DNA of 64,000 nucleotides from Defluviimonas sp. SAOS-178_SWC (GTDB lineage: Bacteria; Pseudomonadota; Alphaproteobacteria; Rhodobacterales; Rhodobacteraceae): NCBI RefSeq assembly GCF_039830135.1, contig NZ_CP156081.1:2466001-2530000 (forward strand), in the 5' to 3' direction. A program made the position numbers and the translations under genes. The notes under the pieces were generated by a model. It worked only from the letters and a program-made list of their open reading frames with translations. It did no database searches and was not told the DNA's origin. Positions 1 to 64,000 of the stretch are shown here, piece after piece; within the stretch, counting starts at the first letter, position 1; each line of letters opens with the position of its first letter.

Positions 1-366
1 TGCTTGACCGAAAGGTGTTTCAAGGACTTCCTGCTCTCGCGAATTCTCAAAATCCGAGCGGTGCGCGAGAGCGAAATATCGGCCGGTGATGATTACGACT
101 GGCATTCCGAAGTCACGCTGGAAGTCGCTCCACACCCCGACCTATCGGAGACGCAGGCGAAAGTCATCGCGCTCGACTACGGGATGCGGGATGGCAAAGC
201 TAAGATCAATGTCCGTCGCGCGCTCCTTTATTACGCGCTAAGGCGGCTGGGATTAGATACTGACCCGGCGGCCAGGGAACCGCAGGATCAGCAGATAGTG
301 CTACTGAATCGGGATAAAATTCACGAGAGCAAACAATTGAGCTCCGAGAGACAAGGTTTCCAATGA
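1..366 (+). CDS. WYL-domain regulator, C-terminal fragment (partial)
   Basis: The frame is open from the first base of the window, so the start lies upstream and only about 121 C-terminal residues are visible. They resemble the C-terminal end of WYL-domain regulators: a beta-rich stretch (VTLEVAPHPDL), then a region with RRALLYYALRRLGL, ending near QQIVLLNRDKI. WYL proteins are DNA-binding ligand sensors that often head phage-defence operons. Its TGA overlaps the ATG of the helicase gene (ATGA at 363-366), so it is probably translationally coupled and may regulate the downstream cassette. The DNA-binding and WYL signature residues lie outside the window, so the family call is moderate. Confidence 0.6.
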   Translation, partial: CLTERCFKDFLLSRILKIRAVRESEISAGDDYDWHSEVTLEVAPHPDLSETQAKVIALDYGMRDGKAKINVRRALLYYALRRLGLDTDPAAREPQDQQIVLLNRDKIHESKQLSSERQGFQ

Positions 367-3300
367 AAGCGTTTGAATTCGACCATCAATTGATAAATGC
401 CTACGAGCACTTCTCGCGTTCATTCAGCGCAATCCGAGCGCCTGATCTGAAATCCGAGATCGACGCCCAGTACGACGCCGGAAAATTCTGGCCGGATGCC
501 CTCTTGTCACTGAACCCGCGCTTCATGGCCGGGCCGACGGTCGACGAGCTCGTTGCCACGGGTGATCTTGATGAGGGGACGGGCAAGGTCTTTCGGTTTG
601 GCACGACACCACTACGCTTTCATCGGCACCAAGCCGAGGCAATTGCGAAGGCGAAGCAAAGCAAAAGTTATGTCGTCACTACCGGCACAGGTTCGGGGAA
701 ATCCCTGTGCTTCTTCGTACCGGTTGTCGATGCAATTATCCGCGCGCGGCGCGCAGGAAAGCCGCGGCGCACAACGGCAATCATCGTCTACCCCATGAAC
801 GCACTGGCAAATAGCCAGATGAAGGAAATTGACAAGTTCATCGCCGGTTCCGGTTTGCCAGATAATCTCAAGCCGGTGGTCAAGCGCTACACGGGTCAGG
901 AAAGCCGAGAAGAACGCGAGCGCATCGCTGCCAATCCGCCAGATGTTCTCCTGACCAACTACATGATGGCGGAACTGCTTCTGACGCGTCAGGACGAACT
1001 GGACTCGAAAGTCGTCTCGAACGCGTCCGGTCTCGAGTTCATCATTCTCGACGAACTCCATACCTATCGCGGGCGCCAAGGTGCCGATGTCGCGGTCCTC
1101 GTTCGACGCCTGCGGGACAGGTGCTCGCCGGACAAGGAGCCAATCTGCATCGGGACCTCGGCAACGATGGCCTCCGAGGGATCGGACGAGAGCCGCGCGC
1201 TTGCTGTCGCGAAGGTAGCGTCTCGTCTGTTTGGCTCCGACATTGGCCCGGACGCGGTCATCGACGAGTCTTTGCAGCGCGCGACCGATGACACCCTGAA
1301 GACCGAGCACGTCCTTGGCGCTTTGAAGACGGCCCTGACTCAGCCTTTACCGGACGCACTCGATGACGAAACACTGAGGCGCCATCCGCTCTCGGTGTGG
1401 GCCGAACTCGAACTCGGATTGGACGATGGGCTTGAGCTTCGCAGGAAGAAGCCGATCCCTTTCGAAGAGGCCGTCGAAAAGCTCTCTCTGGCCAGTGCGG
1501 TCGATGCCGAAACCTGCCGAGACTATCTCGAAAAATTCCTGACCCGGGTAAGCCTGCCGGAGCATGAGCGCGGCGGCGCGAAGGACGGAGCCTTTCTCGC
1601 CTTCAAACTCCACCGTTTCATCTCCGGTGCCGGTGAAGTCTTTACGACACTCACAGCCAGGCCGCGTCGGATCCTTCTTGAAGGGCAGCTCGAGGACCCC
1701 GAAGCCCCTGGCAACCGCCTCTACCCCACGCGGTTCTGCCGAAACTGTGGTCAAGAATATCATGTCGTGACGAAGGTCGACGATGATGGGAGTTTGCGCT
1801 TTCTGCCCCGAAGCATCGACGACACTCCGCTCGACACTGACGAAGACGAGGTCGCAGGGTATCTCTGTCCGGTGACGCCCGGCGATACTGACTTTCAGTT
1901 CACTGGCGAGCTTGAGGGTTACCCCGAAAGCTGGCGAGAAGAGAAAAACGGCATTGAACGGCTGAGAGGGTATCGCAAGAAGCGTATGCCGGTATCCTAC
2001 GTCGTCGGTGCTGATGGTCGCCATGGAGCGGGCGGAAACGATTTCTGGTTCATCCCGGGAAAGTTCGCGTTCTGCCTATGCTGTCATGACGAACCGACGC
2101 AGGGGATGCGCGAACGCAGCAAGTTGGCGGGGCTCTCCGGCGAAGGGCGAAGCTCGGCAACAACCTTGCTCGTAGCCAGCGCCCTGGAGTGGATGAACAA
2201 ACCTGGCAGCGGCGTACCCGAGACGAAGCGGAAGCTTTTGGGGTTCACGGATAACCGTCAGGATGCAGCCCTGCAGTCTGGCCATTTCAATGATTTCCTC
2301 TTCGTAAGCCTGTTGCGCGGAGCCATCCTCCGCGCGGTCATTTCTGCTGGCGCAGGTGGGCTCGCAGAAGACGAGTTCGGCCTGCAGGTTGTGAAGGCGC
2401 TCGGCTTTACTGCCGCCAACAAAGAGGCGCGCCAGCATTGGCTACTGGATTCGAATGCTGGTGCCATCATTCGCGAAGACGCCCAGCGGTCGCTCGCAAA
2501 GGTTTTAGCCCATCGTGTTTGGACGGACCTGCGTCGCGGTTGGCGCTTCACCAACCCCAGCTTGTCTGTCCTGAACCTGATCGACGTGAGTTTCCTCGGC
2601 CTCGAGGAAATCTCTGAAGATCGCGAGCGCTTCATGGCCATCCATCCAGCGCTGGGAGACCTCGGCCTCGAGCAGCGGCAGGCAATTCTCAAGGCAATTT
2701 TGTCCGCGATGCTCGAGGGCCTGGCTGTTCAGACCGAAGCCTTGGATCTGACTGTCCTCGACGGCGTGGCCCAGAAATCCCGAATGCTGCTTCAGGCACC
2801 TTGGGCAATCGACCAAAAGGAAAATCCGCGAGCGCGGTCCTCACTTGTCCTGCGCGCGGGCAGCAAGAACGTCGTCACGCTGCGTGAAGAACAAACGCTT
2901 CTCCGGGCAGGTCCGAATTCGCGGATCGCACGGCTCGTGAACCGGAAATCCGTTCTCGGCACGAAGCTGAACAAGGATGAGTACTACGAGTTCATGGAAG
3001 GGATGCTTGCCTTCCTGAGCGACGAAGGGCTGCTGGTGCCAGTCGAACTCGATAGCGATGTGACGGGCTGGCGCCTGTCACCATCTGCGGTTCGGCTTGT
3101 GCCTGGACCGGCCCTCGATGATGAAACCCACCGCGGCAACCGATATTTCCACGACCTTTACACCGCGATTGCCAGTGACCTTGGCGCTGGGCGTAGTTCC
3201 TACTGGGGGCTGGAGGGACGCGAGCACACGGCTCAGGTTTCGCAAAAGCAGCGGGAATGGCGGGAATGGCGGTTCCGTTTCGAGCAGGACGACATGGACC

Positions 3301-5540
3301 ATCTCGCGACCTCGGAGTACCGAACGGAAATTCGGGCGACCGGCGAGTCCGATCGGTTCCTGCCCGCGCTGTTCTGCTCTCCGACTATGGAACTCGGCGT
3401 TGATATTTCTGCCTTGAACGCCGTCTACCTGCGCAACGTACCGCCTACGCCGGCGAATTACGCGCAGCGCGCTGGTCGTGCCGGTCGATCGGGTCAGGCG
3501 GCGGTTGTCGTGACCTACTGCGCCTCGGGGTCTCCGCATGACCAGTATTTCTTCGAGCGGCGCAACGATATGGTTGCCGGTGTCGTGCGGCCGCCAGCAC
3601 TCGACATCACGAATGAAGAGCTGGTCCGATCGCACCTGCACGCGGTGTGGCTGGCGGAAGCGAAACTGGCGCTTTCTCCCGACATCCCAGAGATTCTGGA
3701 CCTTCACGGGGATAAATTCCCGCTGAAGGAGGACGTCCTAGCGGTCATCTCGAAACCCTCTCTGGTTTCGCAGGCACGGGGGCCGATGGCGCGTGTCTTG
3801 AAGCAGATTCTGGCGTCCGACGGAGGGCAAACCCCGATCTGGATGGACGATCCGGACGAGTTCGTTCTTCACACGGCCATGAATGCCCCAAAGGAGTTTG
3901 ACCGCGCCTTCGACCGTTGGCGGGAGCTTTATAGCTCTGCCAGGACGCAATTGGCAGAGGCCAACAAGCGTTCGGAGATCACAGGGCTCTCGGGAGCCGA
4001 CCGGCGCAAGATCAAGGCCGCACAAATGCAGGCCCAGGATCAGATCGCCATCCTCGAACAAGGCAAAGCCTCGAATGGCTCCGACTTCTATTCGTATCGG
4101 TATCTGGCAACAGAGGGCTTCCTGCCCGGGTACAACTTCCCCCGCCTGCCGCTCTACGCATTTGTCCCTGGCGAAGGTAAGACGGGCTCATTCCTTTCCA
4201 GAGCCCGCTTCCTCGCCATTTCCGAATTCGGCCCGCGCAGTCTGATCTATCATGAAGGCCGTGCCTACCGAGTCATGAAAGCCAAACTGCCCCCCGAGGT
4301 GCGTCAGGGCGACGGATCGGAATTGGCGACCAAGGATATCTACATGTGCTCCAACTGTGGCGCATCGCATGAGGGCGAGGTCGAGCGTTGCCATGGGTGC
4401 AACAACCACATGGCGGGTGAGGTCCCCATCAAGAAGACCCTGCGCATCGATAACGTCGAGGCCGCCCCGACTGAGCGCATCACGGCGAACGATGAAGAGC
4501 GCGTTCGGCAGGGCTTTGACATCCAGACCGTCTTCTCCTGGCCGAAGAAGGATGGGCAGGTCCAAGTGACCAACGCCAAATTCGTCTGTGGCGAGACTTC
4601 GCTCTTGGCCCTGCAATATGCCAACAGCGCAGAAATCAGCCGACTGAACAAGGGCTTGAAGCGCCGAAAGGACCAGACGGTCTTCGGTTTCCACATCGAT
4701 CCGAGGTCCGGATATTGGGCGAAATCTGACGACGAGGACAGCGACACGGACGTCCCGCCGGACGTGGTCAAGCCGGTTCGCATTGTCCCGATTGTCCGCG
4801 ACAGAAAGAATGCCCTGTTGTTCCGCTTCGAAAAGCCAGAGCAGTATGAGCCCGAGACGATCGCGACGGTTCAACATGCGTTGCTGCGTGGAATCGAAGT
4901 GGTTTTCCAGTTGGAAGAAGGCGAAATCCTCGGTGAACCGCTGCCCGCGAGGGACAACCGTCGCGCAATCCTTGCCTACGAGGCAACGGAAGGCGGCGCC
5001 GGCGTGCTCACGCGCCTGATTGATGACGGTAAGGCAATCAACGAGGTGGCGAAGACCGCACTTGGTCTGATGCACTTCGAGAATGTGGATGCTGCGATTG
5101 CGGCGGGTGATGCGGATCTGTTGCAGGAGAAGAAAGACGGAAGCTGTGTTCGCGGCTGCTACCGTTGCCTGCTGTCCTACTTCAACCAACCGGACCATGA
5201 GCTGATCGACCGCTCGAGCCCGGAAGTGGCGCAATTCCTGATCGATCTTGCACGCGGCACAATTTCCCTTGCTGCGAAGCCGACTGCTGGAACGGTGGCA
5301 TCACCATGGCTTGAGGCATTCAGCGCAGCAGGCATTCCCCAAGTCGATACGATGCCCGCGAGCTTTGGCGGGCGCGAATTCGAGTTCGTTTGGCGCGCAT
5401 TCGCGGTTGCCGCAACGACCGCTGACCTGACAGCAGAAGCTGAGGCAGACGCGATGAACAAGGGCTGGGTCGTTTTTGGATTGCCTTCGACTCCGTCGGA
5501 AGGACTGCCAGATGGCTTCATGAAGAATTTTGAAGGTTGA
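363..5540 (+). CDS. DEAD/DEAH helicase fused to DUF1998 (MZB) zinc module, DISARM/Druantia-like
   Basis: A 1725-residue superfamily 2 helicase. Walker A GTGSGKS is at about 108-114, the Walker B variant DELH at 230-233 and motif III GTSAT near 264. The C-terminal helicase lobe has LGVDISALN and QRAGRAGRSGQ near 1030-1060. Several cysteine pairs suggest zinc sites: CRNCGQ near 460, CLCC near 570, and CSNCG with CHGC near 1330. The end carries the DUF1998/MZB signature ATEGGAGVLTR followed by CVRGCYRCLLSYFNQ. In DISARM these activities are split between DrmA (helicase) and DrmB (DUF1998); DruE of Druantia is also a giant DUF1998 helicase. Here one polypeptide carries both. The ATG overlaps the previous stop. 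A role in DNA translocation or phage restriction is inferred from family and neighbours. Confidence 0.8.
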   Translation: MKAFEFDHQLINAYEHFSRSFSAIRAPDLKSEIDAQYDAGKFWPDALLSLNPRFMAGPTVDELVATGDLDEGTGKVFRFGTTPLRFHRHQAEAIAKAKQSKSYVVTTGTGSGKSLCFFVPVVDAIIRARRAGKPRRTTAIIVYPMNALANSQMKEIDKFIAGSGLPDNLKPVVKRYTGQESREERERIAANPPDVLLTNYMMAELLLTRQDELDSKVVSNASGLEFIILDELHTYRGRQGADVAVLVRRLRDRCSPDKEPICIGTSATMASEGSDESRALAVAKVASRLFGSDIGPDAVIDESLQRATDDTLKTEHVLGALKTALTQPLPDALDDETLRRHPLSVWAELELGLDDGLELRRKKPIPFEEAVEKLSLASAVDAETCRDYLEKFLTRVSLPEHERGGAKDGAFLAFKLHRFISGAGEVFTTLTARPRRILLEGQLEDPEAPGNRLYPTRFCRNCGQEYHVVTKVDDDGSLRFLPRSIDDTPLDTDEDEVAGYLCPVTPGDTDFQFTGELEGYPESWREEKNGIERLRGYRKKRMPVSYVVGADGRHGAGGNDFWFIPGKFAFCLCCHDEPTQGMRERSKLAGLSGEGRSSATTLLVASALEWMNKPGSGVPETKRKLLGFTDNRQDAALQSGHFNDFLFVSLLRGAILRAVISAGAGGLAEDEFGLQVVKALGFTAANKEARQHWLLDSNAGAIIREDAQRSLAKVLAHRVWTDLRRGWRFTNPSLSVLNLIDVSFLGLEEISEDRERFMAIHPALGDLGLEQRQAILKAILSAMLEGLAVQTEALDLTVLDGVAQKSRMLLQAPWAIDQKENPRARSSLVLRAGSKNVVTLREEQTLLRAGPNSRIARLVNRKSVLGTKLNKDEYYEFMEGMLAFLSDEGLLVPVELDSDVTGWRLSPSAVRLVPGPALDDETHRGNRYFHDLYTAIASDLGAGRSSYWGLEGREHTAQVSQKQREWREWRFRFEQDDMDHLATSEYRTEIRATGESDRFLPALFCSPTMELGVDISALNAVYLRNVPPTPANYAQRAGRAGRSGQAAVVVTYCASGSPHDQYFFERRNDMVAGVVRPPALDITNEELVRSHLHAVWLAEAKLALSPDIPEILDLHGDKFPLKEDVLAVISKPSLVSQARGPMARVLKQILASDGGQTPIWMDDPDEFVLHTAMNAPKEFDRAFDRWRELYSSARTQLAEANKRSEITGLSGADRRKIKAAQMQAQDQIAILEQGKASNGSDFYSYRYLATEGFLPGYNFPRLPLYAFVPGEGKTGSFLSRARFLAISEFGPRSLIYHEGRAYRVMKAKLPPEVRQGDGSELATKDIYMCSNCGASHEGEVERCHGCNNHMAGEVPIKKTLRIDNVEAAPTERITANDEERVRQGFDIQTVFSWPKKDGQVQVTNAKFVCGETSLLALQYANSAEISRLNKGLKRRKDQTVFGFHIDPRSGYWAKSDDEDSDTDVPPDVVKPVRIVPIVRDRKNALLFRFEKPEQYEPETIATVQHALLRGIEVVFQLEEGEILGEPLPARDNRRAILAYEATEGGAGVLTRLIDDGKAINEVAKTALGLMHFENVDAAIAAGDADLLQEKKDGSCVRGCYRCLLSYFNQPDHELIDRSSPEVAQFLIDLARGTISLAAKPTAGTVASPWLEAFSAAGIPQVDTMPASFGGREFEFVWRAFAVAATTADLTAEAEADAMNKGWVVFGLPSTPSEGLPDGFMKNFEG

Positions 5541-5541
5541 T

Positions 5542-8313
5542 ATGACTGTGAATTTTACTCCTGGAGATCTTGTCAGAGTGCGCGGCCGTGAATGGGTTGC
5601 CTTGCCGACACCCGGCGAGGGCCTGCTCGCCCTGCGCCCCCTCTCGGGCAATGAAAACGACATCGTGGTTCTTGCTCCGGATCTCGAGCTTACACCGGTA
5701 GAAGCCGCTCGTTTCGACCTGCCTGACGATGCGCGCACGACAGTGCAGTCCAAGGCGGCCCTTCTTGCCGACGCGTTGCGACTGACCCTCCGCCGGGGGG
5801 CAGGCCCGTTCCGGTCCGCCGCACAGCTTGCTTTTGAGCCTCGGACCTACCAGCTCGTCCCGCTTCTCATGGCCCTTCGGCTTCAGGTCCCGCGTCTGTT
5901 GATTGCCGACGATGTTGGTATCGGAAAGACCATCGAAGCGGGTCTGATCCTGCGCGAACTGATGGATCGCGGAGAGGTCGATGCGTTTTCGGTTCTCTGC
6001 CCTCCGCACCTCGTGGACCAGTGGATCACTGAATTGAAGGATCGCTTCGGGATCGATGCCGTTGCCGTCACCTCCGGGACTGCCGCGCGTCTGGAGCGCA
6101 ATCTCCCATTGGCGCAAACCCTTTTCGATGCCTATCCCTTCACGGTGGTCAGCCTTGACTACATCAAAGCCGAAAAACGCCGGGATGGGTTCGCCAGGGC
6201 CTGCCCGGATTTCGTTATCGTCGATGAGGCACACGCCTGCGTCGGGACGCACAAGGGAAAGCAGCAGCGCTTCGACCTGCTCCAAGGCCTAGCACGCGAT
6301 CCTGAGCGTCGGTTGATCCTGCTGACAGCCACGCCGCACTCCGGGGACGAAGAGGCATTCGCTCGGCTTCTGTCGCTGATCGACACGGAATTCGGGACCG
6401 TCAACTTCGACAACCAGAAATACCGCGAGCGCCTTGTCAGGCACTTTGTTCAGCGGCGGCGCGTCGACCTGGTGGAGGGCGACTGGGATGAGAACCGCTC
6501 GTTCCCCAAGCACGAGACGACCGAATACTCGTATCGTCTGAACGACGAGCATCGGGCCTTCCAGGAAGCCGTACTTGATTACTGCTTCTCGGTCGTGTCT
6601 CGGGCTGGGGACGCGCAAAGGGATCGCCGGCTTGCGTTCTGGGGCACTCTGGCGCTGATGCGATGTGTCGGATCGTCACCCGCAGCCGCAATGAGCGCGT
6701 TGCGAAACCGGGCTTCCAATGAAGACGACCGCCTCGAGCCGCAGATTTACGACGAAGATGGCGATGATGAAGACGCCGTGGACATCGAGCCAAACACCGT
6801 CTTCTCAAATGATCCCGCTCTCCAAGGGCTGCTCGACAAGGCCAGCGAACTTCTGACGGCCGAGGATCCCAAACTGAACGCCCTCATCAAGGCCCTCAAA
6901 CCCTTGATCAAAGACGGCGCTAACCCTGTCGTGTTCTGCCGCTACCTCGCCACGGCCGAACACGTGAAGGAAGGGCTTCGTAAGGCTTTCCCCAAGCTGA
7001 ATGTGCAGGCCGTGACCGGTGAATTGACGCCGGACGAACGTCGCGATCGCGTGGCGGAAATGGTGGCGGAAGAAGGTGCCGCCACCGATCAGCGCATCCT
7101 TGTCGCCACGGATTGCCTGTCGGAGGGGATCAACCTTCAGCAATTGTTCGACACCGTAATCCACTACGACCTCTCCTGGAATCCGACGCGCCATCAACAG
7201 CGCGAAGGTCGCGTGGATCGTTTCGGGCAACCCGCCGAACTCGTTCGCTCGATCATGATGTTTTCGCCCGACAGCGCCATCGACGGTGCCGTCTTGGACG
7301 TCATTCTTCGCAAAGCCGAGGAAATCCGTAAGGCGACGGGCGTGACTGTGCCTCTCCCCGATGAGCGGGGACCGGTCACCGATGCGCTGATGGCTGCAAT
7401 GATGCTCCGCCGTGGCGGTGGCAGCCACAAGCAGCTGACGCTGGACCTGCAGATCGGCGACGGTATCCAGGTGATGGAGACCCGCTGGCGCGATGCAAGC
7501 GAGAACGAAAAGCGGTCACGCGCCCGGTTTGCACAAAACGCCATGAAGCCGAGTGAAGTCGCTCCTGAATGGGACAAGGTGAAGTCCCTGCTTGGATCGC
7601 CAGCGGAAACGCTCGAATTTCTCGAGCGCGCGATGTCTCGGTTCGGGGTGCCCCTCGAGAAGAAGAAATCGCTGCAGTTCGCCCACGTGCATGCGCTTCA
7701 GGATAGCCTCAAGGAAAAGCTGGAGCAGCGTGGGCTGAAGGGCTCTCTGAGACTGGCCACGCAGGAACCGGTGCCCTCAGGCGCTTCACTTCTGACCAGA
7801 ACCCATCCGCTGACATCGTCCCTGGCAGAAAGCCTGCTTGAAGCCTCTCTTGACACCGAAGCGCTGCCGGATCTGGGCATCGGTCGTGTCGGGGCCTGGC
7901 CGAGTGCCGCCGTCACTCAGATGACGCGTGTCGCGCTCTTGCGTATTCGCTACAAGCTGACGGTTCATGCACGGCGTGAGCGCCTCCTGCTGGCAGAGGA
8001 AGCCGCCCTCGTTGCCCTCGACAGCAATATGGTGATCGCCTCTGGCAGCGAGGCGCGCGCGTTGCTTGCCTCTCCCGCGACTGCTGATCTTGCGCCTGTC
8101 GCCCGCGACCGGATGATCAATACGGCGAAGGCGGCCCTTCCTGACCTGCTGGGCGGCCCTATTGCCGATTTCGTGCAAAAGCGTGCCGCGGAGCTGGTTG
8201 AAGACCACGCCCGCCTTCGTGCTGCCGCCGGGTCCGCGTCGCGTGTCAGTGTCGAGCCGATCATTCCCCCAGACGTCATCGGCCTCTTCGTTCTTGTTCC
8301 GGGGGAGGTGTAA
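5542..8313 (+). CDS. SNF2-type helicase/ATPase, DrmD-like
   Basis: A 923-residue SNF2/RapA-like ATPase. Walker A lies in DDVGIGKT (about 123-130), the DEAH box in IVDEAHAC, motif III in LTATPHSG, and motif VI in HQQREGRVDRFGQ. An acidic linker (DEDGDDEDAVDIE) separates the lobes. I chose the ATG at 5542 because GAAGG lies just upstream and it follows the helicase stop by one base; an in-frame TTG at 5530 is less likely. Proteins of this class occur in DISARM class 1 (DrmD) and in other modification-linked defence systems, where they probably translocate on DNA. The family is clear; the defence role is inferred from position between the DUF1998 helicase and the methyltransferase. Confidence 0.82.
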   Translation: MTVNFTPGDLVRVRGREWVALPTPGEGLLALRPLSGNENDIVVLAPDLELTPVEAARFDLPDDARTTVQSKAALLADALRLTLRRGAGPFRSAAQLAFEPRTYQLVPLLMALRLQVPRLLIADDVGIGKTIEAGLILRELMDRGEVDAFSVLCPPHLVDQWITELKDRFGIDAVAVTSGTAARLERNLPLAQTLFDAYPFTVVSLDYIKAEKRRDGFARACPDFVIVDEAHACVGTHKGKQQRFDLLQGLARDPERRLILLTATPHSGDEEAFARLLSLIDTEFGTVNFDNQKYRERLVRHFVQRRRVDLVEGDWDENRSFPKHETTEYSYRLNDEHRAFQEAVLDYCFSVVSRAGDAQRDRRLAFWGTLALMRCVGSSPAAAMSALRNRASNEDDRLEPQIYDEDGDDEDAVDIEPNTVFSNDPALQGLLDKASELLTAEDPKLNALIKALKPLIKDGANPVVFCRYLATAEHVKEGLRKAFPKLNVQAVTGELTPDERRDRVAEMVAEEGAATDQRILVATDCLSEGINLQQLFDTVIHYDLSWNPTRHQQREGRVDRFGQPAELVRSIMMFSPDSAIDGAVLDVILRKAEEIRKATGVTVPLPDERGPVTDALMAAMMLRRGGGSHKQLTLDLQIGDGIQVMETRWRDASENEKRSRARFAQNAMKPSEVAPEWDKVKSLLGSPAETLEFLERAMSRFGVPLEKKKSLQFAHVHALQDSLKEKLEQRGLKGSLRLATQEPVPSGASLLTRTHPLTSSLAESLLEASLDTEALPDLGIGRVGAWPSAAVTQMTRVALLRIRYKLTVHARRERLLLAEEAALVALDSNMVIASGSEARALLASPATADLAPVARDRMINTAKAALPDLLGGPIADFVQKRAAELVEDHARLRAAAGSASRVSVEPIIPPDVIGLFVLVPGEV

Positions 8314-8315
8314 TC

Positions 8316-11300
8316 ATGGCCCGCAAACCAATCACCGATATGTCCGCGTGGCCGTCGCTGAGCCTCGAAGGCAACCTGATCGCGCCAGCGATGATCGCAA
8401 AGATCGATCAGCGCCATGCACCCGAGCAATCCCCCGAGGAATACGGGGTTCGCAAAGGCCTACAGATCCGCGAAGAAATCGCCACCGCCTTCCGCGTAGG
8501 CCAATCGCATTTCGACGCCTTTGTAAAAATCGAGCAACCCTCGGCCGCCGCCACCTCGCGTTTTATCGCCGATTTCTTCAAGGAAACCTTCGGGTACAAC
8601 GACCTCGCGGTAGCGGCGGCACCGATCGCGCTGATCGCGTCCGACCGTGTGCCCGTTGTCGTCGTGCCGCCGTCCGAGCTGCTTGATCGCCGCAGCCCGA
8701 CGCTCTCGACGGACAGGTCGCGCTCTCCGGCCTTTGCCCTTCAGGACCACCTGAATGATCGGGACGAGGCCCTTTGGGGTATTGTGACCAACGGGATGCA
8801 GTTGCGCCTCATGCGCGACAATGCCTCGCTGACCCGTCCGGCCTATATCGAGGCCGATCTGGCGCAGATGTTCACCAACGAGGACATCGCGTCCTTCGCG
8901 GTGCTCTGGCTCTTGATCCACCGCACCCGCTTCGGCGCGGCAGACACCCCCGCCACCGATTGCCCCCTCGAACGCTGGCGCGACGCTGGCTCCAAAGAAG
9001 GCGAAGCCGCGCGTGATCGCCTGGCCGGTCAGGTCCAGCTGGCCCTCAAACTGCTCGGCTCGGGCTTCCTCGAGGCCAACCCCGACCTCGCCGCGAAACT
9101 GCATTCCGGCGAAGTGAACCTGACCGAATGGTTCAACGAACTCCTGCGTCTCGTCTACCGCCTGATCTTCCTCATGGTGGCCGAGGACCGGAACCTCCTT
9201 CACCCGGAAAAGGCCAAACCCGAGGCCCGCGCCCTCTACGCCCAGGGCTATTCGCTCCAGTCGCTGCGCAAGCAATGCTACCGCGCCGCCACCTGGGACA
9301 AGCACCATGACCGCTACGAGGGGGTGAAGATCGTCTTCCGCGCCCTCACGCAGGGCCAGCCAGCCCTTGCGCTGCCCGCCCTCGGCGGCCTCTTTGCCGA
9401 GGACCGTCTGCCCGACCTCGAAACCGCCCGCCTGCGCAACCGCGCCTTCATGGAGGCGCTCTACCGCCTGTCCTGGCTCGCCGACAAGAACGGCATGGTC
9501 CCGGTCAACTGGCGCGCGATGGAGACCGAGGAACTGGGTTCGGTCTACGAATCCCTCCTCGAATTGCAGCCGCAGCTGGGCGACGACGGCAAGACGCTGG
9601 TCTTCGCCTCCGAGGCGGCCGAGCAGAAGGGCAACCAGCGCAAGACCACCGGCTCCTACTACACGCCCGACAGTCTCGTTCAGGCGCTGCTCGATACCGC
9701 GCTCGACCCCGTGCTCGACAAGACCGAGGCCGAGGCGGACGATCCCGCCAAGGCGCTGCTGAAGCTTTCGATCATCGACCCCGCCTGTGGCTCCGGCCAC
9801 TTCCTGCTGGCCGCCGCCCGCCGCATCGCCACGCGTCTCGCGCGCATCCGGGCCGAGGGCACGCCCTCGCTCGCCGACTTCCGCCATGCCCTGCGCGATG
9901 TCGCGCGCTGCTGCATCCACGGGGTGGACCGCAACCCGATGGCGGTGGAGCTGACCAAGGTCGCGCTCTGGATCGAGACGGTGGACCCCGGCCTTCCCCT
10001 CGGCTTCTTCGATGCACAGATCCGCTGCGGCGATGCGCTGCTGGGGGTGTTCGATCTGCAGGTGCTGCAGGACGGCATCCCCGATGCCGCCTACAAGCCG
10101 TTGACCGGCGACGACAAGGAAACCGCGAAATACTACCTCAAGGCCAATCGCGATGCGACGGCGGGGCAAGGCGGGTTCGACTTCGGCACCGGTCAGGCGT
10201 CGATGCCCGCAATGAAACCGCTGGCGCTGGATTTCTCGGGCTTCCGCGACCTGCCCGAGGATACGGTCGAGCAGATCGGCGCCAAGGCCAAGCGGTTCAA
10301 GGAACTGCGAAAGGGGCAGACCTTTGTTCGCGCCAAGGCGGCTGCGGACCTCTATGTGGCTGCTTTCCTGCTGCCCAAGGTGGGCGGCGCACCGGCTGGG
10401 GCATCGGCCCGCACCGTGCCGACGACCGAGGAGCTGTGGATGGCTCACAATCAGGGCAAGATGCGCCAGGCGATGGTCGAGGCGCCCAAGGCCGCCCGCA
10501 ACGCCCGCGCCCTGCATTGGCCGCTCGAGTTCCCCGATGTGATGCAGCGCGGCGGGTTCGACGTGGTGCTGGGCAACCCGCCGTGGGAACGGATCAAGCT
10601 GCAGGAGCAGGAGTTTTTTGCTTCCAGGTCACCTGAGATTGCCAATGCGCCGAACAAGGCTGCGCGGGACAAGCTGATCAAGGCAATGGAGAAGGCTGAC
10701 ACTGGCAGCGCAGATCGCGCTCTTTTTGACGCCTTCACCGAGGCGAAGCGCGATGCTGAGGCGACCGGCGAGTTCGTCCGCGTGCCGGGCGAGGATGACG
10801 GGCGCTTTGCGCTGACCGGGCGGGGCGACGTGAACACCTATGCTCTGTTTGCCGAACTGTTTGCAAACCTCGCGCGGCAGCGGGCTGGGGTCATCGTGCC
10901 AACAGGGATTGCCACCGATGCCACCACGGCCCCTTTTTTCGCGCATCTGGTGGAGCACAAGCGACTGGCGAAACTGGTGGACTTCGAGAACTCGAAACCC
11001 ATCTTCCCGAGCGTACACCGCAGCTTCAAGTTCGCTCTCTTGACCCTAGGCTACGACGAATCTACTGCCCATTTCGCCTTCTTCCTAACTGAGCCTGCAC
11101 AACTGGCCGAGCCCGAGCGCAACTTCATCCTCGCGCCCGCCGAAATCGCCGCGATCAACCCGAACACTAAGACTGCGCCTGTTTTCCGCTCCCGGCGGGA
11201 CGCCGAGTTGACCGCCAAGATTTTTCGCAACTCGCCCATACTGATCGACGAGGGTAAGGGACCGGCAGGCAACCCTTGGGGTGCGTATTATCTAAGATTG

Positions 11301-12203
11301 ATCCATTTTGGTGACCATACCTCAGAACTGTATGACCAGGCGCGTGCCTGTAATGAGGGATTTGTCCGTGATGGACAGATTTGGACATCTTCGTCCGATA
11401 CGCTCCTGCCTGTTTGGGAAAGCAAACTGACAAATGCTTATTGTCTGCACTACGCGACGTTCAAAGATGGCGACAAAACCGAAGCACTTTCTGAGAATAC
11501 GAAGCCGGAACTGCAAACCCATAGATATTGGGTCTCAAAAGAATTCTTTCTGGGTCTGATGGAGAAATATCCACGCCAAGCAAATTGGCTTCTTGCATAT
11601 CGTGATGTAGCAAGAGCCACGGACGAAAGGTCTGTCATTTCTCTTGCGCTCCCTTTTGAACCTGCTTCGATCAAACACCCGACCCTCGGTTGGAACATTG
11701 CCCACCCTGGCCATGCACTTTTGGCAAACTTGAATGCTTTGCCTCTAGATTTTGCAGCAAGACAAAAGATCAGCGGCATTTCGCTAAGTTTTTTCGTTTT
11801 GAAGCAGCTCCCGGTTCTGCCCCCCGACTTCTACACCGAACCTCGCCTCGCCTTCATCACCCCAAAGGTGCTGGAACTCACCTACACCTCGCACAGCCTC
11901 GCCCCCTTCGCCCGCGATCTGGGCCACGACGGCCCGCCCTTCACCTGGGACGAAGACCGCCGCGCGCTCCTCCGCGCCGATCTCGACGCCTTCTACGCCC
12001 GCGCCTACGGCCTGACCCGTGACGAGCTGCGCTACATCCTCGACCCCGCCGACGTGAAGGGCCCCGACTACCCCTCGGAAACCTTCCGCGTCCTCAAGGA
12101 AAAGGAAATCCGCCAGCACGGCGAATACCGCACCCGCCGCCTCGTCCTCGAAGCCTGGGACCGGATGGAAGCCAACGGCGAATTCGCAGCGATGGGGATG
12201 TGA
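8316..12203 (+). CDS. Eco57I/PglX-like N6-adenine DNA methyltransferase (possible type IIG-like)
   Basis: A 1295-residue protein with the class gamma adenine methyltransferase motifs: SAM-binding motif I DPACGSGHF near residue 488 and catalytic NPPW near 753. The N-terminal 200 residues include ALWGIVTNGMQLRL, a signature of large Eco57I/MmeI-like enzymes. I see no convincing PD-(D/E)xK there, so cleavage is not claimed. The C-terminal third should hold target recognition. A GGGAGGTG ribosome binding site precedes the ATG two bases after the previous stop. The likely job is to mark host DNA so the helicase and nuclease proteins spare it, as DrmMI does in DISARM. The DNA from about 11,280 to 11,800 is visibly more AT-rich than the flanking GC-rich codons, suggesting exchange of the recognition domain. 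Confidence 0.82.
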   Translation: MARKPITDMSAWPSLSLEGNLIAPAMIAKIDQRHAPEQSPEEYGVRKGLQIREEIATAFRVGQSHFDAFVKIEQPSAAATSRFIADFFKETFGYNDLAVAAAPIALIASDRVPVVVVPPSELLDRRSPTLSTDRSRSPAFALQDHLNDRDEALWGIVTNGMQLRLMRDNASLTRPAYIEADLAQMFTNEDIASFAVLWLLIHRTRFGAADTPATDCPLERWRDAGSKEGEAARDRLAGQVQLALKLLGSGFLEANPDLAAKLHSGEVNLTEWFNELLRLVYRLIFLMVAEDRNLLHPEKAKPEARALYAQGYSLQSLRKQCYRAATWDKHHDRYEGVKIVFRALTQGQPALALPALGGLFAEDRLPDLETARLRNRAFMEALYRLSWLADKNGMVPVNWRAMETEELGSVYESLLELQPQLGDDGKTLVFASEAAEQKGNQRKTTGSYYTPDSLVQALLDTALDPVLDKTEAEADDPAKALLKLSIIDPACGSGHFLLAAARRIATRLARIRAEGTPSLADFRHALRDVARCCIHGVDRNPMAVELTKVALWIETVDPGLPLGFFDAQIRCGDALLGVFDLQVLQDGIPDAAYKPLTGDDKETAKYYLKANRDATAGQGGFDFGTGQASMPAMKPLALDFSGFRDLPEDTVEQIGAKAKRFKELRKGQTFVRAKAAADLYVAAFLLPKVGGAPAGASARTVPTTEELWMAHNQGKMRQAMVEAPKAARNARALHWPLEFPDVMQRGGFDVVLGNPPWERIKLQEQEFFASRSPEIANAPNKAARDKLIKAMEKADTGSADRALFDAFTEAKRDAEATGEFVRVPGEDDGRFALTGRGDVNTYALFAELFANLARQRAGVIVPTGIATDATTAPFFAHLVEHKRLAKLVDFENSKPIFPSVHRSFKFALLTLGYDESTAHFAFFLTEPAQLAEPERNFILAPAEIAAINPNTKTAPVFRSRRDAELTAKIFRNSPILIDEGKGPAGNPWGAYYLRLIHFGDHTSELYDQARACNEGFVRDGQIWTSSSDTLLPVWESKLTNAYCLHYATFKDGDKTEALSENTKPELQTHRYWVSKEFFLGLMEKYPRQANWLLAYRDVARATDERSVISLALPFEPASIKHPTLGWNIAHPGHALLANLNALPLDFAARQKISGISLSFFVLKQLPVLPPDFYTEPRLAFITPKVLELTYTSHSLAPFARDLGHDGPPFTWDEDRRALLRADLDAFYARAYGLTRDELRYILDPADVKGPDYPSETFRVLKEKEIRQHGEYRTRRLVLEAWDRMEANGEFAAMGM

Positions 12204-12206
12204 GCG

Positions 12207-13322
12207 ATGCAAGATGAAGTGATTGTCATAGAAGTGCCCGTTCTCGAAGAAGTCGCGAACCCCGAAATCGAGGCCGTCGCTGCCGAGTTTGAAGAGGTGA
12301 AGGCCGACGTGGCGGCGGGGCGGGAACCTTCGCGCAGCGTAAGAGAGCTGCTTCGCTGGTTTGGCGCGCGCCGCAGGCGTGGCGGAGTCGTCGAGCGCAT
12401 CGAAGCAGAACTCGAAGCCGCGGGGCTGCGGACCGATCCTCATTTCACGACAACATGGATCGATGCGCCCGTGATCTTCAAGAAGCGAGAAGCGCAAGCA
12501 CCCGCACCTGAGGCCGCTCCTGTTGTCGCTGCCCAGCCGGGCGCCGAGGCGGTGGAGGCTGCCAAACCAGCAGATGTCGCGGACATGACCCACCTCGTGC
12601 GCATGCTCGAGGCTGCGAACCGCGAGGTGATTTCGGTCAATCCGCAGGATCCGATCGAACGGGCCGTCACGCTGATGCTGGCCTATGACTTTTCACAACT
12701 CGCCGTCATGACCGGGCCACGTGATCTGAAGGGTGCGATCAGCTGGAAGTCCATCGGAAGCAGGCTCAGCCAACGAAACGCGTTGACCAATGTAAGTGAT
12801 GCCATGGAGCAGGCGACAGAGGTCTCTGACGCAGACTCGCTCTTTGAGGTCACGAAGACCATCATTCAGCGGGACTATGTTTTCGTCCGAGCGGCTGCAG
12901 ATCGAAAAATCACGGGGATCGTGACGGCTACCGACCTCAGTGAACAGTTCCAAGGTTTGTCGGAGCCGTTTCTTCTGTTGGGTAGGATCGAAAACCAGAT
13001 CCGGCGGCTTATTCAGGATGTGTTCGACGTCGATGCCCTGCGCGCGGCTTGTGATGACAATGATCCAGATCGGAAGGCCGCAGTCACGAAAGCGTCACAG
13101 CTGACCTTTGGCGAGTATCAGAGAATTTTCGAGAAGGAGGAAAACTGGGCTCAGCTCGGGTTCGTCGCCTGCAGGAAAACCTTCTGTAAAGAGCTCGATG
13201 AGGTTCGTAAGCTTCGAAACGAAATCATGCATTTCCACCCCGATGTGATCGAAGACGGCGATTTCGAGCAGCTTCGCAGGTTTTCGCGTCTTCTTGAGCA
13301 GCTTGATCAACTGGCCGGCTAA
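12207..13322 (+). CDS. CBS-domain protein with HEPN-like C-terminal domain
   Basis: A 371-residue protein three bases after the methyltransferase stop. Residues about 40-90 look like a small basic helical domain, followed by an Ala/Pro/Glu-rich linker. Residues about 140-250 read as a tandem CBS pair (VISVNPQDPIERAVTLM, then TEVSDADSLFEVTKTI and ITGIVTATDL); CBS pairs bind adenine nucleotides in known families. The helical C-terminus (about 250-371) contains LRNEIMHFHPD, with R337 and H342 forming an RN-x3-H arrangement like the Rx4-6H catalytic motif of HEPN RNases. A nucleotide-sensing toxin or effector is an inference. It could instead be a non-catalytic scaffold. I do not know a named family for the whole protein. 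Confidence 0.65.
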   Translation: MQDEVIVIEVPVLEEVANPEIEAVAAEFEEVKADVAAGREPSRSVRELLRWFGARRRRGGVVERIEAELEAAGLRTDPHFTTTWIDAPVIFKKREAQAPAPEAAPVVAAQPGAEAVEAAKPADVADMTHLVRMLEAANREVISVNPQDPIERAVTLMLAYDFSQLAVMTGPRDLKGAISWKSIGSRLSQRNALTNVSDAMEQATEVSDADSLFEVTKTIIQRDYVFVRAAADRKITGIVTATDLSEQFQGLSEPFLLLGRIENQIRRLIQDVFDVDALRAACDDNDPDRKAAVTKASQLTFGEYQRIFEKEENWAQLGFVACRKTFCKELDEVRKLRNEIMHFHPDVIEDGDFEQLRRFSRLLEQLDQLAG

Positions 13323-13343
13323 GGGAGCAGGCAGGAAAGACGC

Positions 13344-14108
13344 ATGACCATGATCGAGATGCCCCAATCCTTCGTGACCCGCCAAGAATGCGACAAGGTC
13401 GCGTTCCAGAATGGCTTCCGCCGGTCTCATGGCGAGGCGGATGGCTGGAGGCGCTACAGCTCGACGACGGCGCAAGGCTCGATCTGGATGGCGCATGATG
13501 AAGATGGCGGATGGTTGTTGGCCATCGACCATACCGGCGTGGCAGAAGAACTCGACGCAGCAGCGGCCCCGGTCGAGGGACCAGGCGTTGTGCGCTACAC
13601 ATTTACGACCCTGGGCCTGCTCTATGCCTTGATGCCCCGTGTCTACCAGTTGGCCGCCAGCCTTCCCAACGCGCCGCTGGCGCAATTCCAGGCCAAGGTG
13701 AAGGATCTGCCAACATCTACGGAGGCCGAACGCCTCGTCGTTCAACGTATTGGTCAGGATGTATTTCGATCGGGACTACTGGAATATTGGCAAGGGCGTT
13801 GCCCACTGACGGGTATCGCTGATACCCCGCTACTTCGCGCTTCGCATATCGTTCCCTGGAAGGATTGCCCAAGCGATGCAGAGCGCCTCGATGTTCACAA
13901 TGGCCTGTTGCTCTCGGCACTCTGGGATGCTGCGTTTGACCGCGGCCTTGTCAGCTTCGATGACACAGGCCATCCATTGTTTTCGCCAGCCCTCGGAGCG
14001 GCCGCCCGCGATGAACTGCGCTGGCATCAACCAGTTAGATTGACGGATAGTCATCGCGGACGCCTTGCCTGGCATCGCGCAAATCTTTTCAAAGAAAAAT
14101 CAAAGTAA
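13344..14108 (+). CDS. HNH endonuclease (HNH_2-like)
   Basis: A 254-residue protein with a C-terminal HNH nuclease fold: CPLTGI, then RASHIVPWKDC, then LDVHNGLLLSALWDAAFD (about residues 154-200). This matches the layout of HNH_2 restriction-type nucleases, where the histidine of SHIVPW and the HN pair bind metal and activate water. The first 130 residues have no domain I recognise and may recognise DNA or a partner. It starts 21 bases after the CBS gene on the same strand, so it is probably the last gene of the operon and a candidate cleavage subunit for the system. The substrate (unmodified or modified DNA) cannot be read from the sequence. Confidence 0.78.
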   Translation: MTMIEMPQSFVTRQECDKVAFQNGFRRSHGEADGWRRYSSTTAQGSIWMAHDEDGGWLLAIDHTGVAEELDAAAAPVEGPGVVRYTFTTLGLLYALMPRVYQLAASLPNAPLAQFQAKVKDLPTSTEAERLVVQRIGQDVFRSGLLEYWQGRCPLTGIADTPLLRASHIVPWKDCPSDAERLDVHNGLLLSALWDAAFDRGLVSFDDTGHPLFSPALGAAARDELRWHQPVRLTDSHRGRLAWHRANLFKEKSK

Positions 14109-14187
14109 TGGCGGTCGCCGCAGACAAAATCCTGTCTACACTTGAGGATGAGCGAACATTGCCCAACCCATCGGCCACGGAGTGGGT

Positions 14188-15024
14188 TCAGTGGAAGCTC
14201 GCCTGAAACGCCGTCGCTGTGAGGGACACGTGGGCATTCAGTGGCGGGCGAAGCTCAAAGGCCTTGGGTTCGCGTGAGAAATTCCAGAGCCGGAACAGGC
14301 ACCATTCCGAACGCCGCTCCTCCGCGACGGCCAGTTCGTTGCGAGTGATATGGAAGGGCGTGCGCTCCCATCCGTTCGCCGTCTTCACCTCGATCAGCCG
14401 CGGCCGCCCGTCGGGTTCGAAGCTCGCGATGTCGTAACCCGCACCGTCGCCTTCTTCTTCGGAGACCCAGATCACCTTTCGCGCGAGGTCATCACGACCA
14501 GCCGATCGGAGTTGTGCCCGCTCATGTTTCAGCATTCGCTCTTCGCCGGCGCGGCCAAGCGCTCGATTTCGCTCGTCCCGAGCCGCAACGTCGAATTTGC
14601 GCGCAACGCGCAGCACCTGCTCCAGCTCGTGCGGCGGCAGTTGGTTTGAGAGTGTGGGAGGCGGTCCAACCCAGATCTGGGACGTTTCACGGAGGCCGGT
14701 GCCTTGCGGCGTTTCTGCCACGCGGGCTAGCCAAGATGGGTTCGCCTTTAGCCAGCGGACCACTGCATCTTCCAAGGCCATCTGGAAATTGAATGCAGGT
14801 TTGTAGCCGGGGATCCGATCTTCGCCGAGCCCGATCAGAACCGCGCTGATGTTTTGGTGTTTGAACTCGACAGATCCTTCGGACCGATTGTTCAGCAGAG
14901 ACAGGAGTGCGCGACGATGCTCAGCCTTGCTATAAGAGCGCCCGGAAACATCGTCGGCGAGCATTGCGAAGTAATCCGCGACAATCAGATCGTTCTCGAT
15001 GTCCGTCCACGCCCCATTCGACAT
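14188..15024 (-). CDS. DUF3883 domain protein with PD-(D/E)xK signature
   Basis: A 278-residue protein convergent with the HNH gene. The C-terminal half carries the DUF3883 pattern: a helix with GRAGEERML (E161/E162), then GYDI with D198, then IEVKT with E212 and K214. This E...D-(x)n-ExK arrangement is that of restriction-like nucleases. The N-terminal half (YSKAEHRRALLSLL... FKHQNISAVLIGLG) resembles the lead part of many stand-alone DUF3883 proteins. The family is common in defence islands, fused or adjacent to helicases and methyltransferases. It faces the main operon, so it may be an independent unit or have its own promoter near 15,030-15,100. The ATG at 15,024 has only a weak ribosome binding site. 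Confidence 0.72.
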   Translation of the reverse strand: MSNGAWTDIENDLIVADYFAMLADDVSGRSYSKAEHRRALLSLLNNRSEGSVEFKHQNISAVLIGLGEDRIPGYKPAFNFQMALEDAVVRWLKANPSWLARVAETPQGTGLRETSQIWVGPPPTLSNQLPPHELEQVLRVARKFDVAARDERNRALGRAGEERMLKHERAQLRSAGRDDLARKVIWVSEEEGDGAGYDIASFEPDGRPRLIEVKTANGWERTPFHITRNELAVAEERRSEWCLFRLWNFSREPKAFELRPPLNAHVSLTATAFQASFH

Positions 15025-15358
15025 GCCGCCAGGCTGAAGGCGAGAAGTTCCTTTGTCATCAGGGCTTTCAGGCGTCCGCGCTCGACAGGCACGCCCGCCG
15101 CTATTAGCCGCTACATTACGCTGAACGCCACGAATTCAGCCCCGCTCCAGCTTCGAAATGGCCCAAAGTCAAGTCCAACGCCTGAAGCCGCGGCCGAAAA
15201 CCGTATCGCGCCAAATGCCAAACAGAGACTCGCGCCATTCTGGGCGGCTATTTCGTCTGGAATTTCAAGTCTCTAGGGGGCATCGCGCCTCGTATGTCGC
15301 GGAAACCACGCCACAATAGGTGAGGTTAAAAATCGTTTACAATCAATGACTTATGTGG
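15025..15358. other. Intergenic border between defence island and tRNA-Ser(GGA)
   Basis: No gene is convincing here; the plus-strand reading frame across 14,854-15,276 mostly mirrors the DUF3883 gene. The stretch next to the tRNA (about 15,320-15,355) is more AT-rich than the surroundings. As the sequence immediately 3' of a tRNA gene it is the expected place for an attachment site, but the partner repeat would lie left of the window. Confidence 0.4.
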
Positions 15359-15448
15359 TGGCGGAGAGAGAGGGATTCGAACCCTCGAGACGGTTCCCCG
15401 CCTACACACTTTCCAGGCGTGCGCCTTCGACCACTCGGCCACCTCTCC
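15359..15448 (-). tRNA. tRNA-Ser(GGA)
   Basis: A 90-nt class II tRNA including an encoded CCA. The acceptor GGAGAGG pairs with the 3' strand next to the G discriminator. The anticodon loop is CTGGAAA (anticodon GGA) on a CACGC/GTGTG stem, a long variable arm follows, and the T loop is GGTTCGAATCC. Its 3' end points at the defence island. Confidence 0.97.
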
Positions 15449-15640
15449 GTGAGGCGCCGTTATAGCGGGCAATGCGGCACGATCAAGGGCGAAGTCAGCG
15501 GAAGAGAAGGCGTTTGCGGAACTTTTCGCGCCGCGGCATAAAGCGTTCGCATTGCCTGCTGTCGTCGTCGTCGGGCGAGGGCAATGCGGCGCTTGCTGAG
15601 GGGCCCTTGCGTTCCCCGCCGCGTTCCGTGCGGTGGTTCG

Positions 15641-16165
15641 GAGGGTGAGATGCCGGTGAAGCCGCATGAGTTCGTTCACGAAGATCGCCATGAACTCGGC
15701 GGCCCGGTCGCCTGATCGAAGAAGCATGGTCCCGCCGGTATTCCTGACCGGCGCGGCCGGGAACTTTATGGAGCCGGAGAAGAAGCGGCGCGATGTGATG
15801 AAAGGACCGATCATCATCGGCTTGGTGTGGATGACGTCGATGTAGCCGGTCTTGCGGTGGCGGTCCTCGCCCTCGAACCAGCGGCCGAGCGCCTCGCCTT
15901 CAGGCCCCGCCGCGACGCCTTGATTGGACAGCGTCGCGCCCGTCACGACGCTGTCGTCTGGATGGGCGTCGGTGCGGCCGGATAGTTCCGCGACGATCCT
16001 GCGCGGCGTGCCGGACGGGCCGGTGAGGGCCGCGCCCATCTCGGGCGCGGCACCGAAGGCGGCGGCGAGAAATCCTGCCTCTTCCGCCCGCGTCATCTGG
16101 TCCGCATACCGGCCGAGCATGCCTTCGGGCCGGGGTGGATCGACTGGTGTCAGCGTATTGGAGCG
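15641..16165 (-). pseudogene. Decayed phospholipase D-family nuclease, C-terminal remnant
   Basis: The minus-strand frame reads like the second half of a PLD phosphodiesterase. It shows AAFGAAPEM, then YIDVIHTKPMMIGP, GSIKF, MLLRSGDRAAEF and NELMRLHRHL. In intact relatives the HKD motif HxKx4D is followed by GSANFS and NDENMLxIRG. Here the aspartate position is glycine (IHTKPMMIG), GSANF has become GSIKF, and NDEN is NTGG. There is no start upstream before an in-frame stop near 16,180. It lies between the tRNA and the alaX operon and is presumably non-functional. This is distinct from the DrmC PLD of DISARM, which I do not find. Confidence 0.6.
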
Positions 16166-16363
16166 AGCGGCGATGAGTCGGGATTAAGCATCGCCGCCCG
16201 GTTGGCGAAGGCGGCCCCGTCCAGGCAGGTATCACCGGTCGCGGGTCTTGACACTGACCCCGCTTTTCGTCCGACGCGTCGCGGCACTCCGTCCCGACGA
16301 GCGCAGGATCCGAGACCGCCCTGGCGCCGGTCAAAGAGGTTGCGTCGCGCGAACGGCCGTGCG
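16166..16363. other. Short region without a recognisable gene
   Basis: About 200 bases between the PLD remnant and the alaX stop. Reading frames here are shadows with alpha-proteobacterial GC bias. Upstream parts of the degenerate PLD gene may remain in other frames, but I could not follow them. Confidence 0.3.
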
Positions 16364-17083
16364 TCAGTCGGAGAGGATGAGACTGACCCGCCGGTTCTGG
16401 CGGCCTTTCTTTTCGATCTTGCCGATCGTCACGCGGCCGATCTCCCCGGTCCGGGCGACATGGGTGCCGCCGCAGGGTTGCAGGTCGATCTGCTCGCCCC
16501 CCTGCCCGATCCGGATCAGCCGGACGCGACCCTGCCCGATCGGCGGCGCGACCGACATCGTCTTGACGAGGCCCGGATTGGCGGCGAGTTCCTCGTCGGT
16601 GATCCAGTCCCCGGTCACGGGCAGATCGCGGGCGACGAGCTCGTTCACCCGCTCCTCCAGCGCGGTCACGTCGCCCGGCGGGTGCGGCATGTCGAAGTCG
16701 AGCCGGCCTTTCTCGGCGCCGATCTGGCCGCCGGTCACTGGCAGCGGGATGACGACCGACAGGAGGTGCAGGCCGGTATGGACCCGCATGTGGCGATAGC
16801 GCCGCCCCCAGTCGAGGCGCTGGCGGACAAGCGCGCCAACGGGCGGCAACGGCTGCGGCTCCGCCGGCACGAGGACGACGGCGCCCTCCCCGCCCTTCAC
16901 GGTCGTGGCGATGTCGATCCGGCCGCCGGACCATTCCAGATGCCCGCTGTCACCGGGCTGGCCGCCGCCCGTCGGGTAGAAGAGGCTCGCGTCGAGGATG
17001 ATGCCGCCTTCGGCGGTATGGCCGGTGACATGCGCCGGTGCCTCGCGCAGGTAGGCATCATCACGGAACAGAAGCGCGGTCAC
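16364..17083 (-). CDS. alaX: Alanyl-tRNA editing protein (AlaX)
   Basis: A 239-residue free-standing editing domain that hydrolyses Ser-tRNA(Ala) in known AlaX proteins. The zinc-binding signatures are both present: HTGLH (H102 and H106) and CGGTH (C204 and H208). The early FYPTGGGQPGD segment is the usual AlaRS-editing glycine-rich motif. The start is GTG at 17,083, overlapping the MscS stop as GTGA, so it is the last gene of the minus-strand run. Length fits the medium AlaX-M class. Confidence 0.9.
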   Translation of the reverse strand: MTALLFRDDAYLREAPAHVTGHTAEGGIILDASLFYPTGGGQPGDSGHLEWSGGRIDIATTVKGGEGAVVLVPAEPQPLPPVGALVRQRLDWGRRYRHMRVHTGLHLLSVVIPLPVTGGQIGAEKGRLDFDMPHPPGDVTALEERVNELVARDLPVTGDWITDEELAANPGLVKTMSVAPPIGQGRVRLIRIGQGGEQIDLQPCGGTHVARTGEIGRVTIGKIEKKGRQNRRVSLILSD

Positions 17084-19524
17084 AGTTCATCCCCATCCGC
17101 GAGAGCGTCGGCGTCGGGATCGTTGCGGATCCGGGACGGGTCCGTCTCGGCGGCCTCGACGGGCTTCGCCGGCGCCTCGGGCTTCGGCTCCGGCGCCTTG
17201 CCGCGCCCTCCCGGCACAAGCGCCTCGGGATTGCGGATCCAGAGGTCGCGTTGCGCGAACGGAATCTCGATCCCCTCGGCCGCGAAGCGCTCGGCGATCT
17301 GGTGCAGGATCTCGGACTGGACGACCATCTTGAAGTTGACGTCGGACAGGATCGTCCGGATCTCGAAGTTCAGGCTGTCGGCGCCGAACCCCACGAAGAA
17401 CACGTTCGGCGCGGGGTCGACCATGACCAGCGGCTGCGCCTCGGCGATCTCCTTCAGCAGCGTCTCGACCCGGCGGGTATCGGTGCCGTAGGCAACCCCC
17501 ACAGGAATGATCAGCCGGCCCGTCAGGTTCCCGCGCGTGAGGTTCGTCACCACGCCCGAGACGAGATCGGCATTCGGCACGATCACATCCGTGCGGTCAA
17601 AGGTCTCGATCCAGGTCGAGCGCACGGAGATCCCCTTCACCGTGCCGAACTGGCCATTGACCTCGATCATGTCGCCTTCCGAGATCGGCCGTTCGATCAG
17701 GAGGATGATGCCCGACACGAAGTTCTGCACGATGTTCTGCAGGCCGAAACCGATACCGACCGACAGTGCCCCGACGACATACCCGAATACCGAGAGGTCG
17801 ATCCCCGCCCCGGTGATCGCAATAAGCGCGGCAAGGATGATCCCGACATAGCCGATCCCCGAGATCAGCGCGTTCTGCACACCCTTGTCGAGCTTCGTGC
17901 GCGGCAGGATCGCCGACTTCAATGCCCCCTGCGCCAGCCGGGTGATCGTGTAGCCGATCGCAAAGATGATGAGGAATGTAACGAGAACCGCGGGCGACAG
18001 CCTCGTATCGCCGATGGCAACGCCTTCGCTGAACCGCGTCCACGCCTCGGAAAGATCGGTGACCCTCGCGCCCCAGATCAGCGCGAAGAGCGGCACCGCG
18101 AGGATCGTCAGGAGAAAGCCGAAGAGGACCGGCAGCAGGGCCTCCCGCCCTTCCTCGCCGGATTGGGTGGCGACGAGGTAGATATCGGTCGCGAAGCGCT
18201 GCAAGAGCACGATCATTCCAACGAGACCGAGCGAGGACACGGTCGGCCAGATCAGCGCGTTCGCCGCCGCGACATATCCGATGACCGCGAGGAGCGGCGC
18301 GAGGATCGACACCGCCATCACGGCCATGCCGATCGTGCCGACGATGCGATCCCGGAATTCCGCGGCGGCAATGCGCGCGCCAGCCTCATGGCGCGGGCGA
18401 AGAAGCTGGCCGAGGCGGAAGAGGAAGATCGCGAGGATCAAGACAAGGGGCGCCGCCCAGACGGCCTGCGCCGCCATCGACAGGGGCGGCCGCACCTCGG
18501 TGATGAAGGCGCGGCGGAAGGCTTCCAGGGCCAACATGAGCGCGATCATGTTGACGTGGAACCGCGCCTCGGCCGGGCGGGCGGACAAGGGCGCGCCAAT
18601 GCCGTCGACACGGAAGAGCCAGCCACCGATCCAGCGCGCCGTGAAGAACGAGAAGGCCGCCGTCGGCAGCGCCGAGATCAGGGCGCCCGAGCGCAGGCCG
18701 GTCATGCCGGTCGCCTTGATCGCCGCAACCAGAAGGATCATGCCGCCGACCGGCACGATCACCTGTCCGAGCGACAGGATCGCGGCGGCGATATCGCGGC
18801 CCTTCAAGGAGGCACCGCTCTGGAGCCGGAGCGAAAGCCGCTCGATGAAGATCGGACCGCGCAGGAGAAGAACGCCGGCGATGGCGAGGAGGAGAACGAT
18901 CACGGGAAGGTTGTTCTTCAGTTCCGTCCGCCGCGCCGGGTTCTTCCAGGCGTCCACGGTTTCGGTCCAAAGCGTCTTGGTGCCTTGCGTCAGCACGGCC
19001 CATCCGGCCGGCCAGTTGCTCGGGTTGACCGGTGTCGGCGACAGCCTGAGAAGCTCGCTCGCTTGCCGCGCGCGGACGCGGGCGTCGATCTGGCGGATCA
19101 GCCCGTCCGCCCGGCTGCGGGCCTCGACGGCGGTGATCCCCGGGGCCTGGAGCTTGGCCAGCTGATCGTTCAGGGCCTTTCGCCGGTCGGCGATTTCCGG
19201 CGCGTCCGGCTTGTCCTCGGACGGTGCGGGGCCGAGCGAGGAGATCTGGCCCTTGACCGTCTCGATCTGTGCCGCATTGGCATTCTGCGCCTGCGTGAAC
19301 TTGGCGCGCCAGTCGACGATGTCGCTTCGGACCTTTTCCAGCGCGTCCGTGCTTGCACGGTCGGACGCCAGCGCCTCCTCCGCGCGTTTCGCGACCTGTT
19401 CCCAGGCCTTGTAGTCCGGCTCCTGAACGTCCTGCGCCGCGACCGCGAGCGGCGTCAGCACCAGCGGCAGCGCCGGCACAAGGCCGAGGCAGAGGGCGAG
19501 GAGAAGTCCGCGAAGCGCCCGCAT
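17080..19524 (-). CDS. DUF3772/MscS-family mechanosensitive channel
   Basis: An 814-residue membrane protein. The ATG at 19,522-19,524 shares its A with the cysK stop (TGATG) and begins a signal peptide MRALRGLLLALCLGLVPA. A periplasmic coiled-coil-like region follows (about 30-200, DUF3772-like), then many hydrophobic helices. The conserved MscS core is at about 590-760, with GYVVGALSVGIGFGLQNIV, FVSGIILLIERP and VNGQFGTVKGISVRSTWIE. The C-terminal tail is acidic and Pro-rich. This architecture belongs to large MscS-type channels that release solutes under hypo-osmotic stress. An in-frame extension upstream to 19,800 lies inside cysK and is rejected. Confidence 0.88.
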   Translation of the reverse strand: MRALRGLLLALCLGLVPALPLVLTPLAVAAQDVQEPDYKAWEQVAKRAEEALASDRASTDALEKVRSDIVDWRAKFTQAQNANAAQIETVKGQISSLGPAPSEDKPDAPEIADRRKALNDQLAKLQAPGITAVEARSRADGLIRQIDARVRARQASELLRLSPTPVNPSNWPAGWAVLTQGTKTLWTETVDAWKNPARRTELKNNLPVIVLLLAIAGVLLLRGPIFIERLSLRLQSGASLKGRDIAAAILSLGQVIVPVGGMILLVAAIKATGMTGLRSGALISALPTAAFSFFTARWIGGWLFRVDGIGAPLSARPAEARFHVNMIALMLALEAFRRAFITEVRPPLSMAAQAVWAAPLVLILAIFLFRLGQLLRPRHEAGARIAAAEFRDRIVGTIGMAVMAVSILAPLLAVIGYVAAANALIWPTVSSLGLVGMIVLLQRFATDIYLVATQSGEEGREALLPVLFGFLLTILAVPLFALIWGARVTDLSEAWTRFSEGVAIGDTRLSPAVLVTFLIIFAIGYTITRLAQGALKSAILPRTKLDKGVQNALISGIGYVGIILAALIAITGAGIDLSVFGYVVGALSVGIGFGLQNIVQNFVSGIILLIERPISEGDMIEVNGQFGTVKGISVRSTWIETFDRTDVIVPNADLVSGVVTNLTRGNLTGRLIIPVGVAYGTDTRRVETLLKEIAEAQPLVMVDPAPNVFFVGFGADSLNFEIRTILSDVNFKMVVQSEILHQIAERFAAEGIEIPFAQRDLWIRNPEALVPGGRGKAPEPKPEAPAKPVEAAETDPSRIRNDPDADALADGDEL

Positions 19525-20555
19525 CAGTCGACGAACGCGCTCGGCACCGCGCGCGGCGCCCTGGCGAGCCAGTCCGGCACCGGCAGGCCCTTGGCCTTCA
19601 GGAAGTCCGGGTTGAAGAGCTTCGACTGATAGCGCGTTCCATAGTCGCAAAGCGGCGTGACGATCGTGTGCCCCGGCCCCATTTCCAGCGCCATGCGGAT
19701 TGCGCCGGCGATATTGATCCCGGTCGAGCCGCCCATGCAGAGCCCCTCCTCGACGAGAAGGTCGAAGACGATGGGCAGCGCCTCGGAATCGGGAATGCAC
19801 CAGGCCATGTCCGGCGTGATCCCTTCGAGGTTGGCGGTGATCCGCCCCTGCCCGATGCCCTCGGTGATCGAAGAGCCTTCGGCTTTCAGCTCGCCGGTCG
19901 TGTAATAGCTGAACAGCGCCGCGCCCTCGGGATCGGCAAGGCCGATCTTCACGCCCTTCGGCTGCAAGGCCATCGCGACACCGGCAAGCGTGCCGCCGGA
20001 CCCGACGGCCGAGACAAAGCCGTCAACCTTGCCACCGGTCTGTTCCCAGATCTCCGGCGCCGTCGTCTCGATATGCGCCTGGCGGTTGGCGACATTGTCG
20101 AACTGATTGGCCCAGATCGCGCCGTTTGGTTCGGTTTGTGCAAGCATTTCGGCAAGGCGGCCCGAATATCGCACGTAATTGTTCGGATTCTTATAGGGCG
20201 CAGCCGGCACCTGAACCAGATCGGCCCCTGCGAGACGCAGCATGTCCTTCTTTTCCTGGCTCTGGGTCTCGGGAATCACGATCACCGTCTTGAACCCCAT
20301 CGACGCGCCGACGAGCGCGAGACCGATACCGGTATTCCCCGCCGTGCCCTCGACGATGGTGCCACCGGGTTTCAGAAGCCCCTTCGCCATCGCGTCACGA
20401 ATGATGAACAGCGCGGCGCGGTCCTTGACCGACTGGCCGGGATTCATGAATTCCGCCTTGCCGAGGATCTCGCAGCCGGTGATCTCGCTGGCCTTGCGCA
20501 GCCGGATCAGCGGCGTCTTGCCAACGGCATCGGCGAGGTCACTGTAAACACGCAT
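19524..20555 (-). CDS. cysK: Cysteine synthase A (O-acetylserine sulfhydrylase)
   Basis: A 343-residue PLP enzyme making cysteine from O-acetylserine and sulfide. The PLP lysine is in NPGQSVKDRAA, the substrate loop in EGTAGNTGIG, and the phosphate-binding glycines in GSGGTLAG. An AGGAGG ribosome binding site precedes the ATG at 20,555; the frame extends further upstream but without this signal. It overlaps the channel gene by one base and follows the Nudix gene by 50 bases. Confidence 0.93.
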   Translation of the reverse strand: MRVYSDLADAVGKTPLIRLRKASEITGCEILGKAEFMNPGQSVKDRAALFIIRDAMAKGLLKPGGTIVEGTAGNTGIGLALVGASMGFKTVIVIPETQSQEKKDMLRLAGADLVQVPAAPYKNPNNYVRYSGRLAEMLAQTEPNGAIWANQFDNVANRQAHIETTAPEIWEQTGGKVDGFVSAVGSGGTLAGVAMALQPKGVKIGLADPEGAALFSYYTTGELKAEGSSITEGIGQGRITANLEGITPDMAWCIPDSEALPIVFDLLVEEGLCMGGSTGINIAGAIRMALEMGPGHTIVTPLCDYGTRYQSKLFNPDFLKAKGLPVPDWLARAPRAVPSAFVD

Positions 20556-20605
20556 CTGGATCCTCCTGTCGCCCGTCCCATTCCTAGGACGCGGGCCGTC
20601 CGACC

Positions 20606-21730
20606 TCAAGCCCCGGCTTCGGCGCGCAGCCGCGCCCGGTTGCGGTCGAGCCAGTAGGCCAACACGATCAGCGGGCCGGTATTCACCTCGCCCGTCTCGA
20701 CCATCTCCATCAGCCGCTCGAAGGGCAGGACATGGGCGCGGATATCCTCGGCCTCGGTCAGGAGACCGCCGAGACCGGCGGCGTCGTCCGGCAGATCGGC
20801 AAGGCCGATATAGGTATAGAGATATTCGCCCATCGCCGCCGGTGAGGGATAGTGGTTCGACGCCGGCAAAAGCGCGTGGAGGGCAAGCCCCGCCTCCTCC
20901 TCCGCCTCGCGCCGCGCCGTCTCCTCAGGGGTCTCGCCCGCATCGACCCGACCGGCCGGCGCCTCCAGAAGCCAGGCGCACCGGTCGCCGCGGGCATGCG
21001 GCCCCATGCGGAACTGTTCGATCAGCAGGACCCGGTCGCGGACCGGATCATAGGGCAGCACGACGGTCGCGTCGCCGCAGAGGAAGACGCCGCGATTGAC
21101 CTCGGGGCTCATGGTGCCGTCGAAGCGGCGGAAGCGAAGGTCAAACTCCTCGACGGCGAAATAGTTCGCGTAGACTTGCCGCACCCGCGTCTCGGCAACG
21201 TCGTCCGGCGCGGGCCGACGACGGGTCGTCAGCCTGGTCGCCTCGTGCCCGGCCCGGACCCGCGCCCCGCCGCGCATCAGCATCATGCCGTAGCGTGCCC
21301 AGAGCCGCTCGGCCGGCACGACCCCCATCTGGCGCATGAAATCGCCGGCTGTCGCCACCGCGATCTCGCCCCAGCGGGCGACCCAGTCGGATAGTGACCA
21401 CGCCGCGCCAGGCTCCCAGCGACCGGGTTCCGGGAAATAGGCCCGCGCGCGACGCGGCCCCTCCGCTGTCTCGATCGTCATCTCGCGGGTGACGAAGGCG
21501 AACCCCGCCTCGTAGAAATCGAGGCGCGCGACATCGGCCTCGCTGAGACCGGGCACCCAAAGTCCGTCCGCCCCGGCGCCCCCTTGCCCGATCATCGGGA
21601 ACGCCCCGTCGGCGGCCCAGGCGACGGAATGATCCGGCAAGCATGCCGGCACCACCCGAACCTCGCGGCCCAGAACCACGCGCAGAAGCGGCGGGTGGCA
21701 GAGCGACCCGTAGAAGAAGAAATCGGTCAA
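20606..21730 (-). CDS. Gamma-glutamylcyclotransferase-like / Nudix hydrolase fusion
   Basis: A two-domain protein of about 374 residues. The N-terminal 150 residues are an AIG2/GGCT-like domain, beginning with FFFYGSLCHPPLL and including LDFYEAGFAFVTREM. The C-terminal part is a Nudix hydrolase of the ADP-ribose pyrophosphatase type, with GRVDAGETPEETARREAEEE and then AGL completing the Nudix box and an upstream substrate loop VLLIEQFRMG. The TTG at 21,730 is chosen because the GGCT domain starts immediately and the upstream trgA stop is four bases before it; a longer frame to 21,796 would overlap trgA by 60 bases. It is likely to hydrolyse a nucleoside diphosphate derivative; the GGCT substrate is unknown. 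Confidence 0.83.
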   Translation of the reverse strand: MTDFFFYGSLCHPPLLRVVLGREVRVVPACLPDHSVAWAADGAFPMIGQGGAGADGLWVPGLSEADVARLDFYEAGFAFVTREMTIETAEGPRRARAYFPEPGRWEPGAAWSLSDWVARWGEIAVATAGDFMRQMGVVPAERLWARYGMMLMRGGARVRAGHEATRLTTRRRPAPDDVAETRVRQVYANYFAVEEFDLRFRRFDGTMSPEVNRGVFLCGDATVVLPYDPVRDRVLLIEQFRMGPHARGDRCAWLLEAPAGRVDAGETPEETARREAEEEAGLALHALLPASNHYPSPAAMGEYLYTYIGLADLPDDAAGLGGLLTEAEDIRAHVLPFERLMEMVETGEVNTGPLIVLAYWLDRNRARLRAEAGA

Positions 21731-21734
21731 GGGT

Positions 21735-22175
21735 CTATTTCCAGCGCCGCGCCGCCCATTCGGACAAAAGCCCGGCAAGCGCGCCGCCAAGGACAAGAAC
21801 CGCGATCACGTCCCAGGCGATCATCGTCAGAAAGAAATCGATCGCCAGTTCGAAGATCCCGACGACCGCCTCCATCGGCCCCTTGTAGGCCGGCCGGAAC
21901 GCGAGAAGGAACATCTCGTAGGTGGAGAAGATGATCAACGCCATCCCGACCATCACGGCAGAGGTCTTCAACCCGGAATTCACCGCCTGCCAGTTGCCGT
22001 GCCCGGCTTCCGGCCCCATGACTCGCCAGCCTGCGACAAGTCCGATCAGCGCCGAGACAAAGGAGAAATAGCCGAACTTCGTGCCCTCGGGCATGTGCGG
22101 CTTGAAGATTTCGGCCGTGAAAAAGGCCAGCACCGCGAAAGCGAAGGCGGCGAAGAGCTTGGCTGCCGTGGGCAC
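21735..22175 (-). CDS. trgA: TrgA-family membrane protein
   Basis: A 146-residue protein with four hydrophobic segments. The GTG at 22,175 gives the family start VPTAAKLFAAF, with PEGTKFGYFS, LIGLVAGWRVMG and STYEM matching the TrgA family, named for tellurite resistance in Rhodobacter. It overlaps the cfa stop (TAGTG), so translation is probably coupled. The frame extends upstream to 22,265 only by running into cfa. The molecular function is unknown; the name does not prove tellurite resistance here. Confidence 0.78.
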   Translation of the reverse strand: MPTAAKLFAAFAFAVLAFFTAEIFKPHMPEGTKFGYFSFVSALIGLVAGWRVMGPEAGHGNWQAVNSGLKTSAVMVGMALIIFSTYEMFLLAFRPAYKGPMEAVVGIFELAIDFFLTMIAWDVIAVLVLGGALAGLLSEWAARRWK

Positions 22176-23389
22176 TAGACTGCTGGCCTCGTAACGGTGA
22201 TCTGCGTTACGTCGCAGTTTCCGCCGTGAAACGCCCCGGCGCAAGAGGTCAGATAGAAATTCCACATGCGCTGGAAACGGGTATCGAAGCCGAGCGAGGC
22301 GACCTCGTCCCAGCGCTCGTTGAAAACGTCGTGCCAGCGCCTGAGCGTCTGGCTGTAGCTCTCGCCGAACTCGAAGGATCCGACAAGGCCGAGGCCCGCC
22401 CGGCTGATTTCGGCCCTGAGCGCGGATGGCGATGGCAACATGCCGCCGGGAAAGATGTATTTCTGAATGAAGTCAACGCCTTTCCGGTAGATCTCAAAGC
22501 GTTTTTCCTGCAAGGTGATGATCTGCAACGTCGCATTCCGGCCGGGCTTCAGCCGCTCGCGCAGCGTCTCGAAATAGACCGGCCAGTACTTTTCGCCCAC
22601 AGCCTCGAACATCTCGATCGAGGCGATCCCGTCGTAGGTTCCTTGCTCGTCGCGGTAGTCCTGCAACTTCAACTCAACCTTGCTGGAGAGCCCTGCCCGC
22701 GCGATCCTGGCCCTGGCATAGGCGAGTTGCTCTTTCGAAATCGTCAGGCCCGTGACTTTAAGGCCACGCTCCTTCGCCGCATATTCGGCAAATCCGCCCC
22801 AGCCGCAGCCGATTTCGAGCACGTGATCGCCGGGTTTGACGCCCATCCGGTCGACGAGCGAGGCATATTTCTCCCTCTGCGCGGCCTCCAGGCTTTCCTG
22901 TCCTGTCCTGAAGAGCGCCGAGGAATAGGTCATGCTCTGATCGAGCCAGAGCGCATAGAAGTCGTTACCGAGGTCGTAGTGATAAGAGATGTTGCGCTTC
23001 GCCTGCCGGCGCGAATTGGACTTGAGCAGATGACGCATCCGTTCGTAGGCGCGAACGAAGGCCATTCCCGGGAAACCGTCGTAGATACTCTCATTATCCG
23101 CGTGGACGAGGTCCATGAAGGCTTGCAGGTCGGGCGTCGACCAACCGCCTTCCAGATAGGCCTCGCAGAACCCCAGATCGCCTTCGCGGATCAGGCGCGC
23201 GAAGATGTCGTCGTCATGAACCCGGATCTCGCCAACCGGACCGGCGCCAGATCCCTCGGCCCGGAAACGCCGGCCGTCCTGCAAGACGAAATCGAGCCGG
23301 CCGTTCTGAATGCCGCCCGCAATCCGGAAGACCTGCGCGAAGTAGCGCGGCAGGTCGCTCTGGCCGTCGGTGCTGCGCAGGATTTCCAT
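22175..23389 (-). CDS. cfa: Cyclopropane-fatty-acyl-phospholipid synthase-type methyltransferase
   Basis: A 404-residue SAM-dependent enzyme. The SAM motif VLEIGCGWGGFAEYAA is near 165-180, and YHYDLGNDFYALWLD is the family signature before it. Downstream come SIEMFEAVGEKYWPVYF and QKYIFPGGMLPS, both typical of CFA synthases, which methylenate unsaturated acyl chains of membrane lipids. The ATG at 23,389 follows a GGGGGATT ribosome binding site; an in-frame extension to 23,509 would overlap phrB. The gene is 55 bases after phrB and overlaps trgA. Confidence 0.9.
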   Translation of the reverse strand: MEILRSTDGQSDLPRYFAQVFRIAGGIQNGRLDFVLQDGRRFRAEGSGAGPVGEIRVHDDDIFARLIREGDLGFCEAYLEGGWSTPDLQAFMDLVHADNESIYDGFPGMAFVRAYERMRHLLKSNSRRQAKRNISYHYDLGNDFYALWLDQSMTYSSALFRTGQESLEAAQREKYASLVDRMGVKPGDHVLEIGCGWGGFAEYAAKERGLKVTGLTISKEQLAYARARIARAGLSSKVELKLQDYRDEQGTYDGIASIEMFEAVGEKYWPVYFETLRERLKPGRNATLQIITLQEKRFEIYRKGVDFIQKYIFPGGMLPSPSALRAEISRAGLGLVGSFEFGESYSQTLRRWHDVFNERWDEVASLGFDTRFQRMWNFYLTSCAGAFHGGNCDVTQITVTRPAV

Positions 23390-23444
23390 TGCAATCCCCC
23401 TACAACCGGAGCGTAGCCCGCCCATGCGTCTTCGGGCAAGCGGG

Positions 23445-24878
23445 TCATTTCGCGGTTGCAGCATCCCGCGTCGCATAGGCGTCGAGCGCCCGCTTGCGGC
23501 CCACGGCAAGGTCGATCATCCGCGCCGGATAGGGGGAATTCGGCGAAAGCCGCCAGTGCAACGGTGTCGCCTCGAAATAGGCGCGCGCCGTCTCGGGCGG
23601 CTTCTTTTGTCCCTCGGCGATATAGGCACGCCTGTACCCGCCGTCGGGGTCGAACTTCTCGGCCTGGGTTGCGGGATTGAAGATGCGGAAGAACGGCGCC
23701 GCGTCCGGCCCCGACCCGGCCACCCACTGCCAACCCATGGCATTCGCGGCCGGATCCCAGTCGGTCAGGCACTCGGCGAACCAGCGAAGGCCGACCCGCC
23801 AGTCGGTCAAGAGGTGCTTGGTGAGGTAGGATGCCGCGACCATCCGCGCCCGGTTATGCATCCGGCCGGTGACGAACATCTCGCGCATGGCGGCGTCGAC
23901 GAAGGGTTCTCCGGTCAGGCCGCGACGCCAGCGTTCCGCATCCGCGTTGTCGCCCCGCCAGGGAAAGTTGTCCCAGTCCGCGCGCCAGTTGCGGCGGTCC
24001 ATGTCCGGCGCGTGGTACATGAGATGCCAGGCGAACTCGCGCCAGCCAAGCTCCGACAGGAACTTTTCGGCGCCCGCAACGCCGTCATCGCGGGCCGCCA
24101 TCGCCGCCTGCCAAATCGTACGCGGCGATATCTCGCCCCAGGCGAGGTGCTCCGACAGGCCCGACGTGGCGTCCCGCATCGGATAGTCGCGATCCGTCCC
24201 GTAGCGGGAAAGCTTATCATGAAGAAAGGCATCGAGCCGTGCCCGGGCCGCGACCTCCCCGACCGAGGCAAAGCGCCCGACGACCGCCGCCCCGCGTTTC
24301 ATCGCCGTCCCCATCGCCCAGTCCGCAAGGCTTTCTGACCCCGGCCAGGCCCCAGGTGGCGGGAGCCGCGTCGGTGCGCGGTCCGGTCCGCCCGGATCGC
24401 GTCCGCGCACCGCGCGCCAGAACGGCGTGTAAACGCTGTAGGGCCGGCCCTGCCCCGTCTCGACGGTCCAGGGTTCGAAAAGTACGGCACCGGGGAAGCT
24501 CCGAGCCCCGATCCCCGCCGCGCCAAGAGTCGCCTTGACCTCCCGGTCGCGCGCGACAGAATCCCGGTCGTAGCCGCGCGTCCAGTGGACCGAACCTGCC
24601 CCGGTCTCGGCCACCAGCGCCCGCAGCACGTCAAGGGCCGGGCCCCGCCGCAACACAAGCCGCGACCCGATCACCTCAAGCGTCCGGGCGAACGCCGCCA
24701 CGCCCTCGCCCAGCCGCCATTTCGCCGCGGCGCCGAGCGTCTCGACCGTTTCGTCATGGACGAAGACCGGGATGACCGGCCGCCCCGTCGCCACCGCCGC
24801 CACCAGCGCCGGATGATCCGCAAGCCGCAGGTCGCGCCGGAACCAGAGGATGACCGCTGCGTGCTCCTCAACTGTCAT
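23445..24878 (-). CDS. phrB: Deoxyribodipyrimidine photolyase
   Basis: A 477-residue flavoprotein that repairs UV-induced pyrimidine dimers using light. The N-terminal antenna domain starts ILWFRRDLRLADHPAL. The FAD-binding domain has SRYGTDRDYP, LSEHLAWGEISPR, ELGWREFAWHLM, NFPWRGD and DAAMREMFVTGRMHNRAR. The tryptophan-rich NAMGWQWVAGSG and FNPATQAEKFDP complete the class I CPD photolyase pattern. It heads the minus-strand run phrB-cfa-trgA-Nudix-cysK-mscS-alaX. Confidence 0.95.
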   Translation of the reverse strand: MTVEEHAAVILWFRRDLRLADHPALVAAVATGRPVIPVFVHDETVETLGAAAKWRLGEGVAAFARTLEVIGSRLVLRRGPALDVLRALVAETGAGSVHWTRGYDRDSVARDREVKATLGAAGIGARSFPGAVLFEPWTVETGQGRPYSVYTPFWRAVRGRDPGGPDRAPTRLPPPGAWPGSESLADWAMGTAMKRGAAVVGRFASVGEVAARARLDAFLHDKLSRYGTDRDYPMRDATSGLSEHLAWGEISPRTIWQAAMAARDDGVAGAEKFLSELGWREFAWHLMYHAPDMDRRNWRADWDNFPWRGDNADAERWRRGLTGEPFVDAAMREMFVTGRMHNRARMVAASYLTKHLLTDWRVGLRWFAECLTDWDPAANAMGWQWVAGSGPDAAPFFRIFNPATQAEKFDPDGGYRRAYIAEGQKKPPETARAYFEATPLHWRLSPNSPYPARMIDLAVGRKRALDAYATRDAATAK

Positions 24879-24885
24879 CGTGGTT

Positions 24886-24922
24886 AAAATACCTCCAGGG
24901 CGCGCGGCGGGCGCCCCTGACC
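24886..24922 (-). repeat. Rhodobacteraceae-type intergenic palindromic repeat, copy 1
   Basis: Read on the minus strand, a GC-rich inverted stretch (GGGGCGCCCGCCGCGCGCCC) is followed by TGGAGGTATTTT. The same arrangement, a GC palindrome then GGAGTATTT, recurs at 61,017-61,070. From memory such elements are scattered between genes in Rhodobacteraceae; copy number was not counted. Confidence 0.45.
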
Positions 24923-24933
24923 GCGCACCGCTC

Positions 24934-26160
24934 TCACAGCACCCGTTCCAGCGCGCCGATCAGCCTCGCGACGTCCTCGGCCGAGGTATAATGCACCATC
25001 GACAGCCGCAGCACCCCGACCGCCGGGTCGATCCCCATCGCTGTAAGCGGCCGGACGGCATAGAAATCGCCCGCCCAGCAATTGATCCCGTGTTCCGCCA
25101 GGGCAACCGAAACCGGCTCCGCCGCACGGCCGAGATCCACCGCCACCGTCGGCGCCCGCGCCCCGGCATCGCGAGGGCCGATCAGCCGGACATCGTTACG
25201 CGCCGCGAGGTAGTCGAGAAGCGGCTGGCAAACCGCCACCTCCTGCGCCCGCATGAGATCGTGCACCGCCGCCGCGCGCTTCGCCGCATCCGGCTCCGGG
25301 GCGAAGTGATGGGCGTGGAGCGCGTCGAAATAATCCGCGATCCCGGCAGAGGCCGCGACCTGCGCGTGGTCGGGCCCCGCGGGCGTGAAGCGCTTGTAAA
25401 GCGTGTCGCCGTTGAAGCAATGACCCTGATTGGGCAGTGCCATTCCCAGTTCCTCGCGGATCGCCATGATCCCCTGATGCGGCCCGTAAGTCTTGTAGGC
25501 CGAGAAGAGATAGATGTCGGCGCCGAGCGCGCCCACATCCGGTATCCCGTGCGGCGCATAACTCACCCCGTCGACGCAGGCTGCGGCTCCGGCGGCATGG
25601 GCCATCGCCACGATCCCGGCCACCGGGTTGATCTCGGCCACCACGTTCGAGCAATGCGGAAAGCAGACGAGCCGGACCCGGCCGTCCGCCAGCAAAGGCC
25701 CGAGCCTGTCCGGGTCGAGATGCCCGGTCGCCGGGTCGATCGTCCACTCCCGAACCTCGACCCCGTCTTCCGCCAGTCGCCGCCAGGGTCCGGAATTCGC
25801 CTCGTGATCCTGATCGGTGACAACGATCGCCTCGCCGGGTTTCAGCCAGCGGCGCACCGCCTGCGCGAGAACGTAGGCATTTTGCGTCGTGGACGGGCCG
25901 AAGCTCAATTCATGCGTCTTCACCCCCATCATCGCGGCCAGCCGCGCCCGGGCCTCGTCCATTTCGGCTCCGCCCGCCTCGGCCGCCGCGTAGGGCGCAT
26001 AGGGTTGAACCTTCCGCTCCCGGTAGAACCGCGTCAGCCGGTCGATCACCTGACCGCAGGCATAGGAGCCGCCGGCATTCTCGAAGAACGCCTTGTCGGC
26101 GAGCTCCGGCACCGAAAACGCTGGAAACTGGCGACGAGCGAAACCGAGATCTAGCTGCAT
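24934..26160 (-). CDS. Cysteine desulfurase-like class V aminotransferase
   Basis: A 408-residue PLP enzyme. The likely PLP lysine is in LFSAYKTYGPHQG; VDGVSYAPHGIPDV and FGPSTTQNAYVLAQ are further fold-type I signatures. The sequence matches the cysteine-desulfurase-like branch (VNY family) more than IscS or SufS, and the SufS-type RAGxHC motif is replaced by INCWAGDFYA, so the true substrate is uncertain. GAGGGG lies before the ATG at 26,160; the frame extends to 26,244 without a better start. It is transcribed away from usp. Confidence 0.78.
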   Translation of the reverse strand: MQLDLGFARRQFPAFSVPELADKAFFENAGGSYACGQVIDRLTRFYRERKVQPYAPYAAAEAGGAEMDEARARLAAMMGVKTHELSFGPSTTQNAYVLAQAVRRWLKPGEAIVVTDQDHEANSGPWRRLAEDGVEVREWTIDPATGHLDPDRLGPLLADGRVRLVCFPHCSNVVAEINPVAGIVAMAHAAGAAACVDGVSYAPHGIPDVGALGADIYLFSAYKTYGPHQGIMAIREELGMALPNQGHCFNGDTLYKRFTPAGPDHAQVAASAGIADYFDALHAHHFAPEPDAAKRAAAVHDLMRAQEVAVCQPLLDYLAARNDVRLIGPRDAGARAPTVAVDLGRAAEPVSVALAEHGINCWAGDFYAVRPLTAMGIDPAVGVLRLSMVHYTSAEDVARLIGALERVL

Positions 26161-26460
26161 GAACCCCTCATTGACATCTGCCCGGCCACCCTGCCCCGGC
26201 GCGACGCGGGCCGCAATGGCAAGCGCCCGGTCCGGCTCCGGCAAACGAAGACGCGCGCCGCGCGACCTTGATCCAAATGCGACCTTTTATGACGCAAACG
26301 GACATCGTATGATCGCAAACAGTCCCGACACGGTGCGGCGGGGGCCGCATGGTCCGGTTACGCCATCCGGCCGCACCGGCGCTTCCGGTCCGACCGCCCC
26401 GATCATCGGGCCCTGCCGTCGCCACGGCGGCGCCCGTCACACCCGAGGAAGGAGGACCGC

Positions 26461-26877
26461 GTGTTCAAGAAAATCATGGTTCCGGTGGACCTGCGCCATA
26501 TAGAGCGACTGGGCCGGGCATTGCAGGCCGCCGCCGATCTCGCACGGCTCTATTCGGCCAGCGTCTGCTACGTCAGCGTCACCACCTCCGAACCGAACGA
26601 GTTCGGCCACACGCCTCAAGAGGCGGCCCGGCACTTCGCCGACTGGGGCCAGGCAGAGGCCGAACGCCGGGGGCACGCAGCCGATACACGTATGGTGGTC
26701 AGCCACGACCCGACGGTTGAACTCGACAAGGCGCTGATCGACACCATCGACACGCTCGGCGCCGACCTCGTCGTCATGGCGACACATATGCCGAACGTCG
26801 CCGACTACATCTGGGCGTCGCATGGCGGAACGCTGGCGATGCATTCGTGCGCGTCGGTAATGCTCCTGCGCGGCTGA
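26461..26877 (+). CDS. Universal stress protein (UspA family)
   Basis: A 138-residue UspA fold: FKKIMVPVDL at the N-terminus and GADLVVMATH with ASVMLLRG at the end. The ATP-binding G-2x-G-9x-G-S/T pattern is incomplete. The start is GTG at 26,461 with AGGAAGGAGG upstream. It lies 45 bases before the BCCT transporter, a pairing in which the Usp often modulates transport. The roughly 300 bases upstream, shared with the divergent PLP enzyme, must hold both promoters; I saw no firm operator there. Confidence 0.88.
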   Translation: MFKKIMVPVDLRHIERLGRALQAAADLARLYSASVCYVSVTTSEPNEFGHTPQEAARHFADWGQAEAERRGHAADTRMVVSHDPTVELDKALIDTIDTLGADLVVMATHMPNVADYIWASHGGTLAMHSCASVMLLRG

Positions 26878-26922
26878 GACCCCGCAGGACCGACGAAATT
26901 CCCGACAGGAGAAGGAGGCCAC

Positions 26923-28563
26923 ATGGCCGAACAGGACAACAGCCCAGGGATCCCGGTACCGGAAGGTGCCGCCGCCATCATCGACACCGATTACACGATC
27001 GGGCAGGACAACGTGGAGGGCCAACTCGGCCCCTTCGGCTTCGACGTGCACAACCCGGTCTTCCTGATTTCGGGACTGTCGATCGTCGCCTTCGTCTTCT
27101 ACGCGCTGGCGCTGCCCGAGCAGGCCGCGACCGTCTTCGGCTGGCTTCGCCCCTGGCTCACCTCGACCTTCGACTGGTTCTTCCTCGGCGCGGCCAACAT
27201 CTTCGTCCTGTTCTGCCTGTTCCTCATCGTCAGCCCCTGGGGCGCGGTGCGGCTAGGCGGCGTGGACGCGACGCCCGACTACAGCTACATCGGCTGGTTC
27301 GCGATGCTCTTCGCCGCCGGGATGGGGATCGGGCTGATGTTCTTCGGCGTGCTCGAGCCGGTCTATCACATGGCGATCTCCGAACCGCTCGGTGTGCCGT
27401 CTCCAATTGCCGAGGACGGCTCGATCATCGCGGAGAACGTCGATGCGGCGAAGAAGATGGGTCTCGCCGCGACGATCTATCACTGGGGGCTGCACCCGTG
27501 GGCCATCTACGCCATCGTCGCGCTCGCGCTCGCGCTCTTCACGTTCAACAAGGGGCTGCCGCTGACGATCCGGTCGGCCTTCCACCCGATCTTCGGCGAA
27601 GCGATCTGGGGCTGGGTCGGCCACGTCATCGACACGCTAGCGGTTTTCGCCACGCTCTTCGGGCTCGCCACCTCGCTCGGTTTCGGGGCGCAGCAGGCCA
27701 ATGCCGGGCTTGAACATATCTTCGGCATCCCGAACACGATCACCGTGCAGGTCGTGCTGATCACCATCATCACCGGCATAGCGCTCGTCTCGGTCCTGCG
27801 CGGGCTCGACGGGGGCGTGAAGGTGCTCTCCGAGATCAACATGGCAATCGCGGCACTGCTGCTGGTCTTCGTTCTCATCGCCGGACCGACCGGAACGATC
27901 TTCGCCGACTTCATTGCCGGTCTCGCGGCCTATGCCGCCGATATCGTGCCGCTTTCGAACCCCTTCGGGCGCGAGGATACCGGCTACATGCAAGGCTGGA
28001 CGGCCTTCTACTGGGCCTGGTGGATCAGCTGGTCGCCCTTCGTCGGCATGTTCATCGCCCGTGTCTCGCGCGGCCGGACGGTGCGGGAATTCATCACCTG
28101 CGTTCTGATCATCCCCTCGCTCGTCTGCGTACTCTGGATGGCGGCCTTCGGCGGCGTGGCGATCGACCAGGTGCTGACCGACCCGACGACAAGCGCGGTC
28201 AAGGCGCAGGTCATCGACAGCTACAACCCGCCGCTGTCGCTCTTTGCCATGCTGGAGGGGCTGCCGCTCGCGTCGATCACCTCGTTCATCGGGATTATTC
28301 TGGTGATCGTCTTCTTCGTGACCTCGTCGGATTCGGGCTCGCTCGTCATCGACACGATCACGGCGGGCGGCAAGGTCGACGCGCCGCTGCCGCAACGGGT
28401 GTTCTGGTGCACGTTCGAAGGCGCGGTCGCCATCGTCCTCCTGATCGGCGGCGGGCTCGGCGCATTGCAAGCCATGGTCATCTCGACCGGCCTGCCCTTC
28501 ACGCTCGTGCTCCTCCTGATGTGCCTGGCAATCTTCAAGGGCCTGCGGAGCGAGACGCGCTGA
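26923..28563 (+). CDS. BCCT-family betaine/choline/carnitine transporter
   Basis: A 546-residue inner-membrane symporter with about 12 hydrophobic helices. The family motif GMGIGLMFFGVLEPVYH is in helix 3 and the tryptophan-rich WAWWISWSPFVGMFIAR in helix 8. FVTSSDSGSLVIDTI is the conserved segment before the last helices. BCCT transporters import quaternary ammonium osmolytes with sodium or protons. The short C-terminus after the last helix suggests no long osmosensory tail. AAGGAGG precedes the ATG. Confidence 0.93.
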   Translation: MAEQDNSPGIPVPEGAAAIIDTDYTIGQDNVEGQLGPFGFDVHNPVFLISGLSIVAFVFYALALPEQAATVFGWLRPWLTSTFDWFFLGAANIFVLFCLFLIVSPWGAVRLGGVDATPDYSYIGWFAMLFAAGMGIGLMFFGVLEPVYHMAISEPLGVPSPIAEDGSIIAENVDAAKKMGLAATIYHWGLHPWAIYAIVALALALFTFNKGLPLTIRSAFHPIFGEAIWGWVGHVIDTLAVFATLFGLATSLGFGAQQANAGLEHIFGIPNTITVQVVLITIITGIALVSVLRGLDGGVKVLSEINMAIAALLLVFVLIAGPTGTIFADFIAGLAAYAADIVPLSNPFGREDTGYMQGWTAFYWAWWISWSPFVGMFIARVSRGRTVREFITCVLIIPSLVCVLWMAAFGGVAIDQVLTDPTTSAVKAQVIDSYNPPLSLFAMLEGLPLASITSFIGIILVIVFFVTSSDSGSLVIDTITAGGKVDAPLPQRVFWCTFEGAVAIVLLIGGGLGALQAMVISTGLPFTLVLLLMCLAIFKGLRSETR

Positions 28564-28573
28564 CGGCTGCGGC

Positions 28574-28600
28574 GGGCGCTCCTTTCGGAAGGGAGCGCCC
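28574..28600 (+). terminator. Hairpin terminator after the BCCT gene
   Basis: GGGCGCTCC pairs with GGAGCGCCC around a short TTTCGGAAG loop, ten bases after the transporter stop. There is no strong T tract, as is common in this group. Confidence 0.7.
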
Positions 28601-28750
28601 GTGGCCTTTGCGGTACGGGGATCGCCCTCCCGGTGCATCGGACGGATTGCGCGCCAGATCATCAGGATGAGAGTTCAAGCGAGACCGGAAGCGTCTGGCT
28701 TTCGTCGGCTGTTTCCAATGCAGAGGCGAGACGGGCCGCATTTCACACCC

Positions 28751-28779
28751 TTGCCGCCCCCGCGGCCCCCCCCTATATT
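28751..28779 (+). promoter_or_regulatory. Sigma70 promoter of ssrA
   Basis: TTGCCG (28,751-28,756), a 17-base spacer and TATATT (28,774-28,779). Start of transcription is expected near 28,786, just before the tmRNA acceptor piece. Confidence 0.75.
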
Positions 28780-28785
28780 GGACCC

Positions 28786-29105
28786 GTTCGGGGCCTGCTC
28801 CGGACTATGGACATAAACGCGCTCGTAATAACCGGATCGGACCCGGGGGCGGTACCCGGCGGCTCCACCAACCACCCGTTATTGGCGGGACATGGGGCCG
28901 AAACAGGATCGACGAACGTCTAAAGGGGTTTGCTTTGTCCCGGTGAGGTACCACCGTTATCGGTCCGCAAAGTACAGTTGCCAATAACAACCGTGCTCCG
29001 ATGGCTCTGGCTGCGTAAGCAGTTCGATCTGTCGAAATCTAAGCCCTTGCGCCTAGCAGCGTAAGGCGGGGTTCGCAGGCACCTGGCAACAGAAGCCTGC
29101 ACTTC
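28786..29105 (+). ncRNA. ssrA: tmRNA, permuted two-piece gene
   Basis: The order is permuted. First comes the acceptor piece, ending in CGGCTCCACCA at 28,870, with a T arm CCGGG-GGCGGTA-CCCGG. A short spacer (28,871-28,893) follows, then the coding piece starting GGGGCCGAAACAGGATCGAC at 28,894. GGGGCCG pairs with CGGCTCC across the two pieces to form the acceptor stem. The tag frame at 28,980-29,018 reads ANNNRAPMALAA then TAA. The rest of the coding piece holds the pseudoknot region (for example GCAGGC/GCCTGC at 29,075-29,100). The RNA rescues stalled ribosomes. Two-piece tmRNA is typical of alphaproteobacteria. Outer ends are approximate. Confidence 0.93.
28980..29018 (+). other. tmRNA proteolysis-tag reading frame
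   Basis: Twelve codons and TAA encode ANNNRAPMALAA. The terminal ALAA is the usual ClpXP-recognised end of ssrA tags. It differs from common AND-start tags by N at position 3. Confidence 0.9.
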
Positions 29106-29178
29106 CTGCCTTCATGCTTCGTCAAGATTGCCGGCCTAGGATCGGTCCGGCACGGATATGGCTGGGGGAGTATCCCGG

Positions 29179-29604
29179 ATGACGAAGCTCGACCTCCTGA
29201 AGGACTGGTACCGGACCGTCTGGATCGACGGCGACCTGACCGCGATCGACCGCTATTTCGCGCCGAGCGCCGGTGCCGACGGCCTCATGTCCGACGGCCA
29301 GGTCAGCATGGAGGATTTTCGCGCACTGGTGCCGGCCCTTCTGGCGCTTGTCCGCGATCTCTCCATCGGCATCGACCGCAGCGTCGAGACCGGCGACTGG
29401 CTTTGGGCGCAGATCACCGTCCGGGCGGTGACGGCACACGGGGTCGATCCGATCCACGCCTCGGGCCAGGTGATGGTCCGGGTCGTGGACGGGCAGATCG
29501 CTGAGGCTTACAACGCCTTCGACTTCATCACCTTCTTCGAGCAGGCCGGTCTCCTGCCGCAAGATGCATTCATGCTCCTCCTGTCGGGGGAAAGGCTCGG
29601 CTGA
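29179..29604 (+). CDS. SnoaL/NTF2-like protein
   Basis: A 141-residue cone-fold protein of the NTF2/SnoaL type: LKDWYRTVWIDGDLTAIDRYFAP at the start, LVRDLSIGIDRSVETGDW and IAEAYNAFDFITFFEQAGLLP at the end. These proteins bind or isomerise small hydrophobic ligands, but no substrate can be deduced. I place the start at the ATG at 29,179 because GGGGGAG lies at good spacing; an in-frame ATG at 29,158 is possible. It stands alone between ssrA and the DUF1194 gene. Confidence 0.72.
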   Translation: MTKLDLLKDWYRTVWIDGDLTAIDRYFAPSAGADGLMSDGQVSMEDFRALVPALLALVRDLSIGIDRSVETGDWLWAQITVRAVTAHGVDPIHASGQVMVRVVDGQIAEAYNAFDFITFFEQAGLLPQDAFMLLLSGERLG

Positions 29605-29670
29605 TCGCGCTGGCGCCGCCCCCGTCAGTCAGCGCTTGCCCGGCCGCCGGACCACGGCCATCATCGGGGC

Positions 29671-30342
29671 ATGACATGCGCCCCGGCCGGTTTCGCCCTC
29701 TGCCTTGCCCTGTCGACCCTGGCATCGGTCCCCGTCCGGGCCTGCGACGTCGCGCTCCTCCTCTCGGTTGACGTTTCGGGGTCCATCGACCGGGGCGAAT
29801 ACCGGCTCCAGGTCGACGGGATCGCCGCGGCGCTCTCCGACCCCGAAATCGCGGACGCGCTGGTTCTGGGCCAGATCGCGCTCAGCGTGGTGCAATGGTC
29901 GGGCACCGCGAAGCAGACGCTCTCGATTCCGTGGCGGCGGATGCTCTCGCCGGCGGAGGTGGCGGATTTCGCCGCCCGCGCCGGCGCCCTGCCGCGCGCC
30001 TATACCGGGTCTGACACGGCGGTGGGCGAGGCCATCGCTTTCTCGGTCCAGCAGTTCGACGCGGTCCGCGACTGCCGCCGCAAGGTCATCGACATCTCTG
30101 GCGACGGGCCGCAGAACGCGGGCTTTCCGCTCGCCCCCGAACGCGCGGGGGCGGCGGCCGCCGGGATCGAGATCAATGCCATCGCCATCGAGGATGTCGG
30201 CCGCTCGATCCCGATCACCGAGTTCTACCGTCGCTACGTCGTCACACGGGACGGCTTCGTGATCACCGCGCGCGGCCTGTCGGATTACCCGCGCGCGATC
30301 CGGGAAAAGATCCTGCGCGAGATAGCGAAGCCCCTCGGCTGA
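29671..30342 (+). CDS. Secreted DUF1194 (von Willebrand A-like) protein
   Basis: A 223-residue protein with a signal peptide (FALCLALSTLASVPVRA) and a DUF1194 vWA-like domain. The metal-site motif DVSGSID follows the first strand, with TGSDTAVGEAI and VIDISGDGPQN at the later MIDAS positions. DUF1194 proteins are periplasmic and of unknown role. No partner is evident in the neighbouring genes. Confidence 0.82.
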   Translation: MTCAPAGFALCLALSTLASVPVRACDVALLLSVDVSGSIDRGEYRLQVDGIAAALSDPEIADALVLGQIALSVVQWSGTAKQTLSIPWRRMLSPAEVADFAARAGALPRAYTGSDTAVGEAIAFSVQQFDAVRDCRRKVIDISGDGPQNAGFPLAPERAGAAAAGIEINAIAIEDVGRSIPITEFYRRYVVTRDGFVITARGLSDYPRAIREKILREIAKPLG

Positions 30343-30548
30343 GGCGTTGCGCGTTCTGGTCGATCTGGCATGTATCAGAATCCGAACGAAAAGGTTCACA
30401 TTCTGCCAGAACGCAGACTGGAAACGCTCTGGGCCTTGACGCGCCCGGACGTTGGTGCGAGCCTCTTTCCGTGGGGCTCCGCGACCGCGCCCCGTGAGGC
30501 CACGGCCCAAGCGTCGCATCCTTCGCCCGTGTCAAGAAAGGATGCCCC

Positions 30549-31349
30549 ATGCCCGGCTTCGGTTCCATATCCGCGCTCCAGCTCTCGCGCCTGATCGGCA
30601 CGCCCGATTGCCCCGCCCTTGTCGACGTTCGCACCGACGAGGACTTCGCCGCCGACGCTCGCCTGATCCCCGGCGCGTCGCGCCATCGCTTCGACCGCAT
30701 CGAAGACCTTGCAAGGGAGATGGACGGCCGTCAGGTCGTGACCATCTGCCAAAAGGGCCGCAAGCTTTCCGATGGGGCGGCTGCTCTACTGCGCTGCCAC
30801 GGCATCGCCGCCGAAACATTGGCGGGCGGCGCCATCGCCTGGGCCGAGGCCGGTCTGCCGATGATCCCCGCCGAGGCGATCCCGGTATCGCGGCTCTGGG
30901 TCACGCGCCACCGGCCCAAGATCGACCGGATCGCCTGCCCGTGGCTGATCCGGCGCTTCGTCGATCCGGGCGCGCGGTTTCTCTTCGTTCCACCGGCGGA
31001 GGTCGCCGAGGTCGCGGAACGATTTTCCGCGACGCCGTTCGACGTCGAGGGCGTGCGTTTCAGCCATCGCGGCGAACACTGCAGCTTCGATGCGTTCCTG
31101 GACGATTTCGGCCTTCACACCGAGGCGCTCGACCGGCTCGCTATCGTTGTGCGCGGTGCCGATACCGACCGGCACGACCTCGCGCCGCAAGCCGCCGGGC
31201 TTCTCGCGATTTCGGTCGGCCTGTCGCGGCAATACAAGGACGATCTCGCCCAGCTCGAGGCTGGCCTTCTTCTCTACGACGCGCTCTACCGCTGGGCGCG
31301 CGACGGGCATGAAGAGGGCCACGACTGGCCCGCGGGGCGCACGGCATGA
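30549..31349 (+). CDS. Rhodanese / ChrB C-terminal domain chromate resistance protein
   Basis: A 266-residue fusion. Residues about 1-105 are a rhodanese domain with active cysteine loop TICQKGRK. The rest is a ChrB-type C-terminal domain (WVTRHRPKIDRIACPWLIRRFVD; HRGEHCSFDAFLDDFG). ChrB proteins regulate or support chromate efflux. Its stop overlaps the chrA ATG (ATGA), so the two are one operon. A chromate-sensing or reducing role is inferred. Promoter candidates in 30,343-30,548 were not resolved. Confidence 0.82.
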   Translation: MPGFGSISALQLSRLIGTPDCPALVDVRTDEDFAADARLIPGASRHRFDRIEDLAREMDGRQVVTICQKGRKLSDGAAALLRCHGIAAETLAGGAIAWAEAGLPMIPAEAIPVSRLWVTRHRPKIDRIACPWLIRRFVDPGARFLFVPPAEVAEVAERFSATPFDVEGVRFSHRGEHCSFDAFLDDFGLHTEALDRLAIVVRGADTDRHDLAPQAAGLLAISVGLSRQYKDDLAQLEAGLLLYDALYRWARDGHEEGHDWPAGRTA

Positions 31350-32593
31350 GCGCGACGGAACCGCTTTGGCGCGTCTTCGGGCGGATCGGCCTTCTCTCGT
31401 TCGGCGGGCCTGCGGCGCAGATCGCGCTCATGCACCGGGAACTGGTCGAAACCCGGCGCTGGCTGACCGAGGCGGAGTTCCTGCGCGCGCTTTCGTTCTG
31501 CATGCTCCTGCCCGGGCCGGAGGCGATGCAGCTTGCCACCTATGCGGGGTGGCGGCTTGGCGGGGTGCGTGGCGGGTTGCTGGCGGGCGGGCTCTTCGTC
31601 CTGCCGGGCGCCGCCGTGATCCTTGCGCTCGCGGCGAGCTATGCCGCGTTCGGGCAGGTGCCGCTGGTCGCGGCGCTCTTTCTCGGGGTCAAGGCGGCCG
31701 TCGTGGCCATCGTGATCGAGGCGCTGCTGCGGGTGTCTCGGCGCGCCCTGAACGGGCGCGCGGCCCGGCTCATTGCCGTCGGGTCGTTCGCGGCGATCTT
31801 CCTCTTCGGCCTGCCCTACCCGTTGATCGTGATCGCGGCGGCGGCCGCCGGTGCGGCCCTCCTGCCGCGGGCGGCCGCCGAACCGCGTCCCTTGCCGGAC
31901 AACCCCCGGCTGGGCGCGACGCTTGCCGCCGGGCTCGGCCTCTGGTGGGCACCGGTCGCCGTTCTCGCGCTCTTGGGCCAGGAACTTCTCGTCCGGATCG
32001 GCGTCTTCTTCTCGGAACTGGCCGTCGTCACCTTCGGCGGCGCCTACGCGGTTCTGGCATACATGACCCAGACCGTCGTGCAGGATCACCACTGGCTGAC
32101 CACGCCTGAAATGATGGATGCCCTTGGCCTTGCCGAGACGACGCCGGGGCCCCTCATCCTCGTGACGGAATTCGTCGCCTATCTGGCAGGGGCCGGCGCG
32201 GGATCCCCGGCATTGGGCCTCGCGGCGGCGGGCCTGACGCTCTGGGTCACCTTCGTGCCGTGCTTCCTCTGGGTCTTCGCCTTCGCGCCCTACATCGAAT
32301 GGATCGCCAGCCGGCCCCGCCTCGGCGCGGCCCTCGCGGGTGTGAGCGCTGCGGTGGTCGGCGTGATCGCCACGCTGGCGCTCTGGTTCGCGCTGCACCT
32401 CTTCTTCGCCACCGTGACCGAGGTCGGCTTGGGCCCCTTCTCCCTTACGCTTCCCGAGCCCGCCTCGATCCGGCCGGCCCCGCTTTTGATCTCGGCTGGC
32501 GCGGGGGTTCTGCTTATCGCCCGCCACTGGAATCTTCTTGGAGTTCTGGCCCTCTCGGCGCTGGCAGGCGCGGTGGTCCCGGCCGGTTTCTGA
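31346..32593 (+). CDS. chrA: Chromate efflux transporter ChrA
   Basis: A 415-residue CHR-family membrane transporter built from two homologous halves. The first half has FGRIGLLSFGGPAAQIALMH and LPGPEAMQLATYAGWRLGG. The second has VVTFGGAYAVLAYMTQ and ETTPGPLILVTEFVAYLAG. These are the repeated GGP/PGP motifs of long-chain ChrA. The family exports chromate from the cytoplasm. It is translationally coupled to the rhodanese-ChrB gene. Confidence 0.92.
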   Translation: MSATEPLWRVFGRIGLLSFGGPAAQIALMHRELVETRRWLTEAEFLRALSFCMLLPGPEAMQLATYAGWRLGGVRGGLLAGGLFVLPGAAVILALAASYAAFGQVPLVAALFLGVKAAVVAIVIEALLRVSRRALNGRAARLIAVGSFAAIFLFGLPYPLIVIAAAAAGAALLPRAAAEPRPLPDNPRLGATLAAGLGLWWAPVAVLALLGQELLVRIGVFFSELAVVTFGGAYAVLAYMTQTVVQDHHWLTTPEMMDALGLAETTPGPLILVTEFVAYLAGAGAGSPALGLAAAGLTLWVTFVPCFLWVFAFAPYIEWIASRPRLGAALAGVSAAVVGVIATLALWFALHLFFATVTEVGLGPFSLTLPEPASIRPAPLLISAGAGVLLIARHWNLLGVLALSALAGAVVPAGF

Positions 32594-32681
32594 CGGTCTC
32601 GCAAATCGAACCCCAAGCGCCTCTTTCAATCCGTTCCGAATCCCTTATGCTGACCTCAATTGCAGGCCGGAACTCACGCCC

Positions 32682-33131
32682 ATGTCCAAATCCATCGACT
32701 ACGGAAACCTCATGCACCGCGCGATGCGCGGACTGATTCTGGAGGTGATGCGCGGGGTCGAACGCACCGGCCTTCCGGGCGAGCATCACTTCTTCATCAC
32801 CTTCGACACGCGCCACCCCGATGCCGAACTCGCCGACTGGCTGCGCGAGCGCTACCCCGAAGAAATGACGGTGGTGATGCAGCACTGGTACGAAGGGCTC
32901 ACGGTCGATGACGAAGGCTTCGCCATCACCCTGAACTTCGGCGACTCGCCGGAACCGCTCTACATCCCCTTCGACGCGATCCGCACCTTCGTCGATCCCT
33001 CGGTCGAATTCGGCCTCCGGTTCGAGACCCAGGACAGCGACGAGGATGACGAGGAAGAGGACGACGAGGACGTGGAGGAGAGCGCCCCGCAGGAAGCCGA
33101 GGTTGTCAGCCTCGACAAGTGGCGGAAGTAG
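32682..33131 (+). CDS. sspB: ClpXP adaptor SspB-family protein
   Basis: A 149-residue protein of the alphaproteobacterial SspB family: IDYGNLMHRAMRGLILEVM, then GEHHFFITFDTRHPDAEL and MTVVMQHWYEGLTV. A long acidic linker (DSDEDDEEEDDED) leads to the C-terminal VVSLDKWRK, which in SspB proteins docks onto ClpX. It would tether ssrA-tagged proteins to ClpXP. The ATG at 32,682 matches the family start; the longer frame to 32,538 overlaps chrA. The tmRNA gene is less than 4 kb away. Confidence 0.9.
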   Translation: MSKSIDYGNLMHRAMRGLILEVMRGVERTGLPGEHHFFITFDTRHPDAELADWLRERYPEEMTVVMQHWYEGLTVDDEGFAITLNFGDSPEPLYIPFDAIRTFVDPSVEFGLRFETQDSDEDDEEEDDEDVEESAPQEAEVVSLDKWRK

Positions 33132-33233
33132 GGCACCGGGACGGTTAGCGCCACCGTTACCGACATCATCCTTGGCCGGGATCGGGGAATCGCATAGCTA
33201 ATGCGCGACCCGAGCAAAGGACGGATGATTTCC

Positions 33234-34628
33234 ATGACCAAGACCCGCACCGAGACCGACAGCTTCGGCCCCTTGGAGGTTCCCGCCGACAAGTACTGGG
33301 GCGCGCAGACCCAGCGCTCGATCATCAACTTTCCGATCGGCTGGGAAAAGCAGCCGGTTGCGATCGTCCGGGCGCTCGGGGTGATCAAGCAGGCGGCGGC
33401 CGAGGTCAACATGGCGACCGGCAAGCTTGACCCGGCCATCGGCAAGGCGATGGTTCAGGCGGCCTCGGAAGTCGTCGCGGGCAGGTTCGACGACAACTTC
33501 CCGCTCGTCGTCTGGCAGACCGGCTCGGGCACGCAGTCGAACATGAACGCGAACGAGGTGATCTCGAACCGCGCGATCGAGATCCTCGGCGGCGCGATGG
33601 GCTCGAAAAAGCCGGTCCATCCGAACGATCACGTCAACATGGGGCAATCCTCGAACGACACGTTCCCGACCGCCATGCACGTGGCCATCGGCATGATGGC
33701 CCGCGATGTCCTTTTGCCGGGGCTGGAGAAGCTGCACGGCGCGCTGGTCGCGAAATCCGAAGCCTTCAAGGACATCATCAAGATCGGCCGCACCCATACC
33801 CAGGACGCCACGCCGCTCACCCTCGGCCAGGAGTTCTCGGGCTACGCCAAGCAGGTCGAGAACGGGATCAAGCGGGTGGAGATGTGCCTGCCCGCGATCT
33901 ACGAACTCGCGCAGGGCGGCACGGCGGTCGGCACGGGCCTGAACACCAGGAAGGGCTGGGATACCGCGATTGCGGCGCAGATCGCCGAGATCACCAGCCT
34001 GCCCTTCGTCACGGCGCCGAACAAGTTCGAGGCGCTTGCCGCCCATGACGCGATGGTGATGTTCTCGGGTGCGCTGAAGACCGTCGCCGCCTCGCTCTTC
34101 AAGATCGCGAACGACCTCAGACTTCTGGGCTCCGGCCCGCGCTCGGGCCTCGGCGAACTGATCCTGCCGGAGAACGAGCCCGGGTCTTCGATCATGCCGG
34201 GCAAGGTGAACCCGACCCAGGCCGAGGCGCTGACGATGGTCTGCGCGCATGTGATGGGTAACGACGCGGCGGTCGGTTTCGCCGGCTCGCAGGGCCATTT
34301 CGAGTTGAACGTCTACAACCCGATGATGAGCTACAATGTCCTCCAGTCGATGCAGCTTCTGGGCGATGCCGCCGGCAGCTTCACCGACAACATGGTCGTC
34401 GGCACCGAGGCCAATATCACCCGCATCGACAAGCTGATGAAGGAAAGCCTGATGCTGGTCACGGCGCTGGCGCCGACCATCGGCTACGACAATGCCACCA
34501 AGGTCGCCAAGACCGCGCACAAGAACGGCACGACGCTGCGTGAAGAGGCCATCGCGCTCGGCTTCGTCGACGGCGAGACCTTCGACCGGATCGTGCGCCC
34601 GGAACTGATGGTCGGGCCGGAGGATTGA
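33234..34628 (+). CDS. fumC: Fumarate hydratase class II
   Basis: A 464-residue TCA-cycle enzyme interconverting fumarate and malate. Signatures are [49 protein letters not shown] and the fumarase/aspartase motif [12 protein letters not shown] use the ATG at 33,234 with GGACGG nine bases upstream; in-frame starts at 33,201 and 33,225 are possible. Its stop overlaps the next ATG. Confidence 0.96.
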
Positions 34629-34813
34629 TGGCCGAGATCGTCAATCTTCGCGCCGCGCGCAAGGAACGAGATCGCGCGATGAAGCGCGCGGGAGCCGATG
34701 AGAACGCGGCACGTTTCGGGCGCACCAAGGCGCTGAAGGTTCTGGAAAAGACGCGGGCGGAGAAGGCCCGCGACACCCTTGACGCGCATCGCCGCGAGGA
34801 GCCGCAGGCGTGA
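34628..34813 (+). CDS. DUF4169 family small protein
   Basis: A 61-residue basic helical protein (AEIVNLRAARKERDRA...) of the DUF4169 type, which usually follows fumC in this group. The ATG overlaps the fumC stop (TGATG), and its own stop overlaps the next GTG. Function unknown. Confidence 0.82.
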   Translation: MAEIVNLRAARKERDRAMKRAGADENAARFGRTKALKVLEKTRAEKARDTLDAHRREEPQA

Positions 34814-35037
34814 GCCGCCCGGTCAAGCGGTCCTTGACGCTGAACGGACACCGCACCAGCGTCTCGCTGGAGGACGAGTTCTGGCGGGAGTTCCGGACAC
34901 TCGCGGACGCGAAAGGACAGCCCCTCAACGCGCTCGCCGCCGAAATCGACGCGGCGCGCGGCGTGGATACCGGCCTTGCGACCGCGATCCGGCTCTATGT
35001 TCTGAGGGAATTGCAGGCGGGTCGGACGCCCCGCTGA
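34810..35037 (+). CDS. Ribbon-helix-helix domain protein
   Basis: A 75-residue protein whose core (KRSLTLNGHRTSVSLEDEFW, then LAAEIDAARG and TAIRLYVLRELQ) fits the RHH_4 ribbon-helix-helix family. It may bind DNA as a dimer. The GTG at 34,810 overlaps the DUF4169 stop, making a fumC-DUF4169-RHH operon. Confidence 0.78.
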   Translation: MSRPVKRSLTLNGHRTSVSLEDEFWREFRTLADAKGQPLNALAAEIDAARGVDTGLATAIRLYVLRELQAGRTPR

Positions 35038-35044
35038 TGCCGCG

Positions 35045-35347
35045 TCAGTGGCTGAGGGCGTTGCCCTGATAGGGGTAAAGCGCGCGGCGGATGCGCTTCG
35101 CGAGGGTCTTTTCCTGCTCTTCCCGCGCGGTCAGCTTCGATTTCTTCTTCGACCTGACGTTCAACTCGCCCTGAAAGAGCGATTGAAGCTCCTCCCGCGA
35201 GACGGTCGGCTGCTCCACGACGGGTTCGGGCAACTGCTGATTCCCCACCGAGCGCCAAGACGGCACGGCGATGCGCAGGTAGCTCGGTACGCTCACGACG
35301 GACGAGACATAGTCCGGACCTGACACCGCAAGTGATTTCATCGTCAT
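35045..35347 (-). CDS. Conserved-looking hypothetical protein
   Basis: A 100-residue protein, convergent with the RHH gene. It starts at the ATG at 35,347 behind GGGGGGT; the frame runs on upstream to 35,434. The central part is polar (PEPVVEQPTVSREELQSLF) and the C-terminal half is basic (RSKKKSKLTAREEQEKTLAK). I recognise no family, no signal peptide and no membrane segment. Confidence 0.55.
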   Translation of the reverse strand: MTMKSLAVSGPDYVSSVVSVPSYLRIAVPSWRSVGNQQLPEPVVEQPTVSREELQSLFQGELNVRSKKKSKLTAREEQEKTLAKRIRRALYPYQGNALSH

Positions 35348-35514
35348 GGTACCCCCCAAAGGAACCGCAGCGGAGTGAGCAGATTTCAGCCTATCTGTAG
35401 ACCCCGGCCAGATGAGCAGGATTTGGCCGATCACGCATTACAAAAACCGAATCACCGAGGTGACTACCCGAAAATGCACCACTTTCTTGGCAAGGATCAA
35501 TTCAAGGTTGCGTT

Positions 35515-36906
35515 TCAGGATTGTTTCAACCCGCTCACCAATTGTGACGTTGCGTCACGCGGCGTGACCAGGAGACGGATTCCCGACCGCGACCGCACCG
35601 TCAGATGGGCCTCGGGCACCGGATCGTGCCCCGCCACGGTCGCGAAGTGCAGGTCGCGGATCAGGATCGCCAGCAAAAGCGGCCCCTCGACCATCGCGAA
35701 CCCCGCCCCGGGGCAGACCCGGGGCCCGGCGGAGAACGGAAGGTACGCCGCGCGCGCCGCGCGCCGGCCCTCCTCGCTTTGCCAGCGATCCGGGTCGAAC
35801 GCATCCGGCCGGTCCCAGATCCGCTCGTGCCGGTGGACGTGCCAGGGCGACAGCACGATCTGCGCCGCCGGTGCCACGTCTCGTCCGCGCAACGTCTCGG
35901 GCCGGAGGTTCTGTCGCACCATCATCGGCACGGGCGGGTAAAGCCGCAGTGCCTCGCGGAACACATCGCGGGTGAAGGACAGGCGGGAAATATCTGAAAA
36001 CCCGACATTATCCGGAATTGACGCCACTTCTTCCGCGACCCGGTCCTGAACTTCGGGGAACGCCGCGAGTAGATAGAGTGTCCATGCCAGCGCTGAGGCG
36101 GAGGTTTCATGGCCGGCCAGGAAGAAGATCGCGACCTGATCGACCATTTCGGCGGTATCGAAGGGGCGACCCGTCTCGGGGTCGTGCGTCGTCATGATCT
36201 TGGTGGCAAGATCGTCCGGCGCCGTCCCGCCCCGGATCGCCGCCATCCGCGCCTCGGTCAGCCGCGTGATCAGCGCCCTGATCGACCGCGCCGTCGCCAA
36301 CGTCCGCCGCCGGTGAAGGCGCGGAAAAAATCGCGGCAGGGGCAGAAAGGCCGCGAGGTTCAACAAAGGCTGGGCTTTCTGGTGCGCACGGAACTGCGCG
36401 AAGACATCCGTCGCGATTTCATGCTCGATCGGGATCGAGAAGAGTGTCCTAAATATCACATCCGCGGCTGCATGGCTTGCCTCGGCCTCGATCTCAACGA
36501 TCTCTCCGGCTCTCGCGCGAAGCCGATCGCGCGCCGCGACTGCGGCCTCGCGCATGGCAGGGAACGTGTCATGCAGCCGTCCGCGCTCGAAAGCCGGATC
36601 GATGATCCGCCGCTGGTGCCGCCATTCAGTGCCGTTGGTGACGAAGACGGAGCGGCCAAGGAGCGGCGCGAGTCCTTCGCGGACCCGGTCGGATTTCGGG
36701 AAATCTTCGGGGCGCTCTTTCAGGACCAGGTCGATCAGCGCCGGGTCGTTGCAAAGGTATGAGCGGAAGAAAGGCGTCCGGAATTCCGCCATCCAGGCCC
36801 GGTAGAGCCGCGCCGGCTGCGCCGACAGGATGTCGGCCCGGAAGAGCTTCAGATAGCGCCAAAGCGAAACCCTGTCGGGCCGGGATGCGGGTTTCGGCGG
36901 GATCAT
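35515..36906 (-). CDS. Cytochrome P450
   Basis: A 463-residue haem monooxygenase. The I-helix motif AGHETSASAL, the K-helix ExxR in EALR, and the haem-binding loop FSAGPRVCPGAGFA with its cysteine ligand are all present. The sequence is of the soluble bacterial type resembling CYP4/CYP102-like enzymes (PFFRSYLCNDPALIDLVL...). The ATG at 36,906 overlaps the stop of the upstream hydrolase (ATGA), so the pair is co-translated. The substrate is unknown; no ferredoxin partner is adjacent. Confidence 0.92.
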   Translation of the reverse strand: MIPPKPASRPDRVSLWRYLKLFRADILSAQPARLYRAWMAEFRTPFFRSYLCNDPALIDLVLKERPEDFPKSDRVREGLAPLLGRSVFVTNGTEWRHQRRIIDPAFERGRLHDTFPAMREAAVAARDRLRARAGEIVEIEAEASHAAADVIFRTLFSIPIEHEIATDVFAQFRAHQKAQPLLNLAAFLPLPRFFPRLHRRRTLATARSIRALITRLTEARMAAIRGGTAPDDLATKIMTTHDPETGRPFDTAEMVDQVAIFFLAGHETSASALAWTLYLLAAFPEVQDRVAEEVASIPDNVGFSDISRLSFTRDVFREALRLYPPVPMMVRQNLRPETLRGRDVAPAAQIVLSPWHVHRHERIWDRPDAFDPDRWQSEEGRRAARAAYLPFSAGPRVCPGAGFAMVEGPLLLAILIRDLHFATVAGHDPVPEAHLTVRSRSGIRLLVTPRDATSQLVSGLKQS

Positions 36907-38132
36907 GCGACATCCCTGAAACGGCTCGCCGGGCGTTCGATCCGGCTTTTCGACGGCGCCCGGCCGCGGTACCGCGCCGCCAGCGTCATCGGCCCGGCGG
37001 TGATCCGGAAGTAGTCGTAATCCCCCGGCCGGTCGAACGCGCACAGATACTGGAAATGCAGCCGGAAGAACCGCCAGCGCAGCGCCTTCCAGCGCTCGGG
37101 GCTCAGCGTCTGGGTGAAGGCCGCCGAGATCACCAGCGGCCAGCGCTTGTCCTCCGGCGCGACACCGCTGACCGCGACGGGATCGCAGAGCGCGAAGGCG
37201 CAGCCGTCGCCCGGCGCCGTCACGTCGACCCAGGTGAGTTCGGAGCGCGCCGAGAGATAGGCCAGGTCGCCGCGAAGCGTCTGCGCACGCGGCAGGAACG
37301 AGGCCATCGGCACCACATGGCCAAGCGACAGGAAGCCGAGCGCGGGGCCGCGTTCCGGCACCCTGCCCGCCCGGATCAGGTCCGCAAGCGCCGAGACCGC
37401 GAGATGCGCGCCCGAGGAATGGCCGACGACGAGCACCTCGTCCCAGTCCTGCAAGAGCGCCTCGGCGATGCGGTCCCGAAACTCCGCCATCCGCGCGCCG
37501 AGAGGCGGCGGCGTGGCGCCGCCAGATTGCGCGGTGAACGCGAAATCGTGCATCAGATAGTAGGCGTAAATCCGTCCGTCCGCCCTGCGAAAGCGCCAGA
37601 GAACGGCCCAGACAAGTGCCGCCCCCCCGGCCCAGCCAAGCGCGGGCGGCAGGCCCAGGGCCGCCAGCGCCCAGCCGAGACCCAGCGCAAGGCCCCAGCC
37701 GGCGAGCACCGCCAGAGCGAGTTGCAGGAGCAAGACGGCGATCGGGTAGAAGGCCGCGATGGTCGGTCCCTTCCTTAGCCGCATCAGCCGGAAAATCGCG
37801 CCGGAACCGATATAGGCCCATGCCGTGCGCAGAAGCTGCCAGTAGGTCTGGGCGATGCCGTGGCTCATCGAGCCCCGCACGATGTCGGACCAGACCAGCA
37901 CCTCGACGTCGGCGTCGGCCGCGTGCCCATCGATACTGGCCGAGACATGCCAGCCATACGCACCACTGCCCGCCTGTTTCGGTTTCAGCGCAATCTCGTA
38001 GCCGCTGAGAGCGGCCTGGGATGCCGCCTCCTTGCGGTAAAGCTCGCGGTAGCGGCGGGGATGAAAGGGATCATAGCCGGGAATGTAGAACACCCGGCGC
38101 CGTCTGACCCTCTCCCGGTTGCTGCCGCCCAT
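36903..38132 (-). CDS. Membrane-anchored alpha/beta hydrolase-like protein
   Basis: A 409-residue protein with an N-terminal VFYIPGYDPFHPRRYRELY motif. Two or three hydrophobic helices follow at about 125-180, then an alpha/beta-hydrolase nucleophile elbow VVGHSSGAHLAVS. A downstream catalytic Asp and His are not certain by eye. It overlaps the P450 gene, suggesting a shared pathway acting on a lipid-like substrate; that is an inference. The start at 38,132 fits; a longer frame reaches 38,198. Confidence 0.65.
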   Translation of the reverse strand: MGGSNRERVRRRRVFYIPGYDPFHPRRYRELYRKEAASQAALSGYEIALKPKQAGSGAYGWHVSASIDGHAADADVEVLVWSDIVRGSMSHGIAQTYWQLLRTAWAYIGSGAIFRLMRLRKGPTIAAFYPIAVLLLQLALAVLAGWGLALGLGWALAALGLPPALGWAGGAALVWAVLWRFRRADGRIYAYYLMHDFAFTAQSGGATPPPLGARMAEFRDRIAEALLQDWDEVLVVGHSSGAHLAVSALADLIRAGRVPERGPALGFLSLGHVVPMASFLPRAQTLRGDLAYLSARSELTWVDVTAPGDGCAFALCDPVAVSGVAPEDKRWPLVISAAFTQTLSPERWKALRWRFFRLHFQYLCAFDRPGDYDYFRITAGPMTLAARYRGRAPSKSRIERPASRFRDVA

Positions 38133-38222
38133 ATCGTTGTCGTTCCGCCATCCGGCCCTGCCCGCCGCGATGCTAGCGAAAAGCGCGTCCGGGAACAAAG
38201 CCTTATGGCGCGGCGTTCGGGA

Positions 38223-39056
38223 TCAGAGGTCACGCCCGGCCAGAATCCGGCCCGCCTGCTGCCCCAACTGCCGCGACACGTCGACGAAAACCGCGTCGAA
38301 CCCGGAAAAGAGCGCCGCGTTCAGGGCCTTTCCCGCCTCGGTCCGGGAGAACGCGATGTAGTCCCGCATCTCACTGTCCGAGAGCGGGGCATAGGCCATC
38401 GCCAGATAGGAATGGATCCAGATATCGGTCTCGTCGCGGATCACGTCTTCCTGCGACCAGATCTCGCCGATGATATCGTCCTCGGTCATCTCCGGCCCGA
38501 GGGCACCGGCATCGCCGAGACCCTGATAGAACGCATAATTCGCGTTCATGGCGCCCGAGACATTTGCCTCGATGAGACCGTTCACCGACACGAACTCCTC
38601 GACCAGAGCGACCTGCGGATCGCCCACCGCCCGCATCTCGTCGTATTTCAGCCGGCTCGCATCCTCCACGGCCTCGTCGAGAAGCGCCCGGCGTGCGGAT
38701 ATTTCCAGCGTCGTCACCTTCCGCCCGAGGTCCGAGTCGAAGAAGTCGAGCATCGCCGCGGTATCGGCACCGGGCCGGGAAAGTTCGGCTTCGAACCTCT
38801 CGGAAAACGCCGGCAAGATGCGGTCCACTGAATAGATCTGCGCCACGGCGGCGGCCCATAGAGCACCCCCGGCACCGGGAAACATGTCGGTTTCCATCTG
38901 GGCACCGTAGACATGCCCCTCCTGGCTCATCACCGCGAAGACGTCGGGCAGTTGCAACGCCGCCTCGAGCGCCGCAACCTCGTCACTGGCCGCGCGGGCC
39001 GGGGCCGCGATCAGGACCGCAAGGGCGGCGACCGGCGCGATCAGGCGGCTGAACAT
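38223..39056 (-). CDS. DUF2059 secreted protein
   Basis: A 277-residue protein with a signal peptide (FSRLIAPVAALAVLIAAPARA). The rest is helical, ending in the DUF2059 pattern (LSDSEMRDYIAFSRTEAGKALN). DUF2059 proteins are exported and of unknown function. The ATG at 39,056 is preceded by GGAGG-like sequence (CGGAGG at short distance on the minus strand). Confidence 0.8.
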   Translation of the reverse strand: MFSRLIAPVAALAVLIAAPARAASDEVAALEAALQLPDVFAVMSQEGHVYGAQMETDMFPGAGGALWAAAVAQIYSVDRILPAFSERFEAELSRPGADTAAMLDFFDSDLGRKVTTLEISARRALLDEAVEDASRLKYDEMRAVGDPQVALVEEFVSVNGLIEANVSGAMNANYAFYQGLGDAGALGPEMTEDDIIGEIWSQEDVIRDETDIWIHSYLAMAYAPLSDSEMRDYIAFSRTEAGKALNAALFSGFDAVFVDVSRQLGQQAGRILAGRDL

Positions 39057-39240
39057 TGGGCAAACCTCCGTCGGGGACGCACCACAGGTAATCGCCCGGC
39101 CGCGCCCTGCCAAGCCGCGTCACGGAAAAGAGTTGCCATGCGCGGAACGCCGCACCGTTCCCGGCCGCCCGGGCTACAAATAACGGTTGCACTGGCGTCG
39201 CCGGCCAGCTAAATCCCGCCCCCACGACGACCCCCGATGC

Positions 39241-39330
39241 GGAGAGGTGCCGGAGCGGTCGAACGGGGCGGTCTCGAAAACCGTTGTGGGTGTGAGCCCA
39301 CCCAGGGTTCGAATCCCTGTCTCTCCGCCA
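39241..39330 (+). tRNA. tRNA-Ser(CGA)
   Basis: A 90-nt class II tRNA with encoded CCA. The anticodon loop is TCTCGAAAA (anticodon CGA), a long variable arm follows and the T loop is GGTTCGAATCC. Its last bases form the left copy of a direct repeat and the site of island insertion. Confidence 0.97.
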
Positions 39331-39331
39331 C
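39317..39331 (+). repeat. attL-like direct repeat (tRNA-Ser 3' end)
   Basis: CTGTCTCTCCGCCAC, identical to 46,733-46,747. The repeat covers the acceptor stem end and CCA. Confidence 0.85.
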
Positions 39332-39393
39332 CTTCCTTCTGTGTATAAAAATCCATTAGAATCAACAATTTGGGGCTTCCCGTTTCGGGCGCT

Positions 39394-39419
39394 CCACACA
39401 CGTTTTCCACACACGTTTT
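39394..39419 (+). repeat. Tandem 13-bp direct repeat inside the island
   Basis: Two perfect copies of CCACACACGTTTT lie back to back, 63 bases inside the left end of the tRNA-Ser(CGA) island. Arm-type recombinase or excisionase sites often look like this; that role is inferred. The remaining gene-free bases from 39,331 to 39,670 show nothing else. Confidence 0.6.
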
Positions 39420-39670
39420 CTGCTAGCATGCATTGCCGGACCCAAGTGAGATTCGACCTAGACTTGGCAGAGTTGGCCGACATGTCCGCTGCGAGGCGGT
39501 AACAGCTGTCGAACAATCTGCTCTGGGGCGGGGGTGAACAGGATCGTGCGGTTGGGATGAGACGGCCCAGAGCCGCCGCTCATTTAAGGAAGCGAAGCTG
39601 CAATGCAGCTTCCCCAAAACGGTCATGCGGTCTAAGTAGCGTTCCTACTTCAAATTCGATGTGAGCTAGC

Positions 39671-40171
39671 ATGATCACGTACAGAACCGTCGTTGGTACT
39701 GAAGCCACAAACGTGGAGGTGGATACCTTCGTCAAGTTGGTTGGGTCAGGCGGCGCCGTCGATGAAAACTATGTCCGGATGGGCGTGATCCGGCCGGGAG
39801 CCCAAATCACCTTCGCAGAAGTTGATGGCCAAACAGTTGGTGTTGCTGCCTTGAAAGTACCACAGGTCAGATACCGAACTGGCCTTCAAGGAGCCACAAA
39901 GGCGCGCTATTCGCTACCGGAAAGCGAATATCCGTATGAACTCGGCTATGTTTCAGTTTCACCCAAACACTCTCGCCAAGGCATAGCGAAAGCATTAGTT
40001 GCTGAAGTGCTGCGCCTTGCGTCTGGAAACGGTGTTTTTGCGACCACAAGCAATCCCATCATGAGAGAAGGTTTGCTACCGTCCTTCGAGTTCGACCCTG
40101 TCGGCAAGACTTGGCGGAACGAAGCTGGAGACATACTCAGTCTCATGGTTCGGAAGTCCCAAACGAAGTGA
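39671..40171 (+). CDS. GNAT-family N-acetyltransferase
   Basis: A 166-residue protein with GNAT features: a central YPYELGYVSVSP strand, then SRQGIAKALVAEVLRLA, the acetyl-CoA-binding Q/RxxGxG/A loop (RQGIAK). It reads away from the Gabija-like pair. Codon use is more AT-rich than the core genome, in line with transfer. The substrate is unknown; it may be cargo or a self-protection enzyme. Confidence 0.75.
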   Translation: MITYRTVVGTEATNVEVDTFVKLVGSGGAVDENYVRMGVIRPGAQITFAEVDGQTVGVAALKVPQVRYRTGLQGATKARYSLPESEYPYELGYVSVSPKHSRQGIAKALVAEVLRLASGNGVFATTSNPIMREGLLPSFEFDPVGKTWRNEAGDILSLMVRKSQTK

Positions 40172-40396
40172 TCCCGCCCAATTGCGTCCCGGCCCAGAGC
40201 CGTCATTCGCCCCCCGTGCAGCGTATGGCCGGTCCCAAGGACCATGCAGACACAACAGGCTCCGTGGTCCAGCTTTTTCCACGCACTAAGGGGTGAGAAA
40301 GCCAAACTTCACAGCTTTGCCGGAATCGTGGAACACTTGCTACGATTCGCCCAAAATCCCGGAGCAAAGAAAGAACCCCGGTTTCCCCACCAGTTC

Positions 40397-42238
40397 TTAA
40401 ATGTACGAAATCTGTTCTTCTTTGAATAAGCCTCGATCAATCAACTCCCGCCCCGCATTTTCTGGATTTAGAGAGAAGAAAAGGATACGCAAGTTCACCT
40501 CCGCGCGAGAAAAACAGACGTAGGCTAGTTTGCGGGTTAGTTCAGCTTGGCGCTCAGTCGGATCGCCAGCGGTTACTGGAGTCAGCGTCTTCCCGAAGCT
40601 ATAGGTATTCCAAGATGCTTCGATGTCGTCGATCATCACCAATACGTTTGGGTATTCTTCGCCCTTAGAGCCATGCTGAGTACTAAAGGGAGAATTTTCA
40701 TGGAGAAAAGCGACGTAAGGGCCAATTTCGCTGCAATCCATTTTGAAAAAGTCATCAGCCAGCCAGTCTCCTTTGTCTCGCTGGTGGTCCTCGTTGTCAG
40801 CATCAAAATCTTCACGCGCATCACGTCCTAGCTGCGAAGAAAGGCGATCCGAAACCTGCAACAAGGTGCTGTCCTCACAATATTTGAGAATCTCCTTGGT
40901 CGTCGCCCCGCCCCACAACTCAGCCAGATGCTGGGAAATCTCATCAGCGCGACCGAGCATTTGCTTTAGAGACTTTCCCCTATTTATGCCAGCTGGAGAA
41001 AACGCAGGGCTTGTTTGGCGCAAGACTTCCAGAACGCGCTTCGGGTCACCCTTGGCCAACGCTGACACAAGTGGATAAATTCCCTCGGCAAAGGGTTTTA
41101 GAAGATAGTGCGTCCCATCTTCGTAATCGGATTGCGATCGAGACGATGAGTAAACACCCGTAAAAAGTCGATGGAGTTTCGAGAAGTTCAGCCGCCTTGC
41201 AATCATTTGCCGCGCCAAGAACAGCTTCTTCACAGATGAGATGTCTTTCCATTCCCAGTTTTCTAACGCTTGGTGAAAAATGCTGGATACATGATCAAGC
41301 TGCTCTGGCGTGTATGTTTTTCTGGGCCCCTCAGGATCGGGGGCCTGAGCAATAATGATTTTAACGCTACCCAAGACATCCGCGTTCTTTCCGGCTGGGA
41401 ATTGCTCAACATCGTCCCTAAACTTATTGAGAAGATTGATAACTGAAACCGAACAGCGGAAATTTTCGTGCTTTGCGATAGTCACTGAACCTTCTGGTCC
41501 GGCAAAATCTCCCGCGCGCTTGTCATAGATTTGCTGCATGGGATCACCAAAATACCCGATGATCGGGAGGCCTTCCCTAGCGCAAACAGAGTTCAGCGCG
41601 GCCATGACCTGCGGAAAGGTGTCCTGCGCTTCGTCTACGAAAATATAGGGGTACTTAAACCCAAGACCTTTTTGAAGCATCGGCTTCGTTGCAATTAAGT
41701 GCGAGGCGACATCTATGATGTCGTCGTGGTTGAGTACGCATTTCGAGTAATCGCTTACCGTCGTTTCTTCATATTTTACAGGTGGACTATTTTCGACGAG
41801 CTCTGCAAGCTCGGCACGCAAACGTTCAACTTTCTTTCGTGCGGCAATCGCCCTTTTCGAGTTCCCACCATTGTCGTCTTGTTGAGCCTTCTCTATATGG
41901 GCGGGAACAACGTGCTCGACCAATGCCTCTCTTAGGGGAGCTTGAAACCTGGAAACCTCGCCCCAAAGGAACCCATGGAGTGTCGTTACAGCGTAAAGCG
42001 CATCAAACCTCAAACGTGATGAAATCACCCGCACGGCTCGATTAGTATAGGTGATACAAACCACTTTCTGGCCACGCTCTCGCAGTTGACGCCCTTGGGT
42101 CTCACGAATTTTTTTTAAGGCCTCGATCAATGACGTGGTCTTGCCTGACCCAGCACCCGCTATGACCGTGAACGATGTTTTTTCAGCGATGCAATTGGCA
42201 ATTTCGACATCTGCTTCGGTTGGCTGGAGGTCAGGCAT
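40397..42238 (-). CDS. gajB: UvrD-like helicase, GajB-like (Gabija)
   Basis: A 613-residue superfamily 1 helicase. Walker A GAGSGKTT is near residues 28-35, the Q/Ia region ITYTNRAVRV, Walker B FVDEAQDTFPQ, motif IV region GDPMQQIYD, motif V STQHGSKGEEYPNVLVM and motif VI YVCFSRAEVNLRIL. It begins 8 bases before the end of the OLD-like gene, the gajA-gajB order of Gabija. It is longer than typical GajB (about 500 residues), so this may be a class 2 OLD/UvrD variant. It would sense or process DNA ends in partnership with GajA. Confidence 0.85.
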   Translation of the reverse strand: MPDLQPTEADVEIANCIAEKTSFTVIAGAGSGKTTSLIEALKKIRETQGRQLRERGQKVVCITYTNRAVRVISSRLRFDALYAVTTLHGFLWGEVSRFQAPLREALVEHVVPAHIEKAQQDDNGGNSKRAIAARKKVERLRAELAELVENSPPVKYEETTVSDYSKCVLNHDDIIDVASHLIATKPMLQKGLGFKYPYIFVDEAQDTFPQVMAALNSVCAREGLPIIGYFGDPMQQIYDKRAGDFAGPEGSVTIAKHENFRCSVSVINLLNKFRDDVEQFPAGKNADVLGSVKIIIAQAPDPEGPRKTYTPEQLDHVSSIFHQALENWEWKDISSVKKLFLARQMIARRLNFSKLHRLFTGVYSSSRSQSDYEDGTHYLLKPFAEGIYPLVSALAKGDPKRVLEVLRQTSPAFSPAGINRGKSLKQMLGRADEISQHLAELWGGATTKEILKYCEDSTLLQVSDRLSSQLGRDAREDFDADNEDHQRDKGDWLADDFFKMDCSEIGPYVAFLHENSPFSTQHGSKGEEYPNVLVMIDDIEASWNTYSFGKTLTPVTAGDPTERQAELTRKLAYVCFSRAEVNLRILFFSLNPENAGRELIDRGLFKEEQISYI

Positions 42239-44309
42239 TCTGCTCTACCTCAACCGGCTGGTCGCCCACACGGCCTTCTAGCCAGCGCAACCCAACTGCT
42301 ATGTATTGCGGAACCTTCCAGGGCGCAGCCCCTTCAACGTCCGGATCGCGCGCTAGAACATCCATAGCAAACTCGGTTTTCTTGAACGTGTCACTCTTTA
42401 TTCGCGTCCAGACAACATCATGAAACTCTGCGGCACCCTCAGGTATCTCTTTTCCAATCGACAACGCGCCACTAGAGAATAGTTCATGATTTTCATAGAC
42501 AAAGGCCTCCTCAAACGTCCTGCCATGGAAACTGTGAGCAGCACCTCCATACTCGATTTCAACCTTTTTCTGGTAAGAGACGAAGCGCATATTGTCGGCT
42601 TGGATATGATCTGCGTCGGCCTTGGCCGTCAAATCGGAGACAAGATCGCTACCAGTGAAGAAATACTTTATTGAAGCGTTCGATGTGACGGCGCCCACAT
42701 CGGTTGCCTTACATCCTTTTCGATTATTGGCTGGGTCGACCGAGTCGATATCGGTGATGACCAAATAAGGAATACCCAGAAACTCCATCAATTTAGAAAA
42801 GCGCATACTGTATGCACCGCCAACTTCCAGAATGGTGAGATACTTCGCGTTCAATCCGCCCGCTGCCAGATCGATCATCTTTGGCAATAGTAATTTCTCA
42901 ACTGCTCCCTCGACCAAAATCGCGGCGTCGGCGAAGAACAGGTCACAATGTGTCAACCGAAGATACTTTTTCAGAAATGCCAGCGCCTCATCCACACTGA
43001 CCTCAAGATCGCCAACGTTGATTGCGTCGGGTTGGAACTCCTTTAGACTTGTGACGATCGATCCTGGGTAAGTGTTCCCGGTGCCTTCGTCATCCAAGTC
43101 AACGCGGCGGAAGTAGCGAATTTTTGAGAAATCCACTGCATCCAGTACATGGGACGAATGAGTTGTTACAGTGAGTTGTGGGCGCGGTTCATCGGCGCCC
43201 GCGCCTTGGGTGAGTACCTTCCACATTTGCTTGATGAAGGTTTGCTGTACTTGCGCATGCAGATGAACTTCGGGCTCTTCGACAAAGATCATCTGGCACA
43301 GCGGCCGATTTTCGTCGGTTGCAAGCCACTGCTTGTAGAAGTTGTCGATTTGAATGGCCATGAAGACCAGGTTCTTGAAACCAAGGCCATTATACGCCTC
43401 AGGCAACTCATGGCTGGATGTGGCGTCTACATAGAAGAGCTCAGAGCTACCTCGTAACGCGATCTCGGAGCTGAGCGTCGAAACAATTTTCATCGCCCGA
43501 TCATTGTGCGAGGGCAGTCCCAAGTCTGCGATGATGTCCATCAAAGGCTGAAAGTGTTGACGATAGTGTTTCGTGAGGTTCTGGTTGTTCTGTTCAATCA
43601 CCGCGACTGCTTCTTCGGCGGCTTCGGCTTGTTCCAGGTTCCTCTGGTAGTACGCTGCAAATGCCTCCGAGAGCTTGTTGCTACGGGTGGCATTCTCGTC
43701 GTCGATGTTCCGCTGCGCATCGACGAAATCGACACGAAGCATTGATCGAAGCGTCTTTTTCCCCTCAATAGGGTCAAGGGGCGTCGGGACAACGTCCGCA
43801 CCGCTATTCTCAAGGGAGTAGTATCGGGTCTTGAAGTGCGCCTTAAGATTTCCTTCTAGGGCGAGGAAATCCACCAGTGCCTTCTTCCGTTGCCCATCTT
43901 CTTTGACGGGGAATGCTTGATCATACTTGGTCCAGAGCTCCACGGCATCCTCGACTTCCAAGGAGCATCGAATACCAATTTCGGTAAAGTCGCCCGAGAG
44001 GTCAGTTGCGAGCGCAAAAACTGTTCCAAACTCGATGGCGTCAGGGTCAATGTGAAACCAAAGATCAAGCTGGATACATGGGTGGGTGCTCGGAGCAGCA
44101 GGGTCGTATGTATTGATCGCCGTCAGGGAGCAGAGCGAGAAATCGTGAATCTTGAAGTCCCGGTTGCTAAGAAAGCTCCTGATCGCAGCGGTTGCGGATG
44201 TCTTGCCGCTATTGTTCGGGCCTACAAAGACGGTTTCATTTTCTTCGAAGTCAATCGAGACGTCTTTCAGACGCCGGAAATTTCGTATGGCAATTTTCTT
44301 AAGGTACAT
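42231..44309 (-). CDS. gajA: OLD-family ATP-dependent endonuclease, GajA-like (Gabija)
   Basis: A 692-residue protein with an N-terminal SMC-like ATPase: FVGPNNSGKT near residues 28-37, the signature/Walker B region FVEEPEVHLHAQ near 350, and a histidine switch TTHSSHVLDAV. The C-terminal TOPRIM domain has ILVEGAVEKLLLP (catalytic Glu) and LVITDIDSVD (DxD). Together with the overlapping UvrD-like gene this is the Gabija layout, in which GajA nicks DNA when nucleotide levels drop. GGAGG lies upstream of the ATG at 44,309. The TOPRIM residues look intact, so activity is plausible. Confidence 0.87.
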   Translation of the reverse strand: MYLKKIAIRNFRRLKDVSIDFEENETVFVGPNNSGKTSATAAIRSFLSNRDFKIHDFSLCSLTAINTYDPAAPSTHPCIQLDLWFHIDPDAIEFGTVFALATDLSGDFTEIGIRCSLEVEDAVELWTKYDQAFPVKEDGQRKKALVDFLALEGNLKAHFKTRYYSLENSGADVVPTPLDPIEGKKTLRSMLRVDFVDAQRNIDDENATRSNKLSEAFAAYYQRNLEQAEAAEEAVAVIEQNNQNLTKHYRQHFQPLMDIIADLGLPSHNDRAMKIVSTLSSEIALRGSSELFYVDATSSHELPEAYNGLGFKNLVFMAIQIDNFYKQWLATDENRPLCQMIFVEEPEVHLHAQVQQTFIKQMWKVLTQGAGADEPRPQLTVTTHSSHVLDAVDFSKIRYFRRVDLDDEGTGNTYPGSIVTSLKEFQPDAINVGDLEVSVDEALAFLKKYLRLTHCDLFFADAAILVEGAVEKLLLPKMIDLAAGGLNAKYLTILEVGGAYSMRFSKLMEFLGIPYLVITDIDSVDPANNRKGCKATDVGAVTSNASIKYFFTGSDLVSDLTAKADADHIQADNMRFVSYQKKVEIEYGGAAHSFHGRTFEEAFVYENHELFSSGALSIGKEIPEGAAEFHDVVWTRIKSDTFKKTEFAMDVLARDPDVEGAAPWKVPQYIAVGLRWLEGRVGDQPVEVEQNA

Positions 44310-44679
44310 GCAGTGCCGCCTCCAAATTTCGTCGCGACGATAACAACTTCAGGAGCAACTTGAAACGAGTTTTCATCATATGATTGCGTCTTAGAGGGTC
44401 ACATGCCCACGCTTGTATGCGACCGTCCAGTCAGAGAGATTTGGACGGAAGTCATGAGCCTCTGAGGTGGTCAGGTCGCACGAAGGTGGCCTTGATATCC
44501 GTAATGTTCAGTAAGGCCTCACAACTTTCGTTAGGTTAGGTTCAGCGGTGCAACTCGGCAATCGACGCATGCTACGCACTTCGGTCATTCATATACTACG
44601 CAGCGAATGACCGCTTTCCGCCGTCCCAGTGGATGGCAGAGGAGGAGCGAGGCTTAATGCCCCGCCCCCCCCGGCGCCT
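44310..44679. other. Gene-free stretch upstream of gajA
   Basis: No coding frame is convincing in these 370 bases. The half nearest gajA is AT-rich and should contain the gajAB promoter, but I could not assign -35 and -10 elements with confidence. Confidence 0.35.
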
Positions 44680-44973
44680 TCATCGTTCGCTGGTTCCGTC
44701 AAGCCCCTCTTCGAGCATTTCCAAACGGTCCGTTAAAGCTTCGATTTTTCCTAAGACCATTTTGGTGTACTCGTCGAGTGCCTCCCTGAAGTCCGCCTCT
44801 GTAAGCAGCGACAGTTCGATTTCGGACATCTTGCGTTCATGCCATTCCCAACGATCTTCCAGCTTCCCGAGCCAACGCTCGCTTGCCTTGCCAAGAATGA
44901 TGAGGACTGCGAACAGCACAAGAACGAAAAACAAGTTGTGTGCCCAGACCGAGCTTGCGAATGCTTGAAACAT
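44680..44973 (-). CDS. Small single-pass membrane protein
   Basis: A 97-residue protein. A hydrophobic helix (NLFFVLVLFAVLIIL) near residues 13-27 is followed by a charged, probably coiled-coil segment (KLEDRWEWHERKMSEIE ... ALTDRLEMLEE). AGGAAG lies just before the ATG at 44,973, which overlaps no neighbour but the recombinase by 5 codons at the other end. It may be a Gabija accessory or an unrelated cargo gene; I know no family. Confidence 0.55.
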   Translation of the reverse strand: MFQAFASSVWAHNLFFVLVLFAVLIILGKASERWLGKLEDRWEWHERKMSEIELSLLTEADFREALDEYTKMVLGKIEALTDRLEMLEEGLDGTSER

Positions 44974-44977
44974 CTTC

Positions 44978-45487
44978 CTATACCTCCGACCGCAGGGTCC
45001 GGTAGACGGATCGTTCGGAGATTCCGAGACGCTCAGCCACCACTCGCTTTGCCAAGTGTTCGCCCACAAGCCTTTCGATTTCCTGACGCATGATCCGAGC
45101 CGTTGGCTTCCTACCCTTGTACTTCCCTTCCGCCTTCGCCTTGGCGATCCCTTCTCGCTGCCGTTCAAGCATCATCTCCCGCTCGAACTGAGCCACTGAG
45201 CCCAACACGTTCAGTATGAGCTTCCCAGTGGCTGTCCCTGTGTCGAGCCCCAGGTCCAAGACCCTAAGCCCGACCTGCCGGCTCTCCAGCGCCTCAACCA
45301 GCTCTCCCAGATGCCTGACTGATCGAGCCAACCGGTCGAGCTTCGTAACCACCAGCGTATCCCCTTCTCGGGAGAAGCTCAGGGCCTCGCCGAGAGCATC
45401 CCTGACGCCCACTGAGCTCACTTGCTCCTCCCAGATGCGCTCACAGCCAACGGCTCTCAGAGACTCTCTCTGAGCCTCCAAGCCAGC
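44978..45487 (-). pseudogene. Serine recombinase/resolvase, N-terminus lost to IS insertion
   Basis: About 169 residues of a small serine recombinase remain: AQRESLRAVGCERIWEE, GDTLVVTKLDRLARSV, and GSVAQFEREMMLERQREG, with a C-terminal helix-turn-helix (AERLGISERSVYRTL). The first residues, including the catalytic Ser of the RVS motif, are missing because the reading frame runs into the IS3-type element at about 45,488. An in-frame ATG-like start inside the IS could make a truncated, presumably inactive protein. Confidence 0.82.
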
Positions 45488-45506
45488 CTGAGGTGCCCCT
45501 AGTTTC

Positions 45507-46385
45507 CTAGACACCTGCCTTGTTCAGATTGAGCTGTCTGATTTCGAAGTCAACGGGCGACAGCATGCCGTTTTTCGTGTGCTTGCGCTTCGGGTTGTAG
45601 AATAGCTCGATGTATTCGAACACGTCCTGTCTGGCGGCATCGCGGGTCGGATAGGTCCGACGGCGGATGCGTTCGCGCTTCAACAGCTGGAAGAAGCTTT
45701 CTGCGACGGCATTGTCATGACAGTTTCCGCGCCGGCTCATGCTCGGTTCCAGATTGTGCTGATGTAGGAACATCTGCCACTCCCGGCTGGTGAACTGAGA
45801 GCCTTGGTCTGAATGCACCGTGACCCGGTCCGTCGGCTTGCGTCGCCAGACGGCCATCAGCAGGGCCTGCAGGGCCAAGTCCGTGGTCATTCGGGACTGG
45901 GCGGACCAGCCAACAACACGCCGCGAGAACAAGTCGATAACGACACACAGAAACATCCAGCCTTCGTGGGTCTTGATGTAGGTGATGTCGGTCACCCAGA
46001 CCTGATCGGGAGCGGATGCCTCGAACCGCTGCTCCAATCTATTCTCGGCAACCACGGCGGTCTTGCCGCCATATCGGCCGGGACGGCGCTTGTAGCCCAC
46101 CTGTGCGGCGATCCCGGCCAGCGACGCCAGCCGGGCAACCCGGTTCTCCGAGATGCGTTCGCCCTGGTCGCGCAGATCGTCGGTCAGCTTGCGGTAGCCA
46201 TAGACCTTGCCGCTTTCAGTCCAGGCCTGCCGGATCAGCTCGGTCTGACGTGCATCCTCTTGCGCACGGTGGCTTAATGGTTCCTTAAACCATGCGTAGA
46301 AGCCGGAGAAATGGACCCGAAGCACTCGGCACATGGCCCGGACGCCGAATTCCTCGCGATGCGCCCGGATGAACGCGTACTTCAT
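45507..46385 (-). CDS. IS3-family transposase OrfB (DDE integrase core)
   Basis: A 292-residue rve-type transposase. The N-terminal HTH_21-like part (SGFYAWFKEPLSHRA) is followed by the DDE catalytic core: VWVTDITYI (first Asp), VHSDQGSQFTS (second Asp) and NAVAESFFQLLKRE (Glu). Its ATG overlaps the orfA stop (ATGA), but the main product in IS3 elements is an OrfAB fusion made by -1 frameshifting. The gene appears intact. Confidence 0.92.
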   Translation of the reverse strand: MKYAFIRAHREEFGVRAMCRVLRVHFSGFYAWFKEPLSHRAQEDARQTELIRQAWTESGKVYGYRKLTDDLRDQGERISENRVARLASLAGIAAQVGYKRRPGRYGGKTAVVAENRLEQRFEASAPDQVWVTDITYIKTHEGWMFLCVVIDLFSRRVVGWSAQSRMTTDLALQALLMAVWRRKPTDRVTVHSDQGSQFTSREWQMFLHQHNLEPSMSRRGNCHDNAVAESFFQLLKRERIRRRTYPTRDAARQDVFEYIELFYNPKRKHTKNGMLSPVDFEIRQLNLNKAGV

Positions 46386-46654
46386 TGGGACTCTCGCGCG
46401 AAGTACGCCGTTGCCTTTTTTAGAATGTCGCGCTCCTCGGTCACCCTGGCCAGCTCGCGCTTCAGCCGCCGGTTCTCGGCTTCATGATCCACGCCGGGCT
46501 TTGGAACCGGCTCCGCGAACAACTTCAGCCACTTGTAAAGAGAATGCGTGCTGACGCCCAAACGCTGCGACACCTCCCGCACCGGATACCCGCGCACCGT
46601 GATCTGGTGCACCGCATCCCGCTTGAACTCGTCGCTGTAGTTGCTTGTCCCCAT
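46382..46654 (-). CDS. IS3-family OrfA (HTH protein)
   Basis: A 90-residue protein with a helix-turn-helix (YPVREVSQRLGVSTHSLYKW) and a leucine-zipper-like C-terminus (NRRLKRELARVTEERDILKK), typical of IS3 OrfA. It recognises the element ends. Confidence 0.9.
   Translation of the reverse strand: MGTSNYSDEFKRDAVHQITVRGYPVREVSQRLGVSTHSLYKWLKLFAEPVPKPGVDHEAENRRLKRELARVTEERDILKKATAYFARESQ
46415..46421 (-). promoter_or_regulatory. -1 ribosomal frameshift site, A AAA AAG
   Basis: In the orfA frame the codons read CTA AAA AAG, the classic X XXY YYZ slippery heptamer, about 30 bases before the orfA stop. It would give the OrfAB transposase fusion. Confidence 0.75.
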
Positions 46655-46732
46655 GTCGGCCTCCTCGCCTCAAAGTTAGGGGGCAATGCGTCTACAAATC
46701 TAGGGGCACCTCAGAGAAAGCGTCAAGGCGGG

Positions 46733-46747
46733 CTGTCTCTCCGCCAC
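46733..46747 (+). repeat. attR-like direct repeat
   Basis: CTGTCTCTCCGCCAC, identical to the tRNA-Ser(CGA) end at 39,317-39,331. It lies 18 bases beyond the IS and closes the 7.4-kb island. Confidence 0.85.
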
Positions 46748-46840
46748 TCCCCCTAACGCATTGATCTAATGAAGAAATCTCGCACGTTGTCCAGCAGCAC
46801 GTTGTCCACAATGGACAACAGAAAGGCAGACGGCGAGGAC

Positions 46841-47209
46841 ATGCGTTACCTGAAGCAGCCCCGAGGCCCCGGCACAAGCTGGGTGTTTCGCTTCGTTCCC
46901 CCCGCCCATCTCGTTGGCTTCCCGAACCCTTGGGACGGCAAACCGATACGCGAAACCATTGCGCGGGGGCTGAATACTCGCCACCTTCCGAGCGTCCGAA
47001 AGCTCCGCGATCAGCTTCTTGGTGACGTGCGCAGACTGGAAGCGGCACTATCCGACGACGAGGCTTTCTCTCTGGCGACCGCAGAGGAATGGCGCGACGC
47101 TGTCCTGACAGCCCGGCAATCCGCGACCGACCCCGCGAACGTGGGGCTGGAGTTGGTCCTGAGCGACAAGCTGGAACAGGCTGAAACTCGCGGCGTTCCC
47201 CGCGACTAA
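46841..47209 (+). pseudogene. Tyrosine integrase N-terminal remnant (DUF6538-like)
   Basis: 122 residues matching only the N-terminal part of phage-type integrases: MRYLKQPRGPGTSWVFRFV, then GLNTRHLPSVRKLRDQLLGD. The core-binding and catalytic R...HxxR...Y parts are absent. The position, about 95 bases inside the right repeat, is where an integrase of a tRNA-Ser element would sit. GGCGAGGAC precedes the ATG. Confidence 0.7.
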
Positions 47210-47305
47210 CTGAAGCGGTTCTCTCGGGTATCGCCCAGCGCCACCTTGTCCTGTGACCGATACATGAAACCACCAGAATCGACATTCATGCTGTGGTAGA
47301 TCAGG

Positions 47306-48205
47306 TCAGCCGCAAAGGCCCCTATCCGAAACCAGCGATGTTGCCCAGCGTCGTTGGTCGTCAACATCACGACAGCGAACTTGAATGCTCCTAATCTCAG
47401 CGAGAGAAAAAGGTAGACGTTTTTCGACGGGTTCATCCTTGTTCGGGATTACGACGCCGGAGAATATATTCTGACGCTGTATCTCGAACTCTCGGATTGC
47501 TGTCGTGAAGATCGGGCTGAGTTGGGCCACATAGCGTTTTATCGTTGTGTACTTGACCCCACGATCCACCAAGGTTGCTACGAACTCGTTTGCGTGCTCG
47601 CGGCGGTATTGGTTTATCGGCAAGTCACCTGCAATGCTCAGAAAGAGATCGAATGCGTTATCGAACTGCGGTCGAGATTTACCGCCCTTCGGCCCCAGCC
47701 CCAACGCGAAGTGCTTGTCTCTTGCGTCGGTCAAAGTGGGCGGTAGGGTTTCGCCGTAGTAAAGCTTAACTGCCAGCGCATATTGTGGCGGCAAAGCATC
47801 CGAAACGATACGGCCTTCTTCATCCTGCGACAGGTAGCGTAGCTCATCTAAGAATTGGTCAGGCTCAAGCCCTAGCCTCTCGAACTCTCTGTGCTGACCC
47901 GGAGCGAGGCCGAATGACTTCAAGGTTTGCATTGCCGCCAGTTGGAGGTCCTTGCCAACAACGTCCTGCCCCGAACGGCATGACTTCCAGAATGTATTCT
48001 GTTCAAGGGCCAACTGATGGGCCAGCGTGGCAGCCTTCCGTGGGTCAGATGTCTTCAGCGAAACGAATATCTGATTGGGTTTGTCCGGATAGTGGCGCTG
48101 GACATCTGAGGGAACTCTACGCCGGAAGTACCAAGTGTTGTCCCTGCGTTGGAGGTACTTTGCCTTCAGTGTGTAGGCTCCGGGTTCGCGTAACACTACG
48201 GCCAT
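47306..48205 (-). pseudogene. Tyrosine integrase, truncated before the catalytic domain
   Basis: A 299-residue fragment. The N-terminus (YLQRRDNTWYFRRRVPSDV) is the SAM-like integrase arm domain, and the core-binding domain ends in PNKDEPVEKRLPFSLAEIRSIQ and DDQRRWATSLVSDRG. In intact relatives SDxG is followed by MRxxE, which begins the catalytic domain; here a stop follows within five residues. It reads away from tRNA-Arg(CCG), the expected place for an integrase using that tRNA, and ends next to the other integrase remnant. Confidence 0.75.
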
Positions 48206-48284
48206 GTGTAACCCCTTGTGTCACCCCCAGCAACACAAGATAGCCATCAAGCGTCTGAATTATATAGATAATTTCAGATGATGG

Positions 48285-48361
<77 letters not shown>

Positions 48362-48421
48362 AGCGCCATCGCTCTATAACGGCCGGTCGCGGGCTTCGCA
48401 ACGGGCTTTCGGCGCTTTCGC

Positions 48422-49642
48422 TCAGGCAAAGAGTTCGTGGCAAAGTTCCAGCGCCTCGACCAGTTTGTCGACCTCGGCGCGGGTGTTGTAGAGGCCGAAC
48501 GACGCCCGGCAGGTCGCGGTCACGCCGAGATGATCGAGAAGCGGCATCGCGCAATGGGTGCCGGCGCGGACGGCCACGCCCTTCTTGTCGAGAACGGTCG
48601 AGATGTCGTGGGCATGAGCCGGACCCTCGAGGGTGAAGGAAAAGATCGCCCCCTTCCCCGGCGCCGTGCCTTGCAGGTTCAGCCAGTTCAGGCCCTTGAA
48701 CCGCTCCATCGCGTAATCCCGCAACTCGGCCTCATGCGCCGCGACGTTCTCCATGCCGAGCGACATGAGGTATTCCAGCGCCACACCCATGCCGATCTGC
48801 TGGACGATGCCGGGTGTGCCCGCCTCGAACTTCATCGGCGGATCATTGTAGGTCACCGTGTCTCGGCCGACCTCTCGGATCATGTCGCCGCCGCCGAGGA
48901 AGGGGCGCATCTCGGCCATCCGTTCCTTCGCGATCCAGATCGCGCCGGAGCCGCTCGGCCCGTACAGCTTGTGCCCGGTGATCGCGTAGAAATCGCAGCC
49001 GATCTCGGGAACAGATACGGGCCGGTGCACCGCGCCCTGGCTGCCGTCGACGAGAACCGGCACGCCCTTTTCCTTCGCGCCCCGGCAGATCGCCGCGACG
49101 TCGACCAGCGTGCCGGTGACATTCGACATCTGGGTGACGGCGACGAGCCTGGTCTTCGGTCCGATCGCGTCGATCACCTTTTGCGGATCGAGCGAGCCGT
49201 CGGCGGCGGGCTCCACCCATTTCAGCACCACGCCCTGACGCTCGCGCAGAAAATGCCAGGGCACGATATTGGCATGATGTTCAAGGACGCTCAGCACGAT
49301 CTCGTCGCCGGCTTCCATCCGCGGGGCCGCCCAGGCGTAGGAGACAAGGTTGATGCCCTCGGTGGTGCCGGTGGTGAAGACGATCTCCTCCGGGTCCGGC
49401 ACGGACAGGAACCGCGCGACGATGCCGCGCACCGCCTCGTACCTGTCGGTCGCGACATTGGAGAGATAGTGCAACCCGCGGTGCACGTTCGCATATTCGT
49501 TCTCGTACATATGCGTCATCGCGTCGATCACCACGCGCGGCTTCTGTGCCGACGCGCCGTTGTCGAGATAGACCAGCGGCTTGCCGTTCACCTCGCGCGC
49601 CAGAATCGGGAAATCAGCGCGGATCTTTTCGACGTCGTACAT
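48422..49642 (-). CDS. sufS: Cysteine desulfurase SufS
   Basis: A 406-residue group II cysteine desulfurase. The PLP lysine is in ITGHKLYGPSG and the active cysteine in VRAGTHCAMPLLDHLG. FTTGTTEGINLVSYAW and LEHHANIVPWH are further SufS signatures. It provides sulfur from cysteine to the SufBCD scaffold. It is the last gene of the suf operon, 11 bases after the second YIP1 gene. A long frame extends far upstream through the YIP1 genes and is not the gene. Confidence 0.95.
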   Translation of the reverse strand: MYDVEKIRADFPILAREVNGKPLVYLDNGASAQKPRVVIDAMTHMYENEYANVHRGLHYLSNVATDRYEAVRGIVARFLSVPDPEEIVFTTGTTEGINLVSYAWAAPRMEAGDEIVLSVLEHHANIVPWHFLRERQGVVLKWVEPAADGSLDPQKVIDAIGPKTRLVAVTQMSNVTGTLVDVAAICRGAKEKGVPVLVDGSQGAVHRPVSVPEIGCDFYAITGHKLYGPSGSGAIWIAKERMAEMRPFLGGGDMIREVGRDTVTYNDPPMKFEAGTPGIVQQIGMGVALEYLMSLGMENVAAHEAELRDYAMERFKGLNWLNLQGTAPGKGAIFSFTLEGPAHAHDISTVLDKKGVAVRAGTHCAMPLLDHLGVTATCRASFGLYNTRAEVDKLVEALELCHELFA

Positions 49643-49653
49643 GCTTTGCCTTT

Positions 49654-50241
49654 CTAGACCTGCGTGACGATCCCCAGCGCCCCGAAGAGCATCGCGAGGG
49701 TCGTGACGATGACGACGAAGCCCGCCACCATGCCGAGGAACACCTTGAACAGGTTCTGAAACCCGTGGAGCGCCGCGGTGAACTGCACCATCAGCCATAG
49801 GAAGCCCGCCAGAACCCCGATCGCCAGAAGCGCCCCGAGCGGCGGCAGCACCAGCATCGCCACCATCTGAACCGCCTGGGCGACGGTCAGCAGGAATTCG
49901 AGCCAGACCACCAGCAACAGCGCGTCCGCGAAACGGCCGCCTCCGCCGAACAATCCGCCGATCCAGGCCATCGCGGCCGCGATCAACACCAGCGAGGCGA
50001 TCTGGGCCGGAACGCCAAGCCAGGGATTGCCGAGGATCGCGAAGACCCCGCTCTCCGCCCCGATCGGCATCAGAAAAAGCGCGAGCCGGGTCTCGAAGAC
50101 CGCGAACACCGCGACGAAGAGAAGCGCGAGCCAGCGCGCCTCCATCGGCGGGTCGAGCGCGACCAGACGCCCAGCCGCCTTGCGCGGGCTGCGCAATGTC
50201 TCGCGGGCCAGATCGACAAGAAGGTCGCGCCAGCCGCTCAT
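49654..50241 (-). CDS. YIP1-family membrane protein (second)
   Basis: A 195-residue protein with about five hydrophobic segments (RWLALLFVAVFAVFETRLALF, LASLVLIAAAMAWIGG, LPPLGALLAIGVLAGF and others), typical of bacterial YIP1 proteins. The ATG overlaps the stop of the first YIP1 gene. Function unknown; its place inside the suf operon suggests a link to the process or simple operon hitch-hiking. Confidence 0.75.
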   Translation of the reverse strand: MSGWRDLLVDLARETLRSPRKAAGRLVALDPPMEARWLALLFVAVFAVFETRLALFLMPIGAESGVFAILGNPWLGVPAQIASLVLIAAAMAWIGGLFGGGGRFADALLLVVWLEFLLTVAQAVQMVAMLVLPPLGALLAIGVLAGFLWLMVQFTAALHGFQNLFKVFLGMVAGFVVIVTTLAMLFGALGIVTQV

Positions 50242-50735
50242 GCCGCCCCCCCGAATTCGGCGGCGCGCAGGCCGGTGAACCAGAACCACAGGAAGACGGC
50301 GAATGTTGCGACACTGACGATGGACAATTGTGGCCCCGGCCCCATGAAACCCGCGACGAGGCCTCTCAACAGCACCATTGGCGTTGTCGCGAGGAGCGCC
50401 CAGAAAAGGACGATGCGGGCCGAGAAGAAACTGCCCCGGCCGCCCAGAAATCCTGCGGCGAGCCTGCTCAACGCCGCAATCATGTAAAATACCGGCAGGA
50501 GCGCAAGGACACCCAGAAAGGCCGCAATCATCCGCTGGGCCATCGGCACCGGCCCGTCTGGGCCGGCCAGAACGTCGGCGCGCGACAGTGCGGGCCAAAG
50601 CGCGATATAGGCGACGATCAGCGCCGCCAAAAGGTAAGCCAGCGCGCGCACCTCGTGCCGCTCGCCCGCCAGAAGCCGGCGCATCACCGCGCCCGGCCCC
50701 CGATAGGTTGCGACGATATCGTCGGTTATCGCCAT
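50238..50735 (-). CDS. YIP1-family membrane protein (first)
   Basis: A 165-residue protein with about four hydrophobic segments (YLLAALIVAYIALWPAL, IAAFLGVLALLPVFYMIAAL, IVLFWALLATTPMVLLRGL). It begins directly at the sufD stop and overlaps the second YIP1 gene. The two are paralogue-like in layout but differ in sequence. Confidence 0.72.
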   Translation of the reverse strand: MAITDDIVATYRGPGAVMRRLLAGERHEVRALAYLLAALIVAYIALWPALSRADVLAGPDGPVPMAQRMIAAFLGVLALLPVFYMIAALSRLAAGFLGGRGSFFSARIVLFWALLATTPMVLLRGLVAGFMGPGPQLSIVSVATFAVFLWFWFTGLRAAEFGGAA

Positions 50736-52039
50736 TCAGCCCTTCCTGCGCGCGAGCCAGGCTTCGAGCCGCGAGACGATGTCGTCCACCAGCCGCTCAT
50801 CCTCGATCTCGGCGATCGCGTCGGCGAGAAACGAGAGGATGAGCAGCGCCGTCGCCTCCTCCTTCGGCACGCCGCGCGAGCGCAGGTAGAAAAGCGCCGT
50901 CTCGTCGATGGCGCCGGTCGTGGACCCGTGCGAGCACTGGACGTCGTCGGCGTAGATCTCCAGTTCCGGCTTGGCGAGGAACTGGCTGTCCTCGTCCAGA
51001 AGCAGCGACTGGCTGATCTGGTAGCCGTCGGTCTTCTGGGCGCCGGGCTTCACCAGGATCTTGCCCTGGAACACCCCGGTCGCGCCGTTCTTCAGCACCT
51101 TCTTGAAGACCTGGCGGCTTTCGCAGCCCACCGCGTCATGGGTGATGAAGACGGTGTCGTCGTGCAGGAACCGGCCCGAGGCCCCGTCGCCGAGCGCCGC
51201 ACCCGCGACATGGGCGACCGCGTCGTCGCCGACGATCTCCAGCACGCATTCGTTCCGCGTCATCTGACCGTTCACGGTGAGCGTGAAGGACTTGAAGAGC
51301 GCGCCTTCGGCGATACGGGCGAAAATATGGGTGATTGCCCGGCGCTCGTGATCGCGTCCCTGCGCGCGGACATGGTGGAAGCGGCCGCCCTCGGCGACAT
51401 CGACCTCCAGAACCTTGTTGAACCGCGCCGCCGCCGGGCCGCTTTCCAGAAGCGTCAGTTCCCCGCCCGGTTCGACCTTCACACAGTGATGCAGGATCGC
51501 GTCGGAAGTCGGCGAGCCGTGGCGGTAAACGAGGTGCACCGGCCTTGCGGCCTTCCCCGAGACCCGGATCAGGAGGCCATCCGTCGCGGCCGCCGTGTTC
51601 AGCGTCGCGAAGGGCCGCGCGACCGGGGTCTGGCCCCGCGCCTCAAGCACGCCGTAAAGCTCTTTCGCCCAATGGATATCGGTCCGCGCCGTCTCGGCCA
51701 GCCGGGTAATCTCCACCCCGGCGAGCGCAGGGTCGTCCGACGCCTCGGCGTTGAAGACACCGTCCTCGAAGACCAGCGTCAGCCGGTCGACGGCCCCGAA
51801 GAACGGGGCCTCGTCCGCGACGAAGAGCGCAGCCTCCGGCGCTTCGACCGCGACGAAGTCCGCCGGATTGGTGTATTTCCAGTACTCGTCGCGCCGCCCC
51901 GGCAGCCCCGTCGCCTTGAGCCGCTTGAGCGCGTCCGCCCGCGCGGCGGCGGAGAATCCACCCTTGGGCAGGTCCAGCGCGGCGATCCGCGTTTCAGTCG
52001 CCGCCAGCCGGCCGTCGTCCTTTCGCATCGGCGCCGCCA

Positions 52040-52043
<4 letters not shown>
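50736..52043 (-). CDS. sufD: Fe-S assembly scaffold protein SufD
   Basis: A 435-residue SufBD-family protein. Motifs include YWKYTNPADF, HVRAQGRDHERRAI, and the C-terminal DDVQCSHGSTTGAIDETALFYLRSRGV. It pairs with SufB and SufC in the SufBC2D complex on which clusters are built. The ATG at 52,043 overlaps the sufC stop. Confidence 0.93.
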
Positions 52044-52795
<752 letters not shown>

Positions 52796-52871
52796 ATTTT
52801 CCTCATTCAAACGGATCGGGCGGCCAACGGGCCAATGGCCCGGACCGCAAGGATTTCGGATTGGGTTGGGA

Positions 52872-53387
52872 TCAGCCCGCGGGCGTCAGCCTGTAGTCGC
52901 GGCCCTGTTCGGCCATCGTCGCGGCATAGTCCGCCGAGAAGAGATGGGACCAGAATTCCGGCGCGTTCGAGGCGACGGCCGCCTCGCCGTAATGCATCAC
53001 CACGCAGCCGACCAGAAGCGCCTGGACCCGCGACCGGTTCGACAGGTGGAAGACAACGATCAGGATCAAGGCCAGCACGAAGGCGAAGAGCACCATGCCC
53101 CGGTTGCCGAGGTCGTAGAACGCCGGCGGCAGCCCCTCGAGTTTCGCAAGGTGGAAATAGGCGACGCGCCCGACCAGAACCGAGGACATCCCGCACAGGA
53201 ATGCGATCAGGACCATCATCTTGTCCGCGAAGGTGCGCTTGGGCTTCTGGTTCTTCTTGCCGAAGATCTTGTTGTAGCGCTTCTGGGTCGAATGCCCGAT
53301 GACATCCACATGCTCGAACTGCTTGCCCGTCTGAATGCGCTTCAGGCGTTCGGCAAAGATCGTCTTCTGATCGACCATCACGGTCAT
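52872..53387 (-). CDS. Hypothetical membrane protein of the suf cluster
   Basis: A 171-residue protein. A polar N-terminus (VIGHSTQKRYNKIFGKKNQKP) leads to three hydrophobic segments (MVLIAFLCGMSSVLVGRVAYF, GMVLFAFVLALILIVVFHL, VQALLVGCVVMHYGEAAVA). I know no function. Similar proteins occur at this place in related suf operons, by memory only. The ATG at 53,387 is internal to a longer frame reaching 53,489. Confidence 0.65.
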   Translation of the reverse strand: MTVMVDQKTIFAERLKRIQTGKQFEHVDVIGHSTQKRYNKIFGKKNQKPKRTFADKMMVLIAFLCGMSSVLVGRVAYFHLAKLEGLPPAFYDLGNRGMVLFAFVLALILIVVFHLSNRSRVQALLVGCVVMHYGEAAVASNAPEFWSHLFSADYAATMAEQGRDYRLTPAG

Positions 53388-53540
53388 GGTACGGCCCCGA
53401 GAGATTCCCCTTCGCCGTACAACCTGACGTCGATTTAAGGCGGAATTCAGACCGGAATAAGGGGAATTTCGCGCCATTGCGGCCAACAATCCGCCGCAAA
53501 GCGGAGTGACGCAGCGTCAATCTTTCAGGGACAGTCCCGC

Positions 53541-53852
53541 TCATCCCAGCGTCACCGCCGTGCCGGAGGCCGAAACCATCAGCATGTTGTTGATCACCTC
53601 GTAGTCGAGATCGACACCGACAATGGCATTTGCGCCCATCATCGTTGCCCGTTCTTCCATTTCGCGCAGCGCCGTCTCCCGCGCCCGGCCCAGCTCCTGC
53701 TCGTAGGCCGCCGACCGGCCGCCGACGACATCGCGGACAGCCGCGAAGAGATCGCGGAAGATATTCGCGCCAAGGATCGCCTCGCCGGTGACGATACCGT
53801 GGTAGCGGGTGATCCTCTGGCCCTCGACGGAGGGGGTGGTGGTGACGATCAT
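53541..53852 (-). CDS. YbjQ-family heavy-metal-binding-like protein
   Basis: A 103-residue YbjQ/DUF74 protein: [31 protein letters not shown], then [25 protein letters not shown]. The family forms pentamers and its ligand is unclear. It is the gene after the 106-residue hypothetical in the suf operon, 10 bases downstream. Confidence 0.85.
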
Positions 53853-53862
53853 GGATCGGGCC

Positions 53863-54183
53863 TCAGTCTCTGTTCAGGATCATGCCGCTGACGACCCGAC
53901 GCACGAAGGGCGCCATCCCCTCGGGACCGGACGCGCGATCCTTTAGATGGATCGAAAGATCGGGCCGCACCGCCGCGATGATGCCGACAAGGTCGCCGCG
54001 AATATCATCCGGCAGTCCCGCGCCCATGATGACGCACGCAATCTCCGGTTCGGTTTCGAGCTGACGCACCACCTCGCCATGGTCATGCGCGCCGAGCCAG
54101 CGGATCGGCAGATCCTCAAGCTCGTCCGCCAAATGCCCGACGATGCCGGGCAGCTTGCCGATCAGAAGAACAACGGGTTTCAT
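53863..54183 (-). CDS. Small hypothetical protein of the suf operon
   Basis: A 106-residue protein ([21 protein letters not shown] ... [20 protein letters not shown]). The alternating strands and helices resemble a receiver-like or Rossmann-like fold, but the phospho-acceptor site is not clear. Its ATG overlaps the sufB stop (ATGA), so expression is coupled. Confidence 0.62.
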
Positions 54184-55730
54184 CCGACACTCCCCTCCAG
54201 CGAAATCGCCACGAGGCTCTGCGCCTCCATCGCGAATTCCATCGGCAGCGCCTGCAACACTTCCCGGCAGAAGCCGTTGACGACCAGCGCCACCGCCTCC
54301 TCCTCGTCCATGCCGCGCGAGCGGCAGTAGAAGAGCTGGTCGTCATCGACCTTCGAGGTCGTCGCCTCATGTTCCACGCGGGATGAGTTGTTCTTCACCT
54401 CGATATACGGAACCGTATGCGCCCCGCACTTGTCGCCGATCAGAAGGCTGTCGCACTGGGTATAGTTACGCGAGTTCTTCGCCTTCGGGTGCATGGACAC
54501 GAGGCCGCGATAGGTATTCTGCGCCTTTCCGGCGGAAATCCCTTTCGAAACAATGCGGGAGCGGCTGTTCTTGCCAAGATGGATCATCTTGGTTCCGGTA
54601 TCCGCCTGCTGCATGTTGTTGGCGATGGCGATCGAATAGAACTCGCCCGAACTGTCGTCGCCGCGCAGGATGCAGGATGGATATTTCCAGGTGATCGCCG
54701 ATCCGGTCTCCACCTGCGTCCACATCACCTTGGCCCGGTCGCCCCGGCAATCGGCGCGCTTGGTGACGAAGTTGTAGATGCCGCCCTTGCCCTCCTCGTC
54801 GCCGGGGAACCAGTTCTGCACCGTCGAATACTTCACCTCGGCATCGTCGAGGATCACGATCTCCACCACCGCCGCGTGAAGCTGCGCGGTGTCGCGCTTC
54901 GGCGCGGTGCAGCCTTCCAGGTAGCTCACGTAAGAGCCCTTGTCGGCGATGATGAGCGTGCGCTCGAACTGGCCGGTATTCTCCGCGTTGATGCGGAAAT
55001 AGGTCGAAAGCTCCATCGGGCAGCGCGTGTTCGGCGGGATGTAGACGAAAGAGCCGTCGGAAAAGACCGCCGAATTCAGCGTCGCAAAGAAATTGTCCGA
55101 CTGCGGCACGACGCTGCCCAGATATTTCTTCACGAGATCCGGATACTCGCGGATCGCTTCGGAGATGGGGCAAAAGATGACGCCGGCCTTGGCCAGTTCC
55201 GCCTTGAAGGTCGTGCCGACCGACACGCTATCGAAAACCGCGTCCACCGCCACTTTCCGCGCATCCGCCGGCGCTTCGTCCGCGCCTTCGACGCCCGCCA
55301 GAATCATCTGCTCCTTCAAGGGGATACCAAGCTTTTCGTAGGTGGCGAGAAGCTTCGGATCGACCTCGTCCAGCGACTTCGGCTTCTCCGTCATGCTCTT
55401 CGGCTTGGCGTAGTAATACTGCGCCTGGTAGTCGATGTCGGGATAATGGAGCATCGCCCAGCGGGGTTCCTCCATCTCCTTCCAGCGGGCGAAGGCCTTC
55501 AGCCGCCAATCGGTCATCCACTCCGGCTCGCCGTTCTTTTCCGAGATGAGGCGCACGATGTCCTCGTTCACGCCGAGTGGCGCGAATTCCATCTCGATCT
55601 CGGTTTCCCAGCCGTATTTGTAGGCGCCCATGTTCTGGACGGTCTCGACCGTCTCGCGGTCGACGCCTTCGCGCACATCAAGAACGGCGGTCTCTCCTGC
55701 CGTAGCTGCCATTGCTTTTTCTTTCGCCAT
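54180..55730 (-). CDS. sufB: Fe-S assembly scaffold protein SufB
   Basis: A 516-residue scaffold protein. Typical motifs are NEPEWM-like [72 protein letters not shown] and [20 protein letters not shown]. It assembles clusters with SufC and SufD. The start at 55,730 is [12 protein letters not shown], 24 bases after the desulfurase stop. Confidence 0.95.
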
Positions 55731-55753
55731 GATAATGCCTTGCCTGATGTTCC

Positions 55754-56824
55754 TCACGCGGCTTTCGCGCGAAATTTCCGATATTGGGCGAGCCATGCCG
55801 CCGCGAAACTGTCGATCTCTTCCACCGTGGTGGTGGGCCCGAGCGAGACCCGGATCGCCGAGGCCGCCTCGACCTCGTCGAACCCCATCGCCTTCAGGAC
55901 CCGGCTGGCCCTGACCTTGCCGCTCGAACAGGCGGAGCCTGCCGAGATCGCGAAGCCGGCGAGGTCCATCTGCATCACCTGCGTCTCGCCCTTCCAGCCA
56001 CGGGTCATGAGGCAGGTCGTGTTGGGCAGGCGCGGCCGGTCGCGCCCGACGATCACGACATCCGGGGCCCCGTCCAAGATCCGGGCTTCGAGCCCGTCGC
56101 GCAGGTCCGCGACCTTCGCCGGGACACCCGCGTCGAGGTCGGCAAGGGCCGCCCGCGCGGCGGCGCCGAACCCGGCGATACCGGCGACGTTCTCGGTCCC
56201 GGAGCGCCGTCCCTGTTCCTGCCCGCCGCCGGGCCTGAGCGGTGCAATCTCCAGCCCCTCGCGCAGGATCAGCGCGCCGGCGCCCTTCGGGCCGCCGAGC
56301 TTGTGGGCCGAGACCAGCGCGAAGTCTGCGCCCGACCAGGAAAAGGCGAACGGCATCCGCCCCACCGCCTGCACCACGTCGAGGAGGAGCCAATCGGCCC
56401 GCCGCGCGCCGTAGGCGTAACCATCCCCGGCCTTCGCCGGCGGCTCGGTGATCACGCCGGTCTCGCTGTTCGCAAGACCCATCGCCAGCGTATGGCCGCG
56501 CGCGGCGTCCCCGCCCATCCGGGCATGGGCGATCAGGCAGTCATGCGCCGCCGGATCGACATAGACGTCATGCCCGGCCAGCAGTCCCGACAAAACGCCG
56601 GCCGCCTCCGTGGCGCCCGAGGTGAAGACCACCTCCGCCGGGCGGCACCCGACAAGCCGGGCCACATCCTCGCGCGCCGCCTCGACGATCGCCTTCGCCG
56701 CCCGCCCCTCGGCATGGACCGAGGACGGATTGCCCACGACGTCGAGCGCCGCGATCACGGCGGCCCGCGCCTCCGGCCGCAGGGGCGCCGTCGCGTTCCA
56801 GTCGAGATAGGCGCGCGCCGTCAT
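55754..56824 (-). CDS. Cysteine desulfurase, IscS/NifS type
   Basis: A 356-residue group I cysteine desulfurase. N-terminal [14 protein letters not shown], the PLP lysine in [11 protein letters not shown] and the active cysteine loop [14 protein letters not shown] are clear. It is shorter than E. coli IscS (about 404) but otherwise ordinary. Its ATG overlaps the iscR stop. Together with SufS it gives the operon two desulfurases of different classes. Confidence 0.9.
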
Positions 56825-57279
56825 TCGTCCACCAGTTGGAACAGCGCCGGCACCGCCGGACAGGGTTTCAGCGTGTTGCCGATCACGTCGGAAAGGCGGG
56901 TCTGGTGCAGGAACACGTAGACCTGCGCCGAAAGCCCCTCCCAAAGCCGGTTGGTCATCGACTGCGCGCGGCTGCCCGACACGCCGCCCGACGCGCCGGC
57001 CCCGGTGTGCAGCGCGCTCACCGTCTCGTCGACCGCTTCGAGAACCTCGCTCACCCGGATGTCGGCCGGATCCCGCGCGAGCTTGTAGCCACCGCCGGGG
57101 CCGCGCACCGAATCGACCAGCCCGGCCCGGCGCAGCTTCACGAACAGCTGCTCCAGATAGGGCAGCGAAATGTCCTGCCGCTTGGAGATCTCGGCCAGCG
57201 AGGTCAACTGATCGTCCCGCACCGTCGCCAGATCGGCGAGCGCGACCATCGCATAGCGTCCCTTGGTCGAGAGTTTCAT
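56821..57279 (-). CDS. iscR: Rrf2-family regulator IscR-like
   Basis: A 152-residue Rrf2 protein. The winged helix is MKLSTKGRYAMVALADLA ... ISLPYLEQLFVKLRRAGLVDSVRGPGGGYKLA. E. coli IscR binds its cluster through three clustered Cys and a His near residues 92-107. Here that stretch is ALHTGAGASGGVSGSRAQS with no Cys, and the only Cys is in LKPCPAV near the C-terminus. R. sphaeroides-type IscR also has a single Cys. It is the first gene of the suf operon and likely autoregulates it. Confidence 0.9.
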   Translation of the reverse strand: MKLSTKGRYAMVALADLATVRDDQLTSLAEISKRQDISLPYLEQLFVKLRRAGLVDSVRGPGGGYKLARDPADIRVSEVLEAVDETVSALHTGAGASGGVSGSRAQSMTNRLWEGLSAQVYVFLHQTRLSDVIGNTLKPCPAVPALFQLVDE

Positions 57280-57361
57280 GCCCTAAAGCCCCGCAAAGAC
57301 ATTGACGCCGGGCGGAAGGCCGCTTAACTCCTTCCCACCCGGTCACCGGCACCCGCCGGTA

Positions 57362-57378
57362 TTTAGAACAATTCTAGG
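57362..57378. promoter_or_regulatory. ICE-like (Irr) operator
   Basis: TTTAGAA-CAA-TTCTAGG matches 12 of 14 arm positions of the Irr ICE consensus TTTAGAA-N3-TTCTAAA. It lies over the -10 of the suf promoter, so Irr binding would repress under iron limitation or act as a haem/iron-status switch. Irr itself is not in the window. Confidence 0.65.
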
Positions 57379-57399
57379 GTGCCTGAGCAAAATCGTCAA
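57371..57399 (-). promoter_or_regulatory. Sigma70 promoter of the iscR-suf operon
   Basis: On the minus strand TTGACG (57,399-57,394), a 17-base spacer and TAGAAT (57,376-57,371). Start of transcription would be near 57,364, about 85 bases before the iscR ATG. Confidence 0.72.
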
Positions 57400-57452
57400 G
57401 AATGGCTTGGCCAGAATTGACGCGAAGGGCGCCCGCAGAGAGAAGACAGGCG

Positions 57453-58112
57453 ATGCCCGAAGTCATTTTCGCCGGCCCAGAAGGCCGCCTCGAAGGCCGT
57501 TACCACCCCCAGAAACAGCCCGACGCACCGATCGCGATCATCCTGCATCCGCATCCACAGTTCGGCGGCACGATGAACAACCGTGTCGTGCACCGGCTGC
57601 ACTATGCGTTCTACGAGCTTGGCTTCACCGTCCTGCGCTTCAACTTCCGCGGCGTCGGCCGCAGCCAGGGAGAATACGATCAGGGCATCGGCGAGTTGTC
57701 CGACGCCGCGTCGGCGCTCGACTATTTGCAGGCGATGAATCCGAACTCCAAGCATTGCTGGGTCGCGGGCTTCTCCTTCGGTGCCTGGATCGGCATGCAG
57801 CTCCTGATGCGGCGGCCCGAGATCACCGGCTTCATCTCGGTCGCTCCCCCGGCGAACATGTACGACTTCTCCTTCCTAGCGCCCTGCCCGTCCTCGGGCC
57901 TGATCATCAACGGCACCGCCGACCGCGTCGCGCCGCCGAAAGACACCGCCTCGCTCGTCGGCAAGCTCCGCGAACAGAAGGGCATCACCATCACCCACGA
58001 GCAGATCGAAGGTGCGGGACATTTCTTCGAGAACGAGGAAGAGCATATGGCCCCGATGATCACGACCGTGCAGGACTATGTCCGCCGGCGGCTCGGCGAA
58101 CAGACGCGGTAG
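57453..58112 (+). CDS. Small alpha/beta hydrolase
   Basis: A 219-residue alpha/beta hydrolase of the YcfP/DUF-type small serine hydrolase group: IAIILHPHPQFGGTMNN, RFNFRGVGRSQGEYDQG, nucleophile GFSFGAW, and GAGHFFENEE with the catalytic His. INGTADRVAPP contains the likely Asp. The substrate is unknown. It starts at the ATG at 57,453 after GAAGACAGG; the frame extends upstream to 57,402. Confidence 0.85.
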   Translation: MPEVIFAGPEGRLEGRYHPQKQPDAPIAIILHPHPQFGGTMNNRVVHRLHYAFYELGFTVLRFNFRGVGRSQGEYDQGIGELSDAASALDYLQAMNPNSKHCWVAGFSFGAWIGMQLLMRRPEITGFISVAPPANMYDFSFLAPCPSSGLIINGTADRVAPPKDTASLVGKLREQKGITITHEQIEGAGHFFENEEEHMAPMITTVQDYVRRRLGEQTR

Positions 58113-58116
58113 GATC

Positions 58117-58356
58117 ATGCCGACGACCGAGGAACTCGCCATCGCGCTGGCCGAGGACGTTCTGAAAGCGGTGGAGGAGACCGGCGACGAGGCGCTGGTC
58201 AACGATATCAACAAGATCATCGAAGCCTCCTCCTCCGCCCTGCAGGAAGCCTACATGGCCGCCATCCGCGCCCAGCGCTCCGAGGCCAAGGCCCGGCAGA
58301 TGCTGGACGCGCGGCTGAAACGGGCGCGCGCCGCGCAAGCCGCGAAGACGGGATGA
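58117..58356 (+). CDS. Small helical hypothetical protein
   Basis: A 79-residue, mostly helical protein (EELAIALAEDVLKAVEETGDEALVNDINKIIE ... RLKRARAAQAA). It overlaps the next ATG by four bases. No family recognised. Confidence 0.6.
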   Translation: MPTTEELAIALAEDVLKAVEETGDEALVNDINKIIEASSSALQEAYMAAIRAQRSEAKARQMLDARLKRARAAQAAKTG

Positions 58357-58943
58357 CCGACCGGCTCGACGCCCAGTTCGCCTTTCTGATGGAGGCTGAC
58401 AAGCTCAAGCAGGTCCTTCGCGCCACCACCCTCGCCGACGGCTCGCGTCCCGAGAATTCCGGCGAACATTCCTGGCATCTCGCGCTTTATGCGATGGTCC
58501 TGGCCGACCATGCCGGCCCCGGGGTCAGCATCGACCGGGTGATCCGCATGCTGATCCTGCACGACCTGGTGGAGATCGACGTGGGCGACGTACCGATTCA
58601 CTCGGCGAACGGCTCCGCCCACGGCTCGGCCGAAACGCTGGCCGCCGAGGCACGGGCCGCCGACCGTCTCTTCGGCCTGCTTCCCGGCGATATCGGCCCC
58701 GACCTGCGCGCGCTCTGGGAAGAGTTCGAGGCGGCGGAGACGCCGGACGCCATTTTCGCCAAGTCGCTCGACCGGGTGCAGCCGGTCCTGCACAACCTCG
58801 CGAGCGGTGGCGGAAGCTGGACGGAGTACAACGTCACCGCCGAGCAGATCGAGGCCCGCGTCGGCCGGAAGGTCGCGCGGGGTGCGCCGAGGTTGTGGGA
58901 TTTCGTCCGGGGCCGTTTGCGCGGCTACTTTCCCGACCTCTGA
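58353..58943 (+). CDS. HD-domain hydrolase (YfbR/HDDC2-like)
   Basis: A 196-residue HD-domain phosphohydrolase. The metal ligands are in NSGEHSWHLALYA (H), ILHDLVEIDVGDVP (HD) and AKSLDRVQPVLHN (D). The layout is that of 5'-deoxyribonucleotidase-type HD proteins. It is the third gene of a short run after the alpha/beta hydrolase. Confidence 0.87.
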   Translation: MTDRLDAQFAFLMEADKLKQVLRATTLADGSRPENSGEHSWHLALYAMVLADHAGPGVSIDRVIRMLILHDLVEIDVGDVPIHSANGSAHGSAETLAAEARAADRLFGLLPGDIGPDLRALWEEFEAAETPDAIFAKSLDRVQPVLHNLASGGGSWTEYNVTAEQIEARVGRKVARGAPRLWDFVRGRLRGYFPDL

Positions 58944-58952
58944 CCGGCAAGG

Positions 58953-59639
58953 TCACGGAAGCCGCCGCCCCGCCCGTAGCTGGCCAAGCGCATCCGCCGG
59001 CTTCCGGCCGGCACCAAGCCATTTCTGCACCGCACAGGCCGAGGCGGTATAGACCGGCCCCGCCCCCTTGCCGTTCGACTTCGACAGGGCGACGAATTCC
59101 TTGCGCGTAGCCGGGAGCTTCCAGTTTGCAACCGCACGGCATTGCGCCACCCCTTTGGGATAGCCGACGGAGCGTGAAATGATCGTCGCCAGCCCCTCGT
59201 CGAACCAGGTCGGCAACAGGCCCTTCTTGCGCCCGGCGAAGCCCTCGGCGCGGTGCGTCTCGGCATGGACGCGCTCGTGGACATAGGTGACCGGATCGTT
59301 CACCGCTTTGGAAGACACCGTGATCACCAGCCCGCCCAGCGTCATCGCCCGGCTCGTCATCGCGTTCCGGCGGTCGCATTCTTTCGTCACGCAGACCTGC
59401 CAGAGCGGTGCCGCCCGAAGCCGGCCAAATTCCGCCCCGACCTTCCGCTCCGCCGCCGCGATCCGCGCCCGGATCGCCTCGACCTGCTTGCCCCCCGCCG
59501 CCCGATCGACCCAGATTGTCGGCGTCACCCGCTTCATCCCGACCGCGAGGCCGGGCAGCGACAGGTTCTGCGCGCCGGCGGGAAGCGGCGCGAGGCAAAG
59601 GAGAAGTCCGAGCCGGACAAGGAATGATCTGAGGTCCAT
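58953..59639 (-). CDS. Secreted HExxH peptidase-like protein
   Basis: A 228-residue protein with a signal peptide (RSFLVRLGLLLCLAPLPAGAQ). It contains the zinc motif HERVH (in TYVHERVHAETH) and, downstream, WFDEGLATI with the third ligand Glu, the gluzincin arrangement of MA-type metallopeptidases. Two Cys near QVCVTKECDR may form a disulfide. Activity is inferred. It is divergent from icd. Confidence 0.72.
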   Translation of the reverse strand: MDLRSFLVRLGLLLCLAPLPAGAQNLSLPGLAVGMKRVTPTIWVDRAAGGKQVEAIRARIAAAERKVGAEFGRLRAAPLWQVCVTKECDRRNAMTSRAMTLGGLVITVSSKAVNDPVTYVHERVHAETHRAEGFAGRKKGLLPTWFDEGLATIISRSVGYPKGVAQCRAVANWKLPATRKEFVALSKSNGKGAGPVYTASACAVQKWLGAGRKPADALGQLRAGRRLP

Positions 59640-59771
59640 GACCCTTTCATACCCTTTGGGCATGCCGGGGAAACTCACTTTGTCGTGGTATACCATTGCA
59701 TACCTTCTTTCCAGCCGCCGGGCATTCGGCTATGACGCGGGCAACGAGTCTGTCCCCAACCGGAGAAGATC

Positions 59772-60983
59772 ATGTCGAAGATCAAGGTAGCGAACCCCGT
59801 CGTCGAGCTCGATGGCGACGAGATGACGCGGATCATCTGGGACTTCATCAAGAAGAAGCTGATCCTGCCCTATCTCGACATCGACCTGAAATACTATGAC
59901 CTCGGCATCGAGGAGCGTGACCGCACCGACGACCAGATCACCATCGACGCCGCGAACGCCATCAAGCAATACGGCGTCGGCGTCAAATGCGCGACGATTA
60001 CGCCCGACGAGGCCCGCGTCGAGGAATTCGGCCTCAAGCAGATGTGGCGGAGCCCGAATGGCACGATCCGCAACATCCTCGGCGGCGTGATCTTCCGCGA
60101 GCCGATCATCTGCAAGAACGTTCCGCGCCTCGTGCCGGGCTGGACCAAGCCGATCGTCGTCGGCCGCCATGCCTTCGGCGACCAGTACCGCGCCACCGAC
60201 TTCCGCTTCCCCGGCAAGGGCAAGCTCACGATCAAGTTCGTGGGCGAGGACGGCACGGTGATCGAGAAGGACGTCTTCGACGCGCCGGGCGCGGGCGTCA
60301 CGATGGCGATGTACAACCTCGACGCATCGATCATCGACTTCGCGCGGGCCTCGATGAATTACGGCCTCGTCAAGGGCTGGCCGGTCTATCTCTCGACCAA
60401 GAACACCATCCTCAAGGCCTATGACGGCCGCTTCAAGGACCTCTTCCAGAAGGTCTATGACGAGGAATTCGCCGACAGATTCAGATCCGCCGGCATCACC
60501 TACGAGCATCGCCTGATCGACGACATGGTCGCCTCGGCGCTGAAATGGTCGGGCGGCTATGTCTGGGCCTGCAAGAACTATGACGGCGACGTGCAGTCCG
60601 ACACCGTGGCGCAGGGCTTCGGCTCCCTCGGCCTCATGGCCAGCGTCCTGATGACGCCCGACGGCAAGATCGTGGAGGCCGAGGCTGCCCACGGCACCGT
60701 CACCCGCCACTACCGCCAGCACCAGCAAGGCAAGGCCACCTCCACCAATTCCATCGCCTCGATCTACGCATGGACCGGCGGCCTCAAGCACCGCGCCAAG
60801 CTCGACGGCAACGTGCAGCTCCAGACATTCGCGGAAACGCTGGAGAAGGTGACGGTCCAGTGCGTCGAGGACGGCTTCATGACCAAGGACCTCGCGCTTC
60901 TGGTCGGGCCGGACCAGAAATGGCTGACCACGATGGGCTTCCTCGAGAAGGTCGACGAGTACCTGAACAAGGCGCTGGCCTGA
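59772..60983 (+). CDS. icd: NADP-dependent isocitrate dehydrogenase
   Basis: A 403-residue TCA-cycle enzyme of the eukaryote-like homodimeric type: [17 protein letters not shown] at the start, [16 protein letters not shown], and [37 protein letters not shown]. It oxidises isocitrate to 2-oxoglutarate. GGAGAAG precedes the ATG. A strong hairpin follows the stop. Confidence 0.96.
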
Positions 60984-60991
60984 CCGGATTT

Positions 60992-61014
60992 CGCCCCGGC
61001 TTTGCGCCGGGGCG
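60992..61014 (+). terminator. Hairpin terminator after icd
   Basis: CGCCCCGGC pairs with GCCGGGGCG around TTTGC, nine bases after the icd stop. Confidence 0.75.
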
Positions 61015-61016
61015 AT

Positions 61017-61070
61017 CCGCCGGGGGGCGCTGCCCCCCGGTCCCCCCGGAGTATTTCGGCCAAGAAGAAG
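61017..61070 (+). repeat. Rhodobacteraceae-type intergenic palindromic repeat, copy 2
   Basis: GGGGGGCGCTGCCCCCC is followed by GGTCCCCCCGGAGTATTTC and GGCCAAGAAGAAG. It resembles the element at 24,886-24,922. Confidence 0.5.
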
Positions 61071-61118
61071 GACCGGGGCCTCTGGACCTTTCCGCGTCCT
61101 TCGCTCATCAGACGTGCC

Positions 61119-61721
61119 ATGACCGACCCCGCCCGCCATACGCTTCTCGAAGACGCCCAGGGCATCGCCTACGGAGCGGGGATGGCGGCGTTCGGGATCG
61201 CCATCCTGACCCATCTCGGCCTCGTGACGGGCCAGACGGCGGGACTCGCGGTGCTGATCTCCTATGCGACCGGATGGGGCTTCGGCCCGGTCTTCTTCGC
61301 GATCAACCTGCCGTTCTACTGGCTCGGATACCGCCGCATCGGGCCGGTCTTCGTCCTCAAGACCTTTCTGGCCGTCGGCCTCATGTCGGCCCTCGCGATG
61401 ATCTTCCCGCGCTGGGTGGATTTCGCCCATCTCGACCCGATCGTCGGGGCGGTGCTTTTCGGGGCGATCTCCGGCTCGGCACTTCTGGCGCTCTTTCGCC
61501 ACGGGGCGAGCCTCGGCGGGGTCGGCATCGTCGCGCTCTATCTTCAGGACAAGACAGGCTTCCGCGCCGGCTGGACCCAGCTGTTGGTCGACCTCGCCAT
61601 CTTCGCCGTCGCGCTTACGCTCCGCGACCTCGGCACGGTTGCGGTCTCGGCCCTCGGCGCGCTGGTCGTGAACCTGGTGATCGCCGTCAATCACCGCCGC
61701 GACCGCTATATCGCGACCTGA
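61119..61721 (+). CDS. YitT-family membrane protein
   Basis: A 200-residue protein with five to six hydrophobic helices. GIAYGAGMAAFGIAILTHLGL, GQTAGLAVLISYATG and INLPFYWLGYRRIGPVF match the YitT (DUF161) family of unknown transport role. The start at 61,119 follows the intergenic repeat; the frame extends back to 61,002 through the repeat and is not real there. Confidence 0.82.
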   Translation: MTDPARHTLLEDAQGIAYGAGMAAFGIAILTHLGLVTGQTAGLAVLISYATGWGFGPVFFAINLPFYWLGYRRIGPVFVLKTFLAVGLMSALAMIFPRWVDFAHLDPIVGAVLFGAISGSALLALFRHGASLGGVGIVALYLQDKTGFRAGWTQLLVDLAIFAVALTLRDLGTVAVSALGALVVNLVIAVNHRRDRYIAT

Positions 61722-61791
61722 CGCCGGCGGGGCTGGCGTTTCAGGCGGAATTCCTCTATCGGGGCGCCAACCTCAGGAAATGGCGGACCCC

Positions 61792-63609
61792 ATGGACCTT
61801 CGCAACATCGCGATCATTGCGCACGTTGACCACGGCAAGACCACGCTCGTCGACGAGCTTCTCAAGCAATCCGGCACCTACCGCGACAACCAGCAGGTGT
61901 CCGAGCGGGCGATGGATTCGAACGATATCGAGCGCGAGCGCGGCATCACCATCCTCGCGAAATGCACGAGCGTCGAGCATGACGGGGTGCGCATCAACAT
62001 CGTCGACACGCCGGGCCACGCCGATTTCGGCGGCGAGGTGGAGCGGATCCTCAACATGGTCGACGGGGTGGTCCTTCTCGTCGACGCGGCCGAAGGGCCG
62101 ATGCCGCAGACGAAGTTCGTGACCTCGAAGGCGCTGGCGCTCGGCCTGCGCCCCATCGTCGTCCTCAACAAGGTCGACAAGCCGGACGCGGAGCCGGACC
62201 GGGCGCTGAACGAGGTCTTCGACCTCTTCGCCAATCTCGGCGCCGATGACGACCAGCTCGACTTCCCGCATCTTTACGCCTCCGGCCGCTCCGGCTGGGC
62301 GGATGCGGAGCTGGACGGGCCGCGCCAGAATCTCGACGCGCTCTTCGACCTCATCGTGCGCCACGTCCCGGCGCCGCGCCAGGTCGCGGATGCCGACAAG
62401 CCGTTCCGGATGCTCGCGACGACCTTGTCCGCCGATCCGTTCATCGGCCGCATCCTCACCGGCCGGGTCGAATCGGGCCGTCTGAAGGTCGGCGAGACGA
62501 TCAAGGCGCTTTCCCGAAAGGGCGAGCGGATCGAGCAGTTCCGCGTGACCAAGATCCTCGCCTTCCGGGGGCTCTCGCAGCAGCCCATCGACGAGGCGCA
62601 GGCCGGCGACATCGTGACCCTTGCGGGCATGACCAAGGCCACGGTCGCCGACACGCTCTGCGATCCGGCGATCGACGTGCCGCTCCCGGCGCAGCCGATC
62701 GACCCGCCGACGATCTCCGTCACCTTCGGCATCAACGACAGCCCCCTGGCCGGCAAGGACGGCACCAAGGTCCAGTCCCGCGTGATCCGCGAGCGGCTGA
62801 TGAAGGAAGCGGAATCGAACGTCGCCATCAAGATCGAGGATACGCCGGGCGGCGAGGCCTTCATCGTCTCGGGCCGCGGCGAATTGCAGATGGGCGTCCT
62901 CATCGAGAACATGCGCCGCGAGGGGTTCGAGCTGTCGATCTCCCGCCCCCGCGTGATCTTCCGCGAGGAGAACGGCGTCCGCATGGAGCCGATCGAGGAA
63001 GTCATCGTCGATGTCGACGACGAATATTCCGGCACCGTGATCGACAAGCTTACCGGCCAGCGCAAGGGCGACCTCGTCGAGATGAAGCCCGCCGGCGTCG
63101 GCAAGACCCGGATCGTCGCCCATGTGCCTTCGCGCGGTCTCATCGGCTATCACGGCCAGTTCCTGACCGACACGCGCGGCACCGGGGTTCTCAACCGCAT
63201 CTTCCACGGCTGGGCCCCGCACAAGGGTCCGATCGAGGGTCGCCGCGTCGGCGTCCTGATCTCGATGGAGAATGGGGTGTCGGTCGCCTACGCCCTCTGG
63301 AACCTCGAGGAGCGCGGCAAGCTTTTCATCGGCGCGCAGGAACAGGTCTACGAGGGGATGATCATCGGCGAGCATTCCCGCGACAACGACCTGGAAGTGA
63401 ACCCCCTGAAGGGCAAGAAGCTCACCAACATCCGCGCCTCGGGCACGGACGAGGCAGTGCGGCTGACCCCGCCGGTGCGGATGAGCCTCGAAGAGGCCAT
63501 CGCCTATGTGCAGGACGACGAGCTTGTCGAGGTCACGCCGAAGATCGTGCGGCTGAGGAAGCGCTTCCTCGACCCGCATGAGCGCAAGCGGCAGGCCAAG
63601 GCCGGCTGA
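61792..63609 (+). CDS. typA: Translational GTPase TypA/BipA
   Basis: A 605-residue ribosome-associated GTPase. [18 protein letters not shown] gives the G1 box, [14 protein letters not shown]3 and NKVDKPDA G4. The C-terminal elongation-factor-like domains follow. It acts in stress and low-temperature ribosome assembly. The family start MDLRNI is at 61,792; an ATG four codons earlier at 61,780 is the alternative. Confidence 0.95.
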
Positions 63610-63675
63610 ACGCCCCCTTCCCGCGCCCGGCCTATGTGCTAACCTGAGGCCCCCGCCTCAGGAAAGGAACGCGTC

Positions 63676-63921
63676 ATGGGTATCATCGTCATGCTGCTGG
63701 TCGGCGCGATCGCCGGCTGGCTCGCCGGGCAACTCGTCAAGGGCTACGGCTTCGGGCTGATCGGCAATATCGTCGTCGGGATCGTCGGCGCCTTCATCGC
63801 CGGCCTGATCCTGCCCAGGATCGGGTTCGGCATGGGCGGCGGCTTCCTTGCCGCCATCGTTCATGCCACGATCGGCGCGGTGATCTTCCTGTTCTTGCTG
63901 AGGCTGGTGAAACAGAGCTAA
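63676..63921 (+). CDS. GlsB/YeaQ/YmgE-family membrane protein
   Basis: An 81-residue protein with three hydrophobic helices rich in Gly (GIIVMLLVGAIAGWLAGQLV, GLIGNIVVGIVGAFIAGLIL, HATIGAVIFLFLLRLV), the transglycosylase-associated/GlsB stress protein pattern. AGGAAAGG precedes the ATG. The last 79 bases of the window hold no gene I can support. Confidence 0.9.
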   Translation: MGIIVMLLVGAIAGWLAGQLVKGYGFGLIGNIVVGIVGAFIAGLILPRIGFGMGGGFLAAIVHATIGAVIFLFLLRLVKQS

Positions 63922-64000
63922 GTCTGTCGCAGGGACGAAGCAGACGGTCGGCACGCGGCCTTTGTCTTGGCTGTATTGAAGTGCGGCAGATACTTCGCGT

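Follow-up and report, generated by a model that had tools for sequence, protein, structure and literature searches.

The window analysed here is a stretch of 64,000 nucleotides from Defluviimonas sp. SAOS-178_SWC, the genome of which consists of two contigs (4.34 Mb). It harbors a cassette of five genes in the same direction, separated by gaps of -11, 2, 3, and 21 bp. The fourth of these, coding for a protein of 371 aa, starts 3 bp past the stop codon of a methylase gene and ends 21 bp before an HNH endonuclease gene. The genes and their relevant parts are organized as follows.

363..5540, + strand: YprA/DruE-like helicase with MZB domain, 1725 aa, first gene of the cassette (PADLOC DruE1, 261 bits; Pfam DEAD, Helicase_C, and MZB)
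5530..8313, + strand: BrxHII/RapA/DrmD/DpdE-like SNF2 helicase, 927 aa (PADLOC DpdE 646, DrmD 266, and BrxHI/HII 187 bits)
8316..12203, + strand: PglX/DrmMI-like N6-adenine methylase, 1295 aa (PADLOC DrmMI, 249 bits; Pfam Eco57I and N6_Mtase)
11830..12203, + strand: 3′ end of the methylase gene, fragments of which precede DS-11 genes elsewhere (nucleotide and protein comparison)
12207..13322, + strand: DS-11-family CBS-HEPN gene, 371 aa (NF053863 DS11_antiphage, 369 bits, cut-off 260)
12276..12491, + strand: N-terminal domain, residues ∼24–95 (predicted model; EAD7 below cut-off)
12591..12941, + strand: CBS pair, residues ∼129–245 (Pfam CBS; fold comparison)
12690..12692, + strand: codon of F162, the equivalent of E. 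coli Y157 (alignment)
12942..13319, + strand: HEPN-like helical domain, residues 246–371 (models; VIA list; HEPN_Swt1)
13215..13232, + strand: RNEIMH motif, R337 to H342 (sequence and alignment)
13344..14108, + strand: HNH endonuclease, 254 aa, downstream edge of the slot between methylase and HNH genes (Pfam HNH_2, 43.6 bits, cut-off 21)

The 371-aa protein belongs to the DS-11 family, as it matched the NCBIfam model NF053863 (DS11_antiphage) with 369.2 bits against a cut-off of 260, model positions 1–305 aligning over residues 46–363. The CBS pair followed by a helical C-terminus with the RNEIMH motif (R337/H342), described in the initial annotation of this DNA, was confirmed, and there is good support for the joining of the CBS pair to a putative RNase domain of the HEPN type, an arrangement already described for defence. 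The accompanying statement that no named defence component has this layout was wrong, since it is the layout of DS-11, named both in NCBIfam and in the literature (PMC13092281), and of the CBS-HEPN fusions pointed out in 2013 as RNases possibly under ligand control (PMC3710099). A scan with PADLOC-DB (2023) returned a weak Csx1 match alone (E 0.034). Among 7995 candidates scored, 335 homologues were found at E ≤ 1e-3, the nearest species-named one being that of Niveispirillum fermenti (94%), and a Pfam CBS match was present in all of the 55 DS-11 members compared. In the predicted models, the helix/strand order of the N-terminal domain is winged-helix-like, and R337 and H342 sit at the end of the helix 323–341. 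HEPN proteins made up 9 of the first 11 rows in the VIA list of the C-terminal domain, and HEPN_Swt1 matched 3 of the 55 members.

The N-terminal domain scored 21 bits against EAD7 (Pfam PF19960), under the gathering cut-off of 32, and EAD7 matched 4/55 members at E ≤ 0.01. A shared EAD-type adaptor was considered and rejected, the N-terminal profile having no clear match beyond DS-11 in the gathered loci and the window. The RN…H motif was found in 84 of its 87 matches there; the other three were the DS-11 of L007, which carries Tyr in the motif, an N-terminal piece of DS-11 in L033, and a match of E 0.05 in L068. In the Geobacter-type relatives of L075, L080, L081, and L084, the match to DS-11 begins at residue 113–117, and these proteins hence seem to be devoid of the N-terminal domain. 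An ORF of 1470–1475 aa lies upstream of the DS-11 relative in all four, and the L075 copy showed no PADLOC match at E 1e-20.

DS-11 was found with DefensePredictor as a one-protein anti-phage system of E. coli with CBS and HEPN domains, and its defence was abolished by Y157A in the CBS part or by mutation of the HEPN catalytic residues (PMC13092281). An E. coli relative of 365 aa, WP_000257686.1, was found by tblastn and was taken as DS-11 or a close relative, since its CBS part has Tyr at residue 157, within HDYSQL, and its RNxxxH motif comprises R330/H335. The window protein is similar to it in length and shares 43% identity with it across residues 131–370. The E. coli relative was present at ≥99% identity in 127 of 5,426 E. 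coli genomes (126 over ≥80% of the query), and in the neighborhood inspected in one strain it stands alone with an integrase adjoining. The positions tested in DS-11 were found to be conserved across the loci: R337 is kept in 85/85 loci and H342 in 84/85, and the position matching Y157 (F162 in the window) is aromatic in 84/85 (60 Phe, 24 Tyr, and 1 Cys). All 55 members share G237, T240, and D243 of the second CBS repeat, and all 85 loci share T240 and D243. The DS-11 gene at L007:9974-11053 encodes H342Y and adjoins a fragmentary methylase; it looks like a natural variant within a decaying cassette. The window protein resembles DS-11 in its CBS pair and HEPN RNxxxH motif, in having an aromatic residue where the CBS part of DS-11 was mutated, and in its score above the curated cut-off; it differs in being located inside an ARMADA-type operon rather than alone.

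The order of the three upstream genes, YprA-like helicase, BrxHII-like helicase, and PglX-like methylase, matches that of ARMADA Type I (PMC12458937). By profile scores, the YprA homologue is nearest to Druantia DruE (DruE1 261, DpdJ 85, and DrmA 56 bits). The C-terminal Vsr nuclease expected of the ARMADA helicase was not seen in it by sequence, Pfam giving no such match at E ≤ 0.1 and a search of PDB sequences with its last 146 residues likewise giving none at E ≤ 0.1. The SNF2 helicase scored 292 bits with NCBIfam DrmD, under the cut-off of 610. The cassette tested in the ARMADA paper was of Type II, for which direct, non-abortive protection was reported and a fourth gene with a RelE-like RNase domain was essential (PMC12458937). 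The window cassette differs from ARMADA Type I past the methylase, where it has a slot for variable cargo and then an HNH gene; the main text of that paper mentions HNH a single time, among its references, and never HEPN.

The junctions of the cassette were compared across loci found via DS-11 (L004–L018) or via the second helicase, with lengths extrapolated from tblastn ends. The second-helicase loci comprised 15 plasmid loci, taken from the best-matching of 614 matching records with repeats skipped, and five genome loci besides the window's own, from 385 genomes sampled in the class. The helicase–helicase junction measured -16 to +5 bp in 25/25 cases and the helicase–methylase junction -28 to +35 bp in 26/27, the exception (L107) holding a VapBC pair. 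Unlike these two nearly always closed junctions, the methylase–HNH junction is a variable slot, exceeding 700 bp in 20 of 24 cases and measuring ≤127 bp in the other 4; in 11 of these 24, the window among them, DS-11 is present because of how the locus was found. Of the 13 helicase-found cassettes measured across the slot, 9 hold cargo other than DS-11 and 4 are empty (L087, L100, L107, and L112). The helicase was found at E ≤ 1e-150 in six of the 385 sampled genomes, and DS-11 accompanied it in the window's own only. The HNH gene was not seen past the methylase in L089, L103, L109, and L113, an IS21 element occupying that place in L103, and the available sequence stops inside the methylase in L108, L111, and L114.

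Several slot proteins of other strains matched defence models. An LmuB-like SMC cargo was recognized by scoring in L086 and L110; slot proteins of L086, L102, and L105 are annotated as SMC, and those of L101 and L104 are N-terminally alike. The slot of L110 also holds GmrSD, that of L106 a HEC-03A/B-like pair, that of L088 a UvrD-like protein, and that of L085 an ORF of 274 aa. Other genes lie beside DS-11 in L013 (HD and DarG-like genes) and L008 (an M78 peptidase-like gene). The SMC-like slot proteins (L086, L101, L102, L104, L105, and L110) are of ∼650 aa and could, together with the HNH protein, form a Lamassu-like module.

The history of DS-11 differs from that of the cassettes in which it is found. 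Between the window and L005, DS-11 is 95% identical, with 80% for the second helicase, 77% for the methylase, and 66% for HNH, and between the window and L014, DS-11 is 57% identical, with 82, 77, and 65% for the same three proteins. In trees of seven cassettes, the helicase paired L005 with L008 (support 100/99) and DS-11 paired the window with L005 (support 90/99). The approximately unbiased (AU) test rejected L005+L008 with the DS-11 data (p 0.0016) and window+L005 with the helicase (p 8e-62) and HNH (p 0.0005) data; these p values are exploratory, as the clades were chosen after the identities were seen.

The last 374 bases of the methylase gene are 94–95% identical between the window and L004, L005, and L014, and its 3′ end is 88–90% identical over 336–358 bases between the window and L008, L010, and L110; L110 shares this conserved end yet carries other cargo. 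Between cassettes, nucleotide identity stays at ∼80–98% in the 3′ end and in some of the catalytic part; it drops to ∼30–70% in the region 10730–11830 (at ∼10900–11800 when followed in 100-base steps of sequence), which is probably a swapped target-recognition domain. Outside cassettes, the Thioclava loci L015, L016, and L018, which are near-identical and were counted as one event, have 25 residues left over from the methylase tail immediately ahead of DS-11; the L016 remnant matches at 54/75 nt (best other place, 37). In L006 (Loktanella), where a 94% identical DS-11 occurs with the cassette absent, a remnant matches at 40/60 nt at the exact place (best of 20,914 other places, 30), its match as protein being weak (E 0.27). 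L008 and L012 contain a second, damaged methylase tail before DS-11, separated by it from the genuine end of the methylase or from the other cargo. Such methylase-tail remnants suggest how slot modules leave and enter.

Among the 14 genome loci of ≥54% identity (L005–L018), DS-11 is inside the cassette in 9, preceded by a remnant only in 4, and associated with neither in 1 (L011, with 535 bases covered upstream). In the 66 more distant genome loci, the cassette was not seen; that absence rests on the ORF caller, which lost genes in GC-rich loci such as the DS-11 of L005. The genome loci taken were 80 of 144. Weak SNF2, methylase, or helicase matches of 48–73 bits were found in L027, L032, L046, L060, and L076. 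A PADLOC IIG-like enzyme directly precedes DS-11 in L046 (24-bp gap; Pfam Type_ISP_C match) and L040 (1 bp), and a IIG-like restriction enzyme lies one gene away in L027 and L060. At L046:3059-9754 and L027:2227-9177, both from Phycisphaerae-type MAGs, an SNF2 helicase and a IIG/type ISP-like enzyme stand before the DS-11 relative. Upstream neighbors of the more distant DS-11 genes (29 scanned of 41 found) belong to families with 1–3 members each, largely of general metabolism (ThiC, MlaA), with single AbiEii and TIR matches and restriction-type families of ≤2 members each. Taken together with the IIG-like loci, this indicates that many DS-11 genes are without restriction company and that placement after a restriction enzyme arose in more than one kind of cassette. 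Viral contigs yielded one DS-11 locus (L004), and phage records showed no match to the DS-11 protein at E 1e-5.

The window protein is probably a HEPN RNase of the DS-11 type, gated by a nucleotide, carried in the slot as exchangeable cargo and serving as an autonomous second line of defence rather than as an obligatory arm of the cassette. By homology with DS-11, infection would raise a nucleotide signal, an adenine nucleotide being bound by the CBS pair; this would change the CBS dimer and switch on RNA cleavage through R337/H342, by which phage growth would be stopped. DS-11 would move between cassettes by recombination near the conserved methylase 3′ end and would most likely act as an autonomous backup that shares the expression and mobility of the operon. 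Backup nucleases, HEPN included, are known to be lodged in BREX-related operons, and the auxiliary effectors of BREX and related systems similarly comprise HEPN, HNH, GmrSD, and other nucleases in or beside a helicase/methylase operon (PMC12839542); CBS and ARMADA are absent from the main text of that paper. The window protein adds a member to DS-11, and in its arrangement DS-11 is nested in a restriction-like cassette with interchangeable modules at the methylase–HNH junction. What seems new is the position of DS-11 in an exchangeable slot with methylase-tail remnants, and a literature search for operons of this type with variable cargo or a variable slot, which led to the ARMADA paper, found no description in the text consulted. 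The slot suggests an easy way to look for new defence genes, namely, reading the content between an ARMADA I methylase and its HNH gene.

A functional tie of DS-11 to the cassette, as backup or guard, may exist. In a guard arrangement, which we consider unlikely, the methylase/helicase proteins would keep DS-11 silent until their inhibition by a phage sets it free, in the manner of PrrC in EcoprrI. PrrC has an ATPase domain and is not known to carry a CBS pair. A broader reading is doubtful to a similar degree: ARMADA Type I cassettes would have a dedicated cargo slot before the HNH gene, with unrelated suicide or restriction modules swapped there by recombination at the methylase 3′ end, and the DS-11 clade of this slot would have become a guard, silenced by the cassette and firing through its CBS pair once a phage has put the cassette out of action. 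The tight placement of DS-11 between methylase and HNH genes would suit a guard, as would the relatives that follow other restriction enzymes directly (L046, L040) or one gene away (L027, L060), and there is a precedent in PrrC, the RNase gene of which is likewise embedded in a DNA-restriction operon (PMC3874165). PrrC differs in being an anticodon nuclease that the restriction enzyme of its operon sequesters (PMC3874165). Against a guard, the E. coli DS-11 protects as a single protein (PMC13092281) and its relative is solitary beside an integrase in the one strain inspected, the L006 gene exists without a cassette, and each restriction-type family matches at most 2 of the 29 scanned upstream neighbors. 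If true, the guard reading would carry the principle of PrrC over to an RNase that senses a nucleotide.

The initial annotation had proposed the protein as a plausible effector arm of the cassette; as a dedicated arm, it would read with its CBS pair a nucleotide made or released by the cassette, which would need DS-11 for its defence. The tight operon and the essential RelE-like fourth gene of ARMADA Type II (PMC12458937) speak for such a dedicated arm, which is nevertheless quite improbable. Family scans of the cassette revealed no synthase of a nucleotide signal, the domains found being those of helicases, a methylase, and HNH, and DS-11 accompanies the helicase in just one of the six helicase-bearing genomes. 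The obligatory-arm reading is weak because cassettes with an empty slot exist, and the other cargo, the separate history of DS-11, and the solitary E. coli relative leave it unsupported; the best reading of the relation is hence revised from arm to exchangeable cargo. That the protein is a CBS-regulated housekeeping or inactive HEPN protein merely near defence genes is highly improbable, for although inactive HEPN families have been listed (PMC3710099) and L007 has H342Y beside a fragmentary methylase, the motif residues are kept in 84–85 of 85 loci, the equivalog match is to a validated defence family (NF053863), and slot proteins of other strains match defence models.

About 5.5 kb before the window, at L118:10499-14550 (C2:2456499-2460550), an OLD-like ATPase/TOPRIM gene is followed by a UvrD-like helicase gene, the two forming a Gabija-like pair. 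A search for a tRNA-Ser attachment repeat in the 60 kb before the window gave one unconvincing 14-base match at 2.6 kb. A DUF2924 gene and a large serine recombinase gene, possible mobility genes of an island, are located at L118:17193-19338, ∼1 kb before the cassette. On the other side, a NOV_C protein matching the PADLOC candidate PDC-S36 (423 bits) is encoded at 14188-15024 on the minus strand of the window and is followed by tRNA-Ser(GGA) at 15359-15448, also on the minus strand, and the island may end at these two genes.
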